Origin: an uncultured Christensenella sp.
Lineage (GTDB): Bacteria; Bacillota; Clostridia; Christensenellales; Pumilibacteraceae
Direction of reading: 5' to 3'
Assembly (NCBI GenBank): GCA_949948895.1
Contig: CATLHE010000002.1
Coordinates: 1-64,000 of the forward strand
DNA length: 64,000 nt
Shown here: piece by piece, positions 1-64,000 of the stretch
Numbering within the stretch: position 1 is the first letter of the stretch
How the letters are laid out: each line of letters begins with the position of its first letter
Position numbers and translations under genes: made by a program
Notes under the pieces: model-generated
What the model was told of the DNA's origin: nothing
Seen by the model: the letters and a program-made list of their open reading frames with translations, nothing else
Database searches by the model: none

Positions 1-97
1 TTAAGGGTGGCAAGTAATAACCACGCATGCTGCCAGGCTTCCAATGCGCATTTTATGCGCTGCTTGTATTATTAGGGCTATGCCCGAAACTGAAATA

Positions 98-116
98 CCC
101 CACGTTCCACGTGGGG
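98..116. terminator. Perfect 8-bp hairpin upstream of the first gene
   Basis: CCCCACGT (98-105) and ACGTGGGG (109-116) form a perfect 8-bp stem with a 3-nt loop, followed by an AT-rich stretch with broken T runs. It could be the terminator of a gene left of the window. The T tract is imperfect, so this is tentative. The rest of 1-258 holds no supportable gene; a TATAAT box at 206-211 may serve the following gene. Confidence 0.4.
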
Positions 117-258
117 ATATTTATTTATTCGGCGGTTATTTTCACGCTCTCTAAAATTCGCGGCGCACAGCATAATTCATCCAAAAGACGACATATAGTA
201 TACGGTATAATACCGAGCGGGATATTATCCCGAGCATTGGTAACGGCGAGGCGTAAGT

Positions 259-1647
259 ATGCGGTACGAAAAGAAAATGCTTATATTATCGGGCGAGGAA
301 GGCAAGGGTGTTGTGCTTATAGAGCGGAGCGGGCTGGGCGTCAGGTTTGCCGTTCGCACTTTTTCCTTGCCTGCGTGCAACGGGCTTATGGCGGGCGTCA
401 TCACCAAGTCCGACGTTTTTATAAGGGAATTGCCTGCGACAAAAGATCCGTCGGCGGTATTCTATTTGGACGATGCCGATATCCCGTCGTTGCATTTTGC
501 GGTGTTCGACGAAAGGCTGAGGCTTTACGGCACGTTCGGCAAAAAGATGTGGGAGTCTAACGTCATGGGGCTTCTTTTGAGTAAGCTTAAACCGGTGGGA
601 ACGCCCCCGCCCCCGTCGCTTCCCGTGCTTCCGCCCATAGTCGAGCGTCCGGAAGTTTTGCCGCTTCCCGACGGCACGGGTATCCCGCAATCGAGACTTT
701 CTGTGTACGGCGACGAAGCGCTTGCCGAATCGGACTTTTATACGACCTATGATTTTTCTTCGCGCATGCGCAAAGTGGACGAGTTTCTCGATTCGCCGCG
801 CGTTCTCGACGGGCTTGCGCCGACCGTGACACGTTCGCCGCTCAAAAGTCCGTCTTTGCCGCAGTCGGATATTTATACTCCAATGTCGTCGGTCACGGTG
901 AGACTGTCCGCCGTCGAAACGCAGGCTCCGCCCGCCGCGATAGACGAAGTCGCAAGCGTGAGTAGCATGGCGCAAAGCGTTCGCGCCGAAGAGATAGAGC
1001 ATGGCGACGCCGTAGTCGGCAAAGAGGAGGTAAGCGATATGTACGATACGGACGACCGATCGGCCGTCGAATCGACGGCGTTTGAAAGCTCGGCGATCGA
1101 CGCGACGGCAATGAATGAAACGTCGGCAAGCGAAATGGCAACGGCAAGCGCTACGGCGGCTACCGAAACCGCGGCGGCGACAGACGCGATAGCGGAAAAG
1201 GACGACATAAACGCGGTAGCCGAACAGCCGTGGCAGTACGAAGCGATGTTCTTGAGAAAGCGCAGTAATCGCGTGCCCATAGTAAAGCGTCCCGCAGTTG
1301 TTCCGCCGACCACTGCCGAAAAAGTGCCGCATATCCGCGAGACGGCGTTTATCGAGCGGTGCAGGGCGGATATAGATAAGCTGTTTTCTATCGCGGAGCG
1401 CGATAACGAGCTCACCGGACTGCTGCCCGATATAGAATGGGTGCGCGTCGAGTTTGACGGACACACCGTGGCGGTGGGGCGCAGTAAGGTGTTTTTGTGC
1501 TACGCCGTGGCGGGGCGGTACGAAAAGGTCTCGCCGTTAGGCGAGGAGGCACAGTGGTTGCCGTCGGTCAAAAGCATGCCCACGGGCAAGGGGTATTGGC
1601 TGATATTTCAGGACCTTGCTACGGGCGAGATCATACGCACGTGCTAG
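259..1647 (+). CDS. Hypothetical protein with low-complexity middle
   Basis: A 462-residue protein I do not recognise. Residues about 1-110 form a compact domain rich in beta-type sequence (starting MRYEKKMLILSGEEGKGVVL). Residues about 115-330 are Pro-rich, then Ala/Ser/Thr/Glu-rich low complexity and probably disordered. Residues about 355-462 form a second ordered domain ending GKGYWLIFQDLATGEIIRTC. There is no signal peptide or membrane segment, so it is probably cytosolic. The start is the first ATG of the frame, with a weak purine-rich GGCGAGG upstream. A long antisense frame and an overlapping + frame over the same DNA are composition shadows. Function unknown; the two ordered ends joined by a linker suggest an adaptor, which is inference only. 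Confidence 0.75.
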   Translation: MRYEKKMLILSGEEGKGVVLIERSGLGVRFAVRTFSLPACNGLMAGVITKSDVFIRELPATKDPSAVFYLDDADIPSLHFAVFDERLRLYGTFGKKMWESNVMGLLLSKLKPVGTPPPPSLPVLPPIVERPEVLPLPDGTGIPQSRLSVYGDEALAESDFYTTYDFSSRMRKVDEFLDSPRVLDGLAPTVTRSPLKSPSLPQSDIYTPMSSVTVRLSAVETQAPPAAIDEVASVSSMAQSVRAEEIEHGDAVVGKEEVSDMYDTDDRSAVESTAFESSAIDATAMNETSASEMATASATAATETAAATDAIAEKDDINAVAEQPWQYEAMFLRKRSNRVPIVKRPAVVPPTTAEKVPHIRETAFIERCRADIDKLFSIAERDNELTGLLPDIEWVRVEFDGHTVAVGRSKVFLCYAVAGRYEKVSPLGEEAQWLPSVKSMPTGKGYWLIFQDLATGEIIRTC

Positions 1648-1755
1648 GCTTTTCGCGTGAGAGTTTTTAAAAAACTCATAAATTAAATTTTACTCCGAAA
1701 ATAGCGTATTTTTCGCATAAACGGTTTTCAATGTCGTAAAAATGCGTAATTTTAG

Positions 1756-1790
1756 TTGCCTTTTCTATTGTCAGTTGTTATAATGACAGT
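1756..1790 (+). promoter_or_regulatory. Leaderless sigma-A promoter of GH2-like gene
   Basis: TTGCCT (1756-1761), a 17-nt spacer and TATAAT (1779-1784) stand only 6 nt before the ATG at 1791. Transcription should start at or next to the A of the start codon. No Shine-Dalgarno sequence fits in between. Confidence 0.75.
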
Positions 1791-4043
1791 ATGAAAAGTG
1801 TAGACTTGAATGCAAAATGGCATATCGCTACGGAAGGGGACGAGATCGTTCGTAATTTACCGTACGACGCAACCGCTCATGCGGCGCGCGATTATACCTG
1901 CGCGTTCGGCGAGCTTAACGGGTACGTGCCCGCGGCTCGCGCGGTTTTTACAAAGGAACTGCCCGCAGTGCGCCGCGGCAAGGCGTACGTTTGCATTTCT
2001 GGTTCGCTCGGATACGGCGACGTTTTTATAAACGGCGACTTGATCGGGCGCGTGCACGGCGTTTATCCGCATAAGTTCGACGTTACGGGGCTTCTCGGAT
2101 CTTCGCATAACGAGTTGAAGTTGGAGCTTGTTTCCGTTCCGGGAATGAGCGATAAATATGTGGGTCTCGGCATAGGCGGCGGAGTGACGCTCGTGACCGA
2201 GGACGATATCGATATAGAACACGGCTCGCTTTTCGTAACTACCGAAACGACGGGCGATAAAACCTATGCCGACGTGACGCTTTCCGTAAAAAACGACACC
2301 GACGCGGCGCAAAAGATTGTGCTCGACTGCACGCTTTTGAATAATCGCGGCAAGCGCTGCGGCAAGAAACAGCGTAAAATATTCGTTCGCGCGCGTTCGT
2401 CCAAGAGTTTTACCGTGCGCGTTCGCATAAACAAAGCATACGAGTGGACTCTTTCCGATCCGTATGTATATACCGCAGTGGCTTCGCTTATCATGGACGG
2501 CGACAGCGACGGCGCTAGGTCTGTATCCACTACGTTCGGCGTGGTGACGCGCGCTCTAAATCCCGTGCGCGGACTTTATATCAACAATAAAAATACCGAT
2601 CTTTTCGGCGCGTACGTGTCGCACGCGGACGCTATACTCGGCGGCGCGTCGGTGTATACAAATGAGAAAAGACGGTTCGAGGCATTAAAAGGATTGGGCT
2701 ATAACGCCGTGCATTTTGTCGAATGTCCTTCGGACGCTGCGCTCAGAGCGCTCGACGATATAGGCATGTATGCGTACGTGGATATTTTCTCTGCGCTCGG
2801 CAGCGGCAAAGCCCCGCTCGACGCGCATATATTCGGTGAAGCGACGGCTATAGAGGAGAGCGTGATAGCTCTTCGCAATCATCCGTGCGTCGCTATCTAC
2901 GGCGTCGCGGACGACGTGCCCGAGTGTTACGGCAGAAACGACGGTTATGCCGTTATCGAAGAAGGCGTAGGTCTTATTAAATCGTTGGACGACACCAGAC
3001 CCGTCACCGTTTCTACGCACGAGCTTGTGCCCACGACGCAGGAACTCGAAAACGCGGGAGTAAAACGCCGCATGGATTCGGACGCCACGGCGATAAATGC
3101 GGGACGCGAAAAAGATCTGTTCGATACGCTCACCGAGCCCGCCTTTTCCGCAGTCGACGTTTGCGGGTTCAATTATCTGTATCCGCTTTACGGCTCGGAC
3201 AAGCTCAAGCATAACAGGCTCATATTGGGCAGTCGCACCGATTCGGAACGCGCCTTTGAGAGCGTGGACGAGACAGAGAAGAACTTGCACGTTATAGGCG
3301 ATTTTGCCGATTGCGGAATAGACTATCCCGGCGGCGGCAAGCTCAACGAGATACTTTGCTCCAAAGGCGATCTCGACGCGATAGGCGACGACAAGATACA
3401 GGGCGCGTATAAGCGCATAATTCTGGGCGGCAGGAACCTCGCGTACTTGGCGGTGCTCGATCCCGATACGGACGAGCCCGTAGCCATGTGGAACTGGCCG
3501 CGTTATCTCGGCAAAGAAGTTACCGTAAGAGTGTACACTTCGGGCGACGTCGCGGCGCTGTATCTCGACGGACGGCTTATAGGTCGCAAGCTCGCGGGAA
3601 AGATAAACCGCCATATCGCTACGTTTACTACCGAGTATTATCCCGGCACGTTGGAAGCCGTATGCTATTTCAAAGGTGTCGAGTGCGCGCGCGCAAAGCT
3701 CAAGACGGCGGGCTCGCCCAAGTCGATACGGCTCACCGCATACGAAAAATCGCTCAGCCTTTCGCGCGGCGATATCGGGTTTGCTTATGTGGACGTATGC
3801 GACCGCGAGGGCGATCTCGTGCCTTATGCCATGCGCACTTTGACGGCGCAGATCACGGGCGCGGAGCTCGTAGGCTTCATAAACGGCGATCCCATGCTAA
3901 GAAAGATATCGTTCGACAGTTGCCCCGCGTTTGGCGGGAGAGCTATGCTCGCGATACGACCCGACGAAACGGGCAAGGCGGTAGTCAAGGTTACGGGCGA
4001 CGGGTTGCTCTCTTCCAAAATATCCTTTAAGATAAAGGATTGA
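1791..4043 (+). CDS. GH2-like protein (beta-galactosidase fold) lacking catalytic glutamates
   Basis: 750 residues with the glycoside hydrolase family 2 layout: an N-terminal jelly-roll sugar-binding domain (about 1-140, with the FTKELP and GDVFINGDLIGRV motifs), an Ig-like domain (about 145-255), a TIM-barrel region (about 260-560) and C-terminal beta domains. In active GH2 enzymes the acid/base follows RNHP in a segment ending NE. Here RNHPCVAIYGVADD (from N363) has Ala-Asp where Asn-Glu is expected. The usual nucleophile motif GSE reads GSR (R482). Both catalytic glutamates therefore appear to be missing. There is no signal peptide, so it is probably a cytosolic non-catalytic carbohydrate-binding protein. 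The start is fixed by a promoter 6 nt upstream. Family assignment is good; loss of activity is inferred. Confidence 0.8.
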   Translation: MKSVDLNAKWHIATEGDEIVRNLPYDATAHAARDYTCAFGELNGYVPAARAVFTKELPAVRRGKAYVCISGSLGYGDVFINGDLIGRVHGVYPHKFDVTGLLGSSHNELKLELVSVPGMSDKYVGLGIGGGVTLVTEDDIDIEHGSLFVTTETTGDKTYADVTLSVKNDTDAAQKIVLDCTLLNNRGKRCGKKQRKIFVRARSSKSFTVRVRINKAYEWTLSDPYVYTAVASLIMDGDSDGARSVSTTFGVVTRALNPVRGLYINNKNTDLFGAYVSHADAILGGASVYTNEKRRFEALKGLGYNAVHFVECPSDAALRALDDIGMYAYVDIFSALGSGKAPLDAHIFGEATAIEESVIALRNHPCVAIYGVADDVPECYGRNDGYAVIEEGVGLIKSLDDTRPVTVSTHELVPTTQELENAGVKRRMDSDATAINAGREKDLFDTLTEPAFSAVDVCGFNYLYPLYGSDKLKHNRLILGSRTDSERAFESVDETEKNLHVIGDFADCGIDYPGGGKLNEILCSKGDLDAIGDDKIQGAYKRIILGGRNLAYLAVLDPDTDEPVAMWNWPRYLGKEVTVRVYTSGDVAALYLDGRLIGRKLAGKINRHIATFTTEYYPGTLEAVCYFKGVECARAKLKTAGSPKSIRLTAYEKSLSLSRGDIGFAYVDVCDREGDLVPYAMRTLTAQITGAELVGFINGDPMLRKISFDSCPAFGGRAMLAIRPDETGKAVVKVTGDGLLSSKISFKIKD

Positions 4044-4108
4044 CAAGCTCAGCCGCGATACGGCGGTTAAATTCGGATAATACGGTCATAATTCATTACG
4101 GAGTTTAT

Positions 4109-5704
4109 ATGAAAAACAAAAAAATCGTCGCTTCAATAGCAATCGCCGCCGCGCTGGCAGTCTCGCCGGTGCTTTGCGCTTGCTCGGGCGACCACTATTC
4201 CGATATCGATTTTCCCGCGCAGGATACTTCGTACGCGGTAACCAGTCAGGGCGGCAGCGCCGTTCAGTACGGCAATTACGTTTATTTTATAAACGGCACG
4301 CGCGGATATGAAGATACCGACGGAAAGAACAACGTGTGGGGCGACGTGGTCAAAGGTGCGCTCTACCGCGCGGAACTCAACGGGTCCAAAGTAAAAGAAG
4401 AAGGCGACGCGTTTTCGCGGTTTAATATAGCGCTCGATACCGAGTCCGGCTTGGAGTTTAAGTTCACCGAAGGCAAGGATTATTTCGACGAGCCCGAAAA
4501 CGTCGTGAACACGACGGCTATCGCGCCCAAAACGGTAGGCACGAGCGGCTACGAAAACGGCGGCATATTCATTTACGATAACTACGTGTATTTTGCCAGC
4601 CCCAATAACGAAAAGAACAAAACGGGCACCGTTCAAACGACTCACACCGATTTTTATATGATGTCTTTGTCGGGCGGCAAACCCGTCAAACTCTATACGT
4701 CGGGCACCGATACTTCGTCGTCGGCGTATGCGTTTTATAAGTTCAAAGGAAACGTATATCTCGTAGTCAACGAGGACGGCAAGATAGTATCCGTTAAAGT
4801 GAACGTAGGTAAGGAAAAAGCGGAAGACCCCGTTACGTTTAAAGTAAACGCGACGCAGGTGTATTTCCCCGTGCGCGACACCTATTATAAGGGTATCGAC
4901 AACAATACGGTAGAAGACTTTATATACTTTGTCCGCAACGTAAACGACGACGACAATATGCACAGCGGCACGGTCATAGAAGCGATGCGCCCCGACGGTT
5001 CGGAAAATTTTGTAGTGTCCGAAAACGGTCAGACGGAGGAATTAGTAGCCGTGCGCGACGGCGTGCTGTTTTATAGCACGACGGTATCGGGCAAGTCCGT
5101 GCTCGCATACGACAGTCTCCATGACGCGCTCATGCAGTATTCGTCCTCGTACAAAAACGCGCAAAACAAACTCGACGCGGACAAACAGTACAAGCAGTTC
5201 TCGGGCAAATTTCCGTCCGAGTTATCAAGCGACCCGTCCATTTATCCGTTCCGTCCCGATTTGCAAAGCAACGTCGTGTACTATGCGGACATGGGCAGCA
5301 GTTCTCTCGACCTGTACGAGACGGACGGCACGGTCACGACTATCTATTCGGGCTCGACGGGGTCGGCCTTATTCATACGCGAAAATTATCTGTATTACAG
5401 CGGCTCGAGTTCCGACTTTTACAGAGTTCCGTTGTTCGACAATATGGAAGGGTACGGCGATACTCAGCTGCTCGCTTCCGAGACCACTTCGGCGGGCATA
5501 AGCTGCGATTATGTGGCGGGGTACTTCACGTACTTCGGCGAGGTCGATCAGTGGGCAGACTCGTACACCTATTTTTACAAAGTGGACGGGCGTCAAAACC
5601 TCGATCCCGATTATAAGGGCACGTTCGTGGGTAAGCGCGCAAAAGCCGATATCCCCAGCGACGAAGAGCTCGAGGATATCAAAAACGGCGAAACGGAAGA
5701 ATGA
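4109..5704 (+). CDS. Lipoprotein with beta-propeller-like repeats (DUF5050-like)
   Basis: About 531 residues from the ATG at 4109, chosen because GGAG lies 6 nt upstream and a lipoprotein signal peptide follows directly: a Lys-rich n-region, a hydrophobic stretch (about 7-22) and the lipobox LCAC with Cys25. The frame stays open to 4040, but that extension would bury the signal. The mature part has repeated segments of the type YGNYVYFIN, YDNYVYFAS, DGVLFYSTT, RENYLYYSG and AGYFTYFGE. This spacing is typical of DUF5050-type beta-propeller blades. It is predicted to be anchored on the outer face of the membrane. No catalytic residues are evident; ligand unknown. Confidence 0.75.
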   Translation: MKNKKIVASIAIAAALAVSPVLCACSGDHYSDIDFPAQDTSYAVTSQGGSAVQYGNYVYFINGTRGYEDTDGKNNVWGDVVKGALYRAELNGSKVKEEGDAFSRFNIALDTESGLEFKFTEGKDYFDEPENVVNTTAIAPKTVGTSGYENGGIFIYDNYVYFASPNNEKNKTGTVQTTHTDFYMMSLSGGKPVKLYTSGTDTSSSAYAFYKFKGNVYLVVNEDGKIVSVKVNVGKEKAEDPVTFKVNATQVYFPVRDTYYKGIDNNTVEDFIYFVRNVNDDDNMHSGTVIEAMRPDGSENFVVSENGQTEELVAVRDGVLFYSTTVSGKSVLAYDSLHDALMQYSSSYKNAQNKLDADKQYKQFSGKFPSELSSDPSIYPFRPDLQSNVVYYADMGSSSLDLYETDGTVTTIYSGSTGSALFIRENYLYYSGSSSDFYRVPLFDNMEGYGDTQLLASETTSAGISCDYVAGYFTYFGEVDQWADSYTYFYKVDGRQNLDPDYKGTFVGKRAKADIPSDEELEDIKNGETEE

Positions 5705-5764
5705 TCGCGGCGATATTTGCAGCTCGCGCATAGTTTCTTTTTTAAAAGAAGTGTAGAAAAATGC

Positions 5765-5793
5765 TTGACAAGGCATTGAGGATATGATAATCT
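5765..5793 (+). promoter_or_regulatory. Promoter upstream of rpmG-secE-nusG
   Basis: TTGACA (5765-5770), a 17-nt spacer and TAATCT (5788-5793). A terminator-like hairpin begins at the expected transcription start, so this promoter may be attenuated. Confidence 0.6.
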
Positions 5794-5798
5794 TATAA

Positions 5799-5823
5799 AG
5801 CACCGTTTAGGCGGTGTTTTATT
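5799..5823 (+). terminator. Rho-independent terminator or attenuator before rpmG
   Basis: CACCG, a 6-nt loop (TTTAGG) and CGGTG are followed by TTTTATT. It either ends the lipoprotein transcript (stop at 5704) or acts on transcripts from the promoter just upstream. Confidence 0.65.
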
Positions 5824-5880
5824 AGCTTAGCGATTTTTGCGGCAACGCGGAAAAGCGGGCATAAGCTTTCGGAGGGCCTT

Positions 5881-6039
5881 ATGGAACCTAAAAACGTCAG
5901 AATTACGCTTGAGTGCACCGAGTGCAAACAGCGCAATTACGATACGACAAAGAACAAAAAGAACGATCCCGACAGGATTGAGCTTAAAAAGTACTGCCGT
6001 TTCTGCAAGAAACGCACCGTACACAAGGAAGCCAAATAA
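5881..6039 (+). CDS. rpmG: 50S ribosomal protein L33
   Basis: A 52-residue L33. It has the two CxxC zinc-binding pairs typical of the Zn-containing form: CTEC near the N-terminus and CRFC near residues 39-42, with [16 protein letters not shown] between. GGAGG lies about 8 nt before the ATG. It sits directly before secE and nusG, the usual Bacillota order, and the spacing to secE is one base, so translation is probably coupled. L33 is a small protein of the 50S E-site region. Confidence 0.95.
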
Positions 6040-6040
6040 T

Positions 6041-6355
6041 ATGGCGGACGGAAGAGTCACCAAAGACTCCAAGGAGAAAAAGAAGAAGGAGCCCGGGCGC
6101 GTCAAGCGTTGGTTTAAGGATTTCTTTTCCGAACTGAAAAAGGTTACCTGGCCGTCTTTCTCCAAGGTTTTAAAACAGACCGGCATCGTGCTGCTTGTTA
6201 CGGTGTGCTTTTTGCTTGTCTTGATGGCGTTCGACTCGTTATTCGGGCTTTTGTATAGGTACTTGATAAGCGGACTTACCGACAGCGTGTCGGCGTTTGC
6301 CTTGTCGGCTAGGAGCTTTGCCGCTGCGGGAGGAGGAGGGTTGTTATTATGTTAG
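6041..6355 (+). CDS. secE: Protein translocase subunit SecE
   Basis: 104 residues. A Lys-rich cytosolic N-terminus (KEKKKKEPGRVKRW) is followed by the SecE signature FFSELKKVTWPSFSKVLKQT and one membrane span (about residues 46-67). SecE stabilises SecY in the preprotein translocase. The start is the ATG one base after the rpmG stop. After the usual end of the family (about YRYLISGL) there are roughly 30 extra residues ending in an Ala/Gly/Leu-rich tail. The stop overlaps the start of nusG by 7 nt, and the nusG Shine-Dalgarno sequence is inside this tail, so the extra tail may partly serve to carry that site. Confidence 0.9.
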   Translation: MADGRVTKDSKEKKKKEPGRVKRWFKDFFSELKKVTWPSFSKVLKQTGIVLLVTVCFLLVLMAFDSLFGLLYRYLISGLTDSVSAFALSARSFAAAGGGGLLLC

Positions 6356-6885
6356 ATCAAGAACTTCCCGAAGCCAAGTGGTACATTCTCCATACCTATT
6401 CGGGTTACGAGAATCTGGTCAAGGTCAACCTCGAAACGGCGTTCCAAAAGAACAACATCGAGGACAGGCTTATCGATATCCGTATTCCCATGGAAGACGT
6501 CGTCGAGGAAAAGAACAATAAGCGCAAGATAGTTCACCGCAGAATGTTCCCCTCGTACGTTCTCGTCAAAATGATATACACGCGCGATATGTGGCACCTC
6601 ATAACGGGCACGCGCGGCGTCACGGGATTTGTCGGTCCTCAGGGCAAGCCCACGCCGCTTACCGACGAAGAGATACGCCGCATGCAGCTCGAAAAAGTAA
6701 CGGTGCGCACGGACTTTGCCGTAGGCGATACCATTCGCGTCGTGAACGGTCCGCTCACCGATATGACGGGCGAGATCAAGAGCATAAACACGACGACGGG
6801 CAAATGCTCGGTTGACATCAATATGTTCGGTCGCATGACGCCTGCGGAGCTCGATACGTACCAGATAGAAAAGATCGAGCTTTAA
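6349..6885 (+). CDS. nusG: Transcription termination/antitermination factor NusG
   Basis: 178 residues, full length. The N-terminal NGN domain starts KWYILHTYSGYENLVKVNLE and contains the RRMFPSYVLVKM core. The C-terminal KOW domain has VGDTIRVVNGPLTDMTGEI. NusG binds the RNA polymerase clamp and modulates pausing and termination. GGAGGAGG lies at about 6330-6337, inside the end of secE, which supports this start and coupling to secE. Confidence 0.95.
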   Translation: MLDQELPEAKWYILHTYSGYENLVKVNLETAFQKNNIEDRLIDIRIPMEDVVEEKNNKRKIVHRRMFPSYVLVKMIYTRDMWHLITGTRGVTGFVGPQGKPTPLTDEEIRRMQLEKVTVRTDFAVGDTIRVVNGPLTDMTGEIKSINTTTGKCSVDINMFGRMTPAELDTYQIEKIEL

Positions 6886-6974
6886 CTCGACGGCGTATGC
6901 ATCTCGCGATAGTGCGTCAGCCTGCGTCGCCGAGGCGTTACAAACATAAGAGAATCAAACGCGATCAACTACAA

Positions 6975-7030
6975 TGTTACTTAACGGGAGAGGGTAAACC
7001 TCGCTAGCACCGCGATTGTAAAAATATTTT
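6975..7030 (+). promoter_or_regulatory. Possible L1-type leader before rplK
   Basis: The 159-nt gap between nusG and rplK contains GGGAG (about 6985), a small GAGG/CCTC hairpin and CACCG. This is broadly like the 23S mimic used by L1 to control the L11-L1 operon in other Bacillota. The match is by eye and weak. Confidence 0.3.
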
Positions 7031-7044
7031 GCAAGGAGAAAGAA

Positions 7045-7470
7045 ATGGCTAAGAAACTGCAAGCAGTAGTAAAACTGCAATTACCTGCCGGCAAAGCCAC
7101 CCCGGGACCTCCCGTCGGTTCGAGCTTGGGTCCGCATGGCATCAACATCCCCGGCTTCGTCAAGGAGTTCAACGAGCGTACGCGCGACAAGGAAGGACTT
7201 ATAATCCCCGTTGTCATGAGCATATTCTCCGACCGCTCGTTCACGTTTGTGCTTAAAAGCCCGCCTGCGGCTGTCCTTATCAAAAAGGCGTGCGGCATCG
7301 AGTCGGCTTCGGCAAAGCCCAATCGCGACAAGGTCGCCAAGATCACGAAAGCTCAGATCGAGGAGATCGCCAAAATAAAAATGGCTGACCTCAACGCCGC
7401 GTCGATGGAAACCGCTATGTCTATGGTAGCGGGCACGGCGCGCTCCATGGGCGTAGTGGTGGAGGACTGA
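7045..7470 (+). CDS. rplK: 50S ribosomal protein L11
   Basis: 141 residues, the normal length of L11. The N-terminal PxxP-rich domain is [20 protein letters not shown], followed by the RNA-binding C-terminal domain ending [21 protein letters not shown]11 binds the GTPase-associated region of 23S rRNA. AAGGAG lies 9 nt before the ATG. rplA starts one base after its stop, so the two are an operon. Confidence 0.96.
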
Positions 7471-7471
7471 T

Positions 7472-8158
7472 ATGAAACACGGTAAGAGATATAACGCCGC
7501 GGTCGAAAAGATCGAGAGCGGCAAGGCGTACGACGTTCAGGAAGCGTTTTCCAAGATAGAAGAGATAGCGACCGCCAAGTTTGACGAGACTATCGAAGCG
7601 CATATCAAACTCGGCGTAGACCCGCGCCAAGCCGACCAACAGGTTCGCGGCACGGTCGTTCTTCCCAACGGTACCGGTAAATCGGTACGCGTGCTCGTTA
7701 TCGCCAAAGGCGACAAAGCGGACATAGCGCAAAAAGCGGGCGCAGACATAGTCGGCGCGGAAGAAATAATCGCCAAGATCCAAAACGAGAACTACCTCGA
7801 CTTTGACGTAGTTATCACTTCGCCCGACATGATGGGGCAGCTCGGTAGAGTAGCGCGTATCCTAGGACCGCGCGGACTCATGCCCAGCCCCAAGTCCGGC
7901 ACGATCACTCAGGACATTGCCAAGGCTATAGCCGATACCAAAGCCGGTAAAGTGGAATACAGAGTAGACAAAACGTCCATAGTCCACTGCATAATCGGCA
8001 AAAAGAGCTTCGGCGCGGACAAGCTTAAAGAAAACTTCGATACGCTCATCGACGCTATCGTAAAAGCCAAGCCCGCGGCGGCGAAAGGTACCTACCTTCG
8101 CAGTGTGTATGTAACGCCCGCAATGGGACCCGGAGTCAAGGTCAACGTTCGTTCGTAA
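7472..8158 (+). CDS. rplA: 50S ribosomal protein L1
   Basis: 228 residues, full length. It has the L1 core: [20 protein letters not shown] near the N-terminus, the conserved [14 protein letters not shown] segment, and a C-terminal [20 protein letters not shown]1 forms the 50S stalk near the E site and commonly represses its own operon. It is directly coupled to rplK. A 425-nt repeat- and leader-containing gap separates it from rplJ. Confidence 0.96.
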
Positions 8159-8200
8159 ACCGCGGACGGCGGAAGCCAAACAACAAAATGCAACAACAGC

Positions 8201-8400
8201 GCGGCGTTGAGTAGTTATCGGCGGCGCGAAATTCCTCGGGTGTAACGAAGCCCGAATTGCCGAAAGGCGGAACAAAGTGGCGTTGAGTAGTTATCGGCGG
8301 CGCGAAATTCCTCGGGCGTAAAAGCCCGAACTGCCGAAAGGCGGAACAAAGCGGCGTTGAGCAATTATCGGCGACGCGAAATTCCTCGGGTGTAACGACG
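8201..8400 (+). repeat. Three tandem ~75-bp repeats with hairpins
   Basis: Copies begin at 8201, 8277 and 8351, each opening with GCGGCGTTGAG or a close variant and containing AATTCCTCGGG(T/C)GTAA. The first two also contain a GCC-GAAA-GGC mini-hairpin, and copy 2 has a CGGGC/GCCCG stem. The third copy is truncated and runs into TCGGGTGTAACG...AACACACGA (8388-8422), a core shared with the dispersed repeat family elsewhere in this window. It lies between rplA and the L10 leader; no ORF is supported. Confidence 0.8.
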
Positions 8401-8439
8401 TTTCCAACGAAGTAGTCAACACACGAGCGGTAAAAAAAG

Positions 8440-8555
8440 CCTAAGACACAAGCGGAAACTTAAACGGTCGAAAGACCGACTTGTCGAGGCGCGGTAAATC
8501 ACCTTAGTATTTAACGGTGTATTTTCGGCGGCGCTCGGCAAGGGGCGCCGCTTTT
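8440..8555 (+). ncRNA. Ribosomal protein L10 leader with attenuator
   Basis: Directly before rplJ there is a GGTC-GAAA-GACC hairpin (about 8467-8478), then TTGTCGAGGCGCGGT, which resembles the CTGCCGAGGTG core of known Bacillota L10 leaders. A perfect GCGGCGC (8528-8534) / GCGCCGC (8545-8551) stem followed by TTTT acts as terminator. L10(L12)4 binding to such leaders controls rplJ-rplL. The terminator is seen directly; the leader identity rests on position and the short core. Confidence 0.6.
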
Positions 8556-8583
8556 GAATAGAAAAATCTTTAAGGAGGTTACT

Positions 8584-9075
8584 ATGTCAAAGAACAATAT
8601 CGAGCAGAGAAAAGCGTACGTTGCGGAAGTTGTGGAAAAGATCAACAACTCGTCCTCGATTGTTCTCGTCGATTACCGCGGTATCACCGTCGAGCAGGAC
8701 ACGGCAATGCGTAAAGCGTTCCGCGAAGCGGGTGTCGAGTATCGCGTTATCAAGAACAGCGCGCTCGCTCGCGCGTTTGAAGAGACCGACAACAAGGGCT
8801 ATGACGACGTGTTCGCAGGCCCGACCGCAGCGGCGTTCGGCGGCGAAGACCCGATCGCGCCCTGCCGTATAGTCAGCGAGTATGTTGGCAAAACGCCCGT
8901 AACGATCAAGTGCGGCGTTATCGACGGCAAGCGCTACGACGAAGCCGGCGTCAAATCTCTCGCTAACATCCCCGCAAAGCCCGTGCTCGTGGCACAGCTC
9001 TTGGGACTTCTCACAAACCCCATGCGCTCGCTCGCCGTGGCGCTCAGCGAGGTCGCCAAAAAACAAAGCGCGTAA
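8584..9075 (+). CDS. rplJ: 50S ribosomal protein L10
   Basis: 163 residues, normal length. It contains the N-terminal SSSIVLVDYRGITVEQ and the rRNA-binding VEYRVIKNSALARAF segment, and ends in the helix that carries L7/L12 dimers. The start at 8584 is set by AAGGAGG 7 nt upstream; an in-frame upstream ATG at 8554 lies inside the terminator and has no ribosome-binding site. Its expression is probably controlled by the leader just upstream. Confidence 0.95.
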   Translation: MSKNNIEQRKAYVAEVVEKINNSSSIVLVDYRGITVEQDTAMRKAFREAGVEYRVIKNSALARAFEETDNKGYDDVFAGPTAAAFGGEDPIAPCRIVSEYVGKTPVTIKCGVIDGKRYDEAGVKSLANIPAKPVLVAQLLGLLTNPMRSLAVALSEVAKKQSA

Positions 9076-9198
9076 CAGCGCGAGGCTGCTCGGCATAGCG
9101 TCGGGTACAACACGAAACAACGCAGCATAGCTGCCGTACGGCGACGATACCGCCGCAAATATCAAGGGCTGTACGCCCATCAAAAAGGAGATAAAATC

Positions 9199-9573
9199 AT
9201 GGCAGATTTGGACAAGATGATCGAAGAGATCGAAAAAATGACGGTTCTCGAGCTTAACGACCTCGTAAAGAAGATCGAAGAGAAGTTCGGCGTATCGGCT
9301 GCGGCTATGGCCGTTGCCGCGCCCGCGGCAGGCGGCGCCGCCGCTCCCGCAGCGGAAGAGCAGACCGAGTTCACGGTCGTTCTTAAAGACGTCGGACCCA
9401 ACAAGATCCCCGTTATCAAAGTCGTTCGCGAGCTTACCTCGCTCGGTCTCGGCGAAGCGAAAGCGCTTGTCGACAATGCGCCTTCCACCGTTAAAGAGAA
9501 CGTTGCGAAAGCGGAAGCCGAAGAGATCGCCAACAAGTTCAAAGAAGTCGGCGCTACCGTCGAGCTTAAATAA
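9199..9573 (+). CDS. rplL: 50S ribosomal protein L7/L12
   Basis: 124 residues. It has the N-terminal dimerisation helices ([20 protein letters not shown]), an Ala/Gly/Pro hinge (about 36-54) and the C-terminal domain with the factor-binding [20 protein letters not shown] and [13 protein letters not shown] helices. The L12 stalk recruits translational GTPases. AAGGAG precedes the ATG. A strong terminator follows 28 nt after the stop, ending the ribosomal cluster. Confidence 0.97.
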
Positions 9574-9601
9574 TCCCAAATCAATAAATCGATCCGAAGC
9601 A

Positions 9602-9639
9602 AACGAGCCGATACCCATAGTGGTGTCGGCTCGTTCTTT
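9602..9639 (+). terminator. Terminator after rplL
   Basis: AACGAGCCGATACC (9602-9615) pairs with GGTGTCGGCTCGTT (9622-9635), with one G-T pair, across a 6-nt loop and is followed by CTTTT. Confidence 0.9.
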
Positions 9640-9658
9640 TCAAGCCTTACGCTTGACC

Positions 9659-9764
9659 GCCTGTCGTGTGTTTGCTTGATTGGTGGTTTTGCGTTTCACC
9701 CGACCAAACGCGGTTTGGATTTTTGTCGTGTATCGACTTTCTGGTTTGTTTTGTGTTTCACCCG
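9659..9764 (-). repeat. Two units of the 62-bp repeat family
   Basis: Two successive units read on the minus strand as TCGGGTG...AAAC...CACGAC. On the + strand each carries GTCGTGT followed about 30 nt later by TTTCACCCGA (ends at about 9702 and 9764). They are inverted relative to the copies at 12046-12320. Confidence 0.7.
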
Positions 9765-9910
9765 AAAAAGTGTGGGGCATGGGGTGGGGTAACGTTGGTT
9801 TAACGTTTACGATTTGCGGCGGTTCGCCTAGATTCTTCGCCTATGGCTCAGAATGACAGGAGAACAATTTGTAGCGCATTGAATTAAGACGGACATTGAA
9901 CAGAATATCC
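9712..9910 (+). repeat. 199-bp direct repeat, copy 1
   Basis: Near-identical to 9977-10175. I see three substitutions (TTTCACCC/TTTCGCCC, GTAGCGCA/GTAGCACA, CATTGAAC/CATCGAAC). It contains one unit of the 62-bp family plus a GGGGCATGGGGTGGGG tract and a CCTAGATTCTTCGCC... motif. Confidence 0.9.
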
Positions 9911-9921
9911 CGCTATCGGTA

Positions 9922-9957
9922 CTTGTCATCCTGAGGCGAAGCCGAAGGATCTAGGGC
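9922..9957 (-). repeat. Inverted copy of the GATTCTTCGCC/CAGAATGACA motif
   Basis: GTCATCCTGAGGCGAAGCCGAAGGATCTAG lies opposite in sense to the motifs at 9828-9859, 10093-10124 and 11992-12021. The pair 9828-9859/9922-9957 could fold into a long imperfect stem. This motif type is widespread as intergenic repeats in many bacterial genomes. Confidence 0.75.
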
Positions 9958-9976
9958 GTAAGCCCGCACCAAACAT

Positions 9977-10175
9977 GGTTTGGATTTTTGTCGTGTATCG
10001 ACTTTCTGGTTTGTTTTGTGTTTCGCCCGAAAAAGTGTGGGGCATGGGGTGGGGTAACGTTGGTTTAACGTTTACGATTTGCGGCGGTTCGCCTAGATTC
10101 TTCGCCTATGGCTCAGAATGACAGGAGAACAATTTGTAGCACATTGAATTAAGACGGACATCGAACAGAATATCC
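9977..10175 (+). repeat. 199-bp direct repeat, copy 2
   Basis: Second copy of the 9712-9910 repeat, offset 265 bp. Together they fill most of the 668-nt gap between rplL and the DUF1540 gene; no ORF is supported there. Confidence 0.9.
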
Positions 10176-10186
10176 TTGGGGAATAT

Positions 10187-10210
10187 AAAAACGAGCCGAC
10201 GTGCGGCTCG
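10187..10210 (-). terminator. Terminator of the DUF1540 gene
   Basis: CGAGCCG (10192-10198) pairs with CGGCTCG (10204-10210). On the minus strand the stem is followed by TTTTTATATT, so it terminates the minus-strand gene at 10242-10538. Confidence 0.8.
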
Positions 10211-10241
10211 CTTACGGCTTTAATGATTATAAAGTCGCGGT

Positions 10242-10538
10242 TTATTTTTTGATGAACGTGAGGCACTCGGCGCAGCCGCCGTCGGCGGTCGATACGGTAA
10301 TGCCGTTGGCGATGCACTTGGTGGAATGGTTAAACAGGCAGGGCGCGTTGCACGTGACCGCGGTATCTACGCTGTTATCGGGCTTCATGAACTCGGCGGC
10401 GGCTTCGGTCTTGCGGTCGTTCGCGCTCTTTTCGTAGGTGGTGCAAAGCGTGCCTTGCGATACCGCTATATCGCGCGCGCAGCAGCAGTAGCCGTGGTTG
10501 TAGCGGCAGTCCTTTTGTCCGCATTTAAGATCGTACAT
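10242..10538 (-). CDS. DUF1540 domain-containing protein
   Basis: 98 residues with 11 cysteines in two similar halves. The first half runs CGQKDCRYNHGYCCCARDIAV and the second CNAPCLFNHSTKCIANGITV, each matching the DUF1540 pattern C-x3-4-C-x-(Y/F)N-x-C-x-A-x-x-I-x-V. This suggests two metal- or disulfide-stabilised knuckles. It is probably cytosolic, with no signal peptide. A good AAGGAG sits upstream of the ATG on the minus strand. It is flanked by repeats, and its terminator is at 10187-10210. DUF1540 proteins are common in Clostridia, with no established biochemical role. Confidence 0.9.
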   Translation of the reverse strand: MYDLKCGQKDCRYNHGYCCCARDIAVSQGTLCTTYEKSANDRKTEAAAEFMKPDNSVDTAVTCNAPCLFNHSTKCIANGITVSTADGGCAECLTFIKK

Positions 10539-10641
10539 TTTTCTTCTCCTTTATTTGCGGGTGCGTATAAGCATCTGCTATCGTTTTATATAGTATCGGC
10601 GTGACGCCGCAAATTATGCGCATGCCCGACTGCGAATTATG

Positions 10642-10676
10642 TTGATTATACCGAAAAATTGTGTTATTATTTTTAC
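10642..10676 (+). promoter_or_regulatory. Leaderless promoter with GTG start
   Basis: TTGATT (10642-10647), a 17-nt spacer and TATTAT (10665-10670) stand 6 nt before the GTG at 10677. This decides the start of the next gene, because the in-frame ATG at 10659 lies inside the promoter. Confidence 0.7.
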
Positions 10677-11837
10677 GTGGATATCAAGGCGCTTTATCGG
10701 AATACTTTACGGCGCGCAAAGCGTGACGAAACGGACGCCGAGTCCGCACGCCGCGTGCCGCAAAAGCCGTTTTCTCCGTTCGAGTTTGCGGCGTACTTTG
10801 CGCTGTTGCCGCTGCTCATTGCCGCGGGAGCGATGCCGTCCGCCGCGCTGTTTCTCATGCCTGTGATCCTGCCCGCGCTGTACGTGCTTTTCAGACGGTT
10901 CGGCGCGTGCCTGCCGTTTTCGTGCGTCATGTTTTACGGACTGTTCGCGTTGCTGTTCAATTACGACGTTTTAACGGTAGTATACTTTTGCTTTTTGATA
11001 TTCGCGCTCGCGGGCGTTATCCTGTCGTCGGAGATAAAGCCGTACCTTGCGTGCATGGCAGTAGCCGCCATTGTCGCGGTGATAGGCGTTGCGGCGGGGT
11101 TCGGCGTGGTACGGCTCGCCGAGGGCAGACCGCTCGGAGACGTCGCGGCAAACTACGTCAAAGCCGAGATCGACGATCCGTTTATTAACTATCTCGCGCG
11201 CGATTATTACGATAGTATCAAACTCCCCGAAGCGGCGGGCGAGAAGCTTAAGCCGACCGACGACGGGTACACGGCGGCGTGCGCCGAGTACTTTTCGGAG
11301 TACGCGCACGACGAATTCGAGGGCTATGCGGCGTATATGTGCGTGCATTACGGCGCGGTGTTCGGCGCGTTGGCGTACTTTATTGCCGTGATTCTAAACC
11401 GTCATACGGCAAGCCCTTACGACTGTAAAGCGACCGAAAACGAGCTCAATCGCAGTTCACGGTGCATGGGTGGGGTGTTGCGCGAGCCAACGCCTTTATC
11501 GGACATGCGCTTTCCGCGCGCGTATCTTTGGGCGGTACTGCTCCCGGGTTTTGTCGCGTCGGTATGTCTGGACCTATTCGGTGACTTTGACGCGCTGTCC
11601 GCAACGGTCATGCATGCGTTTGTGACCGTGCCGCCCGCGTTCGCGTTTGTAACGCTCGCCGCGTTTTTCTGCTCGCTGTTCAAAGGCAAAGCGCGTGTCG
11701 CGGCGTACTGCGTGACGGCGGTTCTGTGTGTTGCCATGGTGTACGTTCCGCTCGTGTTGTTCGTGTGCTCGGTGTTGGGGCTTTGCGATATCATTCTGAA
11801 TCTGCGGTTCTGGACGAAGTTTTTACAGGAAGACTGA
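10677..11837 (+). CDS. YybS-like (DUF2232-like) multi-pass membrane protein
   Basis: 386 residues from the GTG start (VDIKALYRN). About seven or eight hydrophobic spans occur, including ALLPLLIAAGAMPSAALFLM, VLTVVYFCFLIFALAGVIL, YLACMAVAAIVAVIGVAAGF, VFGALAYFIAVIL and a C-terminal group. A soluble loop (about 160-220) separates the two halves. The topology and position, one gene before rplI, match the yybS-gdpP-rplI neighbourhood of Bacillota, although gdpP is absent here. The DUF2232 assignment is by topology and context, not by a clear sequence motif; it may be another integral membrane family. Confidence 0.65.
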   Translation: MDIKALYRNTLRRAKRDETDAESARRVPQKPFSPFEFAAYFALLPLLIAAGAMPSAALFLMPVILPALYVLFRRFGACLPFSCVMFYGLFALLFNYDVLTVVYFCFLIFALAGVILSSEIKPYLACMAVAAIVAVIGVAAGFGVVRLAEGRPLGDVAANYVKAEIDDPFINYLARDYYDSIKLPEAAGEKLKPTDDGYTAACAEYFSEYAHDEFEGYAAYMCVHYGAVFGALAYFIAVILNRHTASPYDCKATENELNRSSRCMGGVLREPTPLSDMRFPRAYLWAVLLPGFVASVCLDLFGDFDALSATVMHAFVTVPPAFAFVTLAAFFCSLFKGKARVAAYCVTAVLCVAMVYVPLVLFVCSVLGLCDIILNLRFWTKFLQED

Positions 11838-11841
11838 CCAA

Positions 11842-12021
11842 CCAAATGTTGGACGAATGTCGTGTATGGGCGTTTTCGTGATATTACGTTACACCCGAAG
11901 AGGAGCTGTACGAAAATCGGCGGCGTGCCGAGGTCGTAACGCCCTACGGGTGGGTTGCGATTGGTTTAACGTCTACGCTATGCGGCGGTTCGCCTAGATT
12001 CCTCGCAAGCTCGGAATGACA
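11842..12021. repeat. Degenerate repeat block before rplI
   Basis: One diverged minus-strand unit of the 62-bp family (CCAAATG... to TACACCCGA, about 11842-11902) is followed by GGTTTAACGTCTACG and CCTAGATTCCTCGCAAGCTCGGAATGACA. These are the same blocks as in the 199-bp repeats. No ORF is supported. Confidence 0.65.
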
Positions 12022-12045
12022 AAAGAATATATGAACCGCTCTTAT

Positions 12046-12320
12046 TCGGGTGTATCATTAAACAAATCTCCCACGCGAACACACGAGCAAAATCCAATCG
12101 GTGATTGGTCGGGTGTTTCGCAAAACAAACAATTTGTGTCAATACACGACAAAAATCCAAGCCGGCTTGGTCGGTTGTAATATAAAACAAACCGCAAACG
12201 CAAACACACGACAAAAATAAAGCTGTGCTTGGTGGCGTAGAGCAATTATTTTCGTGTCGAAATTGGTCGGGTGTAACGTAAAACAATTCCTCCAAGCAAA
12301 CACACGATTGTTAAAAGAAC
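12046..12320 (+). repeat. Five tandem units of the 62-bp repeat family
   Basis: Units start at 12046, 12109, 12171, 12233 (truncated, 34 bp) and 12267. The consensus is TCGGGTGTAACGTAAAACAA, a variable ~10 nt, GCAAACACACGACAAAAATCC, then a variable ~10 nt ending TTGG. No unique spacers lie between units, so this is not CRISPR. Small minus-strand frames here are translations of the repeat. Confidence 0.85.
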
Positions 12321-12349
12321 TTGACAAAGGTACGAGCGTTTGATAGAAT
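12321..12349 (+). promoter_or_regulatory. rplI promoter
   Basis: TTGACA (12321-12326), a 17-nt spacer and TAGAAT (12344-12349) with an extended TGA just upstream. The rplI ATG is 31 nt downstream of the -10 box. Confidence 0.8.
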
Positions 12350-12379
12350 ATAAAAAGCAAATATAAGGCGTGGGATAGC

Positions 12380-12823
12380 ATGAAAGTAATATTGACCAAA
12401 GACGTAAAAGCACAAGGCAAAGCGGGCGAAGTGGTAGACGTTTCGGACGGCTACGCGAGGAACTATCTGTTCCCCAACGGCTTGGCAAAACCCGCAACGG
12501 CGACCGCGCTCAATGCGATAAAAATTTCCAAGGAAGCCGAGGAACGCCGTCGTAAGATAGAGCACGACGAAGCGGTCGAGCTGTGTAAAAAACTCGCAAG
12601 CGTCACCGTTACCGTCAAGATAAAAACGGGCGCAAACGGCAAGCTGTTCGGCGCGCTCAATACCGCGGCTATCTCGGAAGCGCTCAAAGAGCAAGGCTAC
12701 ACGCTCGATAAAAAGAAGATCGTGCTCAGCGAGCCGATAAAAGCGCTCGGGCACTACACGGTGCAGATAAAGCCGTTTGCCGAGGTCTCGGGCAAGCTCG
12801 GCGTAAACGTAGTCAGCGAATGA
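12380..12823 (+). CDS. rplI: 50S ribosomal protein L9
   Basis: 147 residues, normal length. The N-terminal domain carries the L9 signature MKVILTKDVKAQGKAGEVVDVSDGYARNYLFPNGLA. It is followed by the long connecting helix (about 42-75) and the C-terminal RNA-binding domain with GKLFGALNTAAISEAL. L9 binds domain V of 23S rRNA and helps maintain reading frame. The upstream YybS-like gene supports a Bacillota arrangement, but gdpP and dnaB, the usual partners, are not here. Confidence 0.96.
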   Translation: MKVILTKDVKAQGKAGEVVDVSDGYARNYLFPNGLAKPATATALNAIKISKEAEERRRKIEHDEAVELCKKLASVTVTVKIKTGANGKLFGALNTAAISEALKEQGYTLDKKKIVLSEPIKALGHYTVQIKPFAEVSGKLGVNVVSE

Positions 12824-12909
12824 CAAGGCAATGCGGCGGGTATCGTCGCATTCAATGCTAGGTAAATATTTTTATGCCGCGCGCAACAAGCGCGGACAAG
12901 GAGTATATA

Positions 12910-13809
12910 ATGGCAGTCAAAGACAACAAGTCCAACGACAGAAAACTGCTCAACCGCAACCTTGCGCAAATGCTCAAAGGCGGCGTAATCATGGACGTAA
13001 CCAACGCCGAGCAAGCGCAGATAGCGCAAGCCGCGGGCGCGGTCGCGGTAATGGCGTTAGAACGCGTGCCCGCCGACATACGCAAGGAAGGCGGCGTTGC
13101 GCGCATGTCTGATCCCAAGATGATCGCGGAGATCCAGAACGCCGTGACCATTCCCGTCATGGCGAAAGTCCGTATCGGGCATTTTGTTGAAGCCCAGATA
13201 CTCGAAGCGATAAAGGTCGATTTCATCGACGAGAGCGAAGTTCTCACTCCCGCCGACGACGCATACCATATAGACAAAACCAAGTTCGCAACGCCGTTCG
13301 TGTGCGGCGCGCGCGACCTCGGCGAAGCGCTCCGCCGCATAGCGGAAGGCGCGTCGATGATCCGTACCAAGGGCGAAGCGGGTACCGGCAACGTGGTGGA
13401 AGCGGTCAAGCACATGCGCAAGATGCGCACGCAGATCGCGGAAGTATCGGCGCTCCCCACCGACCAGCTCGCTACATACGCCAAAGAGATAGGCGCGCCG
13501 TTGGAGCTTGTGCGTCAGGTAGCCAAGAACAAAGCGCTGCCTGTAGTCAACTTTGCGGCAGGCGGCGTAGCCACGCCCGCTGACGCGGCGCTCATGATGC
13601 AGCTCGGCGCGGACGGCGTGTTCGTAGGCAGCGGAATATTCAAGTCGTCCGATCCCAAGAGCCGTGCGGAAGCGATAGTAAAGGCGGTCGCATACTATGC
13701 CGATCCCACCATACTCGCGGGCGCGAGCTACGGTCTCGGCGAAGCGATGCGTGGCGTCGATCTCGACACGCTCACCGACGAGCAGAGGCTTGCAAAGCGC
13801 GGGTGGTAG
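12910..13809 (+). CDS. pdxS: Pyridoxal 5'-phosphate synthase subunit PdxS
   Basis: 299 residues. This is the barrel subunit that makes PLP from ribose 5-phosphate, glyceraldehyde 3-phosphate and ammonia from PdxT. It shows [44 protein letters not shown] with the Schiff-base Lys86, [17 protein letters not shown] and the C-terminal GVFVGSGIF phosphate-binding motif. The start at 12910 follows AAGGAG; an upstream in-frame ATG at 12874 has no such site. pdxT begins one base after the stop, so the two subunits are co-translated. Confidence 0.96.
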
Positions 13810-13810
13810 T

Positions 13811-14383
13811 ATGACGATAGGCGTTCTCGGATTGCAAGGCTCGGTCGCCGAGCATATCAAGTTAATCAAGTCCGTCAATAAAAAGATCGACGCGATCGTC
13901 GTGCGCACTATAGACGAGCTTGCCACTGTGGACGGGCTTATTATCCCCGGCGGCGAGAGCACGACGCTTCGCATACTTTTGGACGAGTTCAAACTGTACA
14001 CGCCCATCAAAGCGCGCGTCGAAGCGGGCATGCCAGTATGGGGCACGTGCGCGGGCATGATTCTTCTTGCCAACCGTATCGAGGGCGAGCGTCCGTACTT
14101 CGGGCTTCTCGATATAGACGTAAAGCGCAATGCGTACGGCAGGCAGATAGACAGCTTTGTCGCGGAAGGCGATTTTGCGGGCATGTACGTAGGCATGGTG
14201 TTTATTCGCGCGCCCATCGTGACTCGCGTCGGCGCGGACGTGGAAGTGCTTGCCGAGCATGAGGGCAAGGCGGTCGCGGTGAGACAGGGCAATGTGCTCG
14301 CCACGGCTTTCCACCCCGAACTCATCGCAAAAGACAACCGCATACATAAGTATTTTTGCGGTATGGTAGAGAACTGTAAGTAA
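13811..14383 (+). CDS. pdxT: Pyridoxal 5'-phosphate synthase glutaminase PdxT
   Basis: 190 residues. Class-I-type glutaminase with the start MTIGVLGLQGSVAEH, the LIIPGGEST oxyanion region, the nucleophile Cys80 in VWGTCAGMILLA, and the His168/Glu170 pair in ATAFHPEL. It releases ammonia from glutamine and channels it to PdxS. The ATG at 13811 lies one base after the pdxS stop. Its own stop overlaps the next start (TAATG), making a three-gene translational chain with the patatin-like gene. Confidence 0.96.
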   Translation: MTIGVLGLQGSVAEHIKLIKSVNKKIDAIVVRTIDELATVDGLIIPGGESTTLRILLDEFKLYTPIKARVEAGMPVWGTCAGMILLANRIEGERPYFGLLDIDVKRNAYGRQIDSFVAEGDFAGMYVGMVFIRAPIVTRVGADVEVLAEHEGKAVAVRQGNVLATAFHPELIAKDNRIHKYFCGMVENCK

Positions 14384-15186
14384 TGGCGATTTTCGGAAAA
14401 AGAAGCCGCAAGACGCGCCCGACCGTAGGGCTCGTGCTTGGCGGAGGCGGGGCGCGCGGATTTGTTCAAGTCGGCGCGCTCAAAGCATTTAAAGAGCTCG
14501 GCATAGACTTCGAGCTATGCGTAGGCACGTCGGTGGGCAGTATCGTCGGCGCGCTGTACGCGGCGGGAGTATCGCCCGAAGAGATAGCCGCGGCGGCGGA
14601 AAAGATAGAGTTTTCCGACCTTCACGGCAGGATACTCATAAAGCCCGACGACCCGAGAAAGATTGGGCGCATGGTGTACAGTCTGATAGGCGACGCGAAG
14701 ATAGAAAATCTGTACAAAAAGTACGCCGCCGTCGCGACAGATCTTAAAACGGGCAAGCAAGTGATACTCGATAAAGGCTTGGTAGCCGACGCGGTGTCCG
14801 CTTCGTCGGCATACCCCGTGATATATTCGCCGCTCGCTAAAGACGGCATGAACCTCGTAGACGGCGGACTGACCAATAATATCCCCGCCGACGTGTGCCG
14901 CATGCTCGGCGCGACAAAAATAGTCACGGTAGACGCGCACGGCACGCGCGGCAGCGGCACGGACAGCGCGGGCATGTTCGACATGCTCAAAGCCATGTTC
15001 TCGATAATGAGCGCTAACGCGTCGGTCGTGGGGCTCATGCAGTCGGACGTGGTCATAGCGCCCGACACCTCGGCTTTCGGCGCGGCTAAAAAGAGCGGGT
15101 ACAAAGAGATGATGGAGCTCGGGTACAACGCGACGCTCGAAAAAAGAAGCGAGATAGAAAAGCTGTTCGACGAAGAATACGCATAG
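14383..15186 (+). CDS. Patatin-like phospholipase
   Basis: 267 residues with all patatin motifs: the glycine-rich oxyanion loop GLVLGGGGARGFVQVG (about 16-31), the nucleophile elbow GTSVG with Ser50, and the catalytic Asp160 in LVDGGLTNNIP. Such proteins hydrolyse acyl esters of phospholipids (RssA/YchK-like). There is no signal peptide, so it is cytosolic or peripheral to the membrane. The start overlaps the pdxT stop, so it is part of the pdxST operon, a link without an obvious metabolic reason. Confidence 0.93.
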   Translation: MAIFGKRSRKTRPTVGLVLGGGGARGFVQVGALKAFKELGIDFELCVGTSVGSIVGALYAAGVSPEEIAAAAEKIEFSDLHGRILIKPDDPRKIGRMVYSLIGDAKIENLYKKYAAVATDLKTGKQVILDKGLVADAVSASSAYPVIYSPLAKDGMNLVDGGLTNNIPADVCRMLGATKIVTVDAHGTRGSGTDSAGMFDMLKAMFSIMSANASVVGLMQSDVVIAPDTSAFGAAKKSGYKEMMELGYNATLEKRSEIEKLFDEEYA

Positions 15187-15269
15187 AAGTAAAAGCGTGT
15201 AACAACGAATCTAAACGGCGATAAAGGGTTGCACTGCGGCACGCCGCGGCATACGAGATAAAGAGGTAT

Positions 15270-16709
15270 ATGATGACCAAAAACAAGAAAGCGGTTTTTA
15301 TAAACGCAATCATACTTGCAATAGTTTCGATATTGATAGCGGCGGTCATGTTTGTCGTTCCGTCGGAGCACCCGACCGCGTTTGCGGAAGACAATGCGGA
15401 GCTCCGCGTCCACTTTGTGGACGTCAAGCAGGGCGACTGCATATTGATAGAGCTCCCCGACGGCAAAAACATGATAATCGACGCGGGCAGCGGCACGCGC
15501 GAAAGCAGTGGCACGACCAAGTCGGTAGTCGATTATATATCCAATACGCTCGGCGCCGAGTTTAAGTATTTCGATTACGCCATACTCACTCATCCCGACT
15601 CCGATCATTGCAACGCGCTCGATAACGTGCTCAATGAGTATCCGTCGTATGTGTGCTACAGACCTAACGTAGAGGCGAAAGGCAACGGCTATACCGATCC
15701 CGGCAAAGCCGAGCTCACGAGTACCGCAAAAACAAAAGACACCGCGGCGTACAGGAACGCCGTTTCGGCAATGTATCAAGAGATAGAGGGCGCAAGCTCG
15801 ACGGTATATGTGACGGACCCAGCGGCGGACGAACAGACGATAACGGGCGGCGCGGGCGACGACGCGTACTCGCTCACGTTTTTCTCGCCGCTGTCCGACT
15901 CGTATTCGGATATAAACAACTATTCTCCGATAATGCTTCTCGAATACCGCGGCTTTAAGTTCGCGCTCTCGGGCGACGCCGAAAAAGAAAACGAAGCGGA
16001 GTTCGTCCAAAAAGTATCGAACGCGGCTACCGACGGCGTGGACGATAAGTACGACATATTCGACGCCGAGTTCAATGTGGACGTTTTTAAGGCGGGGCAT
16101 CACGGCTCCGAGACCTCGTCATCGCAGGCGTATCTCGACATCATGACCACCGCGGACGGCGCAGGCGACGCGTACTATGTGTTTTCGTGCAACAAAGAGG
16201 GCAATAATTACTACCATCCGCGTCAGCAGGTGCTCGACCGCATAACCGCCATGGGCGCGAGCAACGACAGGATAAAGCGTACCGATCATCACGGCACTAT
16301 AGTGTTTGAAGTGTCGAGCGATGACGGTGTTTCTTACTCGCTCTCGTGCTCCACCCAAATCGATTACACCGGCGACAACACTATCGGCGCGGATTCGTCG
16401 TCGGGCGATAACGAAGGTGATAACCCGGGCGGCAACGAAGGCGAGAATCCCGGCGGCAACGAAGGCGAGAATCCCGGCGGCAACGAAGGCGAGAATCCCG
16501 GCGGCAACGAGGGAGAAAATCCCGGCGGTAACGAGGGTGAGAATCCCGGCGACGGGAATAAAGAAGATCCCGCGCCCGAAGAAAGCTTTTTCGAGCAATA
16601 CAAAACGTATATAATAATCGCCGCGATCGTAGTCGCAGTGATAATACTTGTGTGGATTATTTTGACCGTATCGGCAAAGAAAAAACGCGGCGGGGACGGT
16701 CGTAAGTGA
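15270..16709 (+). CDS. Secreted, membrane-anchored metallo-beta-lactamase-fold hydrolase (ComEC-like domain)
   Basis: 479 residues. An N-terminal hydrophobic segment (about 10-30) is followed by a ComEC/Rec2-type MBL domain: LRVHFVDVKQGDCILIELPDG, the zinc-ligand motif THPDSDH (H108, D110, D112, H113), ALSGDAE and KAGHHGSETSS. A low-complexity stalk of GGNEGENP octapeptides (about 381-428) leads to a C-terminal membrane span and a Lys/Arg stop-transfer tail (KKKRGGDGRK). The enzyme domain should face outside, and nuclease- or phosphodiesterase-like activity is plausible for this family. The start follows AAGAGG. The stop overlaps the GTG start of recF (GTGA). Confidence 0.88.
   Translation: MMTKNKKAVFINAIILAIVSILIAAVMFVVPSEHPTAFAEDNAELRVHFVDVKQGDCILIELPDGKNMIIDAGSGTRESSGTTKSVVDYISNTLGAEFKYFDYAILTHPDSDHCNALDNVLNEYPSYVCYRPNVEAKGNGYTDPGKAELTSTAKTKDTAAYRNAVSAMYQEIEGASSTVYVTDPAADEQTITGGAGDDAYSLTFFSPLSDSYSDINNYSPIMLLEYRGFKFALSGDAEKENEAEFVQKVSNAATDGVDDKYDIFDAEFNVDVFKAGHHGSETSSSQAYLDIMTTADGAGDAYYVFSCNKEGNNYYHPRQQVLDRITAMGASNDRIKRTDHHGTIVFEVSSDDGVSYSLSCSTQIDYTGDNTIGADSSSGDNEGDNPGGNEGENPGGNEGENPGGNEGENPGGNEGENPGGNEGENPGDGNKEDPAPEESFFEQYKTYIIIAAIVVAVIILVWIILTVSAKKKRGGDGRK
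16410..16553 (+). repeat. 24-bp minisatellite inside the MBL-fold gene
   Basis: Six head-to-tail 24-bp units beginning AACGA(A/G)GG. They are nearly identical in the centre (16434-16505) and diverge at the ends. They encode the NEGENPGG octapeptide stalk. The unit length preserves the reading frame, so copy-number change would only alter stalk length. Confidence 0.9.
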
Positions 16710-17764
16710 TAGTAACGCGGTTAGACGTCAAAGACTACCGTAACGCGCGGTCGCGGACGGTGGAGTTTAAGGCGGGGCGCAACGCGTTCGTCGGCGCAAA
16801 CGCGCGCGGCAAGACCAATCTTTTGGAAGCCGTGTATTTTGCGGGCGTGGGCAAATCGTTTCGCACGCCGCGGGATAAAGAGCTCATCAATTCCGATTGC
16901 GACAGAGCATACATTTCGGTCACCGCCGAAAAGCCGAGCGGAACGGAAACGGTAAAAATAATAATCGACCGCAGAGCCAATAAAAGAGTGGCGGTAAACG
17001 AGCTCCCCATATCGCGGATGAGCGAGCTTATGGGCGTTTGTCCCGTCGTGCTGTTTTGTCCTGACGGACTCAAAATAGTAAAAGAAGCGCCCGCCGACAG
17101 GCGGCGGTTCATGGATATCTCGCTCTGTCAGATATCGAAAGCGTATTTTGCGGCGCTTTCGCGGTACGATAAAATTTTGCAGAGCCGAAACAGACTGCTT
17201 AAAAGCGGCGGCGCGACGGTAAACACGCTTGCGCCATGGGACGAGCTGCTCGCAGAAGAGGGCGCCAAAATAGTCAAGTCGCGCCGAGGTTTTTTGGACA
17301 GGCTGAGCGGGTTTGCATATGAGAAGATAGCCTATCTTACCGAGGGCGCGGAAGCTTTGGCATTGGAGTACGAGGGCGCGTCGGGGAACGATATAGGCGA
17401 GATAAAGTCGGAGCTTTTGTCGAGTATCAAACGCGACTTCGACAATGACATGCGGCTCCGATACACTCATTCCGGTCCGCATAAGGACGATATAAAAATA
17501 ACGCTGAACGGCACGGACGTGAGAACGTACGGCTCGCAAGGTCAGCAAAGAACGGTCGCGCTATCATTGAAGCTGGCGGAAATATCGCTTCTTACCGAAG
17601 TGATGGGGACGAGCCCCGTCCTGCTTTTGGACGACGTGTTCAGCGAGCTCGACGTGAACAGACGCAAAAAACTGCTCGCCGCGCTCGACGGGTTTCAAAC
17701 GATAATAACATCTACAGACGACGATGAGTTTGCCGAGTTCGGAGTCAATGTTATAAACATTTAA
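16706..17764 (+). CDS. recF: DNA replication and repair protein RecF
   Basis: 352 residues, usual size. SMC-like ATPase with the N-terminal LDVKDYRNARS, Walker A GANARGKT (30-37; the usual Gly-Gln is Ala-Arg), signature TYGSQGQQRTVALSLKLAE and Walker B LLLDDVFSELD. RecF helps load RecA at gaps. The GTG start overlaps the upstream stop by 4 nt. recF is here away from dnaA/dnaN, its more common site. A terminator shared with the convergent SDR gene follows immediately. Confidence 0.95.
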   Translation: MIVTRLDVKDYRNARSRTVEFKAGRNAFVGANARGKTNLLEAVYFAGVGKSFRTPRDKELINSDCDRAYISVTAEKPSGTETVKIIIDRRANKRVAVNELPISRMSELMGVCPVVLFCPDGLKIVKEAPADRRRFMDISLCQISKAYFAALSRYDKILQSRNRLLKSGGATVNTLAPWDELLAEEGAKIVKSRRGFLDRLSGFAYEKIAYLTEGAEALALEYEGASGNDIGEIKSELLSSIKRDFDNDMRLRYTHSGPHKDDIKITLNGTDVRTYGSQGQQRTVALSLKLAEISLLTEVMGTSPVLLLDDVFSELDVNRRKKLLAALDGFQTIITSTDDDEFAEFGVNVINI

Positions 17765-17792
17765 AACCCTATCGCAGATTCGATAGGGTTTT
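17763..17792. terminator. Bidirectional terminator between recF and SDR gene
   Basis: AAAACCCTATCG (17763-17774) and CGATAGGGTTTT (17781-17792) form a perfect 12-bp stem with a 6-nt loop and A/T tracts on both sides. It serves both convergent genes. Confidence 0.95.
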
Positions 17793-17799
17793 ATAAAGA

Positions 17800-18573
17800 T
17801 CAAAATTCGAGTTTGTATATTCTTTTGTCTATCATTTGTTTTACGCATGAGGGCATCAATTTGTAAAACCTGAGTTCGAGCTTGTTCTTGAATCCGACGG
17901 CGGCGACGGGCGGCGGGTTCTTGGCGCGTAGCAGTCGGTACAGCCCCGACGCGACCGCATTTGCGTCGTACCCCGTCTGTTCTATCTTGATGAGCGAATC
18001 GGCGGCGGACTTCAGGTTTTTGTCGTACTTGTCGCAATCGGTGTATATCTTGCGCTTGAACGAGAACTGTGTTCTCGTGCCGCCGATAAGCGCGGCAGTC
18101 GTATTTACTTTGTCCGTTTCGAGATCGACGGCGCGCGAAAACATGACGAGCGCGGCTTTGCTTGCCGAGTAAAACGAATCGAAAGCTATCGGTACGACGG
18201 CGGCGGACGACGACGCGTAAATTATCCTGCCGTTGCCCGAAGCCGTAAGTAACGGCATTGCAAGGCGGGTACATTCCACCGCGCCCAAGAGGTTTACTTC
18301 AAACAGATCGCGATAGTCTGCGGGCTTGACGCACTCGACGGGTGCGGCGAGAGATGTGCCGGCGCAGTATACAAGCGCGTCTATAGCGCCGAGTTTGGAA
18401 AACGCCGCGCTCAGCTCTTTGGGGTTTTTGACGTCCGCCGTATAGTTGGTTACGCTCGCTACAGGGCATGGCGAGCGCGATATGTTTGTCACTTTGCAGT
18501 CTTTTGCGGTAAGCTTTTGAACGAGCGCGAGCCCGATCCCGCTCGAACCGCCGACTATTACTATGTTTTCCAT
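17800..18573 (-). CDS. Short-chain dehydrogenase/reductase (SDR) family protein
   Basis: 257 residues. Rossmann nucleotide-binding start VIVGGSSGIGLALVQKL, the YCAG motif in place of NNAG, and a catalytic Ser-Tyr-Lys set (SSSAAVVPIAFDSFYSASKAALVMF, with YSASK). The C-terminal part is basic and ends with the helix MIDKRIYKLEF. It is an NAD(P)-dependent oxidoreductase of unknown substrate, probably cytosolic. AAGGAG precedes the ATG on the minus strand. It stands alone on this strand, convergent with recF. Confidence 0.92.
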   Translation of the reverse strand: MENIVIVGGSSGIGLALVQKLTAKDCKVTNISRSPCPVASVTNYTADVKNPKELSAAFSKLGAIDALVYCAGTSLAAPVECVKPADYRDLFEVNLLGAVECTRLAMPLLTASGNGRIIYASSSAAVVPIAFDSFYSASKAALVMFSRAVDLETDKVNTTAALIGGTRTQFSFKRKIYTDCDKYDKNLKSAADSLIKIEQTGYDANAVASGLYRLLRAKNPPPVAAVGFKNKLELRFYKLMPSCVKQMIDKRIYKLEF

Positions 18574-18736
18574 TATGTAACTCCTTGACGCTTTTTGCGT
18601 TTTTGCGTTATTGCGATTTTGTATAGTATGCCGCGTATACTTAAATACTATTAAGGCAACGACGTAAAACGGTTGATTTTATATGTTCATGATGTTATAA
18701 TAAACTGTCTGCATATATTAAGCAAAGGAGAACGTA

Positions 18737-20191
18737 ATGGAACAGGAATACGTATACGTAGAAGAGGAGCAGGGGCTCACCTTTAAAAAGATAGGCGGTT
18801 TTTTCAAGAAAGGCTGGCTCCCCATGGTTTTGGGAATAGTCATCGCCGCGATACTTGCAACCGTCATCGCGCTTCCGATAAAAACGTTTTATAAGTCGGA
18901 AGAAATCGGGCAGACCTCTATCGAGTATCTGTACGACGGCATAACTGACGGGCTTTCGCCCAACGGCGGTACGCTCAATACAGATAACATTATTTCGCCG
19001 TCGGTTCTGAGCAATGCGGTGGAAGCCGCAAACCTCGGCAAAGTGATCACCGATATCTCGGAGCTTCATGCGGCTTGCCGTATCGAGAGCGTTTATCCCG
19101 ACGATTATTACCGTTTGGTCCAAGCCGCCGCGGACGGAGATAAGCAAGCGACCGAAACGCTCAGAAATTACAAACTTGTCCCGTCGCGCTACGATATTAT
19201 CATATCCGAGCCGAGCAAGCTCGGGCTCAGCGATACTCAAACGACCCAGCTTCTCGATAAGATAGTTATCGCGTACTTCGAGGATTTCAAAGCGCGGTAT
19301 TCGGTCTCGAACATGTTTAATACGGGCATTTATAACTTTGCCGCGGACGAGACGTTTGAGTTTTACGAAGTGTACGATAAATATACGGAATCGCTCACGC
19401 CCGTTTTGCAGTACGTAAACGAGCTTAACGCGCTTTCGCCTACGTTCGTGTCTACGGCGTTCAATACCGATTTCGCGACGCTTTCGAGCGACCTTACTAG
19501 ACTCATGTCGTCATACGAAGCTTATAATACGTATCTGCTTGCCAATAACGTATGGCGCAACAAAGATGTGGCGGCTGTAACGCTCGCAAAACAGAAAAAA
19601 TCAATCGAAGCGAAAAAGCTCAACCTTCAAACGTTGATATCGGCTTTGGAAGCGCAGATCAAGGCGATACCCCCGCTTAATATCACCGTAGTAGGCGGCG
19701 GAAGCGATACCGACGTTACGGGCAGCGCCGCCGAATATTATAAGCTTTTGGATAAGTTCAACACGGAACTTGCTACGTACAATAAGCAAATGCAGTCTTA
19801 CGACGATTTGCTGTCGAGCATAGAGCTGCGCGTGGAAAATCTCGACACCGCGACGGAAACGCCCAAAGACAAGCTCGAGTACGCGGCTAACAGGCTCGTC
19901 GAACTCGAAACGGAAACCAAAGACCTTATCGAAAAAGTCAACGGAACGGTAGGCGATTTTTACGACACGACTTTTGTCTCGTCGAGCGTCCGTCGCGTGA
20001 AACCCTCCGTTGTCGTGCGCAAGAGCTCAGATCTCAATCTTTTGATAATCTACCTTTGCGCGGTGCTCGGCGGGCTTCTCGTCGGCGCAATAGTTGCGGG
20101 CGTTCGTATCGGTAAAGCGAACTCCAAGAAAAAGAATGCCGAGACAGTGTCCGAACTTTCCAAAGATGCAAATGACACCGATAAAAAATAA
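18737..20191 (+). CDS. Wzz-like (chain-length-determinant-type) membrane protein
   Basis: 484 residues. A short cytosolic N-terminus is followed by one span (about 30-50), a large extracytoplasmic region with coiled-coil stretches (about 270-310 and 345-405) and a second span near the C-terminus (about 440-462). A charged cytosolic tail follows. This two-span topology around a helical ectodomain is that of polysaccharide co-polymerases (Wzz/CapA-type). No kinase domain is attached, and no polysaccharide genes are nearby. Preceded by AAAGGAG. Family call rests on topology, so the exact role is open. Confidence 0.7.
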   Translation: MEQEYVYVEEEQGLTFKKIGGFFKKGWLPMVLGIVIAAILATVIALPIKTFYKSEEIGQTSIEYLYDGITDGLSPNGGTLNTDNIISPSVLSNAVEAANLGKVITDISELHAACRIESVYPDDYYRLVQAAADGDKQATETLRNYKLVPSRYDIIISEPSKLGLSDTQTTQLLDKIVIAYFEDFKARYSVSNMFNTGIYNFAADETFEFYEVYDKYTESLTPVLQYVNELNALSPTFVSTAFNTDFATLSSDLTRLMSSYEAYNTYLLANNVWRNKDVAAVTLAKQKKSIEAKKLNLQTLISALEAQIKAIPPLNITVVGGGSDTDVTGSAAEYYKLLDKFNTELATYNKQMQSYDDLLSSIELRVENLDTATETPKDKLEYAANRLVELETETKDLIEKVNGTVGDFYDTTFVSSSVRRVKPSVVVRKSSDLNLLIIYLCAVLGGLLVGAIVAGVRIGKANSKKKNAETVSELSKDANDTDKK

Positions 20192-20214
20192 ATCATGATC
20201 ACGAGGTGATTGTT

Positions 20215-21759
20215 ATGGCTAATACTTGGCTTAAAACCGCAGTATTCTATGAGATATATCCCAACTCGTTTGCGGATGACAACGGCGACGGTTACGGCGA
20301 CCTTAAGGGTATAATCAAAAAGCTCGATTATATCAAGTCGCTCGGCGCCAATGCGATATGGCTCAACCCGCATTACGATTCGCCGTTTATGGACGGCGGC
20401 TATGACGTTCGCGACTATTTCAAAGTGTCGTCGCGATTCGGCACCGAAGCCGATTTCGACGAGTTTATAGGCGCGGCGCACGCAAAAGGCATAAAGGTCA
20501 TTCTCGATCTTGTGCCCGGTCACACTTCCGAGGAGAACGCAGATTTCTTGAAGAGCGCGGAAGCAACGCCCAACGACATGTACGACAGATTCATTTGGAC
20601 GCGCGGCGAATGGGATTTTCCGCAGGGCTTTAAGGCGATATCCGGTCGGCATCAGCGCAAGGGCAATTATATAGTCAATTTCTACTCGACTCAGCCGTCG
20701 CTCAATTACGGCTTCAACCGTGTGGACGATCCGAACTGGCAGTTCTCTTATAAGTCCGACGAAGCGATAGCGACGCGCGAATGGCTCAAAAGCGTCATGC
20801 GGTTCTGGCTCGAACGCGGCGCGGACGGTTTTCGTGTCGATATGGCGGACTCGCTCGTCAAAAACGACGGCGATCAAGGCGATAAGCCTGCGACAAGCGA
20901 GCTTTGGCGCAATATCCGCGCCATGATGGACGAGGAATATCCCGACGCCATACTCGTTTCCGAGTGGTCCAATCCGCAGGCGATAAGAGCGGGATTCCAT
21001 GCCGACTTCATGCTCGATCATTGGGGCAATCCGTATAATCTTTTGGTGCGCGGCGAGGAAGTGCAGGACGGTCACAGCTACTTCGATATAGAAGGCAGAG
21101 GGGACGCGGCAAAGATAGCGGAGAGCTTTTCCGAGTGGTACGGCAAGATTAAGGACGACGGATATCTCGCTATCATCACGTGCAATCACGATACGCCGAG
21201 ACTTGGCGGGTTTTATACTCACGAACAGTTAAAGCTCATATACGCCACGCTGTTCACTCTTCCCGGCGTGCCGTTCGTTTACTACGGCGACGAGATCGGC
21301 ATGAAGTACGTAAAAGATATTCCGTCCGTGGAATGCGGTTTTGCGCGCACGGGCTCGCGCACGCCCATGCAGTGGAGCTTGGACAAGAACGCGGGATTTT
21401 CCGCAGCAGATAAAATTTTCCTGCCAACCGAGATCGACAAAGCGGTCAACGTGGAATCGCAGAGTAAGGACAAAAAATCTCTTCTCAATTTCATGCGCGA
21501 GCTTATCGCGTTCAGAAAAACGCGCGAGGAGCTTACCGCTCGCGATTTCGAGTTCATGCACGCTGTCGGAAGCGAGCCGCTCGTATATCGGCGCGGCAAA
21601 CTCGTGATTGTCGTCAATCCGCTTAAAGTCAAGCAGATCGCGCCCGTGACGCTCGCCAAAAACGATAAAGATATTTTCTCCGTTGGAAAAGCGGCAAAGA
21701 TCAAAAAGGACGGTATAGAATGTCCGCCGCTGTCGTTTACGGTGTTCGAGTGCAAATAA
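20215..21759 (+). CDS. GH13 alpha-glucosidase-type enzyme
   Basis: 514 residues starting MANTWLKTAVFYEIYPNSFADDNGDGYGDL. The ATG at 20215 is chosen because GAGGTG lies 6 nt upstream; a GTG three codons earlier is part of that site. It has the (beta/alpha)8 amylase fold with the family motifs: DLVPGHTS (region I), GFRVDMAD with nucleophile Asp209, VSEWSN with acid/base Glu250, and CNHDTPR with Asp326. A C-terminal beta domain follows. It resembles oligo-1,6-glucosidases and related enzymes that act on short alpha-glucans. There is no signal peptide, so it is intracellular. Confidence 0.92.
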   Translation: MANTWLKTAVFYEIYPNSFADDNGDGYGDLKGIIKKLDYIKSLGANAIWLNPHYDSPFMDGGYDVRDYFKVSSRFGTEADFDEFIGAAHAKGIKVILDLVPGHTSEENADFLKSAEATPNDMYDRFIWTRGEWDFPQGFKAISGRHQRKGNYIVNFYSTQPSLNYGFNRVDDPNWQFSYKSDEAIATREWLKSVMRFWLERGADGFRVDMADSLVKNDGDQGDKPATSELWRNIRAMMDEEYPDAILVSEWSNPQAIRAGFHADFMLDHWGNPYNLLVRGEEVQDGHSYFDIEGRGDAAKIAESFSEWYGKIKDDGYLAIITCNHDTPRLGGFYTHEQLKLIYATLFTLPGVPFVYYGDEIGMKYVKDIPSVECGFARTGSRTPMQWSLDKNAGFSAADKIFLPTEIDKAVNVESQSKDKKSLLNFMRELIAFRKTREELTARDFEFMHAVGSEPLVYRRGKLVIVVNPLKVKQIAPVTLAKNDKDIFSVGKAAKIKKDGIECPPLSFTVFECK

Positions 21760-21773
21760 CGGTTGTATTTATC

Positions 21774-21809
21774 GAGCCGCTTTCGCATCCTGTTGCGAGG
21801 GCGGCTTTT
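21774..21809 (+). terminator. Terminator after GH13 gene
   Basis: AGCCGC (21775-21780) pairs with GCGGCT (21801-21806), with an inner CGCA/TGCG stem, and is followed by TTTG. Confidence 0.8.
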
Positions 21810-21844
21810 GTTTTGCGCTGAACGTGGCGGCGGTTATATTTTGA

Positions 21845-21874
21845 TTGACTTTCGGCGGGGCGCGGTGGTACAAT
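21845..21874 (+). promoter_or_regulatory. Promoter of the M3 peptidase gene
   Basis: TTGACT (21845-21850), an 18-nt spacer and TACAAT (21869-21874) with a TGG extended element. The start codon is 29 nt downstream, with CAAGGAGATA as ribosome-binding site. Confidence 0.7.
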
Positions 21875-21903
21875 ACGTTTAATAAAATATCAAGGAGATA
21901 CAT

Positions 21904-23595
21904 ATGGCGATCAAGGTCAAGGATTTTAAGTACAAGCGCGCGGACGTGGACGCTGCATGCAAGTATATCGATAACGCTACGGCGCTCGTAAAAAAAGCAA
22001 AGAGCGGCAAAGAGCTTGCCAAGATACGCGAGGAGGCTAACGCGTATTTCATGGACGTAAACACGATGGTCGGGCTTGCGTATATCCGTCATTCCCTCGA
22101 CGTGCGCGACGAGTATTACGTAGCCGAGCATGAGTATTACGACGAGAATCTGCCCAAGCTCGGCGCAAAGACGACGGCGTTCAATAAAGCGATAGTCTCT
22201 TCGCCCTTCGAGCCCGAACTTCGCAAGCTCATAAACCCCATTATCCTCGACAACATGAAAGCGCACATACGCGTTATGGACGACTGCATAATAGATGACT
22301 GCGTGGAGGAGAACAAGCTCGTTTCGGAATACGTGAAACTGCTTGCCAAGCTCGAATTTCCGTGGGAGGGCAAGTCTGTCACATTGGAGCAGATCAGAGG
22401 CTTGGGCAAGTCCGCCGATCGCGCCACGCGCAAAAAAGCGCTCACCGTGCTCGGAGAAACGCTTTCCGGCGTGTCCGAAGATCTTGACCGCATATTCGAC
22501 GGCTTGGTCAAAGTCCGCACGAGAAAAGCGCAAAAAATGGGATTCGAAAACTTTGTCGAAATGGGCGATATATCGATAGGGCATATCGGCTACGGCAGAG
22601 AGCAGATAGCAAAGTTCCGCAAGTCGGTAAAAGACGACGTAGTGCCCACGCTGACAAGGCTCAAGACAGAGCTTGCAAAGCGTTTCGGCATAGACAAGAT
22701 ACACATTTACGATAACGACAGCTATGTGGTCGGCGGCAATATCGATCCCGTGGGAACGGCGGAAGACCTGTTTGCCGCGGCGCAGTCGATGTACGACGAT
22801 ATGGATCCCAAGCTCGGCGCGTATTTTAAGTCAATGTGCGACGCGGAAGCGATCGACTATATCGCGCGCGCAGGCAAAGAATCGGGAGGCTATGCGGAAA
22901 TGCTGTTCGGGTTCTCGCAGTCGTTTATATTTGCCAACTTCAACGGCACAATGGACGACGTGGGCGTATTGACGCACGAGCTCGGGCATGCGTATGCGTT
23001 TTCCCGCGCCGTAGCCAATAAGATAGACGTCGATCTTTTCGTGGGCGGTATGGAAACGGCGGAGACCCATTCCATGGGCATGGAAGCTATGTGCAACAAG
23101 TACAACCATAAGTTCTACGGCGACCGCGCCAAGGAAGCGACCTATCAACAGATATTCGACGCGTTCACATTCCTCAGCTACGGCGTTATCGTAGACTACT
23201 TCCAACAGCTCGTGTACGAAAAACCGAGCATGACGCCCAAAGAGCGTAAAGAGCTGTGGCTCGAACTCGAACATGAGTTCCGTCCGTTTGTGGACAGTTC
23301 GGACGTGCCGTATTTCGATATAGGCGGCAGATGGCAGTATCAGCATCACATCTACGAAAATCCGTTCTACTATATCGATTATTGCCTGTCGAGCTGTCTC
23401 GCATTGCAGTTCGGCGAGCTCGCGGACAAAGACTACGCCGACGCACTGTCGCGCTATCTCGCTTTGGTCGAGAAGGGCGGTACGAAAAATATAGACGATC
23501 TCGCGCACGAAGCGGGCATCATGGGACCGTTTGACGACGGTGCGCTCAAAAAGCTGTGCGCCGATATAGAAAAGCATTTGTCGAGTTTGGAATAG
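21904..23595 (+). CDS. M3 family oligoendopeptidase (PepF type)
   Basis: 563 residues, typical of the shorter M3B oligoendopeptidase group. The zinc site is HELGH (H358, E359, H362) within GVLTHELGHAYAFSRA; the third ligand lies in METAETHSMGMEA about 25 residues on. A C-terminal helical region includes WQYQHHIYENPFYYIDY, a conserved substrate-binding motif of the family. It cleaves short peptides in the cytosol. AAGGAG precedes the ATG, and a strong terminator follows. Confidence 0.93.
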   Translation: MAIKVKDFKYKRADVDAACKYIDNATALVKKAKSGKELAKIREEANAYFMDVNTMVGLAYIRHSLDVRDEYYVAEHEYYDENLPKLGAKTTAFNKAIVSSPFEPELRKLINPIILDNMKAHIRVMDDCIIDDCVEENKLVSEYVKLLAKLEFPWEGKSVTLEQIRGLGKSADRATRKKALTVLGETLSGVSEDLDRIFDGLVKVRTRKAQKMGFENFVEMGDISIGHIGYGREQIAKFRKSVKDDVVPTLTRLKTELAKRFGIDKIHIYDNDSYVVGGNIDPVGTAEDLFAAAQSMYDDMDPKLGAYFKSMCDAEAIDYIARAGKESGGYAEMLFGFSQSFIFANFNGTMDDVGVLTHELGHAYAFSRAVANKIDVDLFVGGMETAETHSMGMEAMCNKYNHKFYGDRAKEATYQQIFDAFTFLSYGVIVDYFQQLVYEKPSMTPKERKELWLELEHEFRPFVDSSDVPYFDIGGRWQYQHHIYENPFYYIDYCLSSCLALQFGELADKDYADALSRYLALVEKGGTKNIDDLAHEAGIMGPFDDGALKKLCADIEKHLSSLE

Positions 23596-23607
23596 TATTA
23601 AATATGT

Positions 23608-23646
23608 ACGCGCCGCTCCCGCTGTTTGCGGGGGCGCGCGTGTTTT
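23608..23646 (+). terminator. Terminator after M3 peptidase gene
   Basis: ACGCGCC...CCCGC pairs with GCGGG...GGCGCGCGT around a 5-nt loop, followed by GTTTT. Confidence 0.85.
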
Positions 23647-23670
23647 AGATCGAACTACGGAGGATCAACG

Positions 23671-24552
23671 ATGAAAGATAATAAACGCGGTCTGTTTATC
23701 GACGAGGATACGTTTTTGCGCCTGCCGATCATCGATACTTCGGTCGCGCTCACCGTTTACGAAGTGAAAGAAACCAAAGCCGTCGCGGACAAGCTGTCGC
23801 GGCTTTACGGCGACGCGGAAGCGGTGGTCGACGGCAAGCCCGTACGCATATCGGAATTAAGCAAGATCGAATCGGCAAAAGCGGTGGAACTTCCCACATT
23901 GCCCGATTTTGATAAAAAAAGATACAACGCCGCCGACGCCGCGCGCGTCATAAACAGACTCATGCAAAAGGACGGGGGCTGTCCGTGGGACAGCGTTCAG
24001 ACCCACGAGAGCATACGCGTCAACATGATAGAGGAAGCGTACGAGGCGGTGGACGCTATCGATACCCACGATCTTGCCGGCATGCGCGAGGAGTTCGGGG
24101 ACGTATTTTTACAGTCGCTGTTGCAGTCTGCGATAGCAAACCGCGACGGCGAATTTTGCTTTGACGACGTGTGCGACGAGCTGTGCAAAAAGCTCATAGG
24201 CAGGCACACTTTTATATTCGGCGACGACAGCGCGGCGGGCGCGGGCGACGCGCTCGTGCTTTGGGATAAAAACAAAGCCAAGGAAAAGCATTATGCGGGC
24301 GTAAAAAATCAGTTGGAGCGTCTTCCGCAGGAATTTCCGTCGCTTTTGCGCTGTCAAAAAGCGTACAAAAAAATCAAGAAAGCGGGAGCTTCGGTCGACG
24401 CTTTCGAGCTTGGCGACAGTATGGAAAAACGCGATTACGCCGCCGCTATCGCCGCTCTCACGGCGAGACTTGCCGACGAGGGCAAGGATGCGGAAGTCGA
24501 GCTCAACCGCGTAGTGCGGGATATAATAAAGGAACTTCCGAGTGATAAATAA
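23671..24552 (+). CDS. mazG: MazG nucleoside triphosphate pyrophosphohydrolase with vestigial YabN N-terminus
   Basis: 293 residues from the ATG at 23671, which follows GGAGG. The MazG domain begins at about 100 (INRLMQKDGGCPWDSVQTHESI) and contains the metal-binding EEAYE and EEFGD motifs. It hydrolyses NTPs to NMP and pyrophosphate and cleans the nucleotide pool. The N-terminal ~95 residues (ALTVYEVKETKAVADKL ... VRISELSK) resemble only the end of the tetrapyrrole-methylase-like domain that precedes MazG in Bacillus YabN; the SAM-binding part is gone. The stop overlaps the dus gene by 11 nt. Confidence 0.9.
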   Translation: MKDNKRGLFIDEDTFLRLPIIDTSVALTVYEVKETKAVADKLSRLYGDAEAVVDGKPVRISELSKIESAKAVELPTLPDFDKKRYNAADAARVINRLMQKDGGCPWDSVQTHESIRVNMIEEAYEAVDAIDTHDLAGMREEFGDVFLQSLLQSAIANRDGEFCFDDVCDELCKKLIGRHTFIFGDDSAAGAGDALVLWDKNKAKEKHYAGVKNQLERLPQEFPSLLRCQKAYKKIKKAGASVDAFELGDSMEKRDYAAAIAALTARLADEGKDAEVELNRVVRDIIKELPSDK

Positions 24553-25477
24553 GACGGTCGAGATCGGTAAATATACTCTCGGCGGGATATGGCTCGCGCC
24601 TATGGCGGGGTATACCGACGTCGCGTTCAGAACGCTTTGCCGCTCGCTCGGCGCGGGACTTACCGTGACGGAAATGGTGTCGGTGCGCGGGCTTGTCAGA
24701 GACAATGCCGCGACTGCGCTCCTCATGAAAACGACGGAAGCGGAGAGCCCGTCTTGCGTGCAGATATTCGGCAGCGATCCCGAAGATTTCAAACGCGCCG
24801 CGTCTATGCTCGACTGCGATATCATAGATATCAATATGGGCTGTCCAATGCCCAAAATAGTCAAAAACGGCGACGGCTCGGCGCTGCTTCTCGACGCGGA
24901 GCGCGCGGGAAAGATAGTGCGCGCGCTCGTCCAAAACACCGATAAGCCGGTGACTGTAAAAACGCGCTTGGGGTATTATTCGGGCAAGCTCGCGGCGAGC
25001 GAGCTTATCGAGAGCGTGGCGGACGCGGGCGCTTCCGCGGTGACGCTTCACGGGCGGTTTGCCGAACAGCGCTATTCGGGGCATTCGGATATGTCAGTGG
25101 CGGAAGAGATAGCGCGGCGGGCGAGCATTCCCGTTTTGTACAACGGCGATATTACCGAAGCGGATATTTGCGACGAAGAGAGCCGCATAAACAAAAGCGA
25201 CGCGCTCATTGGCGTAGCCGTCGGCAGGTACGCTTTGGAAAACCCAGCGGTGTTTTGCGGCGGCAAGCTCGACCCGATAGAATATGCCGAACGCCTTATC
25301 GGGCTTTTGACAGAGCATTACGACGAGCGGTATACTCTGAACCAAGCGCGAAAGTTTTTCGTGCATATCTTTAAAGGCGTTGTCGGCGGCAAAGCCGTGC
25401 GCTCCGCCGTTAACTGTGCAAACACATTGACGGAAGTGCGGCGTGCGCTCGATGAAGCGAAGCTCGCTCTAAAATAG
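24542..25477 (+). CDS. dus: tRNA-dihydrouridine synthase
   Basis: 311 residues. FMN-dependent enzyme that reduces uridines in the tRNA D-loop. Motifs: LAPMAGYTDVAFR, FGSDPEDFKRAA, INMGCPMPKI with the catalytic Cys, VKTRLG, TLHGRFAEQRYSG and the FMN-binding IGVAVGRYALENP. The C-terminal helical domain carries the RNA-binding part. The start is the GTG at 24542, inside the end of mazG, with AAGGAA upstream. DusB-like by motif pattern; the exact paralogue is not certain. Confidence 0.92.
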   Translation: MINKTVEIGKYTLGGIWLAPMAGYTDVAFRTLCRSLGAGLTVTEMVSVRGLVRDNAATALLMKTTEAESPSCVQIFGSDPEDFKRAASMLDCDIIDINMGCPMPKIVKNGDGSALLLDAERAGKIVRALVQNTDKPVTVKTRLGYYSGKLAASELIESVADAGASAVTLHGRFAEQRYSGHSDMSVAEEIARRASIPVLYNGDITEADICDEESRINKSDALIGVAVGRYALENPAVFCGGKLDPIEYAERLIGLLTEHYDERYTLNQARKFFVHIFKGVVGGKAVRSAVNCANTLTEVRRALDEAKLALK

Positions 25478-25532
25478 CGAGCGTACAAAATATAACGTTA
25501 AAGCTTTATGTGCACCCTAAAAGAGCAATAGC

Positions 25533-25561
25533 TTGACAAAGGGTGCGACTGACAGTATAAT
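25533..25561 (+). promoter_or_regulatory. Promoter of peptidyl-prolyl isomerase gene
   Basis: TTGACA (25533-25538), a 17-nt spacer and TATAAT (25556-25561), a consensus sigma-A promoter. The gene has a normal leader with GGGAGA. Confidence 0.85.
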
Positions 25562-25594
25562 ATCAATCGATATCATAATAACTTGGGAGACGAT

Positions 25595-26113
25595 ATGGAA
25601 AACAAGATAAAAGCAAAGATCGAGTTCGTGAGCGGCGAGACGATAAATCTCGAACTTTATCCCGACGTTGCGCCAATAACGGTCGCCAACTTCGTGGAGC
25701 TTTGCAAAGCGCATTTTTACGACGGTCTGTGCTTTCACAGAGTCATAGACAAATTCATGATACAGGGCGGCGGATACGTGTTCGATACGCGTAAAGGATT
25801 GGTGGAGAAGCGCGCAAAAGAGATAAAGGGCGAGTTTCGATCCAACGGCGTGAACAATCCGCTTCCGCACGATAAAGGCGTGATATCGATGGCGAGAACT
25901 CCGTACCCCGACAGCGCGTCCTCGCAGTTTTTTATCTGCGTAGCCGATACGCATTTTTTGGACGGCGAGTATGCGGCGTTCGGGCGTTGCGCGGACGAGG
26001 ACAGCATAAAGACCGCTGTCAAGTTCGGCAAAGTCAAAACTGGCTCGTGGCAGCAATTTTCGGATATCCCGCTTAATCCCATAGTCATCAAGACGATTTC
26101 CGTCGAACAATAA
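25595..26113 (+). CDS. Peptidyl-prolyl cis-trans isomerase, cyclophilin type
   Basis: 172 residues. Cyclophilin motifs: LYPDVAPITVANFVELC, YDGLCFHRVIDKFMIQGG (catalytic Arg in FHRV), GVISMARTPYPDSASSQFFI and the end of the core at FGRCADEDS. It speeds prolyl isomerisation in folding proteins, and the lack of a signal peptide places it in the cytosol. The start at 25595 is preceded by GGGAGA; an in-frame TTG four codons earlier is part of that site. It is monocistronic between its own promoter and a terminator. Confidence 0.95.
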   Translation: MENKIKAKIEFVSGETINLELYPDVAPITVANFVELCKAHFYDGLCFHRVIDKFMIQGGGYVFDTRKGLVEKRAKEIKGEFRSNGVNNPLPHDKGVISMARTPYPDSASSQFFICVADTHFLDGEYAAFGRCADEDSIKTAVKFGKVKTGSWQQFSDIPLNPIVIKTISVEQ

Positions 26114-26136
26114 AGATATCTGTTTTGCGGCAACAT

Positions 26137-26158
26137 AAAAGCGCCTTGCGGCGCTTTT
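26137..26158. terminator. Bidirectional terminator
   Basis: AAAAGCGCC (26137-26145) and GGCGCTTTT (26150-26158) form a perfect stem with a TTGC loop between convergent genes. Confidence 0.9.
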
Positions 26159-26167
26159 GCGTGATAT

Positions 26168-26668
26168 TCAGTGTAGTTTGTATGCCGTCGCGACTTCGCC
26201 GACAAACAGCGTGTGCGGGCGGTTGGATACGAACAGTCCGTCTACAAGCGGTTCGATATTTTCGGGCGGAACGATAGCTACAACATTATATTCGATTATC
26301 AGTCCGCATTCGCCCAAGACGTAAGCGTCTATCTTTTTGGCGCGTTTGGGGTGAAGTCCGAGCGTCTCGAACTTATTGCACTTAAAGCCCGATACCGTAT
26401 CGCACAGCGATATCTCGGTGCGCATGTCTCTCGACGGAACGTTGAGAGCAAAGCTCTTTGTCTTGGTCACGATCTGATACGAGAACTTACTGCTGCGAAT
26501 GGGCAGAGCAAAAAGCTGACGCCCCCATAGTTTGCCCGACAGTCCGAAGTGGGTGACCATAATGTTGTGCGTTTCCCGCCCGCATGTGACGAATACGCCC
26601 GTCGACTTGATGCAAGAGTTGAGTGTCGCTTCGTCTTTGTCGCTGAGTACGCAAGATAATTCGTTCAT
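26168..26668 (-). CDS. Flavin reductase-like (FMN-binding split barrel) protein
   Basis: 166 residues from the ATG at 26668, fixed by a promoter 6 nt upstream. The sequence follows flavin-reductase-like split-barrel proteins: NIMVTHFGLSGKLWGRQLFALPIRSSKFSYQIV, KSFALNVPS, CDTVSGFKCNKFETLGL and IDAYVLGECGLIIEYNVV. It probably binds FMN and carries out NAD(P)H-dependent reduction, or acts as a small redox protein. Its substrate cannot be read from the sequence. It is monocistronic, convergent with the isomerase gene and divergent from the GtrA-like gene. Confidence 0.8.
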   Translation of the reverse strand: MNELSCVLSDKDEATLNSCIKSTGVFVTCGRETHNIMVTHFGLSGKLWGRQLFALPIRSSKFSYQIVTKTKSFALNVPSRDMRTEISLCDTVSGFKCNKFETLGLHPKRAKKIDAYVLGECGLIIEYNVVAIVPPENIEPLVDGLFVSNRPHTLFVGEVATAYKLH

Positions 26669-26703
26669 GACCGAATTATAGCACACGATAAAATCGATTT
26701 CAA
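26669..26703 (-). promoter_or_regulatory. Leaderless promoter, minus strand
   Basis: On the minus strand TTGAAA (26703-26698), a 17-nt spacer and TATAAT (26680-26675) stand 6 nt before the ATG at 26668. No Shine-Dalgarno sequence is present. Confidence 0.8.
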
Positions 26704-26808
26704 TAGTTTTTTTAAAATTTAATATAATACGCGCAAATTCGTGCGGATCATCGCAAAGGTGTCGCTTGAAAACGCGTAACATATAAAATAACTTTATGAG
26801 GTGAATGA

Positions 26809-27870
26809 TTGGAAACGACCGAAAAACTTACGGAAACGGAAGCGCCGCAGCTCGGCGCGGACGAGACCGTCGACACGACCGAAAAGGTAGAGATAAAAGC
26901 CAAGCCGTTGCCCGAAAACAAGTTTAAAGCGGCGTTTGTCGGGCTTTATCGCAAATGGCTGGGTAAGTGGTACGGATTTTCGGACAAGCACAAGAAAATG
27001 TCCGAGCTCATTTACACCGTATTTTTCTTTTTGGTGTTTAGCGTGGGCGTGACGATATATCAGTATATAGTCATGACGTTTTTGCCGTATGCGTTTGCGT
27101 CGCTCAACAACGGACCTTGGGGCGTGCCCAATACGCCGATTAAGGCGGCGGGCGGTCAGCCTTACGTCATATTCGGCGACGCGCAGGGCTTCGGTTATTT
27201 TATAGCGTTTGAGATAGCGACGTTTACCGCGCAGTGCATCAACTTCCCGTTACAGCGCAATATAACGTACCGTTCGCACGGCAATATCGCGTGGCAGATC
27301 ATGTGGTACTTTATCGGCTGGGCGCTCATATCGGTGTTCACACTCGCGCTGTGGGGCATAATCAACTGCTTCATGGTGTATTGGGGCGTTCCCGACGCGG
27401 CGACGGGACTGCTTAAAACGCTTATCACCGGCGCGGTGTCGATGGTGATATTCTTCTTCATATTCATGATAATTTTCCCCAACCGCAAAAAGGTCGCGGA
27501 CAAGCTCGATAAAAAACTCGAAAAGGCAAAAGCCAAAAATGCGGACGCCGCCAAAATAGAAAAGCTCGAAAAACGCGCGCGCGCCGAAAGGTATGCCGCC
27601 GATCTTGCTGCCGCCGAGCGCGAAGCGGCAAAGGCTACGGCGTTTGCCGACGCCAAAGCCGTGGCGTATGAGGCGGCTGTATCTCAGCGCGAAGCGCTCG
27701 TCAAAAAGAACGCGAGCGAGCAAGAATTGTCCGCCGCGCAAGATTACATAGACAGCGCGTACGCGTCCGCCGTGGACGCGGTCGAAAAACGCGCCGAAGC
27801 CGTTGCGGCTTATGAAAAGATCAAACAAACGCCCGCATCGGAAGATGGTAGCGTAGACGCGGCTCGGTAA
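26809..27870 (+). CDS. GtrA-like membrane protein with Ala-rich coiled-coil tail
   Basis: 353 residues with a TTG start, supported by GAGGTG 5 nt upstream. An acidic cytosolic N-terminus (about 1-65) leads to four membrane spans (about 66-225) that include NFPLQRNITYRSHGN, the type of loop found in GtrA/DPMS-like proteins. These are usually flippases or accessory factors for lipid-linked sugars. The C-terminal 120 residues are an Ala/Lys/Glu-rich coiled coil absent from standard GtrA proteins. A divergent TATAAT at 26723-26728 may be its promoter. Assignment moderate. Confidence 0.7.
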   Translation: METTEKLTETEAPQLGADETVDTTEKVEIKAKPLPENKFKAAFVGLYRKWLGKWYGFSDKHKKMSELIYTVFFFLVFSVGVTIYQYIVMTFLPYAFASLNNGPWGVPNTPIKAAGGQPYVIFGDAQGFGYFIAFEIATFTAQCINFPLQRNITYRSHGNIAWQIMWYFIGWALISVFTLALWGIINCFMVYWGVPDAATGLLKTLITGAVSMVIFFFIFMIIFPNRKKVADKLDKKLEKAKAKNADAAKIEKLEKRARAERYAADLAAAEREAAKATAFADAKAVAYEAAVSQREALVKKNASEQELSAAQDYIDSAYASAVDAVEKRAEAVAAYEKIKQTPASEDGSVDAAR

Positions 27871-27892
27871 GATCGCAAAGCGGAGGCGCTAA

Positions 27893-28831
27893 ATGAAATA
27901 TGCAGTAGTCGATATGAGTTCGACCGGCGTGTCGATGATAATAGCCGAGAGCAACGGCAAAGACGGTATCTTCGAGACGGTGTATAAAGATCGGATCAAT
28001 ATCGCGATAACCGAGTATTTCGAGGGTAAGAATATTTCGGCGCAGGGCATTGAGCGGCTTATCGACGCATTGATATCGTCGCGCTCGACGGCGCGCGCCA
28101 TGGGCGCCGACTTGTTTTACGTTATATCCACGGCGGTGCTGAGAAACGTCGATAATATAGACGAGGTCGTGGAAAAAATTCGCCTGCGCACGGGTATTTC
28201 CGTAGACAGGCTCGACGGCAAAACCGAAGCGTACTGCGATCTTGTTTCCAACCGCAGGTACGCCGCATACGACCGCGCCGTGCTTATAGATATAGGCGGC
28301 GGCAGCGTGGAACTGTGTGATCTTTTTTCGGACGGCAAAAACGAGACGGCATGCTTGGAGTTCGGTCCCCTTGAAATACGCGACGAGTTTGTCTCGGATA
28401 TTTTTCCCACCGAAGACGAGGCGAAGGATATCCGCAAGTACGTGCGTAAAAAAGCGGATGAAGCGGCGTTTTTGCGCCGCGGCGACGTGTCCACCGTAGT
28501 GCTCGTCGGATCGATAAATAACGCCGTGTTCTCGGCGTATCGCGAATTTTGCGCCGCCAATAAGTTGAGCGGCGACCTCACTTACGACAAGTATAAAAAG
28601 TTTACGGACGCTCTTATTTCGTCCGCCGACCGCACGCGGCTGATACTAAAAGTCGCGCCCGAAAAAATGCACGTTCTGCCCGTCGCGTCGCTCATACTCC
28701 GCGAGCTTTTAAAGCGGTTTAAGCCGGACGAAATAGTCGTGAGCGACTGCGGCGTCAAAGAAGGGTATCTCGCGCTCGTTTTAAAAGGCGAGAAAAAAGG
28801 CGAAGCTACCGATCTTTCGAGTGCGCTGTAA
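27893..28831 (+). CDS. Ppx/GppA family phosphatase
   Basis: 312 residues, close to the ~300-residue short Ppx/GppA group. The ASKHA fold shows YAVVDMSSTGVSMIIAES (phosphate-1 motif, degenerate), FYVISTAVLRNVDN, the LDGKTEAYCDL segment with the catalytic Glu, and the phosphate-2 loop VLIDIGGGSVELC. Such enzymes hydrolyse polyphosphate or pppGpp. The N-terminal motif differs from the usual DxGSNS(I/V), so substrate is uncertain. GGAGG precedes the ATG; the gene starts 22 nt after the GtrA-like gene. Confidence 0.88.
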   Translation: MKYAVVDMSSTGVSMIIAESNGKDGIFETVYKDRINIAITEYFEGKNISAQGIERLIDALISSRSTARAMGADLFYVISTAVLRNVDNIDEVVEKIRLRTGISVDRLDGKTEAYCDLVSNRRYAAYDRAVLIDIGGGSVELCDLFSDGKNETACLEFGPLEIRDEFVSDIFPTEDEAKDIRKYVRKKADEAAFLRRGDVSTVVLVGSINNAVFSAYREFCAANKLSGDLTYDKYKKFTDALISSADRTRLILKVAPEKMHVLPVASLILRELLKRFKPDEIVVSDCGVKEGYLALVLKGEKKGEATDLSSAL

Positions 28832-28872
28832 CCATTTCGTCGATGGATCTATGAGCATTTAAGGAGATAAAA

Positions 28873-29325
28873 TTGATCGAATTAAAGCAGCTTAATTCCG
28901 ACCTGTTGGATAAGATATTGGCTTTTGATAAGCTTAATTTTCCGACGGATTTTTGGAAGGCGGAAGATTGGAAAGATTTGATGGAAGACGAAAGAGCTAT
29001 TTATTATGCTTTTACGGACGATAATGTTTTAGTCGCCAACGTCTTTATCTATAATTGGAAAGGCGAGGCGGATTATATCAAGATAATGAATATATCCGTT
29101 CATCCCGAGTACAGAGGATGCGGGCTTGCCGGCAAATTGCTGAACCATGTTCGCGACGAGATGTCAAAGATAGGAATGAAACGCTTTTGCGGGGAGACGA
29201 GAAGCTCGAATAAGGCGATGCAGGCGGTCTTTGAAAAATGCGGCTACAAGCTCGATCGAATAGAAGAAGGATATTTTCAAAACCCCGACGAAAGCGCGTA
29301 CAAATACGTTTTGAATATAAAATGA
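28873..29325 (+). CDS. GNAT family N-acetyltransferase
   Basis: 150 residues, with a TTG start preceded by AAGGAGATAAAA. The acetyl-CoA binding motif is VHPEYRGCGLAGKLLNHV, preceded by the beta-strand segment DYIKIMNIS and followed by FCGETRSSNKAMQAVFEKCGY. It resembles RimI-type protein acetyltransferases. The coding DNA is visibly richer in A/T and uses more AAT/TTT/TTA codons than its neighbours, which may mean recent acquisition. Its own terminator follows. Confidence 0.9.
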   Translation: MIELKQLNSDLLDKILAFDKLNFPTDFWKAEDWKDLMEDERAIYYAFTDDNVLVANVFIYNWKGEADYIKIMNISVHPEYRGCGLAGKLLNHVRDEMSKIGMKRFCGETRSSNKAMQAVFEKCGYKLDRIEEGYFQNPDESAYKYVLNIK

Positions 29326-29331
29326 TTAAAT

Positions 29332-29358
29332 GCGAAGAACGTTAAAATTCTTCGCTTT
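29332..29358 (+). terminator. Terminator after GNAT gene
   Basis: GCGAAGAA (29332-29339) pairs with TTCTTCGC (29348-29355) and is followed by TTTTC. Confidence 0.85.
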
Positions 29359-29393
29359 TCGATTTCGCCGAATGAATTGCAATTTATTCCGTT

Positions 29394-30008
29394 TTAAACG
29401 GCGGGGGCGAGCAGTTTTTTGAGTTCGGCTTCGTTAAACGCAGATAGCCCGGGACAGAGTTCTTTTATTTTTTGTACGCACTGTTCTTGCGTAAGCGAGT
29501 ATGCGGAGCGCACGTAGTCGTAGCCGAACTCGTCTTCTGGGCGGCATAACAGCGCGGTGCCCATGTAACTCTTTTTAAACTGCAAGCATAAGTACGTCTT
29601 GTACTGTAAAGACGTGACGGCGGCGTCGAAGCCTTTTATTCCGAGACTTTGCCCGAGCTTGTACGACGGCGCGCGGGTGTTGCCCACGGCGTTCATTACG
29701 AGAGCTTCGCGGTTGGGCACTCTGCCTTCGTCGCTAAGCGAGTCGAAGTCGTATCCGTCGCGGCGCAGAGCGGCGAGATAAGGAAAAGCGGACTTGGATA
29801 CGAACGTAGCTTTTTTGAGCGCGTACTTGCCGTAAATCACTCGTTTGGAGTTGACGGCTTGCTCGCGCAAGCTCCACATGGCGTTGAAATTGATTCCCGA
29901 CAGCGTCCATGCGGATAGGCGTTCTTCATCCCAGAACATGAGCATGCCGTACTTTTCGACTGCTTCTATCAGCCCGTCGAGCGTGGTGATCTTTTCTTCG
30001 GTTTGCAT
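29394..30008 (-). CDS. AlkZ-related protein (putative)
   Basis: 204 residues, cytosolic. The pattern W-x-L-R-x2-A ... YGKYALKKATFVSKSAFPYLAALRRDGYDFDSL followed by a winged-helix-like part (TRAPSYKLGQSLGIKGFDAAVTSLQYKTYLCL) is that of the short proteins annotated as AlkZ-related in Clostridia. AlkZ-type proteins are DNA glycosylases; a catalytic role for this short relative is not shown. The ATG at 30008 is fixed by a consensus promoter 6 nt upstream. It is convergent with the GNAT gene and stands alone. Confidence 0.65.
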   Translation of the reverse strand: MQTEEKITTLDGLIEAVEKYGMLMFWDEERLSAWTLSGINFNAMWSLREQAVNSKRVIYGKYALKKATFVSKSAFPYLAALRRDGYDFDSLSDEGRVPNREALVMNAVGNTRAPSYKLGQSLGIKGFDAAVTSLQYKTYLCLQFKKSYMGTALLCRPEDEFGYDYVRSAYSLTQEQCVQKIKELCPGLSAFNEAELKKLLAPAV

Positions 30009-30043
30009 AGCGGTATTATAATATTTTCTCTCGATACTGTCAA
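30009..30043 (-). promoter_or_regulatory. Leaderless promoter, minus strand
   Basis: On the minus strand TTGACA (30043-30038), a 17-nt spacer and TATAAT (30020-30015) stand 6 nt before the ATG at 30008. Both boxes are full consensus. Confidence 0.85.
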
Positions 30044-30216
30044 TCTTATTTATCGGGCTTGCCCTTTAGCATCTTTAACACTATAAAAATTTAATCGTAT
30101 TCTAATCCAAAGAGCGAGCTAATTGCGAGAAATTCGTTTGATGATTGAGCATAAAAGTAGTATAGTTAGTTCATTATATTTTTTTACGATAGCACGTATG
30201 GAGGATCGCTTATAGA

Positions 30217-32121
30217 ATGTTTAAACTGTTAAAGAAACTGCGCCCCATCGATTGGGTCTTATTTTGCGTAATAGTCGGATTGACGGTGCTTCAAGTGTAT
30301 TGCACGATGACGCTCGTCGACGAGATCCAAAATATAATCCGCTCCATTACGCTTTTGAACTTCCGCAACAACCCGTCGCTCATCGACAGCGGAGCGGGGC
30401 AGGTCGCCGCGCTCGTCGACGCATTGGGCGGTTGGGACAATGTTACGGCGGCTTCGCTCGCTGCGGTATTACCCGCGGAAATGGCGGACATGATACCCGC
30501 GCTTTTGGATATAGCAAACGCCACGGTGGGAGACATTTGGTTTTACGGCGGGATGATGCTGCTTGTCGCTTTCGCGAGCTTTGTCGCGCAAGGAATAATA
30601 GGCGTCGTGGCGGCGTACATATCGGCGTCGCTGTCCAAGACGCTCCGTACCGAAGTGTATCGCAAGATCGATTCTTTTTCGACGGCGGAAATGGATAAGT
30701 TTTCCACGCCGTCGCTTATTACGAGAACGACAAACGACGTTCAGCAAGTGCAAATGGCTATCGTTCTCACATTGCGCATGGCTATCGCCGCGCCCATAAC
30801 GGCGATATGGGCTATATTCAAGATCCAAGCCACAAGCAGCGAGCTCACGATAGCGACGGCGGTGGCTGTGGTGGTTTTGCTTGTCTTTCTTATAACGCTC
30901 ATGCTCGTCGTACTGCCAAAGTTCAAAGTAACGCAAAAGCTGTTGGACAGACTTAACGGCGTGTCGCGCGAAAATCTGACGGGTATACGCGTCGTGCGCG
31001 CATACAACGCCGAAAAATATCAAGAACAAAAGTTTGATAAAGCAAACGGAGATATAACGCGCGTACAGCTTTTTACGAGCAGGATGATGTCGCTCATGTC
31101 GCCCGTAATGATGATAATAATGAACGGCATTTCGCTCGCCATTTATTGGCTGGGCGCAAAGCTCATCAATGCGGGAACTACAGATTATGCGACAGTTACG
31201 GCGTTCATGTCGCTCGCTTCGCAGATAATCATGGCGTTTATGATGCTTATGATGATGTTTGTGCTGTTGCCGAGAGCGTCCGTATCCGCAGGGCGTATAA
31301 ACGCCGTATTGGATACGGAGCTTTCCGTAAAAGACCCCGAAACGGACGCCGAACTCACGGAGCGCGGCACTGTCGAGTTCGACGACGTGTCTTTTGCGTA
31401 TCCCGATTCCGACGAGCCCGTCATCAAGCATATAACGTTTAAGGCGGAACGCGGGCAGACGGTGGCGTTCATAGGTTCTACGGGTAGCGGCAAGTCCACG
31501 GTCATCAATCTCGTTCCGAGGTTTTTCGACGCTACGGAAGGCTCGGTCAAGGTGGACGGCGCGGATGTAAGAAACATAAAGCAGGAAACGCTCAGAAAGC
31601 TTATAGGCTACGTTCCGCAAAAGGGCGTGCTGTTTACGGGCACGGTCAAGGAGAACATAGCGTTCGGAGCGGACGGCTTGCCCGACGAGGAGATAGAGGC
31701 GGCGGCGAAAGTCGCGGAAGCGGACGAGTTCATACGCGGCATGGAAGAAGGGTACGACTCCAAGATCTCGCAGGGCGGTAAAAACGTTTCGGGCGGACAA
31801 AAGCAAAGGCTGTCCATTGCGCGCGCGGTGGCGACCAAGCCCGAGATATTCATATTCGACGACAGCTTTTCGGCGCTCGATTATAAGACGGACAAAAAAG
31901 TACGTGAAAATCTCAAGACGGCGGCGGAGGGCGCGACCAAGCTTATCGTGGCTCAGCGCATAGGCACTATCATGGACGCCGACAAAATAATAGTTTTGGA
32001 CGGCGGCGAAGCCGTCGGCGCGGGCACGCACGAAGAACTGCTTAAAAACTGTGCGGTCTATCGCGAGATAGCGCTTTCGCAGCTTTCGGCGGAAGAACTC
32101 GGATTGGCGGAGGCGGTGTAA
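30217..32121 (+). CDS. ABC exporter subunit with degenerate ATPase site
   Basis: 634 residues: a six-span transmembrane domain (about 1-355) and a nucleotide-binding domain. Walker A is GSTGSGKS (from 420), the signature is NVSGGQKQR and Walker B is IFIFDDSFSALD. The catalytic Glu after Walker B is Asp here, as in the degenerate-site subunit of heterodimeric exporters such as TM287/288. There is an unusual extracytoplasmic insert between the first two spans. The stop overlaps the start of the partner gene (TAATG). GGAGG lies 12 nt before the start. It probably exports hydrophobic compounds or peptides. Confidence 0.92.
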   Translation: MFKLLKKLRPIDWVLFCVIVGLTVLQVYCTMTLVDEIQNIIRSITLLNFRNNPSLIDSGAGQVAALVDALGGWDNVTAASLAAVLPAEMADMIPALLDIANATVGDIWFYGGMMLLVAFASFVAQGIIGVVAAYISASLSKTLRTEVYRKIDSFSTAEMDKFSTPSLITRTTNDVQQVQMAIVLTLRMAIAAPITAIWAIFKIQATSSELTIATAVAVVVLLVFLITLMLVVLPKFKVTQKLLDRLNGVSRENLTGIRVVRAYNAEKYQEQKFDKANGDITRVQLFTSRMMSLMSPVMMIIMNGISLAIYWLGAKLINAGTTDYATVTAFMSLASQIIMAFMMLMMMFVLLPRASVSAGRINAVLDTELSVKDPETDAELTERGTVEFDDVSFAYPDSDEPVIKHITFKAERGQTVAFIGSTGSGKSTVINLVPRFFDATEGSVKVDGADVRNIKQETLRKLIGYVPQKGVLFTGTVKENIAFGADGLPDEEIEAAAKVAEADEFIRGMEEGYDSKISQGGKNVSGGQKQRLSIARAVATKPEIFIFDDSFSALDYKTDKKVRENLKTAAEGATKLIVAQRIGTIMDADKIIVLDGGEAVGAGTHEELLKNCAVYREIALSQLSAEELGLAEAV

Positions 32122-33932
32122 TGATGAAAAAGAATAAAGATCGCATTAAAGATAAAAAGAAGAGCGGCGGAGCAAAAAGCATAAAAAGACTTTTCGCGTC
32201 GTTGAGACCGTACTTGCCGCAGATAATAGTATCGTTTGCCTGCATTATAATCTCGACGGTGCTTGCGGTGTACGCGCCGCAGTGGCTGTCCAAGCTGACC
32301 GACGAGATAGCCGATCATCAGGCGGCGCGCGATATCGATATGGACAAAGTCACCAAGTTCGCCGTCGTGCTCATTGCGTTTTACGGCAGTAACGCGGTAT
32401 GCTCGTACGTGTCGGGATTTTTGATGACGACGGTCACGCAGAGGTTTTCACAGCGACTCAGAACTTCCGTTTCCATCAAGATGAACAAAGTGCCGCTCGG
32501 ATATTACGACTCGCATTTATACGGCGACACGCTTTCCGTCATCACCAACGATATAGATACGCTCGGTCAAAACTTGGAGCAGGCGATATCCATGTTCTTC
32601 TCGTCGGCGTGTATGCTGATAGGCGTGCTCGTAGCCATGTTTGTCACGGCATGGCAAATGGCTCTCACCGTGCTCATCATGTTGCCGTTCATGTTGGTCT
32701 TGATATTTATCCTGTCAAAGCTAGCTCTTCCGCGGTTCAGAAAGAACCAAATGTATCTCGCCGAACTCAACGGTAAGATCGAGGAAAACTACGCGGGTCA
32801 TTCCGTCATTCGCGCGTTCGGCGCGGGCGAGCGCAAGACGGGCGAGTTCGAAGAGATAAACGTCAGGCTCAAAAAATCGGTGTTCACCGGACAGACGATC
32901 GCGGGATTCATGATGCCCGCCATGAACTTTGTGGCATACTTCGCGTTTGCGGCGGTGTGCGTGGTCGGCGGACTTCTTCTCAACAGCGGCGCGGCGGGCA
33001 TATCCATGGGCACCATTACCGCGTTCCTCGTATATATCAACCTTTTCCAAAACCCCATGAGCCAGCTCGCGCAGGCGATGAACAGCTTGCAAATGGCGGC
33101 TGCTGCGGCGGGACGCATATTCGACTTTTTGGAGCAGGAAGAGCTTTCCGACGAGTCGGGCAAAACGCGCAAGCTTATAAAAGAGGACGGCTCGGGACAT
33201 GTGCGCGGCGACGTGGAGTTTAAAAACGTAAGGTTCGGTTATTCGCCCGATAAGATAATCATTCCCGACTTTTCGGCTAAGGTAAAGGCGGGAATGAAAG
33301 TCGCGATAGTGGGACCTACGGGCGCGGGCAAAACGACCATGGTCAATCTGCTCATGCGGTTCTACGAACTCAACGGCGGCGATATCACGATAGACGGCGT
33401 TTCCGTCAACGATATGTCGCGCGAGGAGATACACGATATTTTCGGAATGGTCTTGCAAGACACTTGGATGTTTGACGGAACTCTTCGCGACAACATACTC
33501 TTTTCCAAAACAAACGTCAGCGACGAACGGCTGGAAGAGATATGCCGCGAGGCGGGGATAGCGCATTACGTTTCGACGCTTCCGGGCGGGCTCGACTACC
33601 GCATGGAAGACGAGAGCAACATTTCGAGCGGTCAGAAACAGCTTATCACGATCGCCCGCGCCATGGCGGAAAACGCGCCGCTCCTTATATTGGACGAGGC
33701 GACGAGCAACGTAGATACGCGCACGGAAGAGCTTATACAGAGCGCAATGGATAAGCTTACTACGGGCAGAACGAGCTTTGTTATAGCGCACAGGCTTTCG
33801 ACTATCAAAAACGCCGACCTCATTCTCGTAATGAAAGACGGCAATATAATAGAACAGGGCACTCACGACGCGCTCATGAAAGAGCAGGGCTTCTACGCGG
33901 GTTTGTACAACGCGCAGTTTGCCGCCGCGTAA
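32121..33932 (+). CDS. ABC exporter subunit with canonical ATPase site
   Basis: 603 residues: a Lys-rich N-terminus, six spans (about 40-340) and a nucleotide-binding domain with Walker A GPTGAGKT (398-405), signature NISSGQKQL, Walker B LLILDEATSNVD with a normal catalytic Glu, and the H-loop IAHRLST. It forms the catalytic half of a heterodimer with the preceding subunit, whose own Walker B Glu is replaced. Translationally coupled to it through the TAATG overlap. A hairpin with a T tract follows the stop. Confidence 0.93.
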   Translation: MMKKNKDRIKDKKKSGGAKSIKRLFASLRPYLPQIIVSFACIIISTVLAVYAPQWLSKLTDEIADHQAARDIDMDKVTKFAVVLIAFYGSNAVCSYVSGFLMTTVTQRFSQRLRTSVSIKMNKVPLGYYDSHLYGDTLSVITNDIDTLGQNLEQAISMFFSSACMLIGVLVAMFVTAWQMALTVLIMLPFMLVLIFILSKLALPRFRKNQMYLAELNGKIEENYAGHSVIRAFGAGERKTGEFEEINVRLKKSVFTGQTIAGFMMPAMNFVAYFAFAAVCVVGGLLLNSGAAGISMGTITAFLVYINLFQNPMSQLAQAMNSLQMAAAAAGRIFDFLEQEELSDESGKTRKLIKEDGSGHVRGDVEFKNVRFGYSPDKIIIPDFSAKVKAGMKVAIVGPTGAGKTTMVNLLMRFYELNGGDITIDGVSVNDMSREEIHDIFGMVLQDTWMFDGTLRDNILFSKTNVSDERLEEICREAGIAHYVSTLPGGLDYRMEDESNISSGQKQLITIARAMAENAPLLILDEATSNVDTRTEELIQSAMDKLTTGRTSFVIAHRLSTIKNADLILVMKDGNIIEQGTHDALMKEQGFYAGLYNAQFAAA

Positions 33933-33962
33933 GCGCGTATAAGTCGATATCTGTTATGGATA

Positions 33963-33996
33963 AAGGGCGACGCGTAAACCTCGCGCCGTCCTTTTT
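33963..33996 (+). terminator. Terminator after ABC exporter operon
   Basis: AAAGGGCGACGCG pairs imperfectly with CGCGCCGTCCTTT across TAAACCT and runs into TTTTTT. Confidence 0.75.
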
Positions 33997-34026
33997 TCGG
34001 GGACGAAAAATCGACAAAAATCGCGA

Positions 34027-34063
34027 TTGACATTATAAAACGCGTGATGTATAATTATAACCA
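34027..34063 (+). promoter_or_regulatory. Leaderless promoter of DUF815 gene
   Basis: TTGACA (34027-34032), a 17-nt spacer and TATAAT (34050-34055), with the ATG 8 nt downstream at 34064. At most one or two leader nucleotides are expected. Confidence 0.75.
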
Positions 34064-35215
34064 ATGGACGAGCTGTATTTGAGATATCTTGCAATATCCG
34101 TATATAAACGCGCGGCGGAAAATATAAAACCGCTCGCGGTGCTTTTGCGCGCTCAAACGACGGAAGAAAAGATATCGCTCGCCGCCGAAGTTTTTGATCT
34201 TGTGTTCGACGCGGGCAGTTCGACTACGGGCGGATACATACAAACGCTTATAGAGCGCGACGACAACGCGTTCAGCCGAGCGGCGGCAAAAGGCGAGCGC
34301 ATAAACCCCGCGCTCAAAAAACAGGTGGAAAGCGAGCTCGTAACGTTCAGACAGCTAGCTATGCTTCGTTCCGAGCAATTCGCTACGGACGAGACTGCGC
34401 AGTTCTTTCCCAAGTTCGGCAGCGGCGGACTTTCCGTCACATACGATAAGCTGACCGAGTTTTATGGTAAAAACGGGAGCGGCGAGCTTTCGGGCGGCAA
34501 CACGTTCGCGTTTACGGGCGACGGGTTCAAAGCCGTTACGGGCGATGCGGCGAGACTGTCCGACCTTGTAAATTACGACGAGGAAAAAGCGGAGATAGTT
34601 CGCAATACCGAAAACTTTTTGAAAGGATTGCCTGCGTTCCATACGCTTTTGTACGGCGATCGCGGCACGGGTAAATCGACTACCGTTCGCGCGCTTGCGA
34701 GCGAGTATGCGGAACTCAAAATAATAGAGCTCGACGCGAGACGGCTCGATCTTTTGCCGACGCTCACGGCAAGGCTTTCGGACTTCAAACAAAAGTTTAT
34801 AGTGTTTATCGACGATCTTGTGTTCGACGAAAACGACGGGCGCGCGGAAGCGTTTAAAGCCGCGCTCGACGGCTCGCTCGCGGGCGGAGGAAAGAATACG
34901 CTTATATACTGCACGTCCAACCGCAGGCACTTGATAAAAGAGACGGACAAGTCCGCGCTCAAAAACCGCGGCGACGAGACTCAAGCCGAGCTCGCGCTGT
35001 TCGATAGGTTCGGGCTTGTAGTAACGTATATCGCGCCCGACAAGGACGGGTTTTTGGATATATTCAAATCGCTCCTCAGAGCGCGCGGTATCAAGTGGCG
35101 CGAGGAGTACGCGTCTATCGCGGAGCTTGCCGCGCTCAAAAAAGGCGGACGCACGCCGCGCGCCGCAAAGCAGATAGCCGATCTTATAGAAGCTACCTAC
35201 GCCGAGCTGAGGTGA
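34064..35215 (+). CDS. DUF815 family AAA ATPase
   Basis: 383 residues. An N-terminal helical region (about 1-190) is followed by an AAA-type ATPase core with Walker A GDRGTGKS (198-205), Walker B FIVFIDDLVF, sensor-like IYCTSNRRHL and the conserved LFDRFGL segment of the DUF815 family. These ATPases are widespread in Clostridia; the biological role is not established. Predicted cytosolic. The TGA stop is followed after 5 nt by the ATG of the metal exporter gene, whose ribosome-binding site AGGTGA includes this stop. Confidence 0.88.
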   Translation: MDELYLRYLAISVYKRAAENIKPLAVLLRAQTTEEKISLAAEVFDLVFDAGSSTTGGYIQTLIERDDNAFSRAAAKGERINPALKKQVESELVTFRQLAMLRSEQFATDETAQFFPKFGSGGLSVTYDKLTEFYGKNGSGELSGGNTFAFTGDGFKAVTGDAARLSDLVNYDEEKAEIVRNTENFLKGLPAFHTLLYGDRGTGKSTTVRALASEYAELKIIELDARRLDLLPTLTARLSDFKQKFIVFIDDLVFDENDGRAEAFKAALDGSLAGGGKNTLIYCTSNRRHLIKETDKSALKNRGDETQAELALFDRFGLVVTYIAPDKDGFLDIFKSLLRARGIKWREEYASIAELAALKKGGRTPRAAKQIADLIEATYAELR

Positions 35216-35220
35216 TAGGT

Positions 35221-36321
35221 ATGGGCGACGTTTTGCTTGATGCGTTTTTGGATACGCTCAAAGTCCTGCCGTTTTTGCTCGTGATGAACTTTTTGATCGA
35301 GCTTGTGGAATACGGAACAAAGGGGCTTAAAGCTAACAAGATATTAAAAGGCGGGTTTGCGCCGCTACTCGGCGCGACGGTCGGCGTAGTGCCGCAGTGC
35401 GGGTTTTCGGTAGTCGCGACCGAACTGTACAGTAAACGCAAGATCGCGCTCGGCACGCTTCTCGCCGTATATCTCGCGACGAGCGACGAGGCGCTTCCCA
35501 TCATGCTCTCGAGCCCCGAAGGTCTTGCCAAGATCGCGCCCGTGCTTATCATTAAAGTGTGTTTTTCGATAGCGGTGGGGTATGCCGTTTTCGGCGCGGA
35601 AAAGATAGCCGCGCTGTACGGCAAAAAACGCGAAGGTAAAGCTCGGAGCGCGGAGCAGGCGGTTGGCGTGGCAGGCTATGCGCATGCGGATAATACCGAC
35701 GCGTGCGCACATGCGCATGTATCGGATAACGCACAGATAATCGATGCGAGCGGCGAAAGCTTGCATGATGACCGCGCTCACGACCACGCGCATGAGCAGC
35801 ATGAACACACGCACGAACACGAACATGACGACACAGGCGTGCGCATACACGGCTGTCACCGTCATTCGCTCGAAGAGAGCGACACGCTCCCGACGGGCGC
35901 GACGAAAAAGCAGAAAGCCGCGCATGTTTGGCGGACGTATCTCAAGCATCCGATACTGCACACGGCGACCGTTGTGCTGTTCATACTGATAGTGAACGTA
36001 GTGTTCGGCATTACGGTGTACTACATAGGCGAGGACAGGCTGGCGGCATTCGTGTCGAGCACGGGATATTTACAGCCCGTGTTTGCCGCGCTCGTGGGGC
36101 TCATACCCAACTGCGCGGCGTCGGTTGTCATAACAGAAATGTACGTCGTGGGCGGACTTAACCTCGGCGGCGCGGTGGCGGGATTGTGCGTGTCCGCGGG
36201 TATCGGGTACGCCGTGCTCGCCAAGCAAAACAGACCGATAAAGAACACCGTGCTCGTGATTGTTTTGGCTTACGTGCTGTCCGTCGCTTTGGGACTGTGC
36301 GTCACCGCATTGGGGTATTGA
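35221..36321 (+). CDS. ArsP_2-type (putative manganese/heavy-metal) exporter with His-rich loop
   Basis: 366 residues from the ATG at 35221. About eight to ten spans in two related halves: the first has GATVGVVPQCGFSVVATELY and the second VGLIPNCAASVVITEMYVVG, an internal duplication with paired VPQC/IPNC motifs typical of the ArsP_2 family. The central cytosolic loop (about 150-230) holds a His/Glu/Asp-rich run (HEQHEHTHEHEHDDTGVRIH) likely to bind divalent metal. Annotated relatives are called putative manganese transporters or arsenic efflux proteins. Coupled to the upstream ATPase gene and followed 1 nt later by the next. Confidence 0.85.
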   Translation: MGDVLLDAFLDTLKVLPFLLVMNFLIELVEYGTKGLKANKILKGGFAPLLGATVGVVPQCGFSVVATELYSKRKIALGTLLAVYLATSDEALPIMLSSPEGLAKIAPVLIIKVCFSIAVGYAVFGAEKIAALYGKKREGKARSAEQAVGVAGYAHADNTDACAHAHVSDNAQIIDASGESLHDDRAHDHAHEQHEHTHEHEHDDTGVRIHGCHRHSLEESDTLPTGATKKQKAAHVWRTYLKHPILHTATVVLFILIVNVVFGITVYYIGEDRLAAFVSSTGYLQPVFAALVGLIPNCAASVVITEMYVVGGLNLGGAVAGLCVSAGIGYAVLAKQNRPIKNTVLVIVLAYVLSVALGLCVTALGY

Positions 36322-36322
36322 C

Positions 36323-37186
36323 GTGAAAAAATTATATTACGAAATATTGCCGCCCGACGAAACTGACGATCTGACAGACGAAACGGAAGGTAAAAGCGAC
36401 GGCGCTCCGAAAAGCAATGAGATAATAGAAGTGGAGCCGCAGGCAAAAACGGCAGTGCGCGACAGGTTTGCCGAGTTTGGCGAAGCGGTCAAAAAGATAA
36501 AGCGCGTCAGATTCCGCATAGCGAAGCAAAACAACGACACCGCGGCGGTCACCGTGTTTATCACGGCGGTGGTGCTTGTCGGCGGATTGTTTATGCTCTT
36601 AAACAAAACGCGCACGGCGCAGATAATAATAGGCTCGATAATGGCGGCGGCGATAGTGATAGCGGTAGCGGTCATGATAGCGCTTACGGCAAAGTCGCAC
36701 GTTCCGCATTACTGCTACTTTGCGGCGGACGCGCGCGGGATATTTTGTCTGAGCGATACTGGCGACACTGCGACCGTGTTCGCTTACGGCGCGGCGTATC
36801 ATATCAATGGCGACGAGTTTTACACATGGAACGGCGACACGTATAAGGAGTTTTACGACGGCATGGGCGCGGGCATCGTTTCCTTGCTGTCGGCAAAACG
36901 GGAAGACGTGGAGTTCGAGGACGACGAAACGCTCAACTGCTATGTAAGGAACAGAGTAGGCGGCGGGCACCGCGTCGTTTTCGACGGAGGCGATATAGTC
37001 GAAATAACAAGCGAAAATCCGCGCTACACCGACGATATCGACGCGAAAACAGGCGAGCGCGTGATCAAACTCGACGTGTATATAAAGACCGAACCCACCG
37101 ACGTGTTCGCTTGGGAGATCCCCGAAAAAATAAAAAACGCATTCGATGCGAACGGCGTAACGCTCCCCGATATGTCGGGATTGTAA
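36323..37186 (+). CDS. Two-span membrane protein of unknown function
   Basis: 287 residues from a GTG one base after the preceding stop; the frame extends upstream but overlaps the exporter. An acidic cytosolic N-terminus (about 1-65) is followed by two spans (about 70-89 and 94-117) and a C-terminal mixed domain of about 165 residues with Tyr/Asp-rich beta-type sequence (GRNRVGGGHRVVF-like turn segments). No known motif. The tight spacing puts it in an operon with the DUF815 ATPase and the metal exporter; it may be an accessory of that exporter (inference). Confidence 0.75.
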   Translation: MKKLYYEILPPDETDDLTDETEGKSDGAPKSNEIIEVEPQAKTAVRDRFAEFGEAVKKIKRVRFRIAKQNNDTAAVTVFITAVVLVGGLFMLLNKTRTAQIIIGSIMAAAIVIAVAVMIALTAKSHVPHYCYFAADARGIFCLSDTGDTATVFAYGAAYHINGDEFYTWNGDTYKEFYDGMGAGIVSLLSAKREDVEFEDDETLNCYVRNRVGGGHRVVFDGGDIVEITSENPRYTDDIDAKTGERVIKLDVYIKTEPTDVFAWEIPEKIKNAFDANGVTLPDMSGL

Positions 37187-37195
37187 AATAAAAAA

Positions 37196-37261
37196 AGAGT
37201 CGCGACTTAGTAGCGTCCATCGGGCTACAATTGCCCGAGTTTCTGGCTAAGTGCGACTCTA
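37196..37261 (-). ncRNA. Nested-hairpin element with T tract on the minus strand
   Basis: AGAGTCGCGACTTAG (37196-37210) pairs with CTAAGTGCGACTCT (about 37244-37260), and an inner CGGGC-TACAATT-GCCCG hairpin (37219-37235) sits between. Read on the minus strand, the outer stem is followed by CTTTTTTTATTTTA, so it looks like a small structured RNA with a terminator, or a repeat element. No minus-strand gene is upstream of it. Confidence 0.45.
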
Positions 37262-37370
37262 CAAGTATTATACGCCGTTTCAATAAAAGTGTCAATACTT
37301 TTTATGAAAAATTCGAATCAAAATCGAACAATAAAAAATGATAATAAACGAACACGAATGAAACTAAACT

Positions 37371-37715
37371 CGTTTAAAGTTTTCTTGCTCACTTCTTTTT
37401 CAAAACGGCAACGGTGTGTTAATGTGAGATATAAAAGAAAGGAAAAGTTGGACAAGTGGAAATAAACCCCGCTTAAAGTTTTCTTGCTTACTTCTTTTTC
37501 AAAAGCGATAGGACTGTTTTAAAGTGCAGATATAGAAAGAGAGGCAAAGACGAACGAAAGGAAACTAAACTCGTTTAAAGTTTTCTTGCTTACTTCTTTT
37601 TCAAAAGCGATAAGATTGTTTTAAAGTGCAGATATAAAAAGAGAGGCAAAGACAAACGAAAGAAAACTAAACTTGCTTAAAGTTTTCTTGCTTACTTCTT
37701 TTTCAAAAGAAGTAA
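37371..37715 (+). repeat. Four tandem ~100-bp repeats before dnaX
   Basis: Copies have TTAAAGTTTTCTTGCTTACTT starting at 37374 (one base different), 37473, 37575 and 37677, so the period is 99-102 bp. Copies 2 and 3 also share the flanks AAGTGCAGATAT and GAGAGGCAAAGAC. The last copy abuts the dnaX promoter. The 565-nt gap holds no gene. Confidence 0.9.
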
Positions 37716-37716
37716 G

Positions 37717-37751
37717 TTGACAAAAGGAGCGGCGCGTATTATACTAAGACC
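37717..37751 (+). promoter_or_regulatory. Leaderless promoter of dnaX
   Basis: TTGACA (37717-37722), a 17-nt spacer and TATACT (37740-37745) stand 6 nt before the ATG at 37752. The purine stretch AAAGGAGC is in the spacer and should not be in the mRNA. Confidence 0.85.
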
Positions 37752-39626
37752 ATGGCAACACTTTACAGGAAATACCGCAGCAGAACGTTCGACGAGGTCA
37801 TAGGTCAAGCCCCCATCGTAACGACGCTCAAGAACCAGATCAAACTCGGCCGCATAGGTCACGCGTACCTTTTTGCGGGCAGTCGCGGCGTAGGCAAAAC
37901 CTCGTGCGCGCGCATATTCGCCCGCGCGGTCAACTGCCTGCACCCCGTAGACGGCAGTCCGTGCGGCGAGTGCGAGGTCTGCAAAAAACTCGATTCGCCC
38001 GACAACGTGGATATTATCGAAATGGACGCCGCGTCCAATAACGGCGTGGACGACGCGCGCGACATCCGCGAAAAAGTCAAGTACGCGCCCGCTGTGGGCA
38101 AGTACAAAGTATACATCATAGACGAAGTCCACATGCTCACGGGCGGCGCGTTCAACGCGCTTTTAAAAACCATAGAAGAACCGCCCGAGCATGTGATATT
38201 CATACTCGCGACAACCGAACCGCAAAAGCTCCCGCAGACCATTTTGTCGCGGTGCATACGTTTCGACTTCAAACTGGTCTCTACGGACGAGCTCGCCAAG
38301 CACATCGCCGCGGTGTACGACCGCGAAGGCATAAGCTACACCAAGGAAGCGACGGAAGAGATCGCAAGGCAGGGCGAGGGCAGCGTCAGAGACGCGCTCT
38401 CCATAGCCGACATGCTCGGCTCGGCGGCGGAAAAAATAACGCCCGAAGTCGTACTGTCGCTCACCGGCGCGGGCGACTCGTCGCGCATAGCCGAACTGTT
38501 CGACTGCGCCGCCGCGCGCGACGTGGCGGGCTGTCTCGCCGCTATCGACGCGCTTGCCAAGAGCGGCAAATCGATGAGCGCGGTGTGCCGTCAGCTCAAT
38601 ATCTACGCAAGAAACGCGCTCGTCCTGAAAGCGGTCGGCAAAGACCGCGCGTTGTCGGACGGGCTGATCAACGCCGACCGCGCGGCTTTCGACAGCCTGT
38701 GCGTCTCGGCGGATAAATGCGCGCTCGGTGATATAGCGCGCTTGCTCGACAGGTTCGGCGCGGCGGAGAGCGGACTCAAGTACTCGGTCAGTCCGAGACT
38801 GTACTTGGAGACCTCGATCGTCGGTATCGTCTGCGGCGCGGACGAGGACGACGACCTGCGCAAGCGCGTGTCTGCACTTGAAAGAAAACTCGGCTCCGTA
38901 GCGCCCGCTCCGGAGCAAAAAAAAAATAACCCGATAACTCCGTCGGCGCCCGTAACGGAACAGCCGAAACAACCGCAACCGCAGGTCAATGCGCCCGCGG
39001 CGAGCGCAACGCCGCCCGAAAAACCGTCGGCGCAGCCGATAACGCCGCCCGCCGCGCGGGTAACGCCGCAAGCGCCTGCCGCGTACGACTACGACGTTCC
39101 GCCCCCGCCCCCGCCCGAATACTACGGCGCCGCCGACGGCATAGCACCGCGTGCGCGCGAAGTAAGCGCGAACGCTATGGCTAAGCCCGCTCAGATTCGA
39201 ACGGATAAACAACGGGAAGCGAGCACGGCAAAATTACCCGAGTACGTATCCGCCGACGAGGGCGAGTTTATGCACCGCCGCGGCATAGCGGTAACGGGGC
39301 TTGAGCTCCTCGGCAAGGTCGCGACATACCTGCGCAAGAAGAACGATATGAGCTCGGCAAGGGTAAGAGACCTTTTGTCGCGCGGAGTCAAGGTAAAAGA
39401 GCGCGAGGACGCAATAGCGTTTGTAGTGCCCGACGCGTGCTTTTTGCAAATGAGCGAAGCCGCCACGCTGGACGTATTGAACGCCGCGCTCGATCATATC
39501 GGTCAAAAAAAGCGCGCGCGCGTGGAAAAGTCGGAGGACGATCTTTACGCTGACGATCTGGAGCTTGCGCGCGAACTGTTCGGGCGGGATCACGTAAAGC
39601 CCAAGGGAGTAGGGAATCATGTTTGA
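37752..39626 (+). CDS. dnaX: DNA polymerase III subunit gamma/tau
   Basis: 624 residues. Clamp-loader ATPase: LYRKYRSRTFDEVIGQ at the N-terminus, Walker A GSRGVGKTS, a zinc module with CGECEVC, Walker B in VYIIDEVHML, sensor 1 in ILATTEPQKLP, and the lid and collar domains to about 360. A Pro/Ala-rich linker (about 390-500) and a small C-terminal domain (about 510-600) follow. Expressed from a leaderless promoter. The usual downstream partners ybaB and recR are absent; nadE overlaps its end by 8 nt instead. Confidence 0.95.
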   Translation: MATLYRKYRSRTFDEVIGQAPIVTTLKNQIKLGRIGHAYLFAGSRGVGKTSCARIFARAVNCLHPVDGSPCGECEVCKKLDSPDNVDIIEMDAASNNGVDDARDIREKVKYAPAVGKYKVYIIDEVHMLTGGAFNALLKTIEEPPEHVIFILATTEPQKLPQTILSRCIRFDFKLVSTDELAKHIAAVYDREGISYTKEATEEIARQGEGSVRDALSIADMLGSAAEKITPEVVLSLTGAGDSSRIAELFDCAAARDVAGCLAAIDALAKSGKSMSAVCRQLNIYARNALVLKAVGKDRALSDGLINADRAAFDSLCVSADKCALGDIARLLDRFGAAESGLKYSVSPRLYLETSIVGIVCGADEDDDLRKRVSALERKLGSVAPAPEQKKNNPITPSAPVTEQPKQPQPQVNAPAASATPPEKPSAQPITPPAARVTPQAPAAYDYDVPPPPPPEYYGAADGIAPRAREVSANAMAKPAQIRTDKQREASTAKLPEYVSADEGEFMHRRGIAVTGLELLGKVATYLRKKNDMSSARVRDLLSRGVKVKEREDAIAFVVPDACFLQMSEAATLDVLNAALDHIGQKKRARVEKSEDDLYADDLELARELFGRDHVKPKGVGNHV

Positions 39627-40374
39627 CGCCGCAAAAGTAAAATGCGAATGCGTGGAATGGATACGCGAGTTCTTTGAGAAAAACGGCAAAGGCTGTAACG
39701 CAGTTGTCGGAATTTCGGGCGGTAAGGACAGCTCGGTCGTCGCCGCGCTGTGCGCGGAAGCGCTCGGCAAAGATCGCGTCGTCGGCGTGCTTATGCCGTG
39801 CGGCGTTCAGCACGATATAGACTGCGCGTACAAGCTGGTAAACTTTCTCGGTATAAAGCATTACGAGGTAAATATCAAAGCCGCCGTCGACGGAGTGGTC
39901 GGCGCGATCCCTTCCGAACTGAAGCTTACGGAACAGACCCGCAACAATCTTCCGCCGAGAATACGCATGGCGACGCTGTACGCCGTGTCGCAAAGCTGTA
40001 ACGGCAGAGTGGCAAATACCTGCAATCTTTCGGAGGACTACGTCGGGTATTCCACGCGCTACGGCGATTCCGTAGGCGATTTCAGTCCGCTGTCAAAACT
40101 GACGGTGACCGAAGTAAAGCAGATCGGCTACACGCTCGGCTTGCCGAAAGAACTTGTGGACAAAACGCCCATCGACGGGCTTTGCGGCAAGACCGACGAG
40201 GAAAACCTCGGTTTTACTTACGCCGAGCTCGACGCGTATATACGCACGGGAGTTATGAACGACGCAGACAAGAAAGCGCTCATCGACCGCAAGCACGAAC
40301 AGAACAAATTCAAACTCGAACTCATGCCTATGTTCGAGCCCGAGTTGTTGAGCGACGGGACGGCGGGAATATAA
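39619..40374 (+). CDS. nadE: NAD synthetase (ammonia- or glutamine-dependent NadE core)
   Basis: 251 residues, the size of the stand-alone synthetase domain without a glutaminase. The ATP-pyrophosphatase P-loop is VGISGGKDSSVVAALCAEAL; other motifs are VAVLMPCG-like VGVLMPCGVQHD, NTCNLSEDYVGYSTRYGDSVGDFSPLS and GLPKELVDKTPIDGLCG. It converts deamido-NAD to NAD in the cytosol. The ATG lies 8 nt inside dnaX, so the two are translationally coupled. It lies 120 nt before the TIR-domain gene, which may be functionally relevant (inference). Confidence 0.93.
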   Translation: MFDAAKVKCECVEWIREFFEKNGKGCNAVVGISGGKDSSVVAALCAEALGKDRVVGVLMPCGVQHDIDCAYKLVNFLGIKHYEVNIKAAVDGVVGAIPSELKLTEQTRNNLPPRIRMATLYAVSQSCNGRVANTCNLSEDYVGYSTRYGDSVGDFSPLSKLTVTEVKQIGYTLGLPKELVDKTPIDGLCGKTDEENLGFTYAELDAYIRTGVMNDADKKALIDRKHEQNKFKLELMPMFEPELLSDGTAGI

Positions 40375-40413
40375 CGTCCGCCGTTTTTTAATGAGATTTT
40401 AATGATTTGTACA

Positions 40414-40442
40414 TGTAAAACTAATAAACAACGTGATATAAT
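40414..40442 (+). promoter_or_regulatory. Extended -10 promoter of the TIR/ESCRT-like island
   Basis: GTGATATAAT (TATAAT at 40437-40442 with TGA just before) is an extended -10 element. The -35 position holds only TGTAAA (40414-40419). The TIR gene starts 53 nt downstream. Confidence 0.55.
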
Positions 40443-40494
40443 GAATAAGTAAGCGGTGGGGTAGAACTTCGACCGCCTAAGTATAAGCGAAGAT

Positions 40495-42924
40495 ATGAAA
40501 CAAGTCAGATGCACAAACTGCGGCTCTGCCGCCATAGTCCCCGACGAGACGGGCGCGTTCGTCAAGTGCGAAGCGTGCGGGAGCACGTTTAACGTACCCA
40601 AAGCAACGGCGTTTTCCAAGGTGGAACTCGACCATACGCAGGACATCCGCGCGTGGCGCGAGTATTTGGGCAAGCAGTTGAGACTGCAACAGGACAGCAG
40701 TAAAGCGCGCGACTACGGCGGCGTAAAATTGTTTGCGCAAAAAATACTCTCGGTTCTTCCCGACGACTTTTGCGCTACGTACTATGTGGCGCTCGCAGAG
40801 CGTTACGACGACAACGACGTAGCGTTTATCGACTTTTTGTATAACGCTAAATTGGACGCGGCGACGCCCGAAGAACTTAAAGAGATAGTCGATTCGGTCG
40901 TGGCTTCCGCAGAGCCTAAATATGCGGACGACGTCAAAGCGTTTGTAAAGCGCGCGTACCCGAGCGGTTATGCCGCATACGAACCGCTCATCGACCGCAA
41001 TATAAAGACTTATATCCAAAAACTCAAAATGACACGTACCGCCGAACGCGACGTGTTTATATGCCATCGCACCGCCGCGCCCGATCAGGACGTTGCGGAC
41101 GCTATATGCTCGAGACTCGAGGCGCGCGGGCTCAGGTGCTGGATCGCGCCGAGAAACATACTCGCGGGCTCGCAGAACTACGAGCGCGACATATTAAAAG
41201 GCGTAGAAAACTGCAAGATATTTCTCGTAGTGTCGAGCTTTAAGTCCATATATTCTGAGGATTGCGAGATGGAGCTGAAAGCCGCCGTGCTTGCGGGCAA
41301 GGCGCTTTACAGCTACCGCATTGACGATACGGAATACGACGGCGCGTTTTTGCGCGCGCTCTCGAGCGTTCAGTGGCTGGACGCGACGGACGATCCGTAT
41401 GCGCATCTCGAACAGCTCGTTATAGACATAAAGGGCATGCTCGCTGAGGATGCGCGCGAAAAAGCCGAGCTCGAAGAAAAGCGGCTCGCGGCGCGCGAAA
41501 AAGAAAGGCAGCTTTTGGAAGAACAGCGCGCGCGCGAAAAAGAGCGCATCGAGCGCTTGGAAAAATTGGTGTCGGGCGATATCGCGGCGACCGCCGCGCC
41601 GTCGTATAACTATAAATCAAGGCTCAAACGCGCCGAGATAGAGATAGGCTCGGGCAACTTCGACCGCGCCGAAAGCATAATAGACGACGTGCTCGACGTC
41701 GCGCCCGAAGACCCGCTCGCCTGGTGGCTGTTGCTCCTTTGCTCTTTCCGCGTGAGATCGGACGACGAACTCATGGCGCTGGACAGAGATTTCACCGCGC
41801 ACTCGTCGTTTATCAATGCGGAAAGGTTTGCCGACGCCGCCGTGCAAAAACGCGTGGATAAAGCCGTGTCGGCGTATCGCGTGAAAGCGGTAAAGACGGT
41901 AAACGACATACTGTCGAGAGCGGAGCGCGACTATGCGCGCGAGGATTTCAATGCTTTAGGCAAGACTCTCGACGAATGCGCGAACGCGTTCAAAAACGAG
42001 GACGGACTTATATACAGGAAATTCCCCGATATCGCAAGCAGATATTATTGGCTTAGACTGTGGGCAAAGTACGGACAGACCCCGCTCGTGTGCGTAGAGG
42101 ACATAACGCGCGAGACCGAGTACAAAACGGCAATGCGGTACGCGTCGCCCGCGCAAGCGGCGGAGTACGAAAAGGCAAGGGAAACCGTTTCCAAGAATGC
42201 GGCGCTGTTTCTTCGCGAACGTTCCAAGAACAAAGCTAACGACGGCAAGCTCGTCGACTACTTGGTCGACAATAAGAACATACTCCCCGTTGATACATAC
42301 AATTATTATTCGTCTTTGCTGTACTTTCGCAAAATGCTGTCGGAGCTCAATATGACGGAGGCTCAGCTCCGCCGTTCGACTGCGGATATATCGACAAACG
42401 AGTATTTCATGCTGGCGCAGTCGATAGCCACGGACGCTCAAAACGTAGAGTACGACGCGCTTCTCGCGACGCTCGATAAAAACCGCGCGGATAAAGCAAG
42501 GAGCGAGAAACAAGCCCGCGAACTGAAAGAAGCGGAAGAGCGCCGCAAGAAAGCCGCGGGCAAGGTCAAGACCGCATTTATAATCGCGACGGCGGTAATA
42601 TCGTACGTCTTGTTCTTTGCGGGAATACTGACGCTTGACGGCAACGACGGCGGGCTCGCGGCATGCATGGTCATATCCTCGGTGTTCAGAGTGATAAACA
42701 ACGCTATCATGCTCATGACGCCGGATAGCAAAAAGAGCATAGCTTTTACGGTCGTAAACATTGTGCTGGACGCCATTACGATAACGATATCGCCGCTCGC
42801 GCACATAGTTCATATTAGAGGTTTATCGGGACTTGCGTGGCTGCTCTCTTCATACGGCGTCATAATATGTTCGTTTGTTTTGGAAGCGCTCATATTTTCC
42901 AAACGCAAACGCAAAAACAAATAA
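40495..42924 (+). CDS. Zinc-ribbon/TIR/helical-repeat/four-TM protein
   Basis: 809 residues. Domains in order: a zinc ribbon (CTNCGSAAIVP...CEACGS, 6-29); a helical linker; a TIR domain (about 184-310) beginning RDVFICHRTA and containing RCWIAPRNILAG and the EDCEMEL segment, where Glu260 (C257-x2-E) matches the catalytic Glu of NAD-cleaving TIR domains; a charged coiled coil (about 318-365); a long helical-repeat region (about 375-680); and four membrane spans (about 693-800) ending KRKRKNK. The N-terminal zinc ribbon and C-terminal spans resemble YdjG-type proteins. Probably a membrane-anchored sensor or effector, first gene of a five-gene island. NADase activity is inferred from one residue pattern. 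Confidence 0.88.
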   Translation: MKQVRCTNCGSAAIVPDETGAFVKCEACGSTFNVPKATAFSKVELDHTQDIRAWREYLGKQLRLQQDSSKARDYGGVKLFAQKILSVLPDDFCATYYVALAERYDDNDVAFIDFLYNAKLDAATPEELKEIVDSVVASAEPKYADDVKAFVKRAYPSGYAAYEPLIDRNIKTYIQKLKMTRTAERDVFICHRTAAPDQDVADAICSRLEARGLRCWIAPRNILAGSQNYERDILKGVENCKIFLVVSSFKSIYSEDCEMELKAAVLAGKALYSYRIDDTEYDGAFLRALSSVQWLDATDDPYAHLEQLVIDIKGMLAEDAREKAELEEKRLAAREKERQLLEEQRAREKERIERLEKLVSGDIAATAAPSYNYKSRLKRAEIEIGSGNFDRAESIIDDVLDVAPEDPLAWWLLLLCSFRVRSDDELMALDRDFTAHSSFINAERFADAAVQKRVDKAVSAYRVKAVKTVNDILSRAERDYAREDFNALGKTLDECANAFKNEDGLIYRKFPDIASRYYWLRLWAKYGQTPLVCVEDITRETEYKTAMRYASPAQAAEYEKARETVSKNAALFLRERSKNKANDGKLVDYLVDNKNILPVDTYNYYSSLLYFRKMLSELNMTEAQLRRSTADISTNEYFMLAQSIATDAQNVEYDALLATLDKNRADKARSEKQARELKEAEERRKKAAGKVKTAFIIATAVISYVLFFAGILTLDGNDGGLAACMVISSVFRVINNAIMLMTPDSKKSIAFTVVNIVLDAITITISPLAHIVHIRGLSGLAWLLSSYGVIICSFVLEALIFSKRKRKNK

Positions 42925-42975
42925 AACAAACGGAAAAAACGCGAAAGCGTGATCGCATATAACGGAGGTACGATC

Positions 42976-43812
42976 ATGACGGAAATAGTCAAATTCACGG
43001 GCAACAATGCGGAACTGTTCTGCCGCGAGAGCGCGGACGAACTGCATGCGAAAGCGCAGGTGATAGTTCCCGAAACGCATACGGTATTGCTCATTAAAGA
43101 CGGCGTGGTGTCGGAAGCTTTACAGCCCGGTCGCCATGATATATTCGATACCGAGAACGGGCTGTTCAGACTGAAAAAAGACAGCGACGTGGCTTCGGTT
43201 GATTTCGTGTTCGTGTCGAAAACGGCAAAGCTCCAAATGCTGTGGGGTACGAGTTCGCCCATAAAAACGCGCGACCCCGAAACGGGCGTTCTCGTATCGC
43301 TCGGTGCGAACGGCGAGCTCGAATTAAGGGTAAAAACGCCCAAACAGTTCTATTTGGAACTTGTCGGCGCGGACACCGAGTACTCTGTCGATAAACTCAA
43401 ACGCCGCATACAAAACAGGCTCATGAGCGTTATCGAGCCCGCGCTTGCAAAATGCATGCGCGAGAAAAAGATCAGCTATACCGAGTTTTCCGAGCACAAA
43501 GCGGCTATATCGTCGGAGCTCAAAAAGAGCCTTGCGGAACTTCTGGCTGCCGAGTACGGCTTGGAACTTTGCTCTTTCTCGATAAACGGTGCTATCATAT
43601 CCGACGCGGACATAATAGCCATAGAGCGCAAGCGTGACGAGCTCGGACGGTCGGGTAAGGTGTGCGGCGTGTGCGGCAACGCATGCGGCGAGAACGATAA
43701 ATTCTGCCCCGAGTGCGGCAGTTCGCTCGCGGAATCGTATTGCTCGCATTGCGGGCACAAGCTCGACGCGTCGGCAAAGTTCTGCCCCGAGTGCGGCAAA
43801 AAAGTCAAATAA
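42976..43812 (+). CDS. SPFH/Band-7 protein with two C-terminal zinc ribbons (YdjI-like)
   Basis: 278 residues from the ATG at 42976, preceded by GGAGGT. The SPFH part (about 1-215) shows VIVPETHTVLLIKDGVVSEALQPGRHDIF, WGTSSPIKTRDPETGV and an amphipathic helical segment, as in YdjI of Bacillus subtilis. Two zinc ribbons follow: CGVCGNACGENDKFCPECG and CSHCGHKLDASAKFCPECG. SPFH proteins form membrane-associated scaffolds. In B. subtilis ydjI is in an operon with pspA. Here it lies next to Snf7-like and Vps4-like genes, which supports a role in membrane maintenance. Confidence 0.9.
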   Translation: MTEIVKFTGNNAELFCRESADELHAKAQVIVPETHTVLLIKDGVVSEALQPGRHDIFDTENGLFRLKKDSDVASVDFVFVSKTAKLQMLWGTSSPIKTRDPETGVLVSLGANGELELRVKTPKQFYLELVGADTEYSVDKLKRRIQNRLMSVIEPALAKCMREKKISYTEFSEHKAAISSELKKSLAELLAAEYGLELCSFSINGAIISDADIIAIERKRDELGRSGKVCGVCGNACGENDKFCPECGSSLAESYCSHCGHKLDASAKFCPECGKKVK

Positions 43813-43880
43813 AATATATACGTCGATCGGAAGAGCGGGTATCAACGTTAAATTACGTAAAACATAATAGGAGAGTTATC

Positions 43881-44210
43881 ATGGGATTTTGTTTTTCTTC
43901 GCCCGATAAAAAAGAACTGCTCGCGGACAGCCGCGAAATGGTGGAAAGCAACGCGCGCGTGCTTTCGGTGTGCGTAGAGCTTGCCGAGGGCGACTTGCAA
44001 AACGCCGTAGCCAAAGTATACGACGCGGTGAGATACATGGTGCCGAGCGCGTCGGCGGGCGCAATGCAAGCCGATAAAAAATTGGGCGCGCTTGCGGGCG
44101 ATCTCAAGATCGCGCTGAGTAAAGGCAAGGAGCGCGGACTGCTCCAAGCCGAAGATATTTTAAAGGATATGAACACCGCCATCGCGGAGCGCAATTCGTA
44201 CACGAACTGA
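43881..44210 (+). CDS. Small helical protein of unknown function
   Basis: 109 residues, almost entirely helical by sequence, starting MGFCFSSPDKKELLADSREM. No family recognised. It has three cysteines and no membrane span. AGGAG lies upstream of the ATG. It follows the SPFH gene by 68 nt and precedes the Snf7-like gene, from which it is separated by a 306-nt repeat-containing gap. By position it could be an adaptor between the SPFH scaffold and the remodelling pair, which is inference only. Confidence 0.75.
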   Translation: MGFCFSSPDKKELLADSREMVESNARVLSVCVELAEGDLQNAVAKVYDAVRYMVPSASAGAMQADKKLGALAGDLKIALSKGKERGLLQAEDILKDMNTAIAERNSYTN

Positions 44211-44241
44211 GCCGCGGAGATAGCGCACTCAACCGCATATA

Positions 44242-44513
44242 ATAGTCGCCATGGTTAGAACGACGTAAACATCACTCACAATGCTAATAGCGGTGGCGCG
44301 CATAAACAAATAGACCAAGACTGATAGGTCTTAAAAATAGCGGCGGCGCAATTGCAATGGGTTCTATGGTAATAGCCGCGTCAATATCAATCGTAACTAT
44401 AATAGCGGTGACACATTTACAATAGCTGCCATGGCAAGAACGGCGCAAATATCACCAGTAACTATAATAGCGGTGGCGCACACAAACAAATAAACCAAGA
44501 CGGATAGGTCATA
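44242..44513 (+). repeat. Imperfect direct repeats inside the island
   Basis: A ~93-bp block AATAGTCGCCATGG...GATAGGTCTTA (44242-44334) recurs at 44421-44513 as AATAGCTGCCATGG...GATAGGTCATA. The core (T)AATAGCGG(T/C)G(G/A)C(G/A)CA appears several more times between them. The last copy runs up to the start codon of the Snf7-like gene. No ORF is supported. Confidence 0.85.
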
Positions 44514-44516
44514 AAT

Positions 44517-45119
44517 ATGTTTGGAAGGAATAAGTTTAAAAAACTGAAACGCGAAGACGTAGTCGATGCGATAATACAGCTCGGCAAACAGCAGGACGAC
44601 TTAGAGAACGGCATAATGCAAAAGTCCGAAGAAGTCGAGAAACTGATGGAGCGCGGCCGCAAGGAAAAGAACCGCGACATAAAACTGCTGTGCGCCAAAA
44701 AAGTGAGCAGTCTTCAAGACGAGATAAAACGCGACACCAAGCGCGCCGCGTTTTTGCTGTACAACGTAAAACTCCTCGAAAAACTGAAAGCGGCGATAGA
44801 CGACAATCAGTTCGTAGAGAACACGTCAAAGCTCTCGCTCAACAAACTGTTAAGCGACCAGAAAGCGCTGGCGCAGTTCCTCGAAAGCGCGATAGCGACG
44901 CGCACCGCCGCGGAAGACTCGCTCGTGGAAGCGGACAGACTGTTCGAGTCGTATGAGCAAGCCGCGCAGTCTGAGGACGGTCCCATATACTCTGCGAGCA
45001 AGTCCGACGACGAGCTTCTCGCCATGTTCGAAATGCAGGACCAGCTCGATTCCGAAGCGGAGTTCGATTCCGATTTTGCCAAAGACTCGGCAAGGCAAGC
45101 GAGCCTCGAGGAAGAATAA
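44517..45119 (+). CDS. Snf7-like (ESCRT-III-type) coiled-coil protein
   Basis: 200 residues. A basic start (MFGRNKFKKLKRED) is followed by a long helical hairpin: VVDAIIQLGKQQDDLENGI (about 15-33), a stretch resembling the Snf7 turn region (MERGRKEKNRDIKLLCAKKV, 45-63) and further helices to about 148. It ends in an acidic, partly disordered tail with a short amphipathic segment (DDELLAMFEMQDQL, 164-177) in the position of an MIT-interacting motif. Basic membrane-binding core plus acidic autoinhibitory/MIM tail is the ESCRT-III layout. The Vps4-like gene begins directly after the stop. Could instead be a diverged PspA relative; the same superfamily either way. Confidence 0.75.
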   Translation: MFGRNKFKKLKREDVVDAIIQLGKQQDDLENGIMQKSEEVEKLMERGRKEKNRDIKLLCAKKVSSLQDEIKRDTKRAAFLLYNVKLLEKLKAAIDDNQFVENTSKLSLNKLLSDQKALAQFLESAIATRTAAEDSLVEADRLFESYEQAAQSEDGPIYSASKSDDELLAMFEMQDQLDSEAEFDSDFAKDSARQASLEEE

Positions 45120-46226
45120 ATGACCGAAGACAATCTCATACGCACATTCGATACGTATTTTAATAGCGCAAAAAACGCTCAGAACGCAGGCGCGTACAAC
45201 AAGGCGAAGCGCGACTATTACAGAGCGGCGGAGATCATGACCGAGCTCGCCAAAATGTCGGGCGAAAAACTCAAAGCCGCGCGCGTCGAGCGCGCCAAGC
45301 GCATAATATCGATCGCCGATTCTCTGCCCGAGTCCGAACCGATAAAGCCCGTAGCGAGAAAGACAGCGGCGCGAGGAAAGACGGATATCGCCGCGGACGA
45401 CGGCGAACCGATCAAAGCCGCCGAGATCCCCGACGTGTCGTTTGACGACGTAAAAGGTTTGGAACGCGCCAAGGAAGCGATACGCATAAAAATGATATAC
45501 CCCATGTCGCACGGCGACGTGTACGCCGCGCTCGGCAAAAAATCGGGCGGCGGCGTGCTGTTGTACGGTCCGCCGGGCACCGGTAAAACGATGATCGCAA
45601 AAGCGGCGGCGCATGAAGCTGGCGCGGTATTCTACGCCGTCAAGTGCTCTGACATCGTGAGCAAATGGGTAGGCGAGTCCGAAAAAAACATCGCCGCGCT
45701 GTTCGATACGGCAAGAAAACACGACCGCGCCATAATATTCTTCGACGAGCTCGACTCGCTGTTTTTCAAGCGCGGCAAGGACGTGCACAACGACAGACGC
45801 GTAAACGAGCTCCTGCAACAGATAGACGGGTTTTCGAGCAAGAGCTCGGGGCTCATGGTGCTGGGCGCTACCAATAACCCGTGGGCGGTAGACGACGCGG
45901 CAATGCGCCCCGGCAGGTTCAGTCAAAAAATATATATCCCGCTCCCCGACAGCGAAGCACGGGAAGCAATGATAAGAGCAAAACTCAAAAATACCAAAAC
46001 GGACGGAGCGATCGACGTAGCTAAAATAACCGCCGCGACGGACGGATTTTCGGGCGCGGACATAACCGAGCTCATTGACCGCGCAACGGACGCGCCGCTC
46101 CGCCGCTCGCTGAAAAGCGGCACGGTATGCGGGCTGACCGCCGAGGATATCGACGAAGCGCTGGACAGCGTCAAGCCGTCGGTGGACGAAGCGACGGTGG
46201 CGAGATTCGAACAGTACGACGACTAA
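45120..46226 (+). CDS. Vps4-like AAA ATPase with MIT-like N-terminal domain
   Basis: 368 residues. Residues about 5-68 form a three-helix MIT-like domain (YFNSAKNAQNAGAYNKAKRD, then YYRAAEIMTELAKMS). After a linker comes a meiotic-clade AAA core: FDDVKGLERAKEAI, Walker A GPPGTGKT (150-157), pore loop SKWVGES (181-187, with Trp183), Walker B IIFFDELDSL, arginine-finger pair R226/R227, sensor TNN (251-253), FSGADI and the C-terminal helix VKPSVDEATVARFEQY typical of Vps4/katanin. The Vps4 beta-domain insertion appears absent. ATG abuts the stop of the Snf7-like gene with no spacing. Likely disassembles that protein's polymers. Confidence 0.88.
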   Translation: MTEDNLIRTFDTYFNSAKNAQNAGAYNKAKRDYYRAAEIMTELAKMSGEKLKAARVERAKRIISIADSLPESEPIKPVARKTAARGKTDIAADDGEPIKAAEIPDVSFDDVKGLERAKEAIRIKMIYPMSHGDVYAALGKKSGGGVLLYGPPGTGKTMIAKAAAHEAGAVFYAVKCSDIVSKWVGESEKNIAALFDTARKHDRAIIFFDELDSLFFKRGKDVHNDRRVNELLQQIDGFSSKSSGLMVLGATNNPWAVDDAAMRPGRFSQKIYIPLPDSEAREAMIRAKLKNTKTDGAIDVAKITAATDGFSGADITELIDRATDAPLRRSLKSGTVCGLTAEDIDEALDSVKPSVDEATVARFEQYDD

Positions 46227-46313
46227 ATTGAAGTAAATAAGTCGAACACAGTTTTAGCGGCATATATGCGGAGCATTACAGCGTCAAAGCTGTTAGTACG
46301 TACCACAAAAACT

Positions 46314-46339
46314 AAAACTTCCTCGAAAGGGAAGTTTTT
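46314..46339 (+). terminator. Terminator of the TIR/ESCRT-like island
   Basis: AAAACTTCC (46314-46322) pairs with GGAAGTTTT (46330-46338), loop TCGAAAG, followed by T-rich sequence. It closes the island 88 nt after the AAA ATPase stop. Confidence 0.9.
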
Positions 46340-46426
46340 ATTATATGCAAAACGCCGACGACCGCGGCGTATGATAAACTCAGCCTGCGCCGCGCGAGCA
46401 TGGCAAAAGGTACTTGCGCAAAACAC

Positions 46427-46455
46427 TTGATTTTCAAGGCGGGAGCGTGTATAAT
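46427..46455 (+). promoter_or_regulatory. Promoter of the aminotransferase gene
   Basis: TTGATT (46427-46432), a 17-nt spacer and TATAAT (46450-46455). The spacer TTCAAGGCGGGAGCGTG is nearly the same as in the rsmA promoter. Confidence 0.8.
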
Positions 46456-46506
46456 AGCAGTGTGCAAAGTTCGGAGAATATTCCCGATACGCACGGAGAA
46501 CACATC

Positions 46507-47703
46507 ATGGAAATAGCAAAAAGAGCAAGACAGATCGCGCCGTCGCTCACATTGGAGATAACCGCGCGCGCGAAAAAGATGAAGGCGGACGGAATAACCG
46601 TCGTATCGTTTGCGGCGGGCGAGCCCGATTTCAATACGCCCGACTACATAATCGAAGCGGGACATAAAGCGCTCGAAATGGGCTTGACTAAGTACACGCC
46701 CGCGGCGGGCACGGCGGAACTGAAAAACGCGATATGCGAAAAACTCAAAAACGACAACGCGCTCGAATACTCGCCGTCGCAGATAGTCGTGTCCAACGGC
46801 GGCAAGCACTCGCTGTTTAACGCGTTCATGGCGATACTCGATCCCGGCGACGAGGTCATCGTTCCCGCGCCGTACTGGCTCAGCTATCCCGAGCTCGTAA
46901 AAATGGCGTCGGGCGTGCCCGTGTTTGTTCAGACCCGCCCCGAAAACAAATTCAAAATAACGGCGGCGGAGCTCGAAAAAGCCATAACCGATAAGACCAA
47001 AGCGTTTATACTCAACAACCCCAACAACCCGACGGGCGCGGTGTACACGAGAAGCGAGCTCAACGCATTGGCTTCAGTTATAGAAAAACACAATATTTAC
47101 GTAATATCGGACGAGATATACGAAAAGCTCAATTACGAGCACCGCCATCATTCGATAGCGGCATACTCGGACATACTCAAAGATCTTACTATCGTAGTGA
47201 ACGGCATGTCCAAAACGTATTCCATGACGGGCTGGCGCGTAGGCTATGCCGCGGCTAACGAGCAGATCGCTTCCGCAATGTCGAGCTTGCAGAGCCACTC
47301 CACGTCGAATGTAAACGCGGTAGCGCAGTACGCGTCGTACATAGCGCTTTCCGACAAGTATCACGGCGACGCGTTCTTGGAAGACATGCGCGCCACGTTC
47401 GACGCTAGACGCGCGCTCATGATGCTCAGGCTTTCCCGCATAGGTCTCAATTACATAGAACCGAAGGGCGCGTTTTACGTAATGGTATGCGTCAAAGAGT
47501 TTGAGGGCAAGTGCTTCGAAGGTCAGCGCATACGTTCGGCATACGATTTTGCCTCGGTGCTTTTGGAGCACGCGCAAGTCGCGGTTATTCCGTGCGAGTG
47601 CTTCGGCGCGCCCGAATATATACGCCTCTCGTATGCCGCGTCCGAAAAGGACATAGAGCGTGGACTCGATAAGATAGCGAGCTTTGTGGCGCAGCTCAGT
47701 TGA
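46507..47703 (+). CDS. Aspartate aminotransferase, class I/II PLP enzyme
   Basis: 398 residues from the ATG at 46507, preceded by GGAGA; an in-frame upstream extension lies in the promoter. Fold-type I motifs: VSFAAGEPDFNTPDYI, KYTPAAGTAEL, APYWLSYPEL, FILNNPNNPTGAVY, SDEIYEKL and the PLP-binding VNGMSKTYSMTGWRVGY with Lys236. The pattern matches the AspB-type aspartate/prephenate aminotransferases of Bacillota. It transfers the amino group between aspartate and 2-oxoglutarate in the cytosol. Substrate range is not decided by sequence. Confidence 0.92.
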   Translation: MEIAKRARQIAPSLTLEITARAKKMKADGITVVSFAAGEPDFNTPDYIIEAGHKALEMGLTKYTPAAGTAELKNAICEKLKNDNALEYSPSQIVVSNGGKHSLFNAFMAILDPGDEVIVPAPYWLSYPELVKMASGVPVFVQTRPENKFKITAAELEKAITDKTKAFILNNPNNPTGAVYTRSELNALASVIEKHNIYVISDEIYEKLNYEHRHHSIAAYSDILKDLTIVVNGMSKTYSMTGWRVGYAAANEQIASAMSSLQSHSTSNVNAVAQYASYIALSDKYHGDAFLEDMRATFDARRALMMLRLSRIGLNYIEPKGAFYVMVCVKEFEGKCFEGQRIRSAYDFASVLLEHAQVAVIPCECFGAPEYIRLSYAASEKDIERGLDKIASFVAQLS

Positions 47704-47782
47704 TAAGCGGTAGGTCGGCGCGGTTTCTTTTTATAAGCTCCCGCGCATACAAATAAAAAATAAACATCAAGGAGATATTATC

Positions 47783-48184
47783 ATGATTTCGATCATCTAC
47801 GGAGCACAGGGCAGCGGCAAGACCAAACGTCTTATCGACGCGGTAAACGCGGCATGCGACAAGGCGAGCGGCAAGGTTATTTTCATTACCGACAACGGAC
47901 AGTCGCTCGGCGTGAACCCCGGCGTAAAATTCATCAATCTTGCCGAGTACAACGTAAGCGGAGAACAGCAGTTCATAGGCTTTATCCGCGGTATGCTCGC
48001 CGCCGATTTCGATATCCAAGAGATATATATCGACGGGCTCAGCAGACTTTTGGACTGCCCCGCAGACAAGCTCAAACCCGTATTCGACGCGTTTGACGCG
48101 CTTAAAGGTCAAGTCAACTTTGTCATCACGGTTTCCGCGGATAAGCTTCCCGCGAGCCTTAAAAAATTTGCCGCTAAGGACTGA
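47783..48184 (+). CDS. Small P-loop NTPase-like protein
   Basis: 133 residues. Walker A is IYGAQGSGKTKRLI at the N-terminus; IQEIYIDGLSRLL has the place of a Walker B, and VNFVITVSADKLPASL ends the fold, an arrangement like small RecA/kinase-type ATP-binding proteins. It has no further domain. AAGGAG precedes the ATG. thrC starts two bases after its stop, so they are co-transcribed. Function unknown. Confidence 0.8.
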   Translation: MISIIYGAQGSGKTKRLIDAVNAACDKASGKVIFITDNGQSLGVNPGVKFINLAEYNVSGEQQFIGFIRGMLAADFDIQEIYIDGLSRLLDCPADKLKPVFDAFDALKGQVNFVITVSADKLPASLKKFAAKD

Positions 48185-48186
48185 TC

Positions 48187-49638
48187 ATGAAATATATATC
48201 CACCCGTAATACGGCGTCGGTCGCCTCGGCGGCAGTGAGCGTCGCAACGGGGCTTGCGCCGGACGGCGGACTGTATGTCCCGAGCGAGTTTCCCGCTCTG
48301 GACTATAAGTCGCTGTTCGGTCTCGATTATGCGGCGCGCTGCGACAAGGTTTTGCGCGCCTTTTTCGACTTTAACGTGGACGGCATCGCAAAAGAAGCAT
48401 ACGCCGCATTCGACGGCGATCCCGCGCCCGTTGTCAAGCTGGACGAAAAGTTTTTCGTGCTCGAGCTTTGGCACGGTCGCACGCACGCGTTTAAAGACAT
48501 GGCGTTGTCGGTGCTTCCGCATCTGTTGGTAGCGGCGAAAGCGGCGACGGGCGATCAATCTCATTCGCTCGTTCTCGTCGCGACGAGCGGCGATACCGGT
48601 AAAGCCGCGCTCGAAGGCTTCAAGAATATAAGCGGTACGGAGTGCTGCGTGTTCTATCCGACCGACGGCGTGAGCCGCGTGCAAAAGCTTGCCATGCAAA
48701 CGCAGGACGGCGACAACGTGTGCGTCATGGGCATAGACGGCAATTTCGACGACGCGCAGACTGCGGTCAAGAAAGCGTTTGCCGATGTAGAGCTCAACAA
48801 AAAACTCAACAAGAACGGGGTGGAGCTATCGTCCGCCAACTCCATAAATATAGGTCGGCTCGTGCCGCAGGTCGCTTACTATTTTTCGTCGTATTGCGAT
48901 CTCGTCGAAGCGGGCGAGATCAAGGCAGGCGAGAAAGTCGATTTTGTCGTACCTACGGGCAACTTCGGCAATATCCTCGCCGGATATTACGCGAAAAAAA
49001 TGGGGCTTCCCGTAAACTGCCTCGTATGCGCGTCCAATAAGAACAAAGTGCTTACCGACTTTATAGAGACGGGCATATACGACGTGAACAGGGATTTTTA
49101 CAAGACCACGAGCCCGTCGATGGATATACTCGTTTCGAGCAATCTGGAGCGGCTGTTGTTTGAGATATCGGGGCGCGACGCTCTGCTTACGGCAAACCGC
49201 ATGAACGAGCTCAAAACAAAAGGTCGCTACGAAGTGACCGAAAGCGAGATAGAAAGTATCCGCGAGACCTTCGCTTGCGGTTATGCCGACGACGACGAAG
49301 TGGCGGACGCTATCGCAGATATGTTCGACGAGTACGGATATCTTATCGATACGCACACGGCGGCGGCGTACGCGGTGGCGGCAAGGCGCGGCTATAACCG
49401 CCCCACGATAGTGGTGTCCACAGCCAACCCGTATAAGTTCGCGCCGGCGGTGCTTTCCGCGCTCGGCGCGGGCGGGCACGGCGAAGTCGATAAAAAGACG
49501 TTCGATAAGCTTTACGACGAAACGGCGATGGAAATACCCGAGTCGCTCGCAAACGTATTCGACGCGCCCGTGCGGTTTGACAAAACGATAGATAAATCCG
49601 ACGTTATCGCATTTATTTCTGAACGATTCGGAGAATAA
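48187..49638 (+). CDS. thrC: Threonine synthase
   Basis: 483 residues, the long class of threonine synthase. N-terminal signature YISTRNTASVASAAVSVATGLAPDGGLYVP, PLP-binding LWHGRTHAFKDMAL with Lys103, VATSGDTGKAALEGF, and the phosphate-binding VPTGNFGNILAGYYAKKMGLP. It converts O-phosphohomoserine to threonine. It begins 2 nt after the P-loop gene and is followed by trpS after 15 nt. No T-box or other leader is present before trpS. Confidence 0.95.
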   Translation: MKYISTRNTASVASAAVSVATGLAPDGGLYVPSEFPALDYKSLFGLDYAARCDKVLRAFFDFNVDGIAKEAYAAFDGDPAPVVKLDEKFFVLELWHGRTHAFKDMALSVLPHLLVAAKAATGDQSHSLVLVATSGDTGKAALEGFKNISGTECCVFYPTDGVSRVQKLAMQTQDGDNVCVMGIDGNFDDAQTAVKKAFADVELNKKLNKNGVELSSANSINIGRLVPQVAYYFSSYCDLVEAGEIKAGEKVDFVVPTGNFGNILAGYYAKKMGLPVNCLVCASNKNKVLTDFIETGIYDVNRDFYKTTSPSMDILVSSNLERLLFEISGRDALLTANRMNELKTKGRYEVTESEIESIRETFACGYADDDEVADAIADMFDEYGYLIDTHTAAAYAVAARRGYNRPTIVVSTANPYKFAPAVLSALGAGGHGEVDKKTFDKLYDETAMEIPESLANVFDAPVRFDKTIDKSDVIAFISERFGE

Positions 49639-49653
49639 TCAATAGGAGACGGT

Positions 49654-50661
49654 ATGGCGGAACAGCAGGAAAAAAGAAAGCGCGTGTTCTCGGCGGTCAA
49701 GCCGACGGGCAACCCGACGCTTGGGAACTATCTCGGTCCCATGCAGCATTGGGGCGGTATGTCGGACGAATACGACTGCCTTTTTGCCGTTGCCGATCTC
49801 CACGCGCTCACGGTAGCAATAGAACCCAAAGAACTCAAAGAAAACAGTCTCAGGCTGTTCGCGTTGCTCGTAGCCGTCGGGGTCGATCCCGAAAAGGCTA
49901 TCGTGTTCGTTCAGTCGCACGTGCCCGCGCACAGCGAGCTTGGCTGGATACTCAACAATTATACGATGTTCGGCGAAGCGCGGCGCATGACGCAGTTCAA
50001 GGAGAAAAGCGAGAAAGCGCCCGAAAACGTCAACGTCGGACTGTTCGATTATCCCGTGCTCATGGCGGCGGATATTTTGTTATATAAAGCAGATATAGTG
50101 CCCGTAGGCGACGATCAGATACAGCACGTGGAGCTTTGCCGCAACATAGCCGAAAGGTTTAACGGCAGGTTCGGCAACACGTTTACCGTGCCCGAATGGC
50201 AAACGCCCAAGAGCGGCGCGCGCATATATTCGCTCAGCGAGCCTACAGCTAAAATGGGCAAGTCGGACGGCGACGCGTCGGGCTCGGTTTTTATACTCGA
50301 TCCGCCCGAGACGATAATGAAAAAGTTCAAGCGCGCGGTCACCGACAGCGAAATGCGCGTCAAAGCTTCCGAGGACAAGCCCGGCATTACCAATCTGTTA
50401 AACATTTACGCCGCGGCGACGAAAACGACGGTAGAACAGGCGGAGCGCGAGTTTTGCGCGTGCGATTACGCCACGTTCAAGACCCGAGTGGGCGAGGCGG
50501 CTGTGGAAGTGCTTAGACCTGTGCGCGAAAAATACGAAAGCCTGCGCCGCGACGACGGCGCGCTCGCTTCGCTCATGAATGCAGGCGCGGAACGCGCCAA
50601 ACGCCTTGCCGCCCGCACTATGGAAAAAGTGCGTAAGCGCGTGGGGCTGTTGCCGCTTTGA
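49654..50661 (+). CDS. trpS: Tryptophan--tRNA ligase
   Basis: 335 residues, normal for bacterial TrpRS. Class I motifs: the HIGH-equivalent KPTGNPTLGNYLGPMQHW and the KMSKS-equivalent KMGKSDGDASG. It also has the tryptophan-pocket region ADILLYKADIVPVGDDQIQHVEL. It charges tRNA-Trp. AATAGGAGA precedes the ATG. It is part of a tightly spaced run with thrC and the DUF5685 gene. Confidence 0.96.
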   Translation: MAEQQEKRKRVFSAVKPTGNPTLGNYLGPMQHWGGMSDEYDCLFAVADLHALTVAIEPKELKENSLRLFALLVAVGVDPEKAIVFVQSHVPAHSELGWILNNYTMFGEARRMTQFKEKSEKAPENVNVGLFDYPVLMAADILLYKADIVPVGDDQIQHVELCRNIAERFNGRFGNTFTVPEWQTPKSGARIYSLSEPTAKMGKSDGDASGSVFILDPPETIMKKFKRAVTDSEMRVKASEDKPGITNLLNIYAAATKTTVEQAEREFCACDYATFKTRVGEAAVEVLRPVREKYESLRRDDGALASLMNAGAERAKRLAARTMEKVRKRVGLLPL

Positions 50662-50662
50662 T

Positions 50663-51547
50663 ATGTACGGGTACGTAGTTCCTGATAAATCCACGCTTCG
50701 CGCAAGCGATTTCGTGTTATACCGCGCGTTCTATTGCGGAATATGCTGCAGAACGGGCAAGAACTACGGTCAGCTCCCGCGGTTCACGACAAACTACGAT
50801 TTTGCGTTTTTGGCGGCGCTTCTTCATGACTATTCGGCGAGCGATATCGTAATAGAAGAACATAAATGCGTGCTCAACGTAGTAAAAAAGAAAGCCGTAT
50901 TGACAGAGAGCCCGCTTCTCGATAAGCTGGTCGCGGCGAATATAATGCTCGCGTACAAAAAGGCGGACGACGGCGTAATAGACGGCGACGGGTTCAAATA
51001 CCGAGTTGTACGCCGCGCGCTCAGAAAAGCGTATAAGAAAGCGTCAGCGGCGTATCCCGAAATGCAAGAAACGATAGAGCGCGGATACAAAGCCCAGCGC
51101 GCGTCGGAAAAAAACAAGATCGCGAGCATAGACCGAGCCGCCGATCCGTTTGCCTGTCTAATGCGTGAGCTTGTCGAAAAAATTTTAGACGGCAAAATCG
51201 ATGACAAACTCCGTTCTTTGTGTTATAATATAGGTAAGTTCGTCTACCTAGCCGACGCTCTGGACGATATCCAAGACGACGTAAAAGCCAAGCGGTACAA
51301 TCCGTTTGCGGCGACGTACGGTCTCGATAAAAAGAACTTCGAGGGAAGAAAACGGTTTTTCGACGCGCATAAAGAAGAGCTGACCTCATACCTCGGATCG
51401 TGCGCGGGGCGCGCCGCGGAAATGCTCGGCGGCATGCGGCTGACCCAAAGCTATTCGTTACTGCACAACATAGTGCGCGACGGACTCGGCGCCAAGATCG
51501 ACGAGCTTTTGACTTCGGATAAAAAACTGCGCCCGCCGCGAATATAG
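50663..51547 (+). CDS. DUF5685 family protein
   Basis: 294 residues from the ATG at 50663, one base after the trpS stop. N-terminal signature MYGYVVPDKSTLRASDFVLY RAFYCGICCRTGKNYG with a CxxC pair, then an all-helical fold including NYDFAFLAALLHDY, DLVEK-like helices and YLADALDDIQDDVKAKRYNP, a Asp-rich motif reminiscent of metal-binding prenyl-synthase-like folds. DUF5685 genes commonly neighbour J-domain genes in Clostridia, as here. Function not established. Confidence 0.88.
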   Translation: MYGYVVPDKSTLRASDFVLYRAFYCGICCRTGKNYGQLPRFTTNYDFAFLAALLHDYSASDIVIEEHKCVLNVVKKKAVLTESPLLDKLVAANIMLAYKKADDGVIDGDGFKYRVVRRALRKAYKKASAAYPEMQETIERGYKAQRASEKNKIASIDRAADPFACLMRELVEKILDGKIDDKLRSLCYNIGKFVYLADALDDIQDDVKAKRYNPFAATYGLDKKNFEGRKRFFDAHKEELTSYLGSCAGRAAEMLGGMRLTQSYSLLHNIVRDGLGAKIDELLTSDKKLRPPRI

Positions 51548-51692
51548 CTGTGTGGTTCGTGTCCATAAAGTCTATGCATGCGGCGCGGTTAAAAAACTAA
51601 TCGTATTTTAATGTGGATTAAAGCTTTTATTAATCTGTATATGCGTATAATATAATCGTACAAACTTGCACACGGCAAGGAAAGGAGAACAC

Positions 51693-52340
51693 ATGAAAGA
51701 TCCGTATGCGGTACTCGGATTACCGAGAGATACCGACAAAGACCTTCTCAAAGCCAAATATGACGAGCTTCACGAGCTTTACGGCGAACAGCGCTTTAAA
51801 GCGGGCGAAGCGGGTAACGAGGGCGCGCGCAAGCTTCAGGAATTGGAAGAGGCGTGGGTTCTTATTTCTTCGGACATGGACAGAACGGACAAGACCGAGG
51901 CGTTCGGCAACGATTACGGGCGTATCGACATGCTTATCCGCGACGGCAAGTATAACGAAGCGCAGGATATCCTCGATTCCATAACCGAGCGTAAAGGCGA
52001 GTGGCACTATATGCAAGCAATAGTGTTTTATAAACGCGAATGGCTGACCGAAGCCAAGACTCAGCTCGAAATGGCTATACAGGACGATCCGTCAAACGAA
52101 AAATACCGCAGTTCGCTCGACAAGCTTAAGCTTACCATGAGCGGCGGCGCGTCTTATAACGGCGCGAACGCGGGCAACAATCAGACCCCGCCGCAGAACG
52201 CGCAGTACAATAACAATCCTTACAATGGCGGTTACGAACAGCCGCCTCAGCAAGCCGACAATATGTCAAACTGCCTGAGCTCTTGCTGCTGCGCGTACTG
52301 TCTTACCGACTGCCTTTGCTCGACTTTGCGCTGCTGCTGA
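51693..52340 (+). CDS. J-domain-like protein with Cys-rich C-terminus
   Basis: 215 residues from the ATG at 51693, preceded by AAAGGAGA. The N-terminal ~65 residues begin like a J domain (KDPYAVLGLPRDTDKDLLKA) but the loop between helices II and III reads ELYGEQRF with no HPD tripeptide, so DnaK stimulation is doubtful. A TPR-like helical pair (about 75-140) follows, then an Asn/Pro/Gln-rich linker and a Cys-rich end (CLSSCCCAYCLTDCLCSTLRCC). Paired with DUF5685 upstream and coupled to the membrane protein downstream. Confidence 0.85.
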   Translation: MKDPYAVLGLPRDTDKDLLKAKYDELHELYGEQRFKAGEAGNEGARKLQELEEAWVLISSDMDRTDKTEAFGNDYGRIDMLIRDGKYNEAQDILDSITERKGEWHYMQAIVFYKREWLTEAKTQLEMAIQDDPSNEKYRSSLDKLKLTMSGGASYNGANAGNNQTPPQNAQYNNNPYNGGYEQPPQQADNMSNCLSSCCCAYCLTDCLCSTLRCC

Positions 52341-52341
52341 T

Positions 52342-53085
52342 ATGCGCGCGTCCACCAAAAAACTGACCACGGCGGCGGTATGCACCGCCATAGCCGTTAT
52401 AATGTGCGTGTTTACCGCATATCTTCCGTTTAGCTTTATGCCGCTGTATGTAGCGGCATTTAGCATATTTTTGGCGTGCAAACGCGGCAGCCTCGCATAC
52501 GGCATACTGTGCGCGCTTGCTACGGTCGGCATAATGTTTGCCATGACGGGCTTATCGGTGTCATGGTTCCTTTTGCTGTTCATGTTTGCCCCGTACGGTA
52601 TAATAACGTATTTTATACACAAGCTCTCGTATTTCAAGCTCAAAAGCGGATTACTGCGCGGCGCGATAGCGATAGCGTTTTTCAATCTCACTGTGGGATT
52701 GACTTATATCGTAGCGACGCGCTTGGTCATAGGCGCGGATATTCCCGTGACCGATTGGGTAGATACTCTCGGCGGGTATTGGGTGCTTGCAATCGTGGCG
52801 ACGCTCGTGCTTGTTCCGCTCGATTTTATTTTTTCGGTGCTGGGTTCCGTAGTGCTCAAAAAAATCCCGCCCGCGGAACGTAAAAATCCCGCGGGGCAGA
52901 ACGCTCGCGGCGAGAATAATGCGAGCGACGAGCAAGCCGCGACAGCGGGGCAATGCGATGTCGGCGCGTCCGTCGACGGCGAAAAGAAGTACGATATTTT
53001 CGGGTATGAAATATCGGACGATAAATCGGCGCCGAAAACGCCCGACGCCGAAAAAAGCGAAAAGAGTAACGGCGACCGCGACTGA
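52342..53085 (+). CDS. Multi-pass membrane protein, ECF S-component-like
   Basis: 247 residues with five or six spans in the first 175 residues (LTTAAVCTAIAVIMCVFTAYL, LYVAAFSIFLACKRGSLAYG, WFLLLFMFAPYGIITYFI, and others). A hydrophilic, charged C-terminal tail follows. The N-terminal helix and overall size recall substrate-binding S components of ECF transporters or YybS-type proteins, but no diagnostic motif is seen. It starts 1 nt after the J-domain-like gene, so it belongs to that operon. Confidence 0.65.
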   Translation: MRASTKKLTTAAVCTAIAVIMCVFTAYLPFSFMPLYVAAFSIFLACKRGSLAYGILCALATVGIMFAMTGLSVSWFLLLFMFAPYGIITYFIHKLSYFKLKSGLLRGAIAIAFFNLTVGLTYIVATRLVIGADIPVTDWVDTLGGYWVLAIVATLVLVPLDFIFSVLGSVVLKKIPPAERKNPAGQNARGENNASDEQAATAGQCDVGASVDGEKKYDIFGYEISDDKSAPKTPDAEKSEKSNGDRD

Positions 53086-53145
53086 GTCGCAGGTTTAATA
53101 ACATTTTTATGATATATGCGCATATTTGCATGTGCGCATTTTTTA

Positions 53146-53907
53146 TTATCCGAATATCCCGTCCAAGAATTTTGTCGCGATATCGAAGTGTGCGCCTATC
53201 CGCGCCGATACGTGCGCGTCCGAGCCGAGCACCGGTCGAACTCCGCCCATATCCTTATACGCGCGCAAAAAGTCGGAGCGAGGGCAGCGCATCTCGCCGT
53301 CGGTGTTGGTGTTTTCTTCAAACCTGATCTTGCGCTCGACGGCGCGCTCTGCTATTTTCCGTAATATCGGTTCAAACTCATCATAAGCAATTACTCGCTC
53401 CGAAATATCGTACGGCGCGTAGCGTTCCGCAAAACCGAGATGTCCTATCGTAGTGAACGGGTAGGGCGCGTCGAGCGAGGCGAGCACCGCGTTCAAATAC
53501 TCGGCGTATGCTTTTTTCTTGCCCAAGGCGAACACGTCCTTGCCGAAATAATGCACGCTGTTTATTATGTATTCGAGCGGAAGATCGGCGATAAGCCTCG
53601 CCGTTTCTTTCGCGTGTTTTTTCTCGTAGCCTACTTCGAGTCCGACGTGTATATCGAGATCGGGATTGTCGCGTTTTACTTTTTCCCATGTCGTAAAGTA
53701 TGCGTCGAAATCGAGCGGCGCAAAATCCTTCCAATGCCCGACGTCTATATGATCGGTCGCTATAAATCCGCGTAAGCCTTTTGCGCGCACGGTATCGGCT
53801 ATTTTTTGAGGCTCGTCCGCGCCCGCGTTGCGCGCGTCGGGCGAAAACCTGCTGTGGATATGGCAGTCGATATTAGACAGATCATATGTGTACGACAGTA
53901 ATTCCAT
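53146..53907 (-). CDS. PHP-domain phosphatase (histidinol-phosphatase type)
   Basis: 253 residues from the ATG at 53907, fixed by a promoter 6 nt upstream. PHP motifs: DCHIHSRFSPDA (metal ligands), GFIATDHIDVGHW, VGLEVGYEKKH, NSVHYFGKD, TIGHLGFAERY and the end VLGSDAHVSARIG. These place it with HisK-type histidinol phosphatases, which need three divalent metals. The family also includes other phosphoesterases, so the substrate is not certain. No histidine genes are nearby. It is monocistronic on the minus strand. Confidence 0.9.
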   Translation of the reverse strand: MELLSYTYDLSNIDCHIHSRFSPDARNAGADEPQKIADTVRAKGLRGFIATDHIDVGHWKDFAPLDFDAYFTTWEKVKRDNPDLDIHVGLEVGYEKKHAKETARLIADLPLEYIINSVHYFGKDVFALGKKKAYAEYLNAVLASLDAPYPFTTIGHLGFAERYAPYDISERVIAYDEFEPILRKIAERAVERKIRFEENTNTDGEMRCPRSDFLRAYKDMGGVRPVLGSDAHVSARIGAHFDIATKFLDGIFG

Positions 53908-53942
53908 AAAAAGAGTATAGCACGGCTGAGTATGCCCGTCAA
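53908..53942 (-). promoter_or_regulatory. Leaderless promoter, minus strand
   Basis: On the minus strand TTGACG (53942-53937), a 17-nt spacer and TATACT (53919-53914) stand 6 nt before the ATG at 53907. Confidence 0.8.
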
Positions 53943-53984
53943 TACGAATCAATCAAAAAAAATTTTAAGCGTATCTCTACGTTA

Positions 53985-54013
53985 TTGACAAAAGTCGCAC
54001 AATGTGGTATCAT
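53985..54013 (+). promoter_or_regulatory. Promoter of giant lipoprotein gene
   Basis: TTGACA (53985-53990), a 17-nt spacer and TATCAT (54008-54013). The leader is about 45 nt and carries GGGGGAAAG. Confidence 0.75.
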
Positions 54014-54063
54014 AACCGTATATTTACTGATAGTGCGTGTATAGCGCATAGATCGGGGGAAAG

Positions 54064-57000
54064 ATGATGAAGAAGAGCAAGAAAGTATTTGCAGCCGTAA
54101 TAGCGATTATAATGTCGGTTTTTGCCGTCGTGCTCGTCGGTTGCAGTAAAAAGGACGCGAAGAAACCCGCAGACACGACTTATACCGTAACGTACATAGC
54201 CAACGGCGGAATATTCGCCGATAAGCTCACGTCGCACACGGAAAAAGTCAAAAAAGACGGTTTTGCGCTCGGCAACGTAATTCCTACCCATCCCGAGAAT
54301 CTGAGGTTCCTCGGCTGGGGCGACAGCGCGAGCGCGGTAACTGCGGTCGACCTTTCTACTAGACCGGTTACGGGCAACGTTACATATTACGCTTTGTGGA
54401 ACGGCGGCGCTCAGCCCGTAGAGCAATATACGGTGACGTTCTATTACAATTACGACGGCGCGCCCTCGGGCGGGGTTTTCGATACGAAATCGGTAAACGC
54501 CGGTCAAAAGGTAAGCGCTCCCGCTTCGGCGCCGTCGCGCGGCGCGGACTATACGTTCGACGGCTGGCACACCGCGCCCGACGGCGGCAGTGTATACAAT
54601 TTTAATACCGCCGTAAACGGAGCTTTGAACTTGTACGCGCATTGGACGCGCACGAGCACGCCCGTTCCCGAGCTTATTTCCGTCACGGCTTCCGCGCCCG
54701 CCGATAAACTTACGATAGTGGCGGGGCAGAGCTTTGACGAGAGCTCGCTCACCGTTGTCGCGCATTACAACAACGGCGGCGCCGATCAAACGCTAGCCGC
54801 AGGCGACTATACTATAGAATATCCCGCGGACATGACTTCCGCGGGCGTCAAAACCGTTACGGTAAGGTATAACGGCATGACCGATACGATAACCGTTACG
54901 GTCATACCGCGCACGGTTTCGTCCGTATCCGTCGGCGGCAACCTCGCCAACAGACGGCAGGAAGTGGGCGCTAAATTCGATCCCTCGGGACTTACGTTTA
55001 CCGCCGTGTACGACGACGGATCGCAAGAGCCTATCGTAGTCGGGCATATGTATTTTATGTCAGACATATTGGACGCGGACGGCAGATTCACCCAAGCGGC
55101 GGAAACGGCGATAGTGATTGCCGAGTACGACGGCATTGTAGCGACTCCGTCAATCTCGCTCGAAGTAGTTGTGCCCGCTGTCGTGCGCCACGACGTAGAG
55201 TTTGACGCAAACAACTCCGCATACGAGTCGCATATTTCGGGCATGCCCGAAATCGAGCGCATAGACGACGGCGGGAAAGTTTCGCGCCCGACGGCTCCCA
55301 CGCTCAAAGGCTTCACATTCGGCGGCTGGTTTACGACCGCCGCATGCGATACCGAGTGGGATTTCACAAACGATACGGTGACTGACGATATAACGCTGTA
55401 CGCCAAGTGGACGGCAAAAACTTATACCGTCGAGTATAACTACAACGGCGCGGCGAGCGTTGCGGAAAACCCCGTTTCGTACACGGCGACGGCGGGCGAG
55501 TTCGAGGACTTTACTCTCGTAAACCCCGTAAAAGACCACAATGCGTTTGACGGGTGGTTTACGACTTCGCTTTTCCAACCGACGAGCAAAGTCGCGAAAC
55601 TCTCGTACGATATCCTTCCGCAGGACTCGGAAACGATAAGACTGTTTGCGAAGTTCACGCCCGAAGTCTATACGCTCTCGTTCGAGTTCGGCTCGGATAA
55701 CGGCGTTAAATACAGCGCGGCTTTAAAGGACGGCGTTGCGTTCCCGCAAAACTATACTTTCGGCACGACGGTGACTTTCCCCACCGCCGACGATATCGAT
55801 ATAACCGCGCTCATAACGGGCGATGCGGTCGAGTTTAACTTCCTCGGATGGTACCTGTCGGGCGATAGCGGCAAGCAATACGTGAACGGCGTTTCCGCTA
55901 CCGATTTCGGCAATAAGACGTTTGTTGCGGACATTGTGCAGGCGGCGACGCATACGGTAACGTTTGATATGAACTATACGGGAAGCGCGCCTACTTCGGT
56001 GCACGTTTTGGACGGTCAAACGGTAAACGCGCTCAGCCCCGCGCCGACGCGCCCCGGATATTCGTTCGGAGGCTGGTACACCGCTCCCGCGTGCGTGACA
56101 GAGTTTGACTTTACCGAAGCCGTGACTGCGGATAAAACTGCTTACGCCAAGTGGACTGCTATTGAGTATACTGTGGCGTATAAAAACCTTCCTACGGGAA
56201 GCGTCAATACCAACAATCCCATAATGTACGTTGTTACGGACGGCGACATACCGCTGACCGCGCCTTCGTCGCTCCCTGCGGGATACCGCTTTAACGGCTG
56301 GTTCTTCAATTCCGGACTGAGCGTTGCGGCGACACGACTTACGCCCGACGATATCTCGCGCGCGCAAGGAAACGTCATAACCGTTTACGGCGCGTTCAGC
56401 AATAAGTATACGGTGTCGTTTGATGAAAACGTCGTAGGTGATACCGTAACGGGAATGCCGTCCGATATGACCGTAGCTTACGGCGACGGTATAGTAAGAC
56501 CCGCTACAGATCCTGCGCGCGTGAACTATACTTTCGGCGGTTGGTACGAGGACGCGGCGTGCGTAACGCCTTGGGCTTTTAGCGGCAGCGCATCGCCTAC
56601 GGCGGTTTACGGCGACGTGACAGTATATGCCAAGTGGATAGAGAACCCCGACGACGGAGTGTATATCTACGGCGATTTCAACGACTTCAGCATGATCCCC
56701 ACGGGAACAGTAGCCGAATTCCAAGCGGCGTATAAAGCGGCGGAGCAAGGCGGCGTTTATACAGTAAACGGCATTGCGCTTGCGGTCGGAGACGAGTTCA
56801 AGTTTATTCGTTATACCAAAGCCGACGGCTCTATAGACTCCATTGCGCCTACAGTCATACACGCCTATCCCTCGCTCGGTATCGCGCTCGCGATAAGCGG
56901 CGACGTGTATAAAGTGACGGCTTACGCATTTACCGAGTCAGTCACGTTTGAGATATCGCAAGGCGCGTCCTCGCTTACGGCAGTGCCTGACAGTCTCGGA

Positions 57001-60000
57001 AGAGATTATCTCGCGACGCTCGCGCCCGATGGCATGGCTGCCGAGTACAGTTCGGTCGCGGCAACTGCCGGTGTCGCGTATATAGTAGGCAACTTTACAG
57101 ACAACAATTATTACGCGGAGTGGTCGTCCGACAGCTCGCTCATAGCGACGGCTCAAGTAGAAAACAGCTTTGTGTTTGCGGGCGTTACGCTTCGCAAGTA
57201 CGATGAGTTCCGCGTAGCTGGGCTTGGCATGACTTCGTCTTCGCTCGTGTTTGCAGAGCGCGACGGCGTGTACAATATAGTATACGAAAAGACGGGCGCG
57301 GTACGGCTCATAGAGAGTAAGCCGCTCGCCGCGACCTTTGTCGGCACGGTGTATAAAGGCAAGCTCCCCAAAGCGACAGACTTTGCCGTCACGTATGACA
57401 GCGCGGCTATACCGCTTCCCGCAAGCGATTACGTCGTTATGGCAAGCGCGGCGCAGGTAGGAAACAATACCGCCGTGATAGTGTATCTTGACGGCGGTGC
57501 GATAGCAAAAGTAAACTTTACGGGCACAGAAGACGCTGTAGCTTCCGTCGTTTGCGACACCATGCCCGATAAGCTCGATTACTACGTAGGCGACGCGTTC
57601 GTAGCAAGCGGCGCGGAGTTTACCGTTACGTATCTAAGCGGCGACAGCGTTACCGTGCTCGCGGGCGCGGACGGTCTTTCTTTCTCTGTCGCGAGCGGTT
57701 ACGATAACGACGCGTTTACGACGCGGGGCGGTAAATCCGTAACGTTCGTATACGGCGGCGTTTCTTCGGCGGCGGTCACTGTAAACGTATACGACAAGCT
57801 AGACAGTATAGAAGTAACTACCGCGCCCAAACAAAGCTACGTGGCGGGCGCGGGCACTACCGAACTCGACCTTACGGGCATGGTAGTCAAAGCGTTTTAT
57901 AACGGCGCGACGAGCGGCACGACCGTAGCGGTCACCGCGGACGGCGTGAGCCATAATATCGATTTCGATACGATAGGCGAATACACCGTTACCGTAACGT
58001 TTACCGACTCTGCTAACAACAACCAAGTCAAGACCGCTACGTTCAAAGTCAACGTAGTCGCGCCTCAAATAATCGCGATTGCGGTAAGCGGCGCGCCCGA
58101 TAAAGACACGTATTTCGTGGGCGATACGTTTAAGCCCGAGGGGCTAGTGTTCACGGCGACTTTGGACAACGGCAAAACTCAGCAAGTTGCGGCTTCCGAT
58201 CCCAAGCTCGGGTTTAACGGCGGCGCGGCGTTTACCGTTTCCGGCAGCGGCGTTGCGGTCGCAGTAACGTACGAGGTATCTGACGGCAATATAATAACCG
58301 CGACGGGCGACGTGACGGTAACTGTCAACGACAAGCTCACGAGCATAACCGCGACTGCGCCTACCGCTCCTCACACGGCGGGCTTCGTAGCGGGCGACAC
58401 TGTCACCGAGGTCGGCATGACCGTTACAGCGTTCTATAACGGATCGACGGATGGCGGTAAAGCGGTTACGGGCTTCACGACGAACGTAGCGGATATAGAC
58501 ACGTCTTCGGCGGGAACAAAGACGATAACGGTAACGTATACCGAAAACGGCATAACAAAAACAACTGCCGTCGATATAACCGTATTGGCAAAAGCCGCGG
58601 TCGGCATAGTAGTAGACGGCACGCCCGTTCAGCAGTCCATGGGCGCGACGCTCAAAACTGCGGGGCTTACGTTCACAGTAGTATACAACAACGACGAGCG
58701 CGAAGAGATATCCGTAGGTGAGCTTGCGTTTGCTTGCGAGGATTACTTTACCGCGGGCGACGTGTTCGCAACTACCGGCGATACCGAATATACGGCGACG
58801 GTCACCGTCGCGCTCGCGTCCGCGCCTACGGTAATGCTCGGTTCGTTCGACGTTACTGTCAAAAATACGGGCGAGTACACGATAGAGTTTGTATGCGGCA
58901 ACGGCGAGTACGCCGTGACGGGCGCACCCGAGGAAGAGGGCGTCAAGTTCAATAATCTCATACCCGAGCCCATAGACCCGGTAAGCAAGGGTTTTGCGTT
59001 CGGCGGATGGTATAAAGATTCGGCATTCGTTACGGCGTGGGATTTTGCCTCCGACGTCGTCAAAGGCAATATGACGCTTTACGGCAAGTGGGTAGCCAAT
59101 GATTACGTAGTCAATTTCTATCAGGAAAGCGGTATGGTCATAAGCGGCGCAAACTTCAAAGCGACGGACGGCGTGTTCGGCACGCTCGACCTTATGACGG
59201 TTACGCCCGATGCCAAAGATCATTATAACTTTGTCGGTTGGTATATAGACGGCGTGGAACCGCAAACGACTCTCACCGCGCTCGACTACGCCGCGCTTCC
59301 AGAAAGCGGCACGATAATAAATCTCAAACCCGTATACGAGAAAGTAAAGTATACAGTTACGTTTGTATACGGCAACGGCGAGCCCGACGGCGAGATACAA
59401 GTCGAGTACGGCGACGCCGTGCAAGAGCCTGTCGAGCCGACGAGAGAGCATTATACTTTCGATTATTGGTATGAAACCGACATAGAGGCGGCGTTCGATT
59501 TCGGCACCGCCATCACCGAAAACATGACGCTTACGGCGCATTGGACGGCGGTGCGTTATACCGTTTCTTATAATGCGTCGGGACTCACCGACAATACGGC
59601 GTTTGCAAACGGCGGCAATCCCGACGAATACACGGCGGACGACGGTGAAATTGTACTTAACGACGCCACAGCGACCGAATTCGGAAAGGCGTTCTATAAA
59701 TGGATAGACGCGAGCGGCAATACCGTGACTGCGCTTTCCGCGTCGCTCGTCGATAACGGAACGATAACGCTTATCGCCGTGTTCGTCGACGCGGATACGT
59801 TTACCGTAACGTTTAACAGCGACGGCGGCACGCCCGTCGCGGAAATCATTGCGATAAGCGGGCAAGCGATAACCGAGCCGACTGCGCCCGCTAAAACCGG
59901 TCATACGTTCATGGGCTGGTTCGCGGACGGTGCGTCGACAAGGTTCGATTTTGCTAACACGCCTATTACGGAAAACATAACGCTTACCGCGCATTGGTCG

Positions 60001-61452
60001 ATAAATTCTTATGAAGTAACTTTCGTTACCGACGGTGGAAGCGCAGTCGACGCGCAAACGGTAGAGTACGGTGCGCTTGTTCAAGAACCCGAAGCTCCGA
60101 CCAAAGAGGGCTTTGACTTTGCGGGTTGGTATAAAGAAGAGGCGTGCGTCAACGCTTGGGACTTCGGCGCGGATACCGTAACGGGCGACACGGCTATCTA
60201 TGCCAAGTGGACGGTTTCGGAGTATACCGTCTCGTTCGATCTCATGTATGAGGACGCGCCCGCTATCGAAGATCAAACGGTAACTCACGGCGGCACGATA
60301 ACAGAACCCGAAAAGCCCGTTCGCGAAGACTACGAGTTTATAGGCTGGTTCTCGGATAGAGCGTTGCAGCATGACTGGAAGTTCGATAACGCGGTAACGG
60401 GACCTATGACTCTGTATGCCAAGTGGCTCATGCTCACTAACAAGTTCATGTTTGTAAACGGCGAAAAAGAAGTGCGCATGTACGACAATACCGACCATAA
60501 CACCGACGCCAAAGTCAAGGAAGAGTACACGCTTATGGAGATTGCGCTCGAAGCAGGCGACGTGCTCACGTTTAATACAAAGGACGACGGCGAGTATTCC
60601 GCGATAACTATTGTGTTCGATACTTACAGCAAGGGCGTGACGTTTGCCGACAACGCGCTCACGACCAAGAGCGCGGGCAACTTCGACATTTACCTCAAAC
60701 TCATGACATCGGGCGAATGGAAAGTATACGCGGAAGGCGGCGCGCTCCTCGACGGCGATTACTATGCAGTCGGTTCGTTCAACGAGTGGACGGCGGGCGA
60801 CGAGTATTTACTGAACAATGCCGACGGCTCGATAACGCTCAATATCGCGAAAAACGCGACGTTCAAGATAGTTCACGGCGATGCGTGGCTCGGCTATTAC
60901 ATCGACGGCACTTCCGAATCGCGCATAAAAGCGGGCGGCGATTACGTTAAGGGCGACGGCGAGAACAATATCCAAGTGCTCGCTTACGGCAAGTATAAGC
61001 TCGTATTTGACGGCAAGTATCTCTCTGTCGAAAAAGTCGGAGAGTATGAAGGCGAGATAGAACCCGAGCCCGTACTGAGCGGCAAGTCGGCAGTGTTCAA
61101 GTTTAAAGACGCGACGATCGTTATAGAGATCGCATCCACGCCGAGTTGGATGACAAAAGATACCGAGTTTGCGTACATTTGGAACGACACGCTCAAGGGT
61201 GTGCAGTATAAGCTCGACGGGGCATCCTCGTACACGATAGACGCCAATCTTGCAGACTGCAATATCTTGGTCGGCTTCGAACAAAACTCGCAATGGAAAA
61301 AGACTGACGATCTTGCCGGTACCGAGTTCGAAAACGGTATGGTGCACGTCATAGATGCGGGAGCAAAAGCCGACGGCAGTATGTCGTGGGTGACGGGCAA
61401 GGACGGAGTGTTCGAGCATACTACCTCTAAGTCCGAAATAGTTTATGCGTAA
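54064..61452 (+). CDS. Giant lipoprotein with ~15 Listeria-Bacteroides (InlB B) repeats and Ig-like domains
   Basis: 2462 residues. Signal peptide with lipobox LVGC (Cys27). About fifteen ~70-residue InlB B-type repeats (YTVTF...GYTFGGWYT...DFxxxVTGDxTLYAKWT) occur in two blocks, about 38-860 and 1605-2125. They are interrupted by bacterial Ig-like (Big) domains (about 205-370 and 1160-1600) and by two domains starting GVYIYGDFNDFSM and AYIVGNFTDNNYY (about 865-1110) that resemble starch-binding modules. The C-terminus has another such module (YYAVGSFNEWTAGDEYLLNN) and a final FKFKDATIVIEI domain. It is anchored in the membrane facing outside, probably for adhesion or polysaccharide capture. 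A terminator follows. Confidence 0.9.
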   Translation: MMKKSKKVFAAVIAIIMSVFAVVLVGCSKKDAKKPADTTYTVTYIANGGIFADKLTSHTEKVKKDGFALGNVIPTHPENLRFLGWGDSASAVTAVDLSTRPVTGNVTYYALWNGGAQPVEQYTVTFYYNYDGAPSGGVFDTKSVNAGQKVSAPASAPSRGADYTFDGWHTAPDGGSVYNFNTAVNGALNLYAHWTRTSTPVPELISVTASAPADKLTIVAGQSFDESSLTVVAHYNNGGADQTLAAGDYTIEYPADMTSAGVKTVTVRYNGMTDTITVTVIPRTVSSVSVGGNLANRRQEVGAKFDPSGLTFTAVYDDGSQEPIVVGHMYFMSDILDADGRFTQAAETAIVIAEYDGIVATPSISLEVVVPAVVRHDVEFDANNSAYESHISGMPEIERIDDGGKVSRPTAPTLKGFTFGGWFTTAACDTEWDFTNDTVTDDITLYAKWTAKTYTVEYNYNGAASVAENPVSYTATAGEFEDFTLVNPVKDHNAFDGWFTTSLFQPTSKVAKLSYDILPQDSETIRLFAKFTPEVYTLSFEFGSDNGVKYSAALKDGVAFPQNYTFGTTVTFPTADDIDITALITGDAVEFNFLGWYLSGDSGKQYVNGVSATDFGNKTFVADIVQAATHTVTFDMNYTGSAPTSVHVLDGQTVNALSPAPTRPGYSFGGWYTAPACVTEFDFTEAVTADKTAYAKWTAIEYTVAYKNLPTGSVNTNNPIMYVVTDGDIPLTAPSSLPAGYRFNGWFFNSGLSVAATRLTPDDISRAQGNVITVYGAFSNKYTVSFDENVVGDTVTGMPSDMTVAYGDGIVRPATDPARVNYTFGGWYEDAACVTPWAFSGSASPTAVYGDVTVYAKWIENPDDGVYIYGDFNDFSMIPTGTVAEFQAAYKAAEQGGVYTVNGIALAVGDEFKFIRYTKADGSIDSIAPTVIHAYPSLGIALAISGDVYKVTAYAFTESVTFEISQGASSLTAVPDSLGRDYLATLAPDGMAAEYSSVAATAGVAYIVGNFTDNNYYAEWSSDSSLIATAQVENSFVFAGVTLRKYDEFRVAGLGMTSSSLVFAERDGVYNIVYEKTGAVRLIESKPLAATFVGTVYKGKLPKATDFAVTYDSAAIPLPASDYVVMASAAQVGNNTAVIVYLDGGAIAKVNFTGTEDAVASVVCDTMPDKLDYYVGDAFVASGAEFTVTYLSGDSVTVLAGADGLSFSVASGYDNDAFTTRGGKSVTFVYGGVSSAAVTVNVYDKLDSIEVTTAPKQSYVAGAGTTELDLTGMVVKAFYNGATSGTTVAVTADGVSHNIDFDTIGEYTVTVTFTDSANNNQVKTATFKVNVVAPQIIAIAVSGAPDKDTYFVGDTFKPEGLVFTATLDNGKTQQVAASDPKLGFNGGAAFTVSGSGVAVAVTYEVSDGNIITATGDVTVTVNDKLTSITATAPTAPHTAGFVAGDTVTEVGMTVTAFYNGSTDGGKAVTGFTTNVADIDTSSAGTKTITVTYTENGITKTTAVDITVLAKAAVGIVVDGTPVQQSMGATLKTAGLTFTVVYNNDEREEISVGELAFACEDYFTAGDVFATTGDTEYTATVTVALASAPTVMLGSFDVTVKNTGEYTIEFVCGNGEYAVTGAPEEEGVKFNNLIPEPIDPVSKGFAFGGWYKDSAFVTAWDFASDVVKGNMTLYGKWVANDYVVNFYQESGMVISGANFKATDGVFGTLDLMTVTPDAKDHYNFVGWYIDGVEPQTTLTALDYAALPESGTIINLKPVYEKVKYTVTFVYGNGEPDGEIQVEYGDAVQEPVEPTREHYTFDYWYETDIEAAFDFGTAITENMTLTAHWTAVRYTVSYNASGLTDNTAFANGGNPDEYTADDGEIVLNDATATEFGKAFYKWIDASGNTVTALSASLVDNGTITLIAVFVDADTFTVTFNSDGGTPVAEIIAISGQAITEPTAPAKTGHTFMGWFADGASTRFDFANTPITENITLTAHWSINSYEVTFVTDGGSAVDAQTVEYGALVQEPEAPTKEGFDFAGWYKEEACVNAWDFGADTVTGDTAIYAKWTVSEYTVSFDLMYEDAPAIEDQTVTHGGTITEPEKPVREDYEFIGWFSDRALQHDWKFDNAVTGPMTLYAKWLMLTNKFMFVNGEKEVRMYDNTDHNTDAKVKEEYTLMEIALEAGDVLTFNTKDDGEYSAITIVFDTYSKGVTFADNALTTKSAGNFDIYLKLMTSGEWKVYAEGGALLDGDYYAVGSFNEWTAGDEYLLNNADGSITLNIAKNATFKIVHGDAWLGYYIDGTSESRIKAGGDYVKGDGENNIQVLAYGKYKLVFDGKYLSVEKVGEYEGEIEPEPVLSGKSAVFKFKDATIVIEIASTPSWMTKDTEFAYIWNDTLKGVQYKLDGASSYTIDANLADCNILVGFEQNSQWKKTDDLAGTEFENGMVHVIDAGAKADGSMSWVTGKDGVFEHTTSKSEIVYA

Positions 61453-61468
61453 AGCGTAATCTGTCGCG

Positions 61469-61498
61469 AAAACGACCTCGATATTCGGGGTCGTTTTT
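61469..61498 (+). terminator. Terminator after giant lipoprotein gene
   Basis: AAAACGACC (61469-61477) pairs with GGTCGTTTT (61489-61497), followed by a further T. Confidence 0.9.
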
Positions 61499-61555
61499 GC
61501 TATATAAGTAAAGTTGATATTTGGACGCCGCTTCTGCACGATCGCTGAAAAACAG

Positions 61556-61591
61556 TTGATTTTTAAGGCGGGTGTGTAGTATAATATAGAC
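61556..61591 (+). promoter_or_regulatory. Leaderless promoter of rsmA
   Basis: TTGATT (61556-61561), an 18-nt spacer and TATAAT (61580-61585) stand 6 nt before the ATG at 61592. The spacer TTTAAGGCGGGTGTGTAG nearly matches that of the promoter at 46427-46455. Confidence 0.8.
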
Positions 61592-62401
61592 ATGATCGAT
61601 TATGAGAGCGTACTCATCAAGCACCGCTTCAAGTACAAGAAATCGCTCGGACAGAATTTTATATTCGACGACGATATTTTGGACGAGATAGCGGCAGCGG
61701 GCGGTGCGGACGGCAAAACAGTAGTGGAGATAGGCGCGGGCGCAGGCACGCTTTCGCGCGCGATCGCTAAGCGTTGTAAACGGCTTTGCTCTTTTGAGAT
61801 AGACGAAACGCTGTTTCCCATCCTCGGCGAGACGCTTTCGGAGTTCGATAATGTTCAGTTGTTTTCCAACGACGTGACGGAGCTCGGGATCGAAACGGTG
61901 GATATGCTCATAGGCGAAGAGTATATCGTAATAGCCAATCTGCCGTACTACATAACTACGCCGCTCATATTCTTGTTTTTGCGCTCGGAAAACTGCAAGG
62001 CGATCACGTGCTTGGTCCAAAAAGAAGTAGCCGACCGCATTTGCGCCGAGAACGGCGGAGACTTCGGCGCGCTGTCCGCCGCGGTAAGAGCGGTAGCCGA
62101 ACCCGAAACGGTGCGCGTAATCAAGTCGTGGGAGTTCACGCCTCAGCCCGACGTAGACAGCGCGCTCGTTCGGATAGTCAAGCGCGACGGCGCGGTGTTC
62201 TCAGATGAGCTGTATTCGTTCTTTAAGATATGCTTTGCGCAAAAGCGCAAGACGCTCGTAAACAATCTGACTACTGCGGGTGTGGAAAAGCAAAAGGTGT
62301 TGGACGCGCTGTCAGCTCTCGGTTATTCGCCTACGGCGCGCGCGGAAGAGCTGGGCGCGCAAAACCTCAAAGCATTGGGCGAAACGCTTAAAATGGTATG
62401 A
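61592..62401 (+). CDS. rsmA: 16S rRNA dimethyladenosine transferase
   Basis: 269 residues, normal for RsmA/KsgA. SAM-binding motifs: KKSLGQNFIFDDDILDEIA, VVEIGAGAGTLSRAIA, FEIDETLFPIL; the catalytic NLPYYITTPLIF and a C-terminal QPDVDSALVRI plus FKICFAQKRKTLVNNL. It dimethylates two adjacent adenines in helix 45 of 16S rRNA during 30S maturation. Expressed from a leaderless promoter and not linked here to its frequent neighbours (tatD, rnmV). Confidence 0.95.
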   Translation: MIDYESVLIKHRFKYKKSLGQNFIFDDDILDEIAAAGGADGKTVVEIGAGAGTLSRAIAKRCKRLCSFEIDETLFPILGETLSEFDNVQLFSNDVTELGIETVDMLIGEEYIVIANLPYYITTPLIFLFLRSENCKAITCLVQKEVADRICAENGGDFGALSAAVRAVAEPETVRVIKSWEFTPQPDVDSALVRIVKRDGAVFSDELYSFFKICFAQKRKTLVNNLTTAGVEKQKVLDALSALGYSPTARAEELGAQNLKALGETLKMV

Positions 62402-62416
62402 CCGAGCATACCGGAA

Positions 62417-62650
62417 CCTACTTTATTGGGTGACGCGTGTCAGACGCAACTATGTATAGAACCGCGTCGCGCAATTATAAAAGCACCTACTTTATTGGGT
62501 GTAACCTCAAACCACTATATGCAGTAAACACACAACGGTTAAAAAATTGGGTGTAACCTCAAACTAATATATGCAGTAAACACACAACGGTTAAAAAATT
62601 GGGTGCTATCCCAAACTAATATATGCAGTAAACACACAACAGTAAAAAAC
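62417..62650 (+). repeat. Tandem 52-bp repeats before pckA
   Basis: Three near-identical 52-bp units start at 62494, 62546 and 62598 (ATTGGGTGTAACCTCAAAC, then ATATGCAGTAAACACACAAC and GGTTAAAAA), and a diverged unit starts at about 62417. The GGGTGTAAC...AAACACAC...GTTAAAA core is the same as in the repeats at 12046-12320 and 8388-8430. Confidence 0.9.
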
Positions 62651-62670
62651 TTTTAAAAAGGAGCAATTAT

Positions 62671-64000
62671 ATGCAAACTTACGGAATCGAAAAGCACGGG
62701 ATCGTCGGTCCCAAAAAAGTCGATCGCAACCACAGCCCTGCGGTGCTGACGGAAGAAGCGCTCAAAACCGAGCCTTGCTCGCTGATGGACACGGGCGCAT
62801 TGCTCGTCGAAACGGGTGCATACACCGGTCGCAGTCCCAAGGACAGATTTATTGTGGATGAAGCCGGCATAAGCGGCAAGATCGGCTGGGGCAGCGAGAA
62901 CAAAAAGTTCCCGCTCGACAAGTTCGAGCTCATATATAAAAAAGTGGGCGAGTACCTTTCGGGCAAGAATATCTATATATTCGACGGGTTTGCGGGCGCC
63001 GATCCCAAATACCGCGTTTCCGTTCGCGTCATCAACGAGCTCGCTTCCGAAAACCTTTTCATGCACAACATGCTCATTCGTCCTACCGACAAAGAGCTGG
63101 AAAAGTTCAAAGAGGATTACACGCTCATCGCCGCGCCCGGACTCAAACTCGATCCCAAAGAGTGCGGCACCAACAGCGAGGCGGCTATACTTTTGTGCTT
63201 GGAGCGCAAGATAATCCTCGTCGTGGGCTCGCAGTACGCAGGCGAAATGAAAAAATCGGTATTCTCGCTCATGAACTACCTGCTTCCGCAAAAGGGCGTA
63301 CTCGGCATGCACTGCTCGGCAAACAAAGCGCTCGACGGCAGCGAGGACACCGCGTTGTTCTTCGGGCTTTCGGGCACGGGCAAAACGACGCTTTCCGCCG
63401 ATCCCAAGCGCGGGCTCATCGGCGACGACGAGCACGGTTGGTCGGACGACGGCATATTCAATATCGAAGGCGGCTGCTACGCCAAGTGCATAGACCTGAG
63501 CAAAGAGCACGAGCCCGAGATCTACGGCGCTATCAAGTTCGGCTCGCTCGTCGAGAACGTAGTAGTCGACAAAGCGACGCGCGCGCCCGACTATACCGAC
63601 CGCAGTCTTACCGAAAATACGCGTGTATCGTACCCCATAGACTTTATACCCAATAAGGTCGTGCCGTCGGTGGGTAAGCACCCCAAGACCGTAATATTCC
63701 TTACCGCCGACGCTTTCGGCGTACTGCCGCCCGTAGCCAAGCTCACCAAGGAACAGGCGATGTTCTACTTCGTATCGGGCTATACGAGCAAGGTCGCGGG
63801 AACGGAGCGCGGCATCACCGACCCCGTCAGCACGTTCTCCACGTGCTTCGGCGCGCCGTTCATGCCGTTGCCCTCCGGCGTATACGCTAAGCTCCTCGGC
63901 GAAAAAATCGAAAAGCACGGCTCGTCCGTATACCTTATCAATACGGGCTGGACGGGCGGCGCTTACGGCGTAGGCAAGCGCATGAGCCTGCCCGCGACCC
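62671..64000 (+). CDS. pckA: Phosphoenolpyruvate carboxykinase (ATP), 3' end outside window
   Basis: 443 codons are present with no stop before the window ends; the family is about 530 residues, so roughly the last 90 are missing. Motifs: [37 protein letters not shown], the kinase-1a P-loop [16 protein letters not shown], the metal-binding [18 protein letters not shown] and the C-terminal [26 protein letters not shown]. It interconverts oxaloacetate plus ATP and phosphoenolpyruvate plus CO2. AAAAGGAG precedes the ATG, just after the tandem repeats. Confidence 0.96.

Follow-up and report, generated by a model that had tools for sequence, protein, structure and literature searches.

The stretch of DNA analyzed here (the window, 64,000 nt) belongs to the 1.86 Mb genome of a gut bacterium of the Clostridia, assembled in 24 contigs. 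On its forward strand it carries two abutting genes that an earlier note had read as a bacterial ESCRT-III/Vps4-type pair. In archaea and animals, ESCRT machinery severs and repairs membranes. The open reading frames lie where that note placed them, at 44517–45119 (200 aa) and 45120–46226 (368 aa), with zero spacing, the ATG of the second directly following the stop codon of the first. The product of the first, E3, is called ESCRT-III-like on the strength of its predicted structure, weak similarities in sequence and genomic neighborhood. The second encodes a Vps4-like MIT-AAA ATPase, recognized from Pfam AAA (3.2e-41), AAA_lid_3 (1.7e-8), the CdvC model and its place in a tree; its MIT domain (residues 1–75, 45120–45344, forward strand) is assigned from an AF2 model, Foldseek and a profile match.

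Three further genes precede the pair on the same strand. The most distal (40495–42924) encodes an 809-aa TIR protein (Pfam TIR_2, 5e-17) with an N-terminal zinc ribbon, a TPR-like middle and a hydrophobic C-terminus; the TPR and zinc-ribbon Pfam matches are sub-threshold, and the C-terminal membrane helices were seen by eye. It is followed by an SPFH/Band 7 protein with a C-terminal double zinc ribbon (42949–43812; Pfam Band_7_1, 9.9e-21, and zinc ribbons), whose start may be the GTG at 42949 or the ATG at 42976, and by CC109 (43881–44210), a small helical protein of 109 aa that has no Pfam family at E≤1 and is kept near E3 in 32 of 35 E3 loci. Downstream of the ATPase gene, a pattern scan found a terminator-like stem-loop at 46314–46338 (forward strand; 10 pairs, then a T-rich tail), a match to consensus only, beyond which lies a gene that appears by eye to be aminotransferase-like. 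The E3 and ATPase genes seem to form the end of an operon starting near 40495 or 42949 and ending at this stem.

The gap before E3 (44238–44518) contains two copies of a 101-nt repeat, 180 nt apart and 79% alike, the second extending to the E3 start codon, as well as two copies of a 65-nt repeat (72%). Directly upstream of the TIR gene is an NAD synthase gene (39619–40374; Pfam 3.3e-50), apparently not a conserved partner, since upstream of the related loci L050 and L052 only partial matches of 29–32% occur. Farther downstream, 51666–52340 encodes a DnaJ-like/TPR protein (weak matches) with the cysteine-rich tail CLSSCCCAYCLTDCLCSTLRCC, a gene kept in L049, L051 and L052.

The MIT domain and AAA core of the ATPase

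The ATPase contains a single classical AAA core, in which Walker A and B, the pore loop and the arginine fingers occupy conserved alignment columns. The motifs listed in the earlier note are indeed present: Walker A GPPGTGKT, the pore loop SKWVGES, the RPGR arginines and the C-terminus KPSVDEATVARFEQYDD. The MIT-like helices it described are likewise borne out by prediction, as the N-terminal 70 residues are modeled as a three-helix bundle with an AF2 pLDDT of about 97 over residues 11–70. The best PDB match of this bundle (Foldseek rank 1) is an archaeal Vps4 MIT structure, 2w2u, and MIT domains lead the search, taking 14 of the best 20 rows. A profile of the N-terminal domain also aligns with the N-termini of Vps4-type ATPases over 80 columns (P 9.6e-9). 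Among the matches listed for the window ATPase and for its family members, Pfam MIT does not appear.

The best NCBIfam models for the ATPase are CDC48 (220.3 bits, residues 101–366 only) and CdvC (NF041006; 212.9 bits against a curated equivalog score of 650), both scoring far below their cut-offs, and both are matched by all 26 MIT-AAA members scanned. The CdvC alignment pairs ATPase residues 12–366 with model positions 13–364 and therefore runs through the MIT region. Vps4_C reaches 15.6 bits in the window ATPase, below its cut-off of 21.3; at E≤0.1 it is found in 22 of 26 members, at best with 1.7e-5. Twelve relatives (L054–L057, L061, L105–L109, L111 and L112) have a longer form in which a further AAA domain, resembling CbxX/SpoVK by eye, is inserted between the MIT and Vps4-like AAA domains.

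Place of the AAA core in the tree

The tree was rooted on FtsH and built from a selection from which 5 of 26 single MIT-AAA rows, 6 of 12 double-AAA rows and a Nonomuraea protein were left out. Cdc48 splits off first, and the remainder holds together at 98/90. Within it, one clade (90/72) unites the Vps4-type ATPases of archaea and Chlorohelix with human and yeast Vps4, katanin and spastin, and another (97/96) unites the bacterial MIT-AAA family with actinobacterial AAA proteins. In a second tree that omitted L067, a long branch, the bacterial family formed one branch at 99/96. Approximately unbiased tests, for which the groups were defined in view of the first tree, agree with the topology in rejecting a place for the core with FtsH (p 0.009) or with Cdc48 (p 0.025). 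A single clade of the bacterial family and archaeal Vps4 to the exclusion of all others was rejected as well (p-AU 0.02).

The core therefore stands apart from FtsH and Cdc48 and beside the Vps4/katanin clade, on a tree and tests from which ClpX was absent. Since CdvC, PAN and Asgard Vps4 were absent too, the tree says “next to Vps4” and no more. Of the claim that the ATPase is a Vps4-type partner, the neighborhood to Vps4 and katanin stands, and membership does not: the ATPase falls in a sister lineage outside the archaeal and eukaryotic Vps4 clade, and it is for this reason called Vps4-like rather than filed as Vps4. Recent transfer of an archaeal gene into the genus is not supported either, because the MIT-AAA family forms a separate branch in this tree without CdvC, PAN and Asgard Vps4. 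Together, the MIT and AAA parts have good support as Vps4-like.

E3, an ESCRT-III-like protein

E3 has the basic start, MFGRNKFKKLKR, and the acidic tail ascribed to it in the earlier note. Helices are predicted at residues 12–49, 53–103, 108–113, 115–151 and 160–198, which amounts to a long hairpin and then shorter helices, arranged as in ESCRT-III (an α1–α2 hairpin, then α3 to α5). Confidence in the predicted structure is moderate (pLDDT 76.7, pTM 0.56). The predicted hairpin superimposes on those of CHMP4B and CHMP1B with an rmsd of about 1, and ESCRT-III, PspA and Vipp1 structures make up 22 of the best 50 Foldseek rows, of which none reaches E≤0.001 and the first is bMERB. A conserved C-terminal helix around DD.LLAMFE is a candidate MIT-interacting motif.

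Searches with Pfam families gave no such likeness. The window protein has no Pfam Snf7 match; Snf7 (PF03357) is not among the best 25 of 59 families listed for 34 E3 members, and a search for the family found it in none of 41 relatives. Pfam scans of the relatives returned scattered, unrelated families. With no Snf7 score over the cut-off, E3 is not filed in PF03357. PspA_IM30 was also without a match to the window protein at E≤1, and a profile comparison with PspA aligned residues 2–45 only (P 0.015), so that a PspA identity is not supported.

Some weak sequence matches concern ESCRT-III-type proteins. Profile comparisons from the single E3 sequence gave P 2e-4 with a 201-aa protein of Thermococcus peptonophilus (E 0.0039 for the pair, a weak match) and P 7e-4 with a 210-aa protein of Chlorohelix, the best reversed control for these comparisons being 0.019. 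Against the PDB, profile A5 returned two matches at E≤10, S100-A5 and CHMP2A, the latter colinear and, at E 0.6, too weak to count alone; against a three-sequence CHMP profile it gave P 0.0011 (reversed, 0.083). This profile leaves out the divergent L062, L064 and L065, and alignment A3 leaves out the two half genes L127 and L128. Compared with E2p, the second protein described below, E3 gives no better than P 0.0046. Proteins of haloarchaeal ESCRT loci are weak matches at best (P 0.002 for E2p, 0.02 for E3). We hold with moderate confidence that E3 is ESCRT-III-like; the modeled structure, these weak similarities and the neighboring genes support this identity but do not prove it.

E2p, the second ESCRT-III-type protein

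In most relatives E3 is adjoined by E2p, a protein of about 190 aa. The E2p of L123 reaches Pfam Snf7 with 34.0 bits (cut-off 27.3, E 2.8e-8), the only one over the cut-off among 15 members shown singly; at E≤10, Snf7 is matched by 21 of 30 members. An E2p profile also matches, over the whole length, a 188-aa Thermococcus protein encoded beside a Vps4-type ATPase (E 8.1e-16); that protein in turn matches Snf7 below the threshold (E 4e-4). The E-value refers to a set of 957 ORFs including L129 and L144–L155, in which ESCRT-locus proteins are over-represented because the loci were chosen partly for their Vps4-type ATPases; by hhalign the same pair gives P 6.4e-12 (reversed, 0.17). A search of the PDB with the L123 protein found no ESCRT-III structure. 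The charged C-terminal helix of E2p fits a loose pattern in 30 of 33 members. At the level of sequence profiles, we take the relationship of E2p to Snf7 as computationally demonstrated.

E2p is present in 26 of the 27 genomes with E3 and in 17 of the 369 without it. In an even sample of the phylum searched with an early model (A2), it was found in one of 398 genomes, the window's own. The window operon is without E2p; two E2p genes lie on contig 10 of the same genome (L067), directly before a second, divergent MIT-AAA gene. In the first of the two, L067:5719–7251, the E2p domain is joined to one that resembles FtsK/SpoIIIE (Pfam 2e-28), and E2p matches inside open frames of 556–967 aa occur in G020, G031, G235, G267, G374 and G383 as well.

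Conservation of the cassette

The E3/ATPase pair is part of a larger cassette, in many cases ordered TIR, then the SPFH-zinc-ribbon protein, CC109, E3, usually E2p, and then the ATPase. A search of relatives detected E3 in 12 of 61 genomes, the window's own included. Across the order, 27 of 396 genomes, from 14 of 142 genera, carry it, and most are thus without it; a scan of genome contigs found only five close relatives. The 35 loci with E3 that were fetched, 12 from the first search and 23 more, correspond to 36 stretches, the G302 locus being split over two contigs. An MIT-AAA gene lies within the fetched stretch in 32 of these loci, so the pairing is not due to chance. SPFH is equally frequent (32 of 35), missing from L054 and, near contig ends, from L055 and L116. 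The ATPase gene of the window, which adjoins E3, is thereby linked to an ESCRT-III-like gene, to which the relatives' loci add E2p in 26 of 35 cases, between E3 and the ATPase in all but one (L124) of the 26. A trypsin-like gene accompanies seven of the 35. Five more genomes of the genus (L048–L052) have SPFH, CC109, E3 and MIT-AAA, with a TIR gene upstream in four (L048, L049, L050 and L052). Phage origin was considered and set aside, as a scan of viral contigs by short peptide patterns, which detects close relatives only, found no relative of E3.

A related cassette in L062, L064 and L065 comprises an HTH protein (by eye), SPFH, a coiled coil of ~335 aa, a divergent E2p, MIT-AAA and a trypsin-like protease; each of the three also has a protein matching the TIR/TPR query.

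Proposed function and alternatives

Computation establishes the genes and how they are linked, the MIT fold as a prediction, and the AAA class. The explanation we favor, at a probability of about 0.78, is that the pair constitutes the polymer and the motor of a bacterial system of ESCRT-III/Vps4 type, encoded along with an SPFH protein as its platform. E3, joined by E2p in most relatives, would form polymers on the cytoplasmic membrane, probably where the SPFH protein marks a site; the MIT domain would bind the conserved C-terminal helices of E3 and E2p, and the hexameric AAA motor would thread subunits out of the filament, which would thus be remodeled and recycled. In the window's genome the operon has E3 alone, and two E2p genes and a second MIT-AAA gene are found on another contig. 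None of the three outcomes that the earlier note named as refuting came about: E3 is predicted as a hairpin, the AAA core does not group with FtsH in a tree without ClpX, and the N-terminal helices are modeled as a three-helix bundle. The “complete bacterial polymer-plus-disassembly machine for membrane remodelling” of the earlier note is kept in part: a polymer-and-motor type of pair is what is found, remodeling is plausible, and “complete” is too strong for the window operon, because E2p, present in 26 of 35 E3 loci, is missing from it. The module is real, conserved and bacterial, and most likely works like ESCRT-III/Vps4. Its cellular task may be envelope repair or surveillance, an idea prompted by the TIR and trypsin-like proteins that accompany part of the cassettes. 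PspA_IM30 scores over the cut-off in none of 61 genomes of the order (two matches lie below it), as compared with 9 of 14 control genomes; the cassette could therefore take on PspA-like work in the genomes that have it.

Two other readings turn on what the parts of the pair are. E3 might be a generic helical-hairpin adaptor that brings substrates to an unfoldase, with the MIT-AAA protein acting in protein quality control or in disassembling some other complex and no membrane being remodeled. Such a role would suit the want of a Snf7 profile match for E3, the breadth with which helical hairpins match (bMERB first), the actinobacterial AAA proteins that are the nearest outgroup in the tree, one of them adjoining a TPR gene, and the protease gene in seven of 35 loci. 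It is nonetheless unlikely, given a frequent companion, E2p, that attains Snf7 in one species and matches the Snf7-like Thermococcus protein from end to end, an MIT domain whose best matches are those of Vps4, and an SPFH gene in nearly every locus. Still less probable, to the point of being very improbable, is a reading in which a short TPR-like bundle, not MIT, makes up the N-terminal domain and the ATPase is an ordinary AAA protein with a TPR-like adaptor. Pfam MIT is not among the matches listed, and when the MIT-family sequence profile is compared with the PDB, the leading entries are a non-MIT protein (2jpu), a designed protein and TPR designs. Against this reading, MIT domains lead the structure matches, the 80-column profile match is to Vps4-type N-termini, and another of the sequence matches, 2mpk, is an MIT-like domain.

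A different kind of proposal concerns purpose: the cassette might mainly be a conflict (anti-phage) system, whose ESCRT-like components detect damage to the envelope and set free or activate a TIR NADase or protease, so that the infected cell is killed. The TIR and trypsin-like neighbors do suggest some link to defense or controlled cell death. TIR_2 is strong in the window and exceeds its cut-off in three of six neighbors scanned (L056, L057 and L105), the PADLOC TIR model ThsB gives 4e-6 and IetA, by AAA similarity, 7.7e-38, trypsin-like genes recur, and the spread over the order is patchy. Yet the curated IteA score is missed by far (118.2 against 510 bits), the similarities to PADLOC systems extend to AAA, TIR and protease alone, which led us to reject a PADLOC system, and the TIR-gene query matches 24 of 36 stretches with proteins that are not all TIR proteins (those of L114 and L117 have no TIR match, that of L123 is below the cut-off). 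As the main purpose, defense is thus possible, if doubtful; it is in any case compatible with the ESCRT-III/Vps4 explanation and does not exclude it. A conjecture that joins the two, and that we advance tentatively as likelier wrong than right, is of a two-component ESCRT-III/Vps4 machine of bacteria, an old sister lineage rather than a recent archaeal loan, that has an SPFH protein as its platform and is coupled to TIR NADases and trypsin-like proteases. Based on ESCRT, it would serve in innate immunity or in surveillance of the envelope, and membrane repair that failed or was triggered would lead to cell suicide.

That bacteria conserve a combination of MIT-AAA with an ESCRT-III-like protein, joined in most relatives by a Snf7-related one, bears directly on the age of the polymer-plus-motor pair, for which the cassette offers a small test system. 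Its TIR and protease neighbors, if functional, would link membrane repair to bacterial cell suicide.

Comparison with known systems

The review PMC7615534 sees no clear Vps4 homologue in bacteria. A link between ESCRT-III and ATPases in bacteria is nonetheless not unheard of, since the section of Ravi et al. (2024, PMC11237479) on these ATPases notes Vps4-like AAA proteins in bacteria without snf7, PspA with double-AAA proteins and, in some bacteria, Snf7 homologues with AAA proteins in longer operons. There, however, either a TPR-6TM gene takes the place of snf7 or snf7 stands with transporter genes, and that section does not describe a cassette of MIT-AAA, ESCRT-III, SPFH and TIR; nor did we find this cassette described in open-licence papers. 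IetA, the ATPase of the anti-phage system IetAS, is similar in its AAA domain, with the window ATPase below the curated IteA score.

PspA/Vipp1 systems resemble the cassette in that a protein of ESCRT-III type is accompanied by an SPFH protein, as in the PspA-YdjI loci; the SPFH protein YdjI belongs to some PspA loci, and SPFH with a zinc ribbon to some archaeal ESCRT loci, according to PMC10936438. They differ in that the E3 of the window is without a PspA_IM30 match. The Cdv system of TACK archaea (CdvB/CdvC) likewise sets an ESCRT-III-type gene beside an MIT-AAA gene, and the CdvC model covers the whole bacterial ATPase, which, however, scores below the CdvC equivalog level; CdvC sequences were absent from the tree.

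A plasmid of Candidatus Chlorohelix allophototropha (Chloroflexota) encodes, at L153:1–2455, a Ser/Thr kinase, two proteins of ~200 aa and an AAA protein whose start looks MIT-like by eye and which, on a long branch, groups with archaeal Vps4. This may be a second bacterial ESCRT locus, of archaeal type. Also among the systems closest to the cassette is the plasmid locus of Thermococcus peptonophilus (L152), with a Vps4-type ATPase (Vps4_C 35.8 bits, over the cut-off), a Snf7-like protein homologous to E2p and the 201-aa protein weakly like E3. By our own assignment, such euryarchaeal loci with a kinase and a phosphatase resemble the “Main” clade of Makarova et al. (2024). Instead of the kinase and PP2C phosphatase of the Thermococcus locus, the bacterial cassette contains SPFH, CC109 and often TIR, and its ATPase belongs to the sister lineage.
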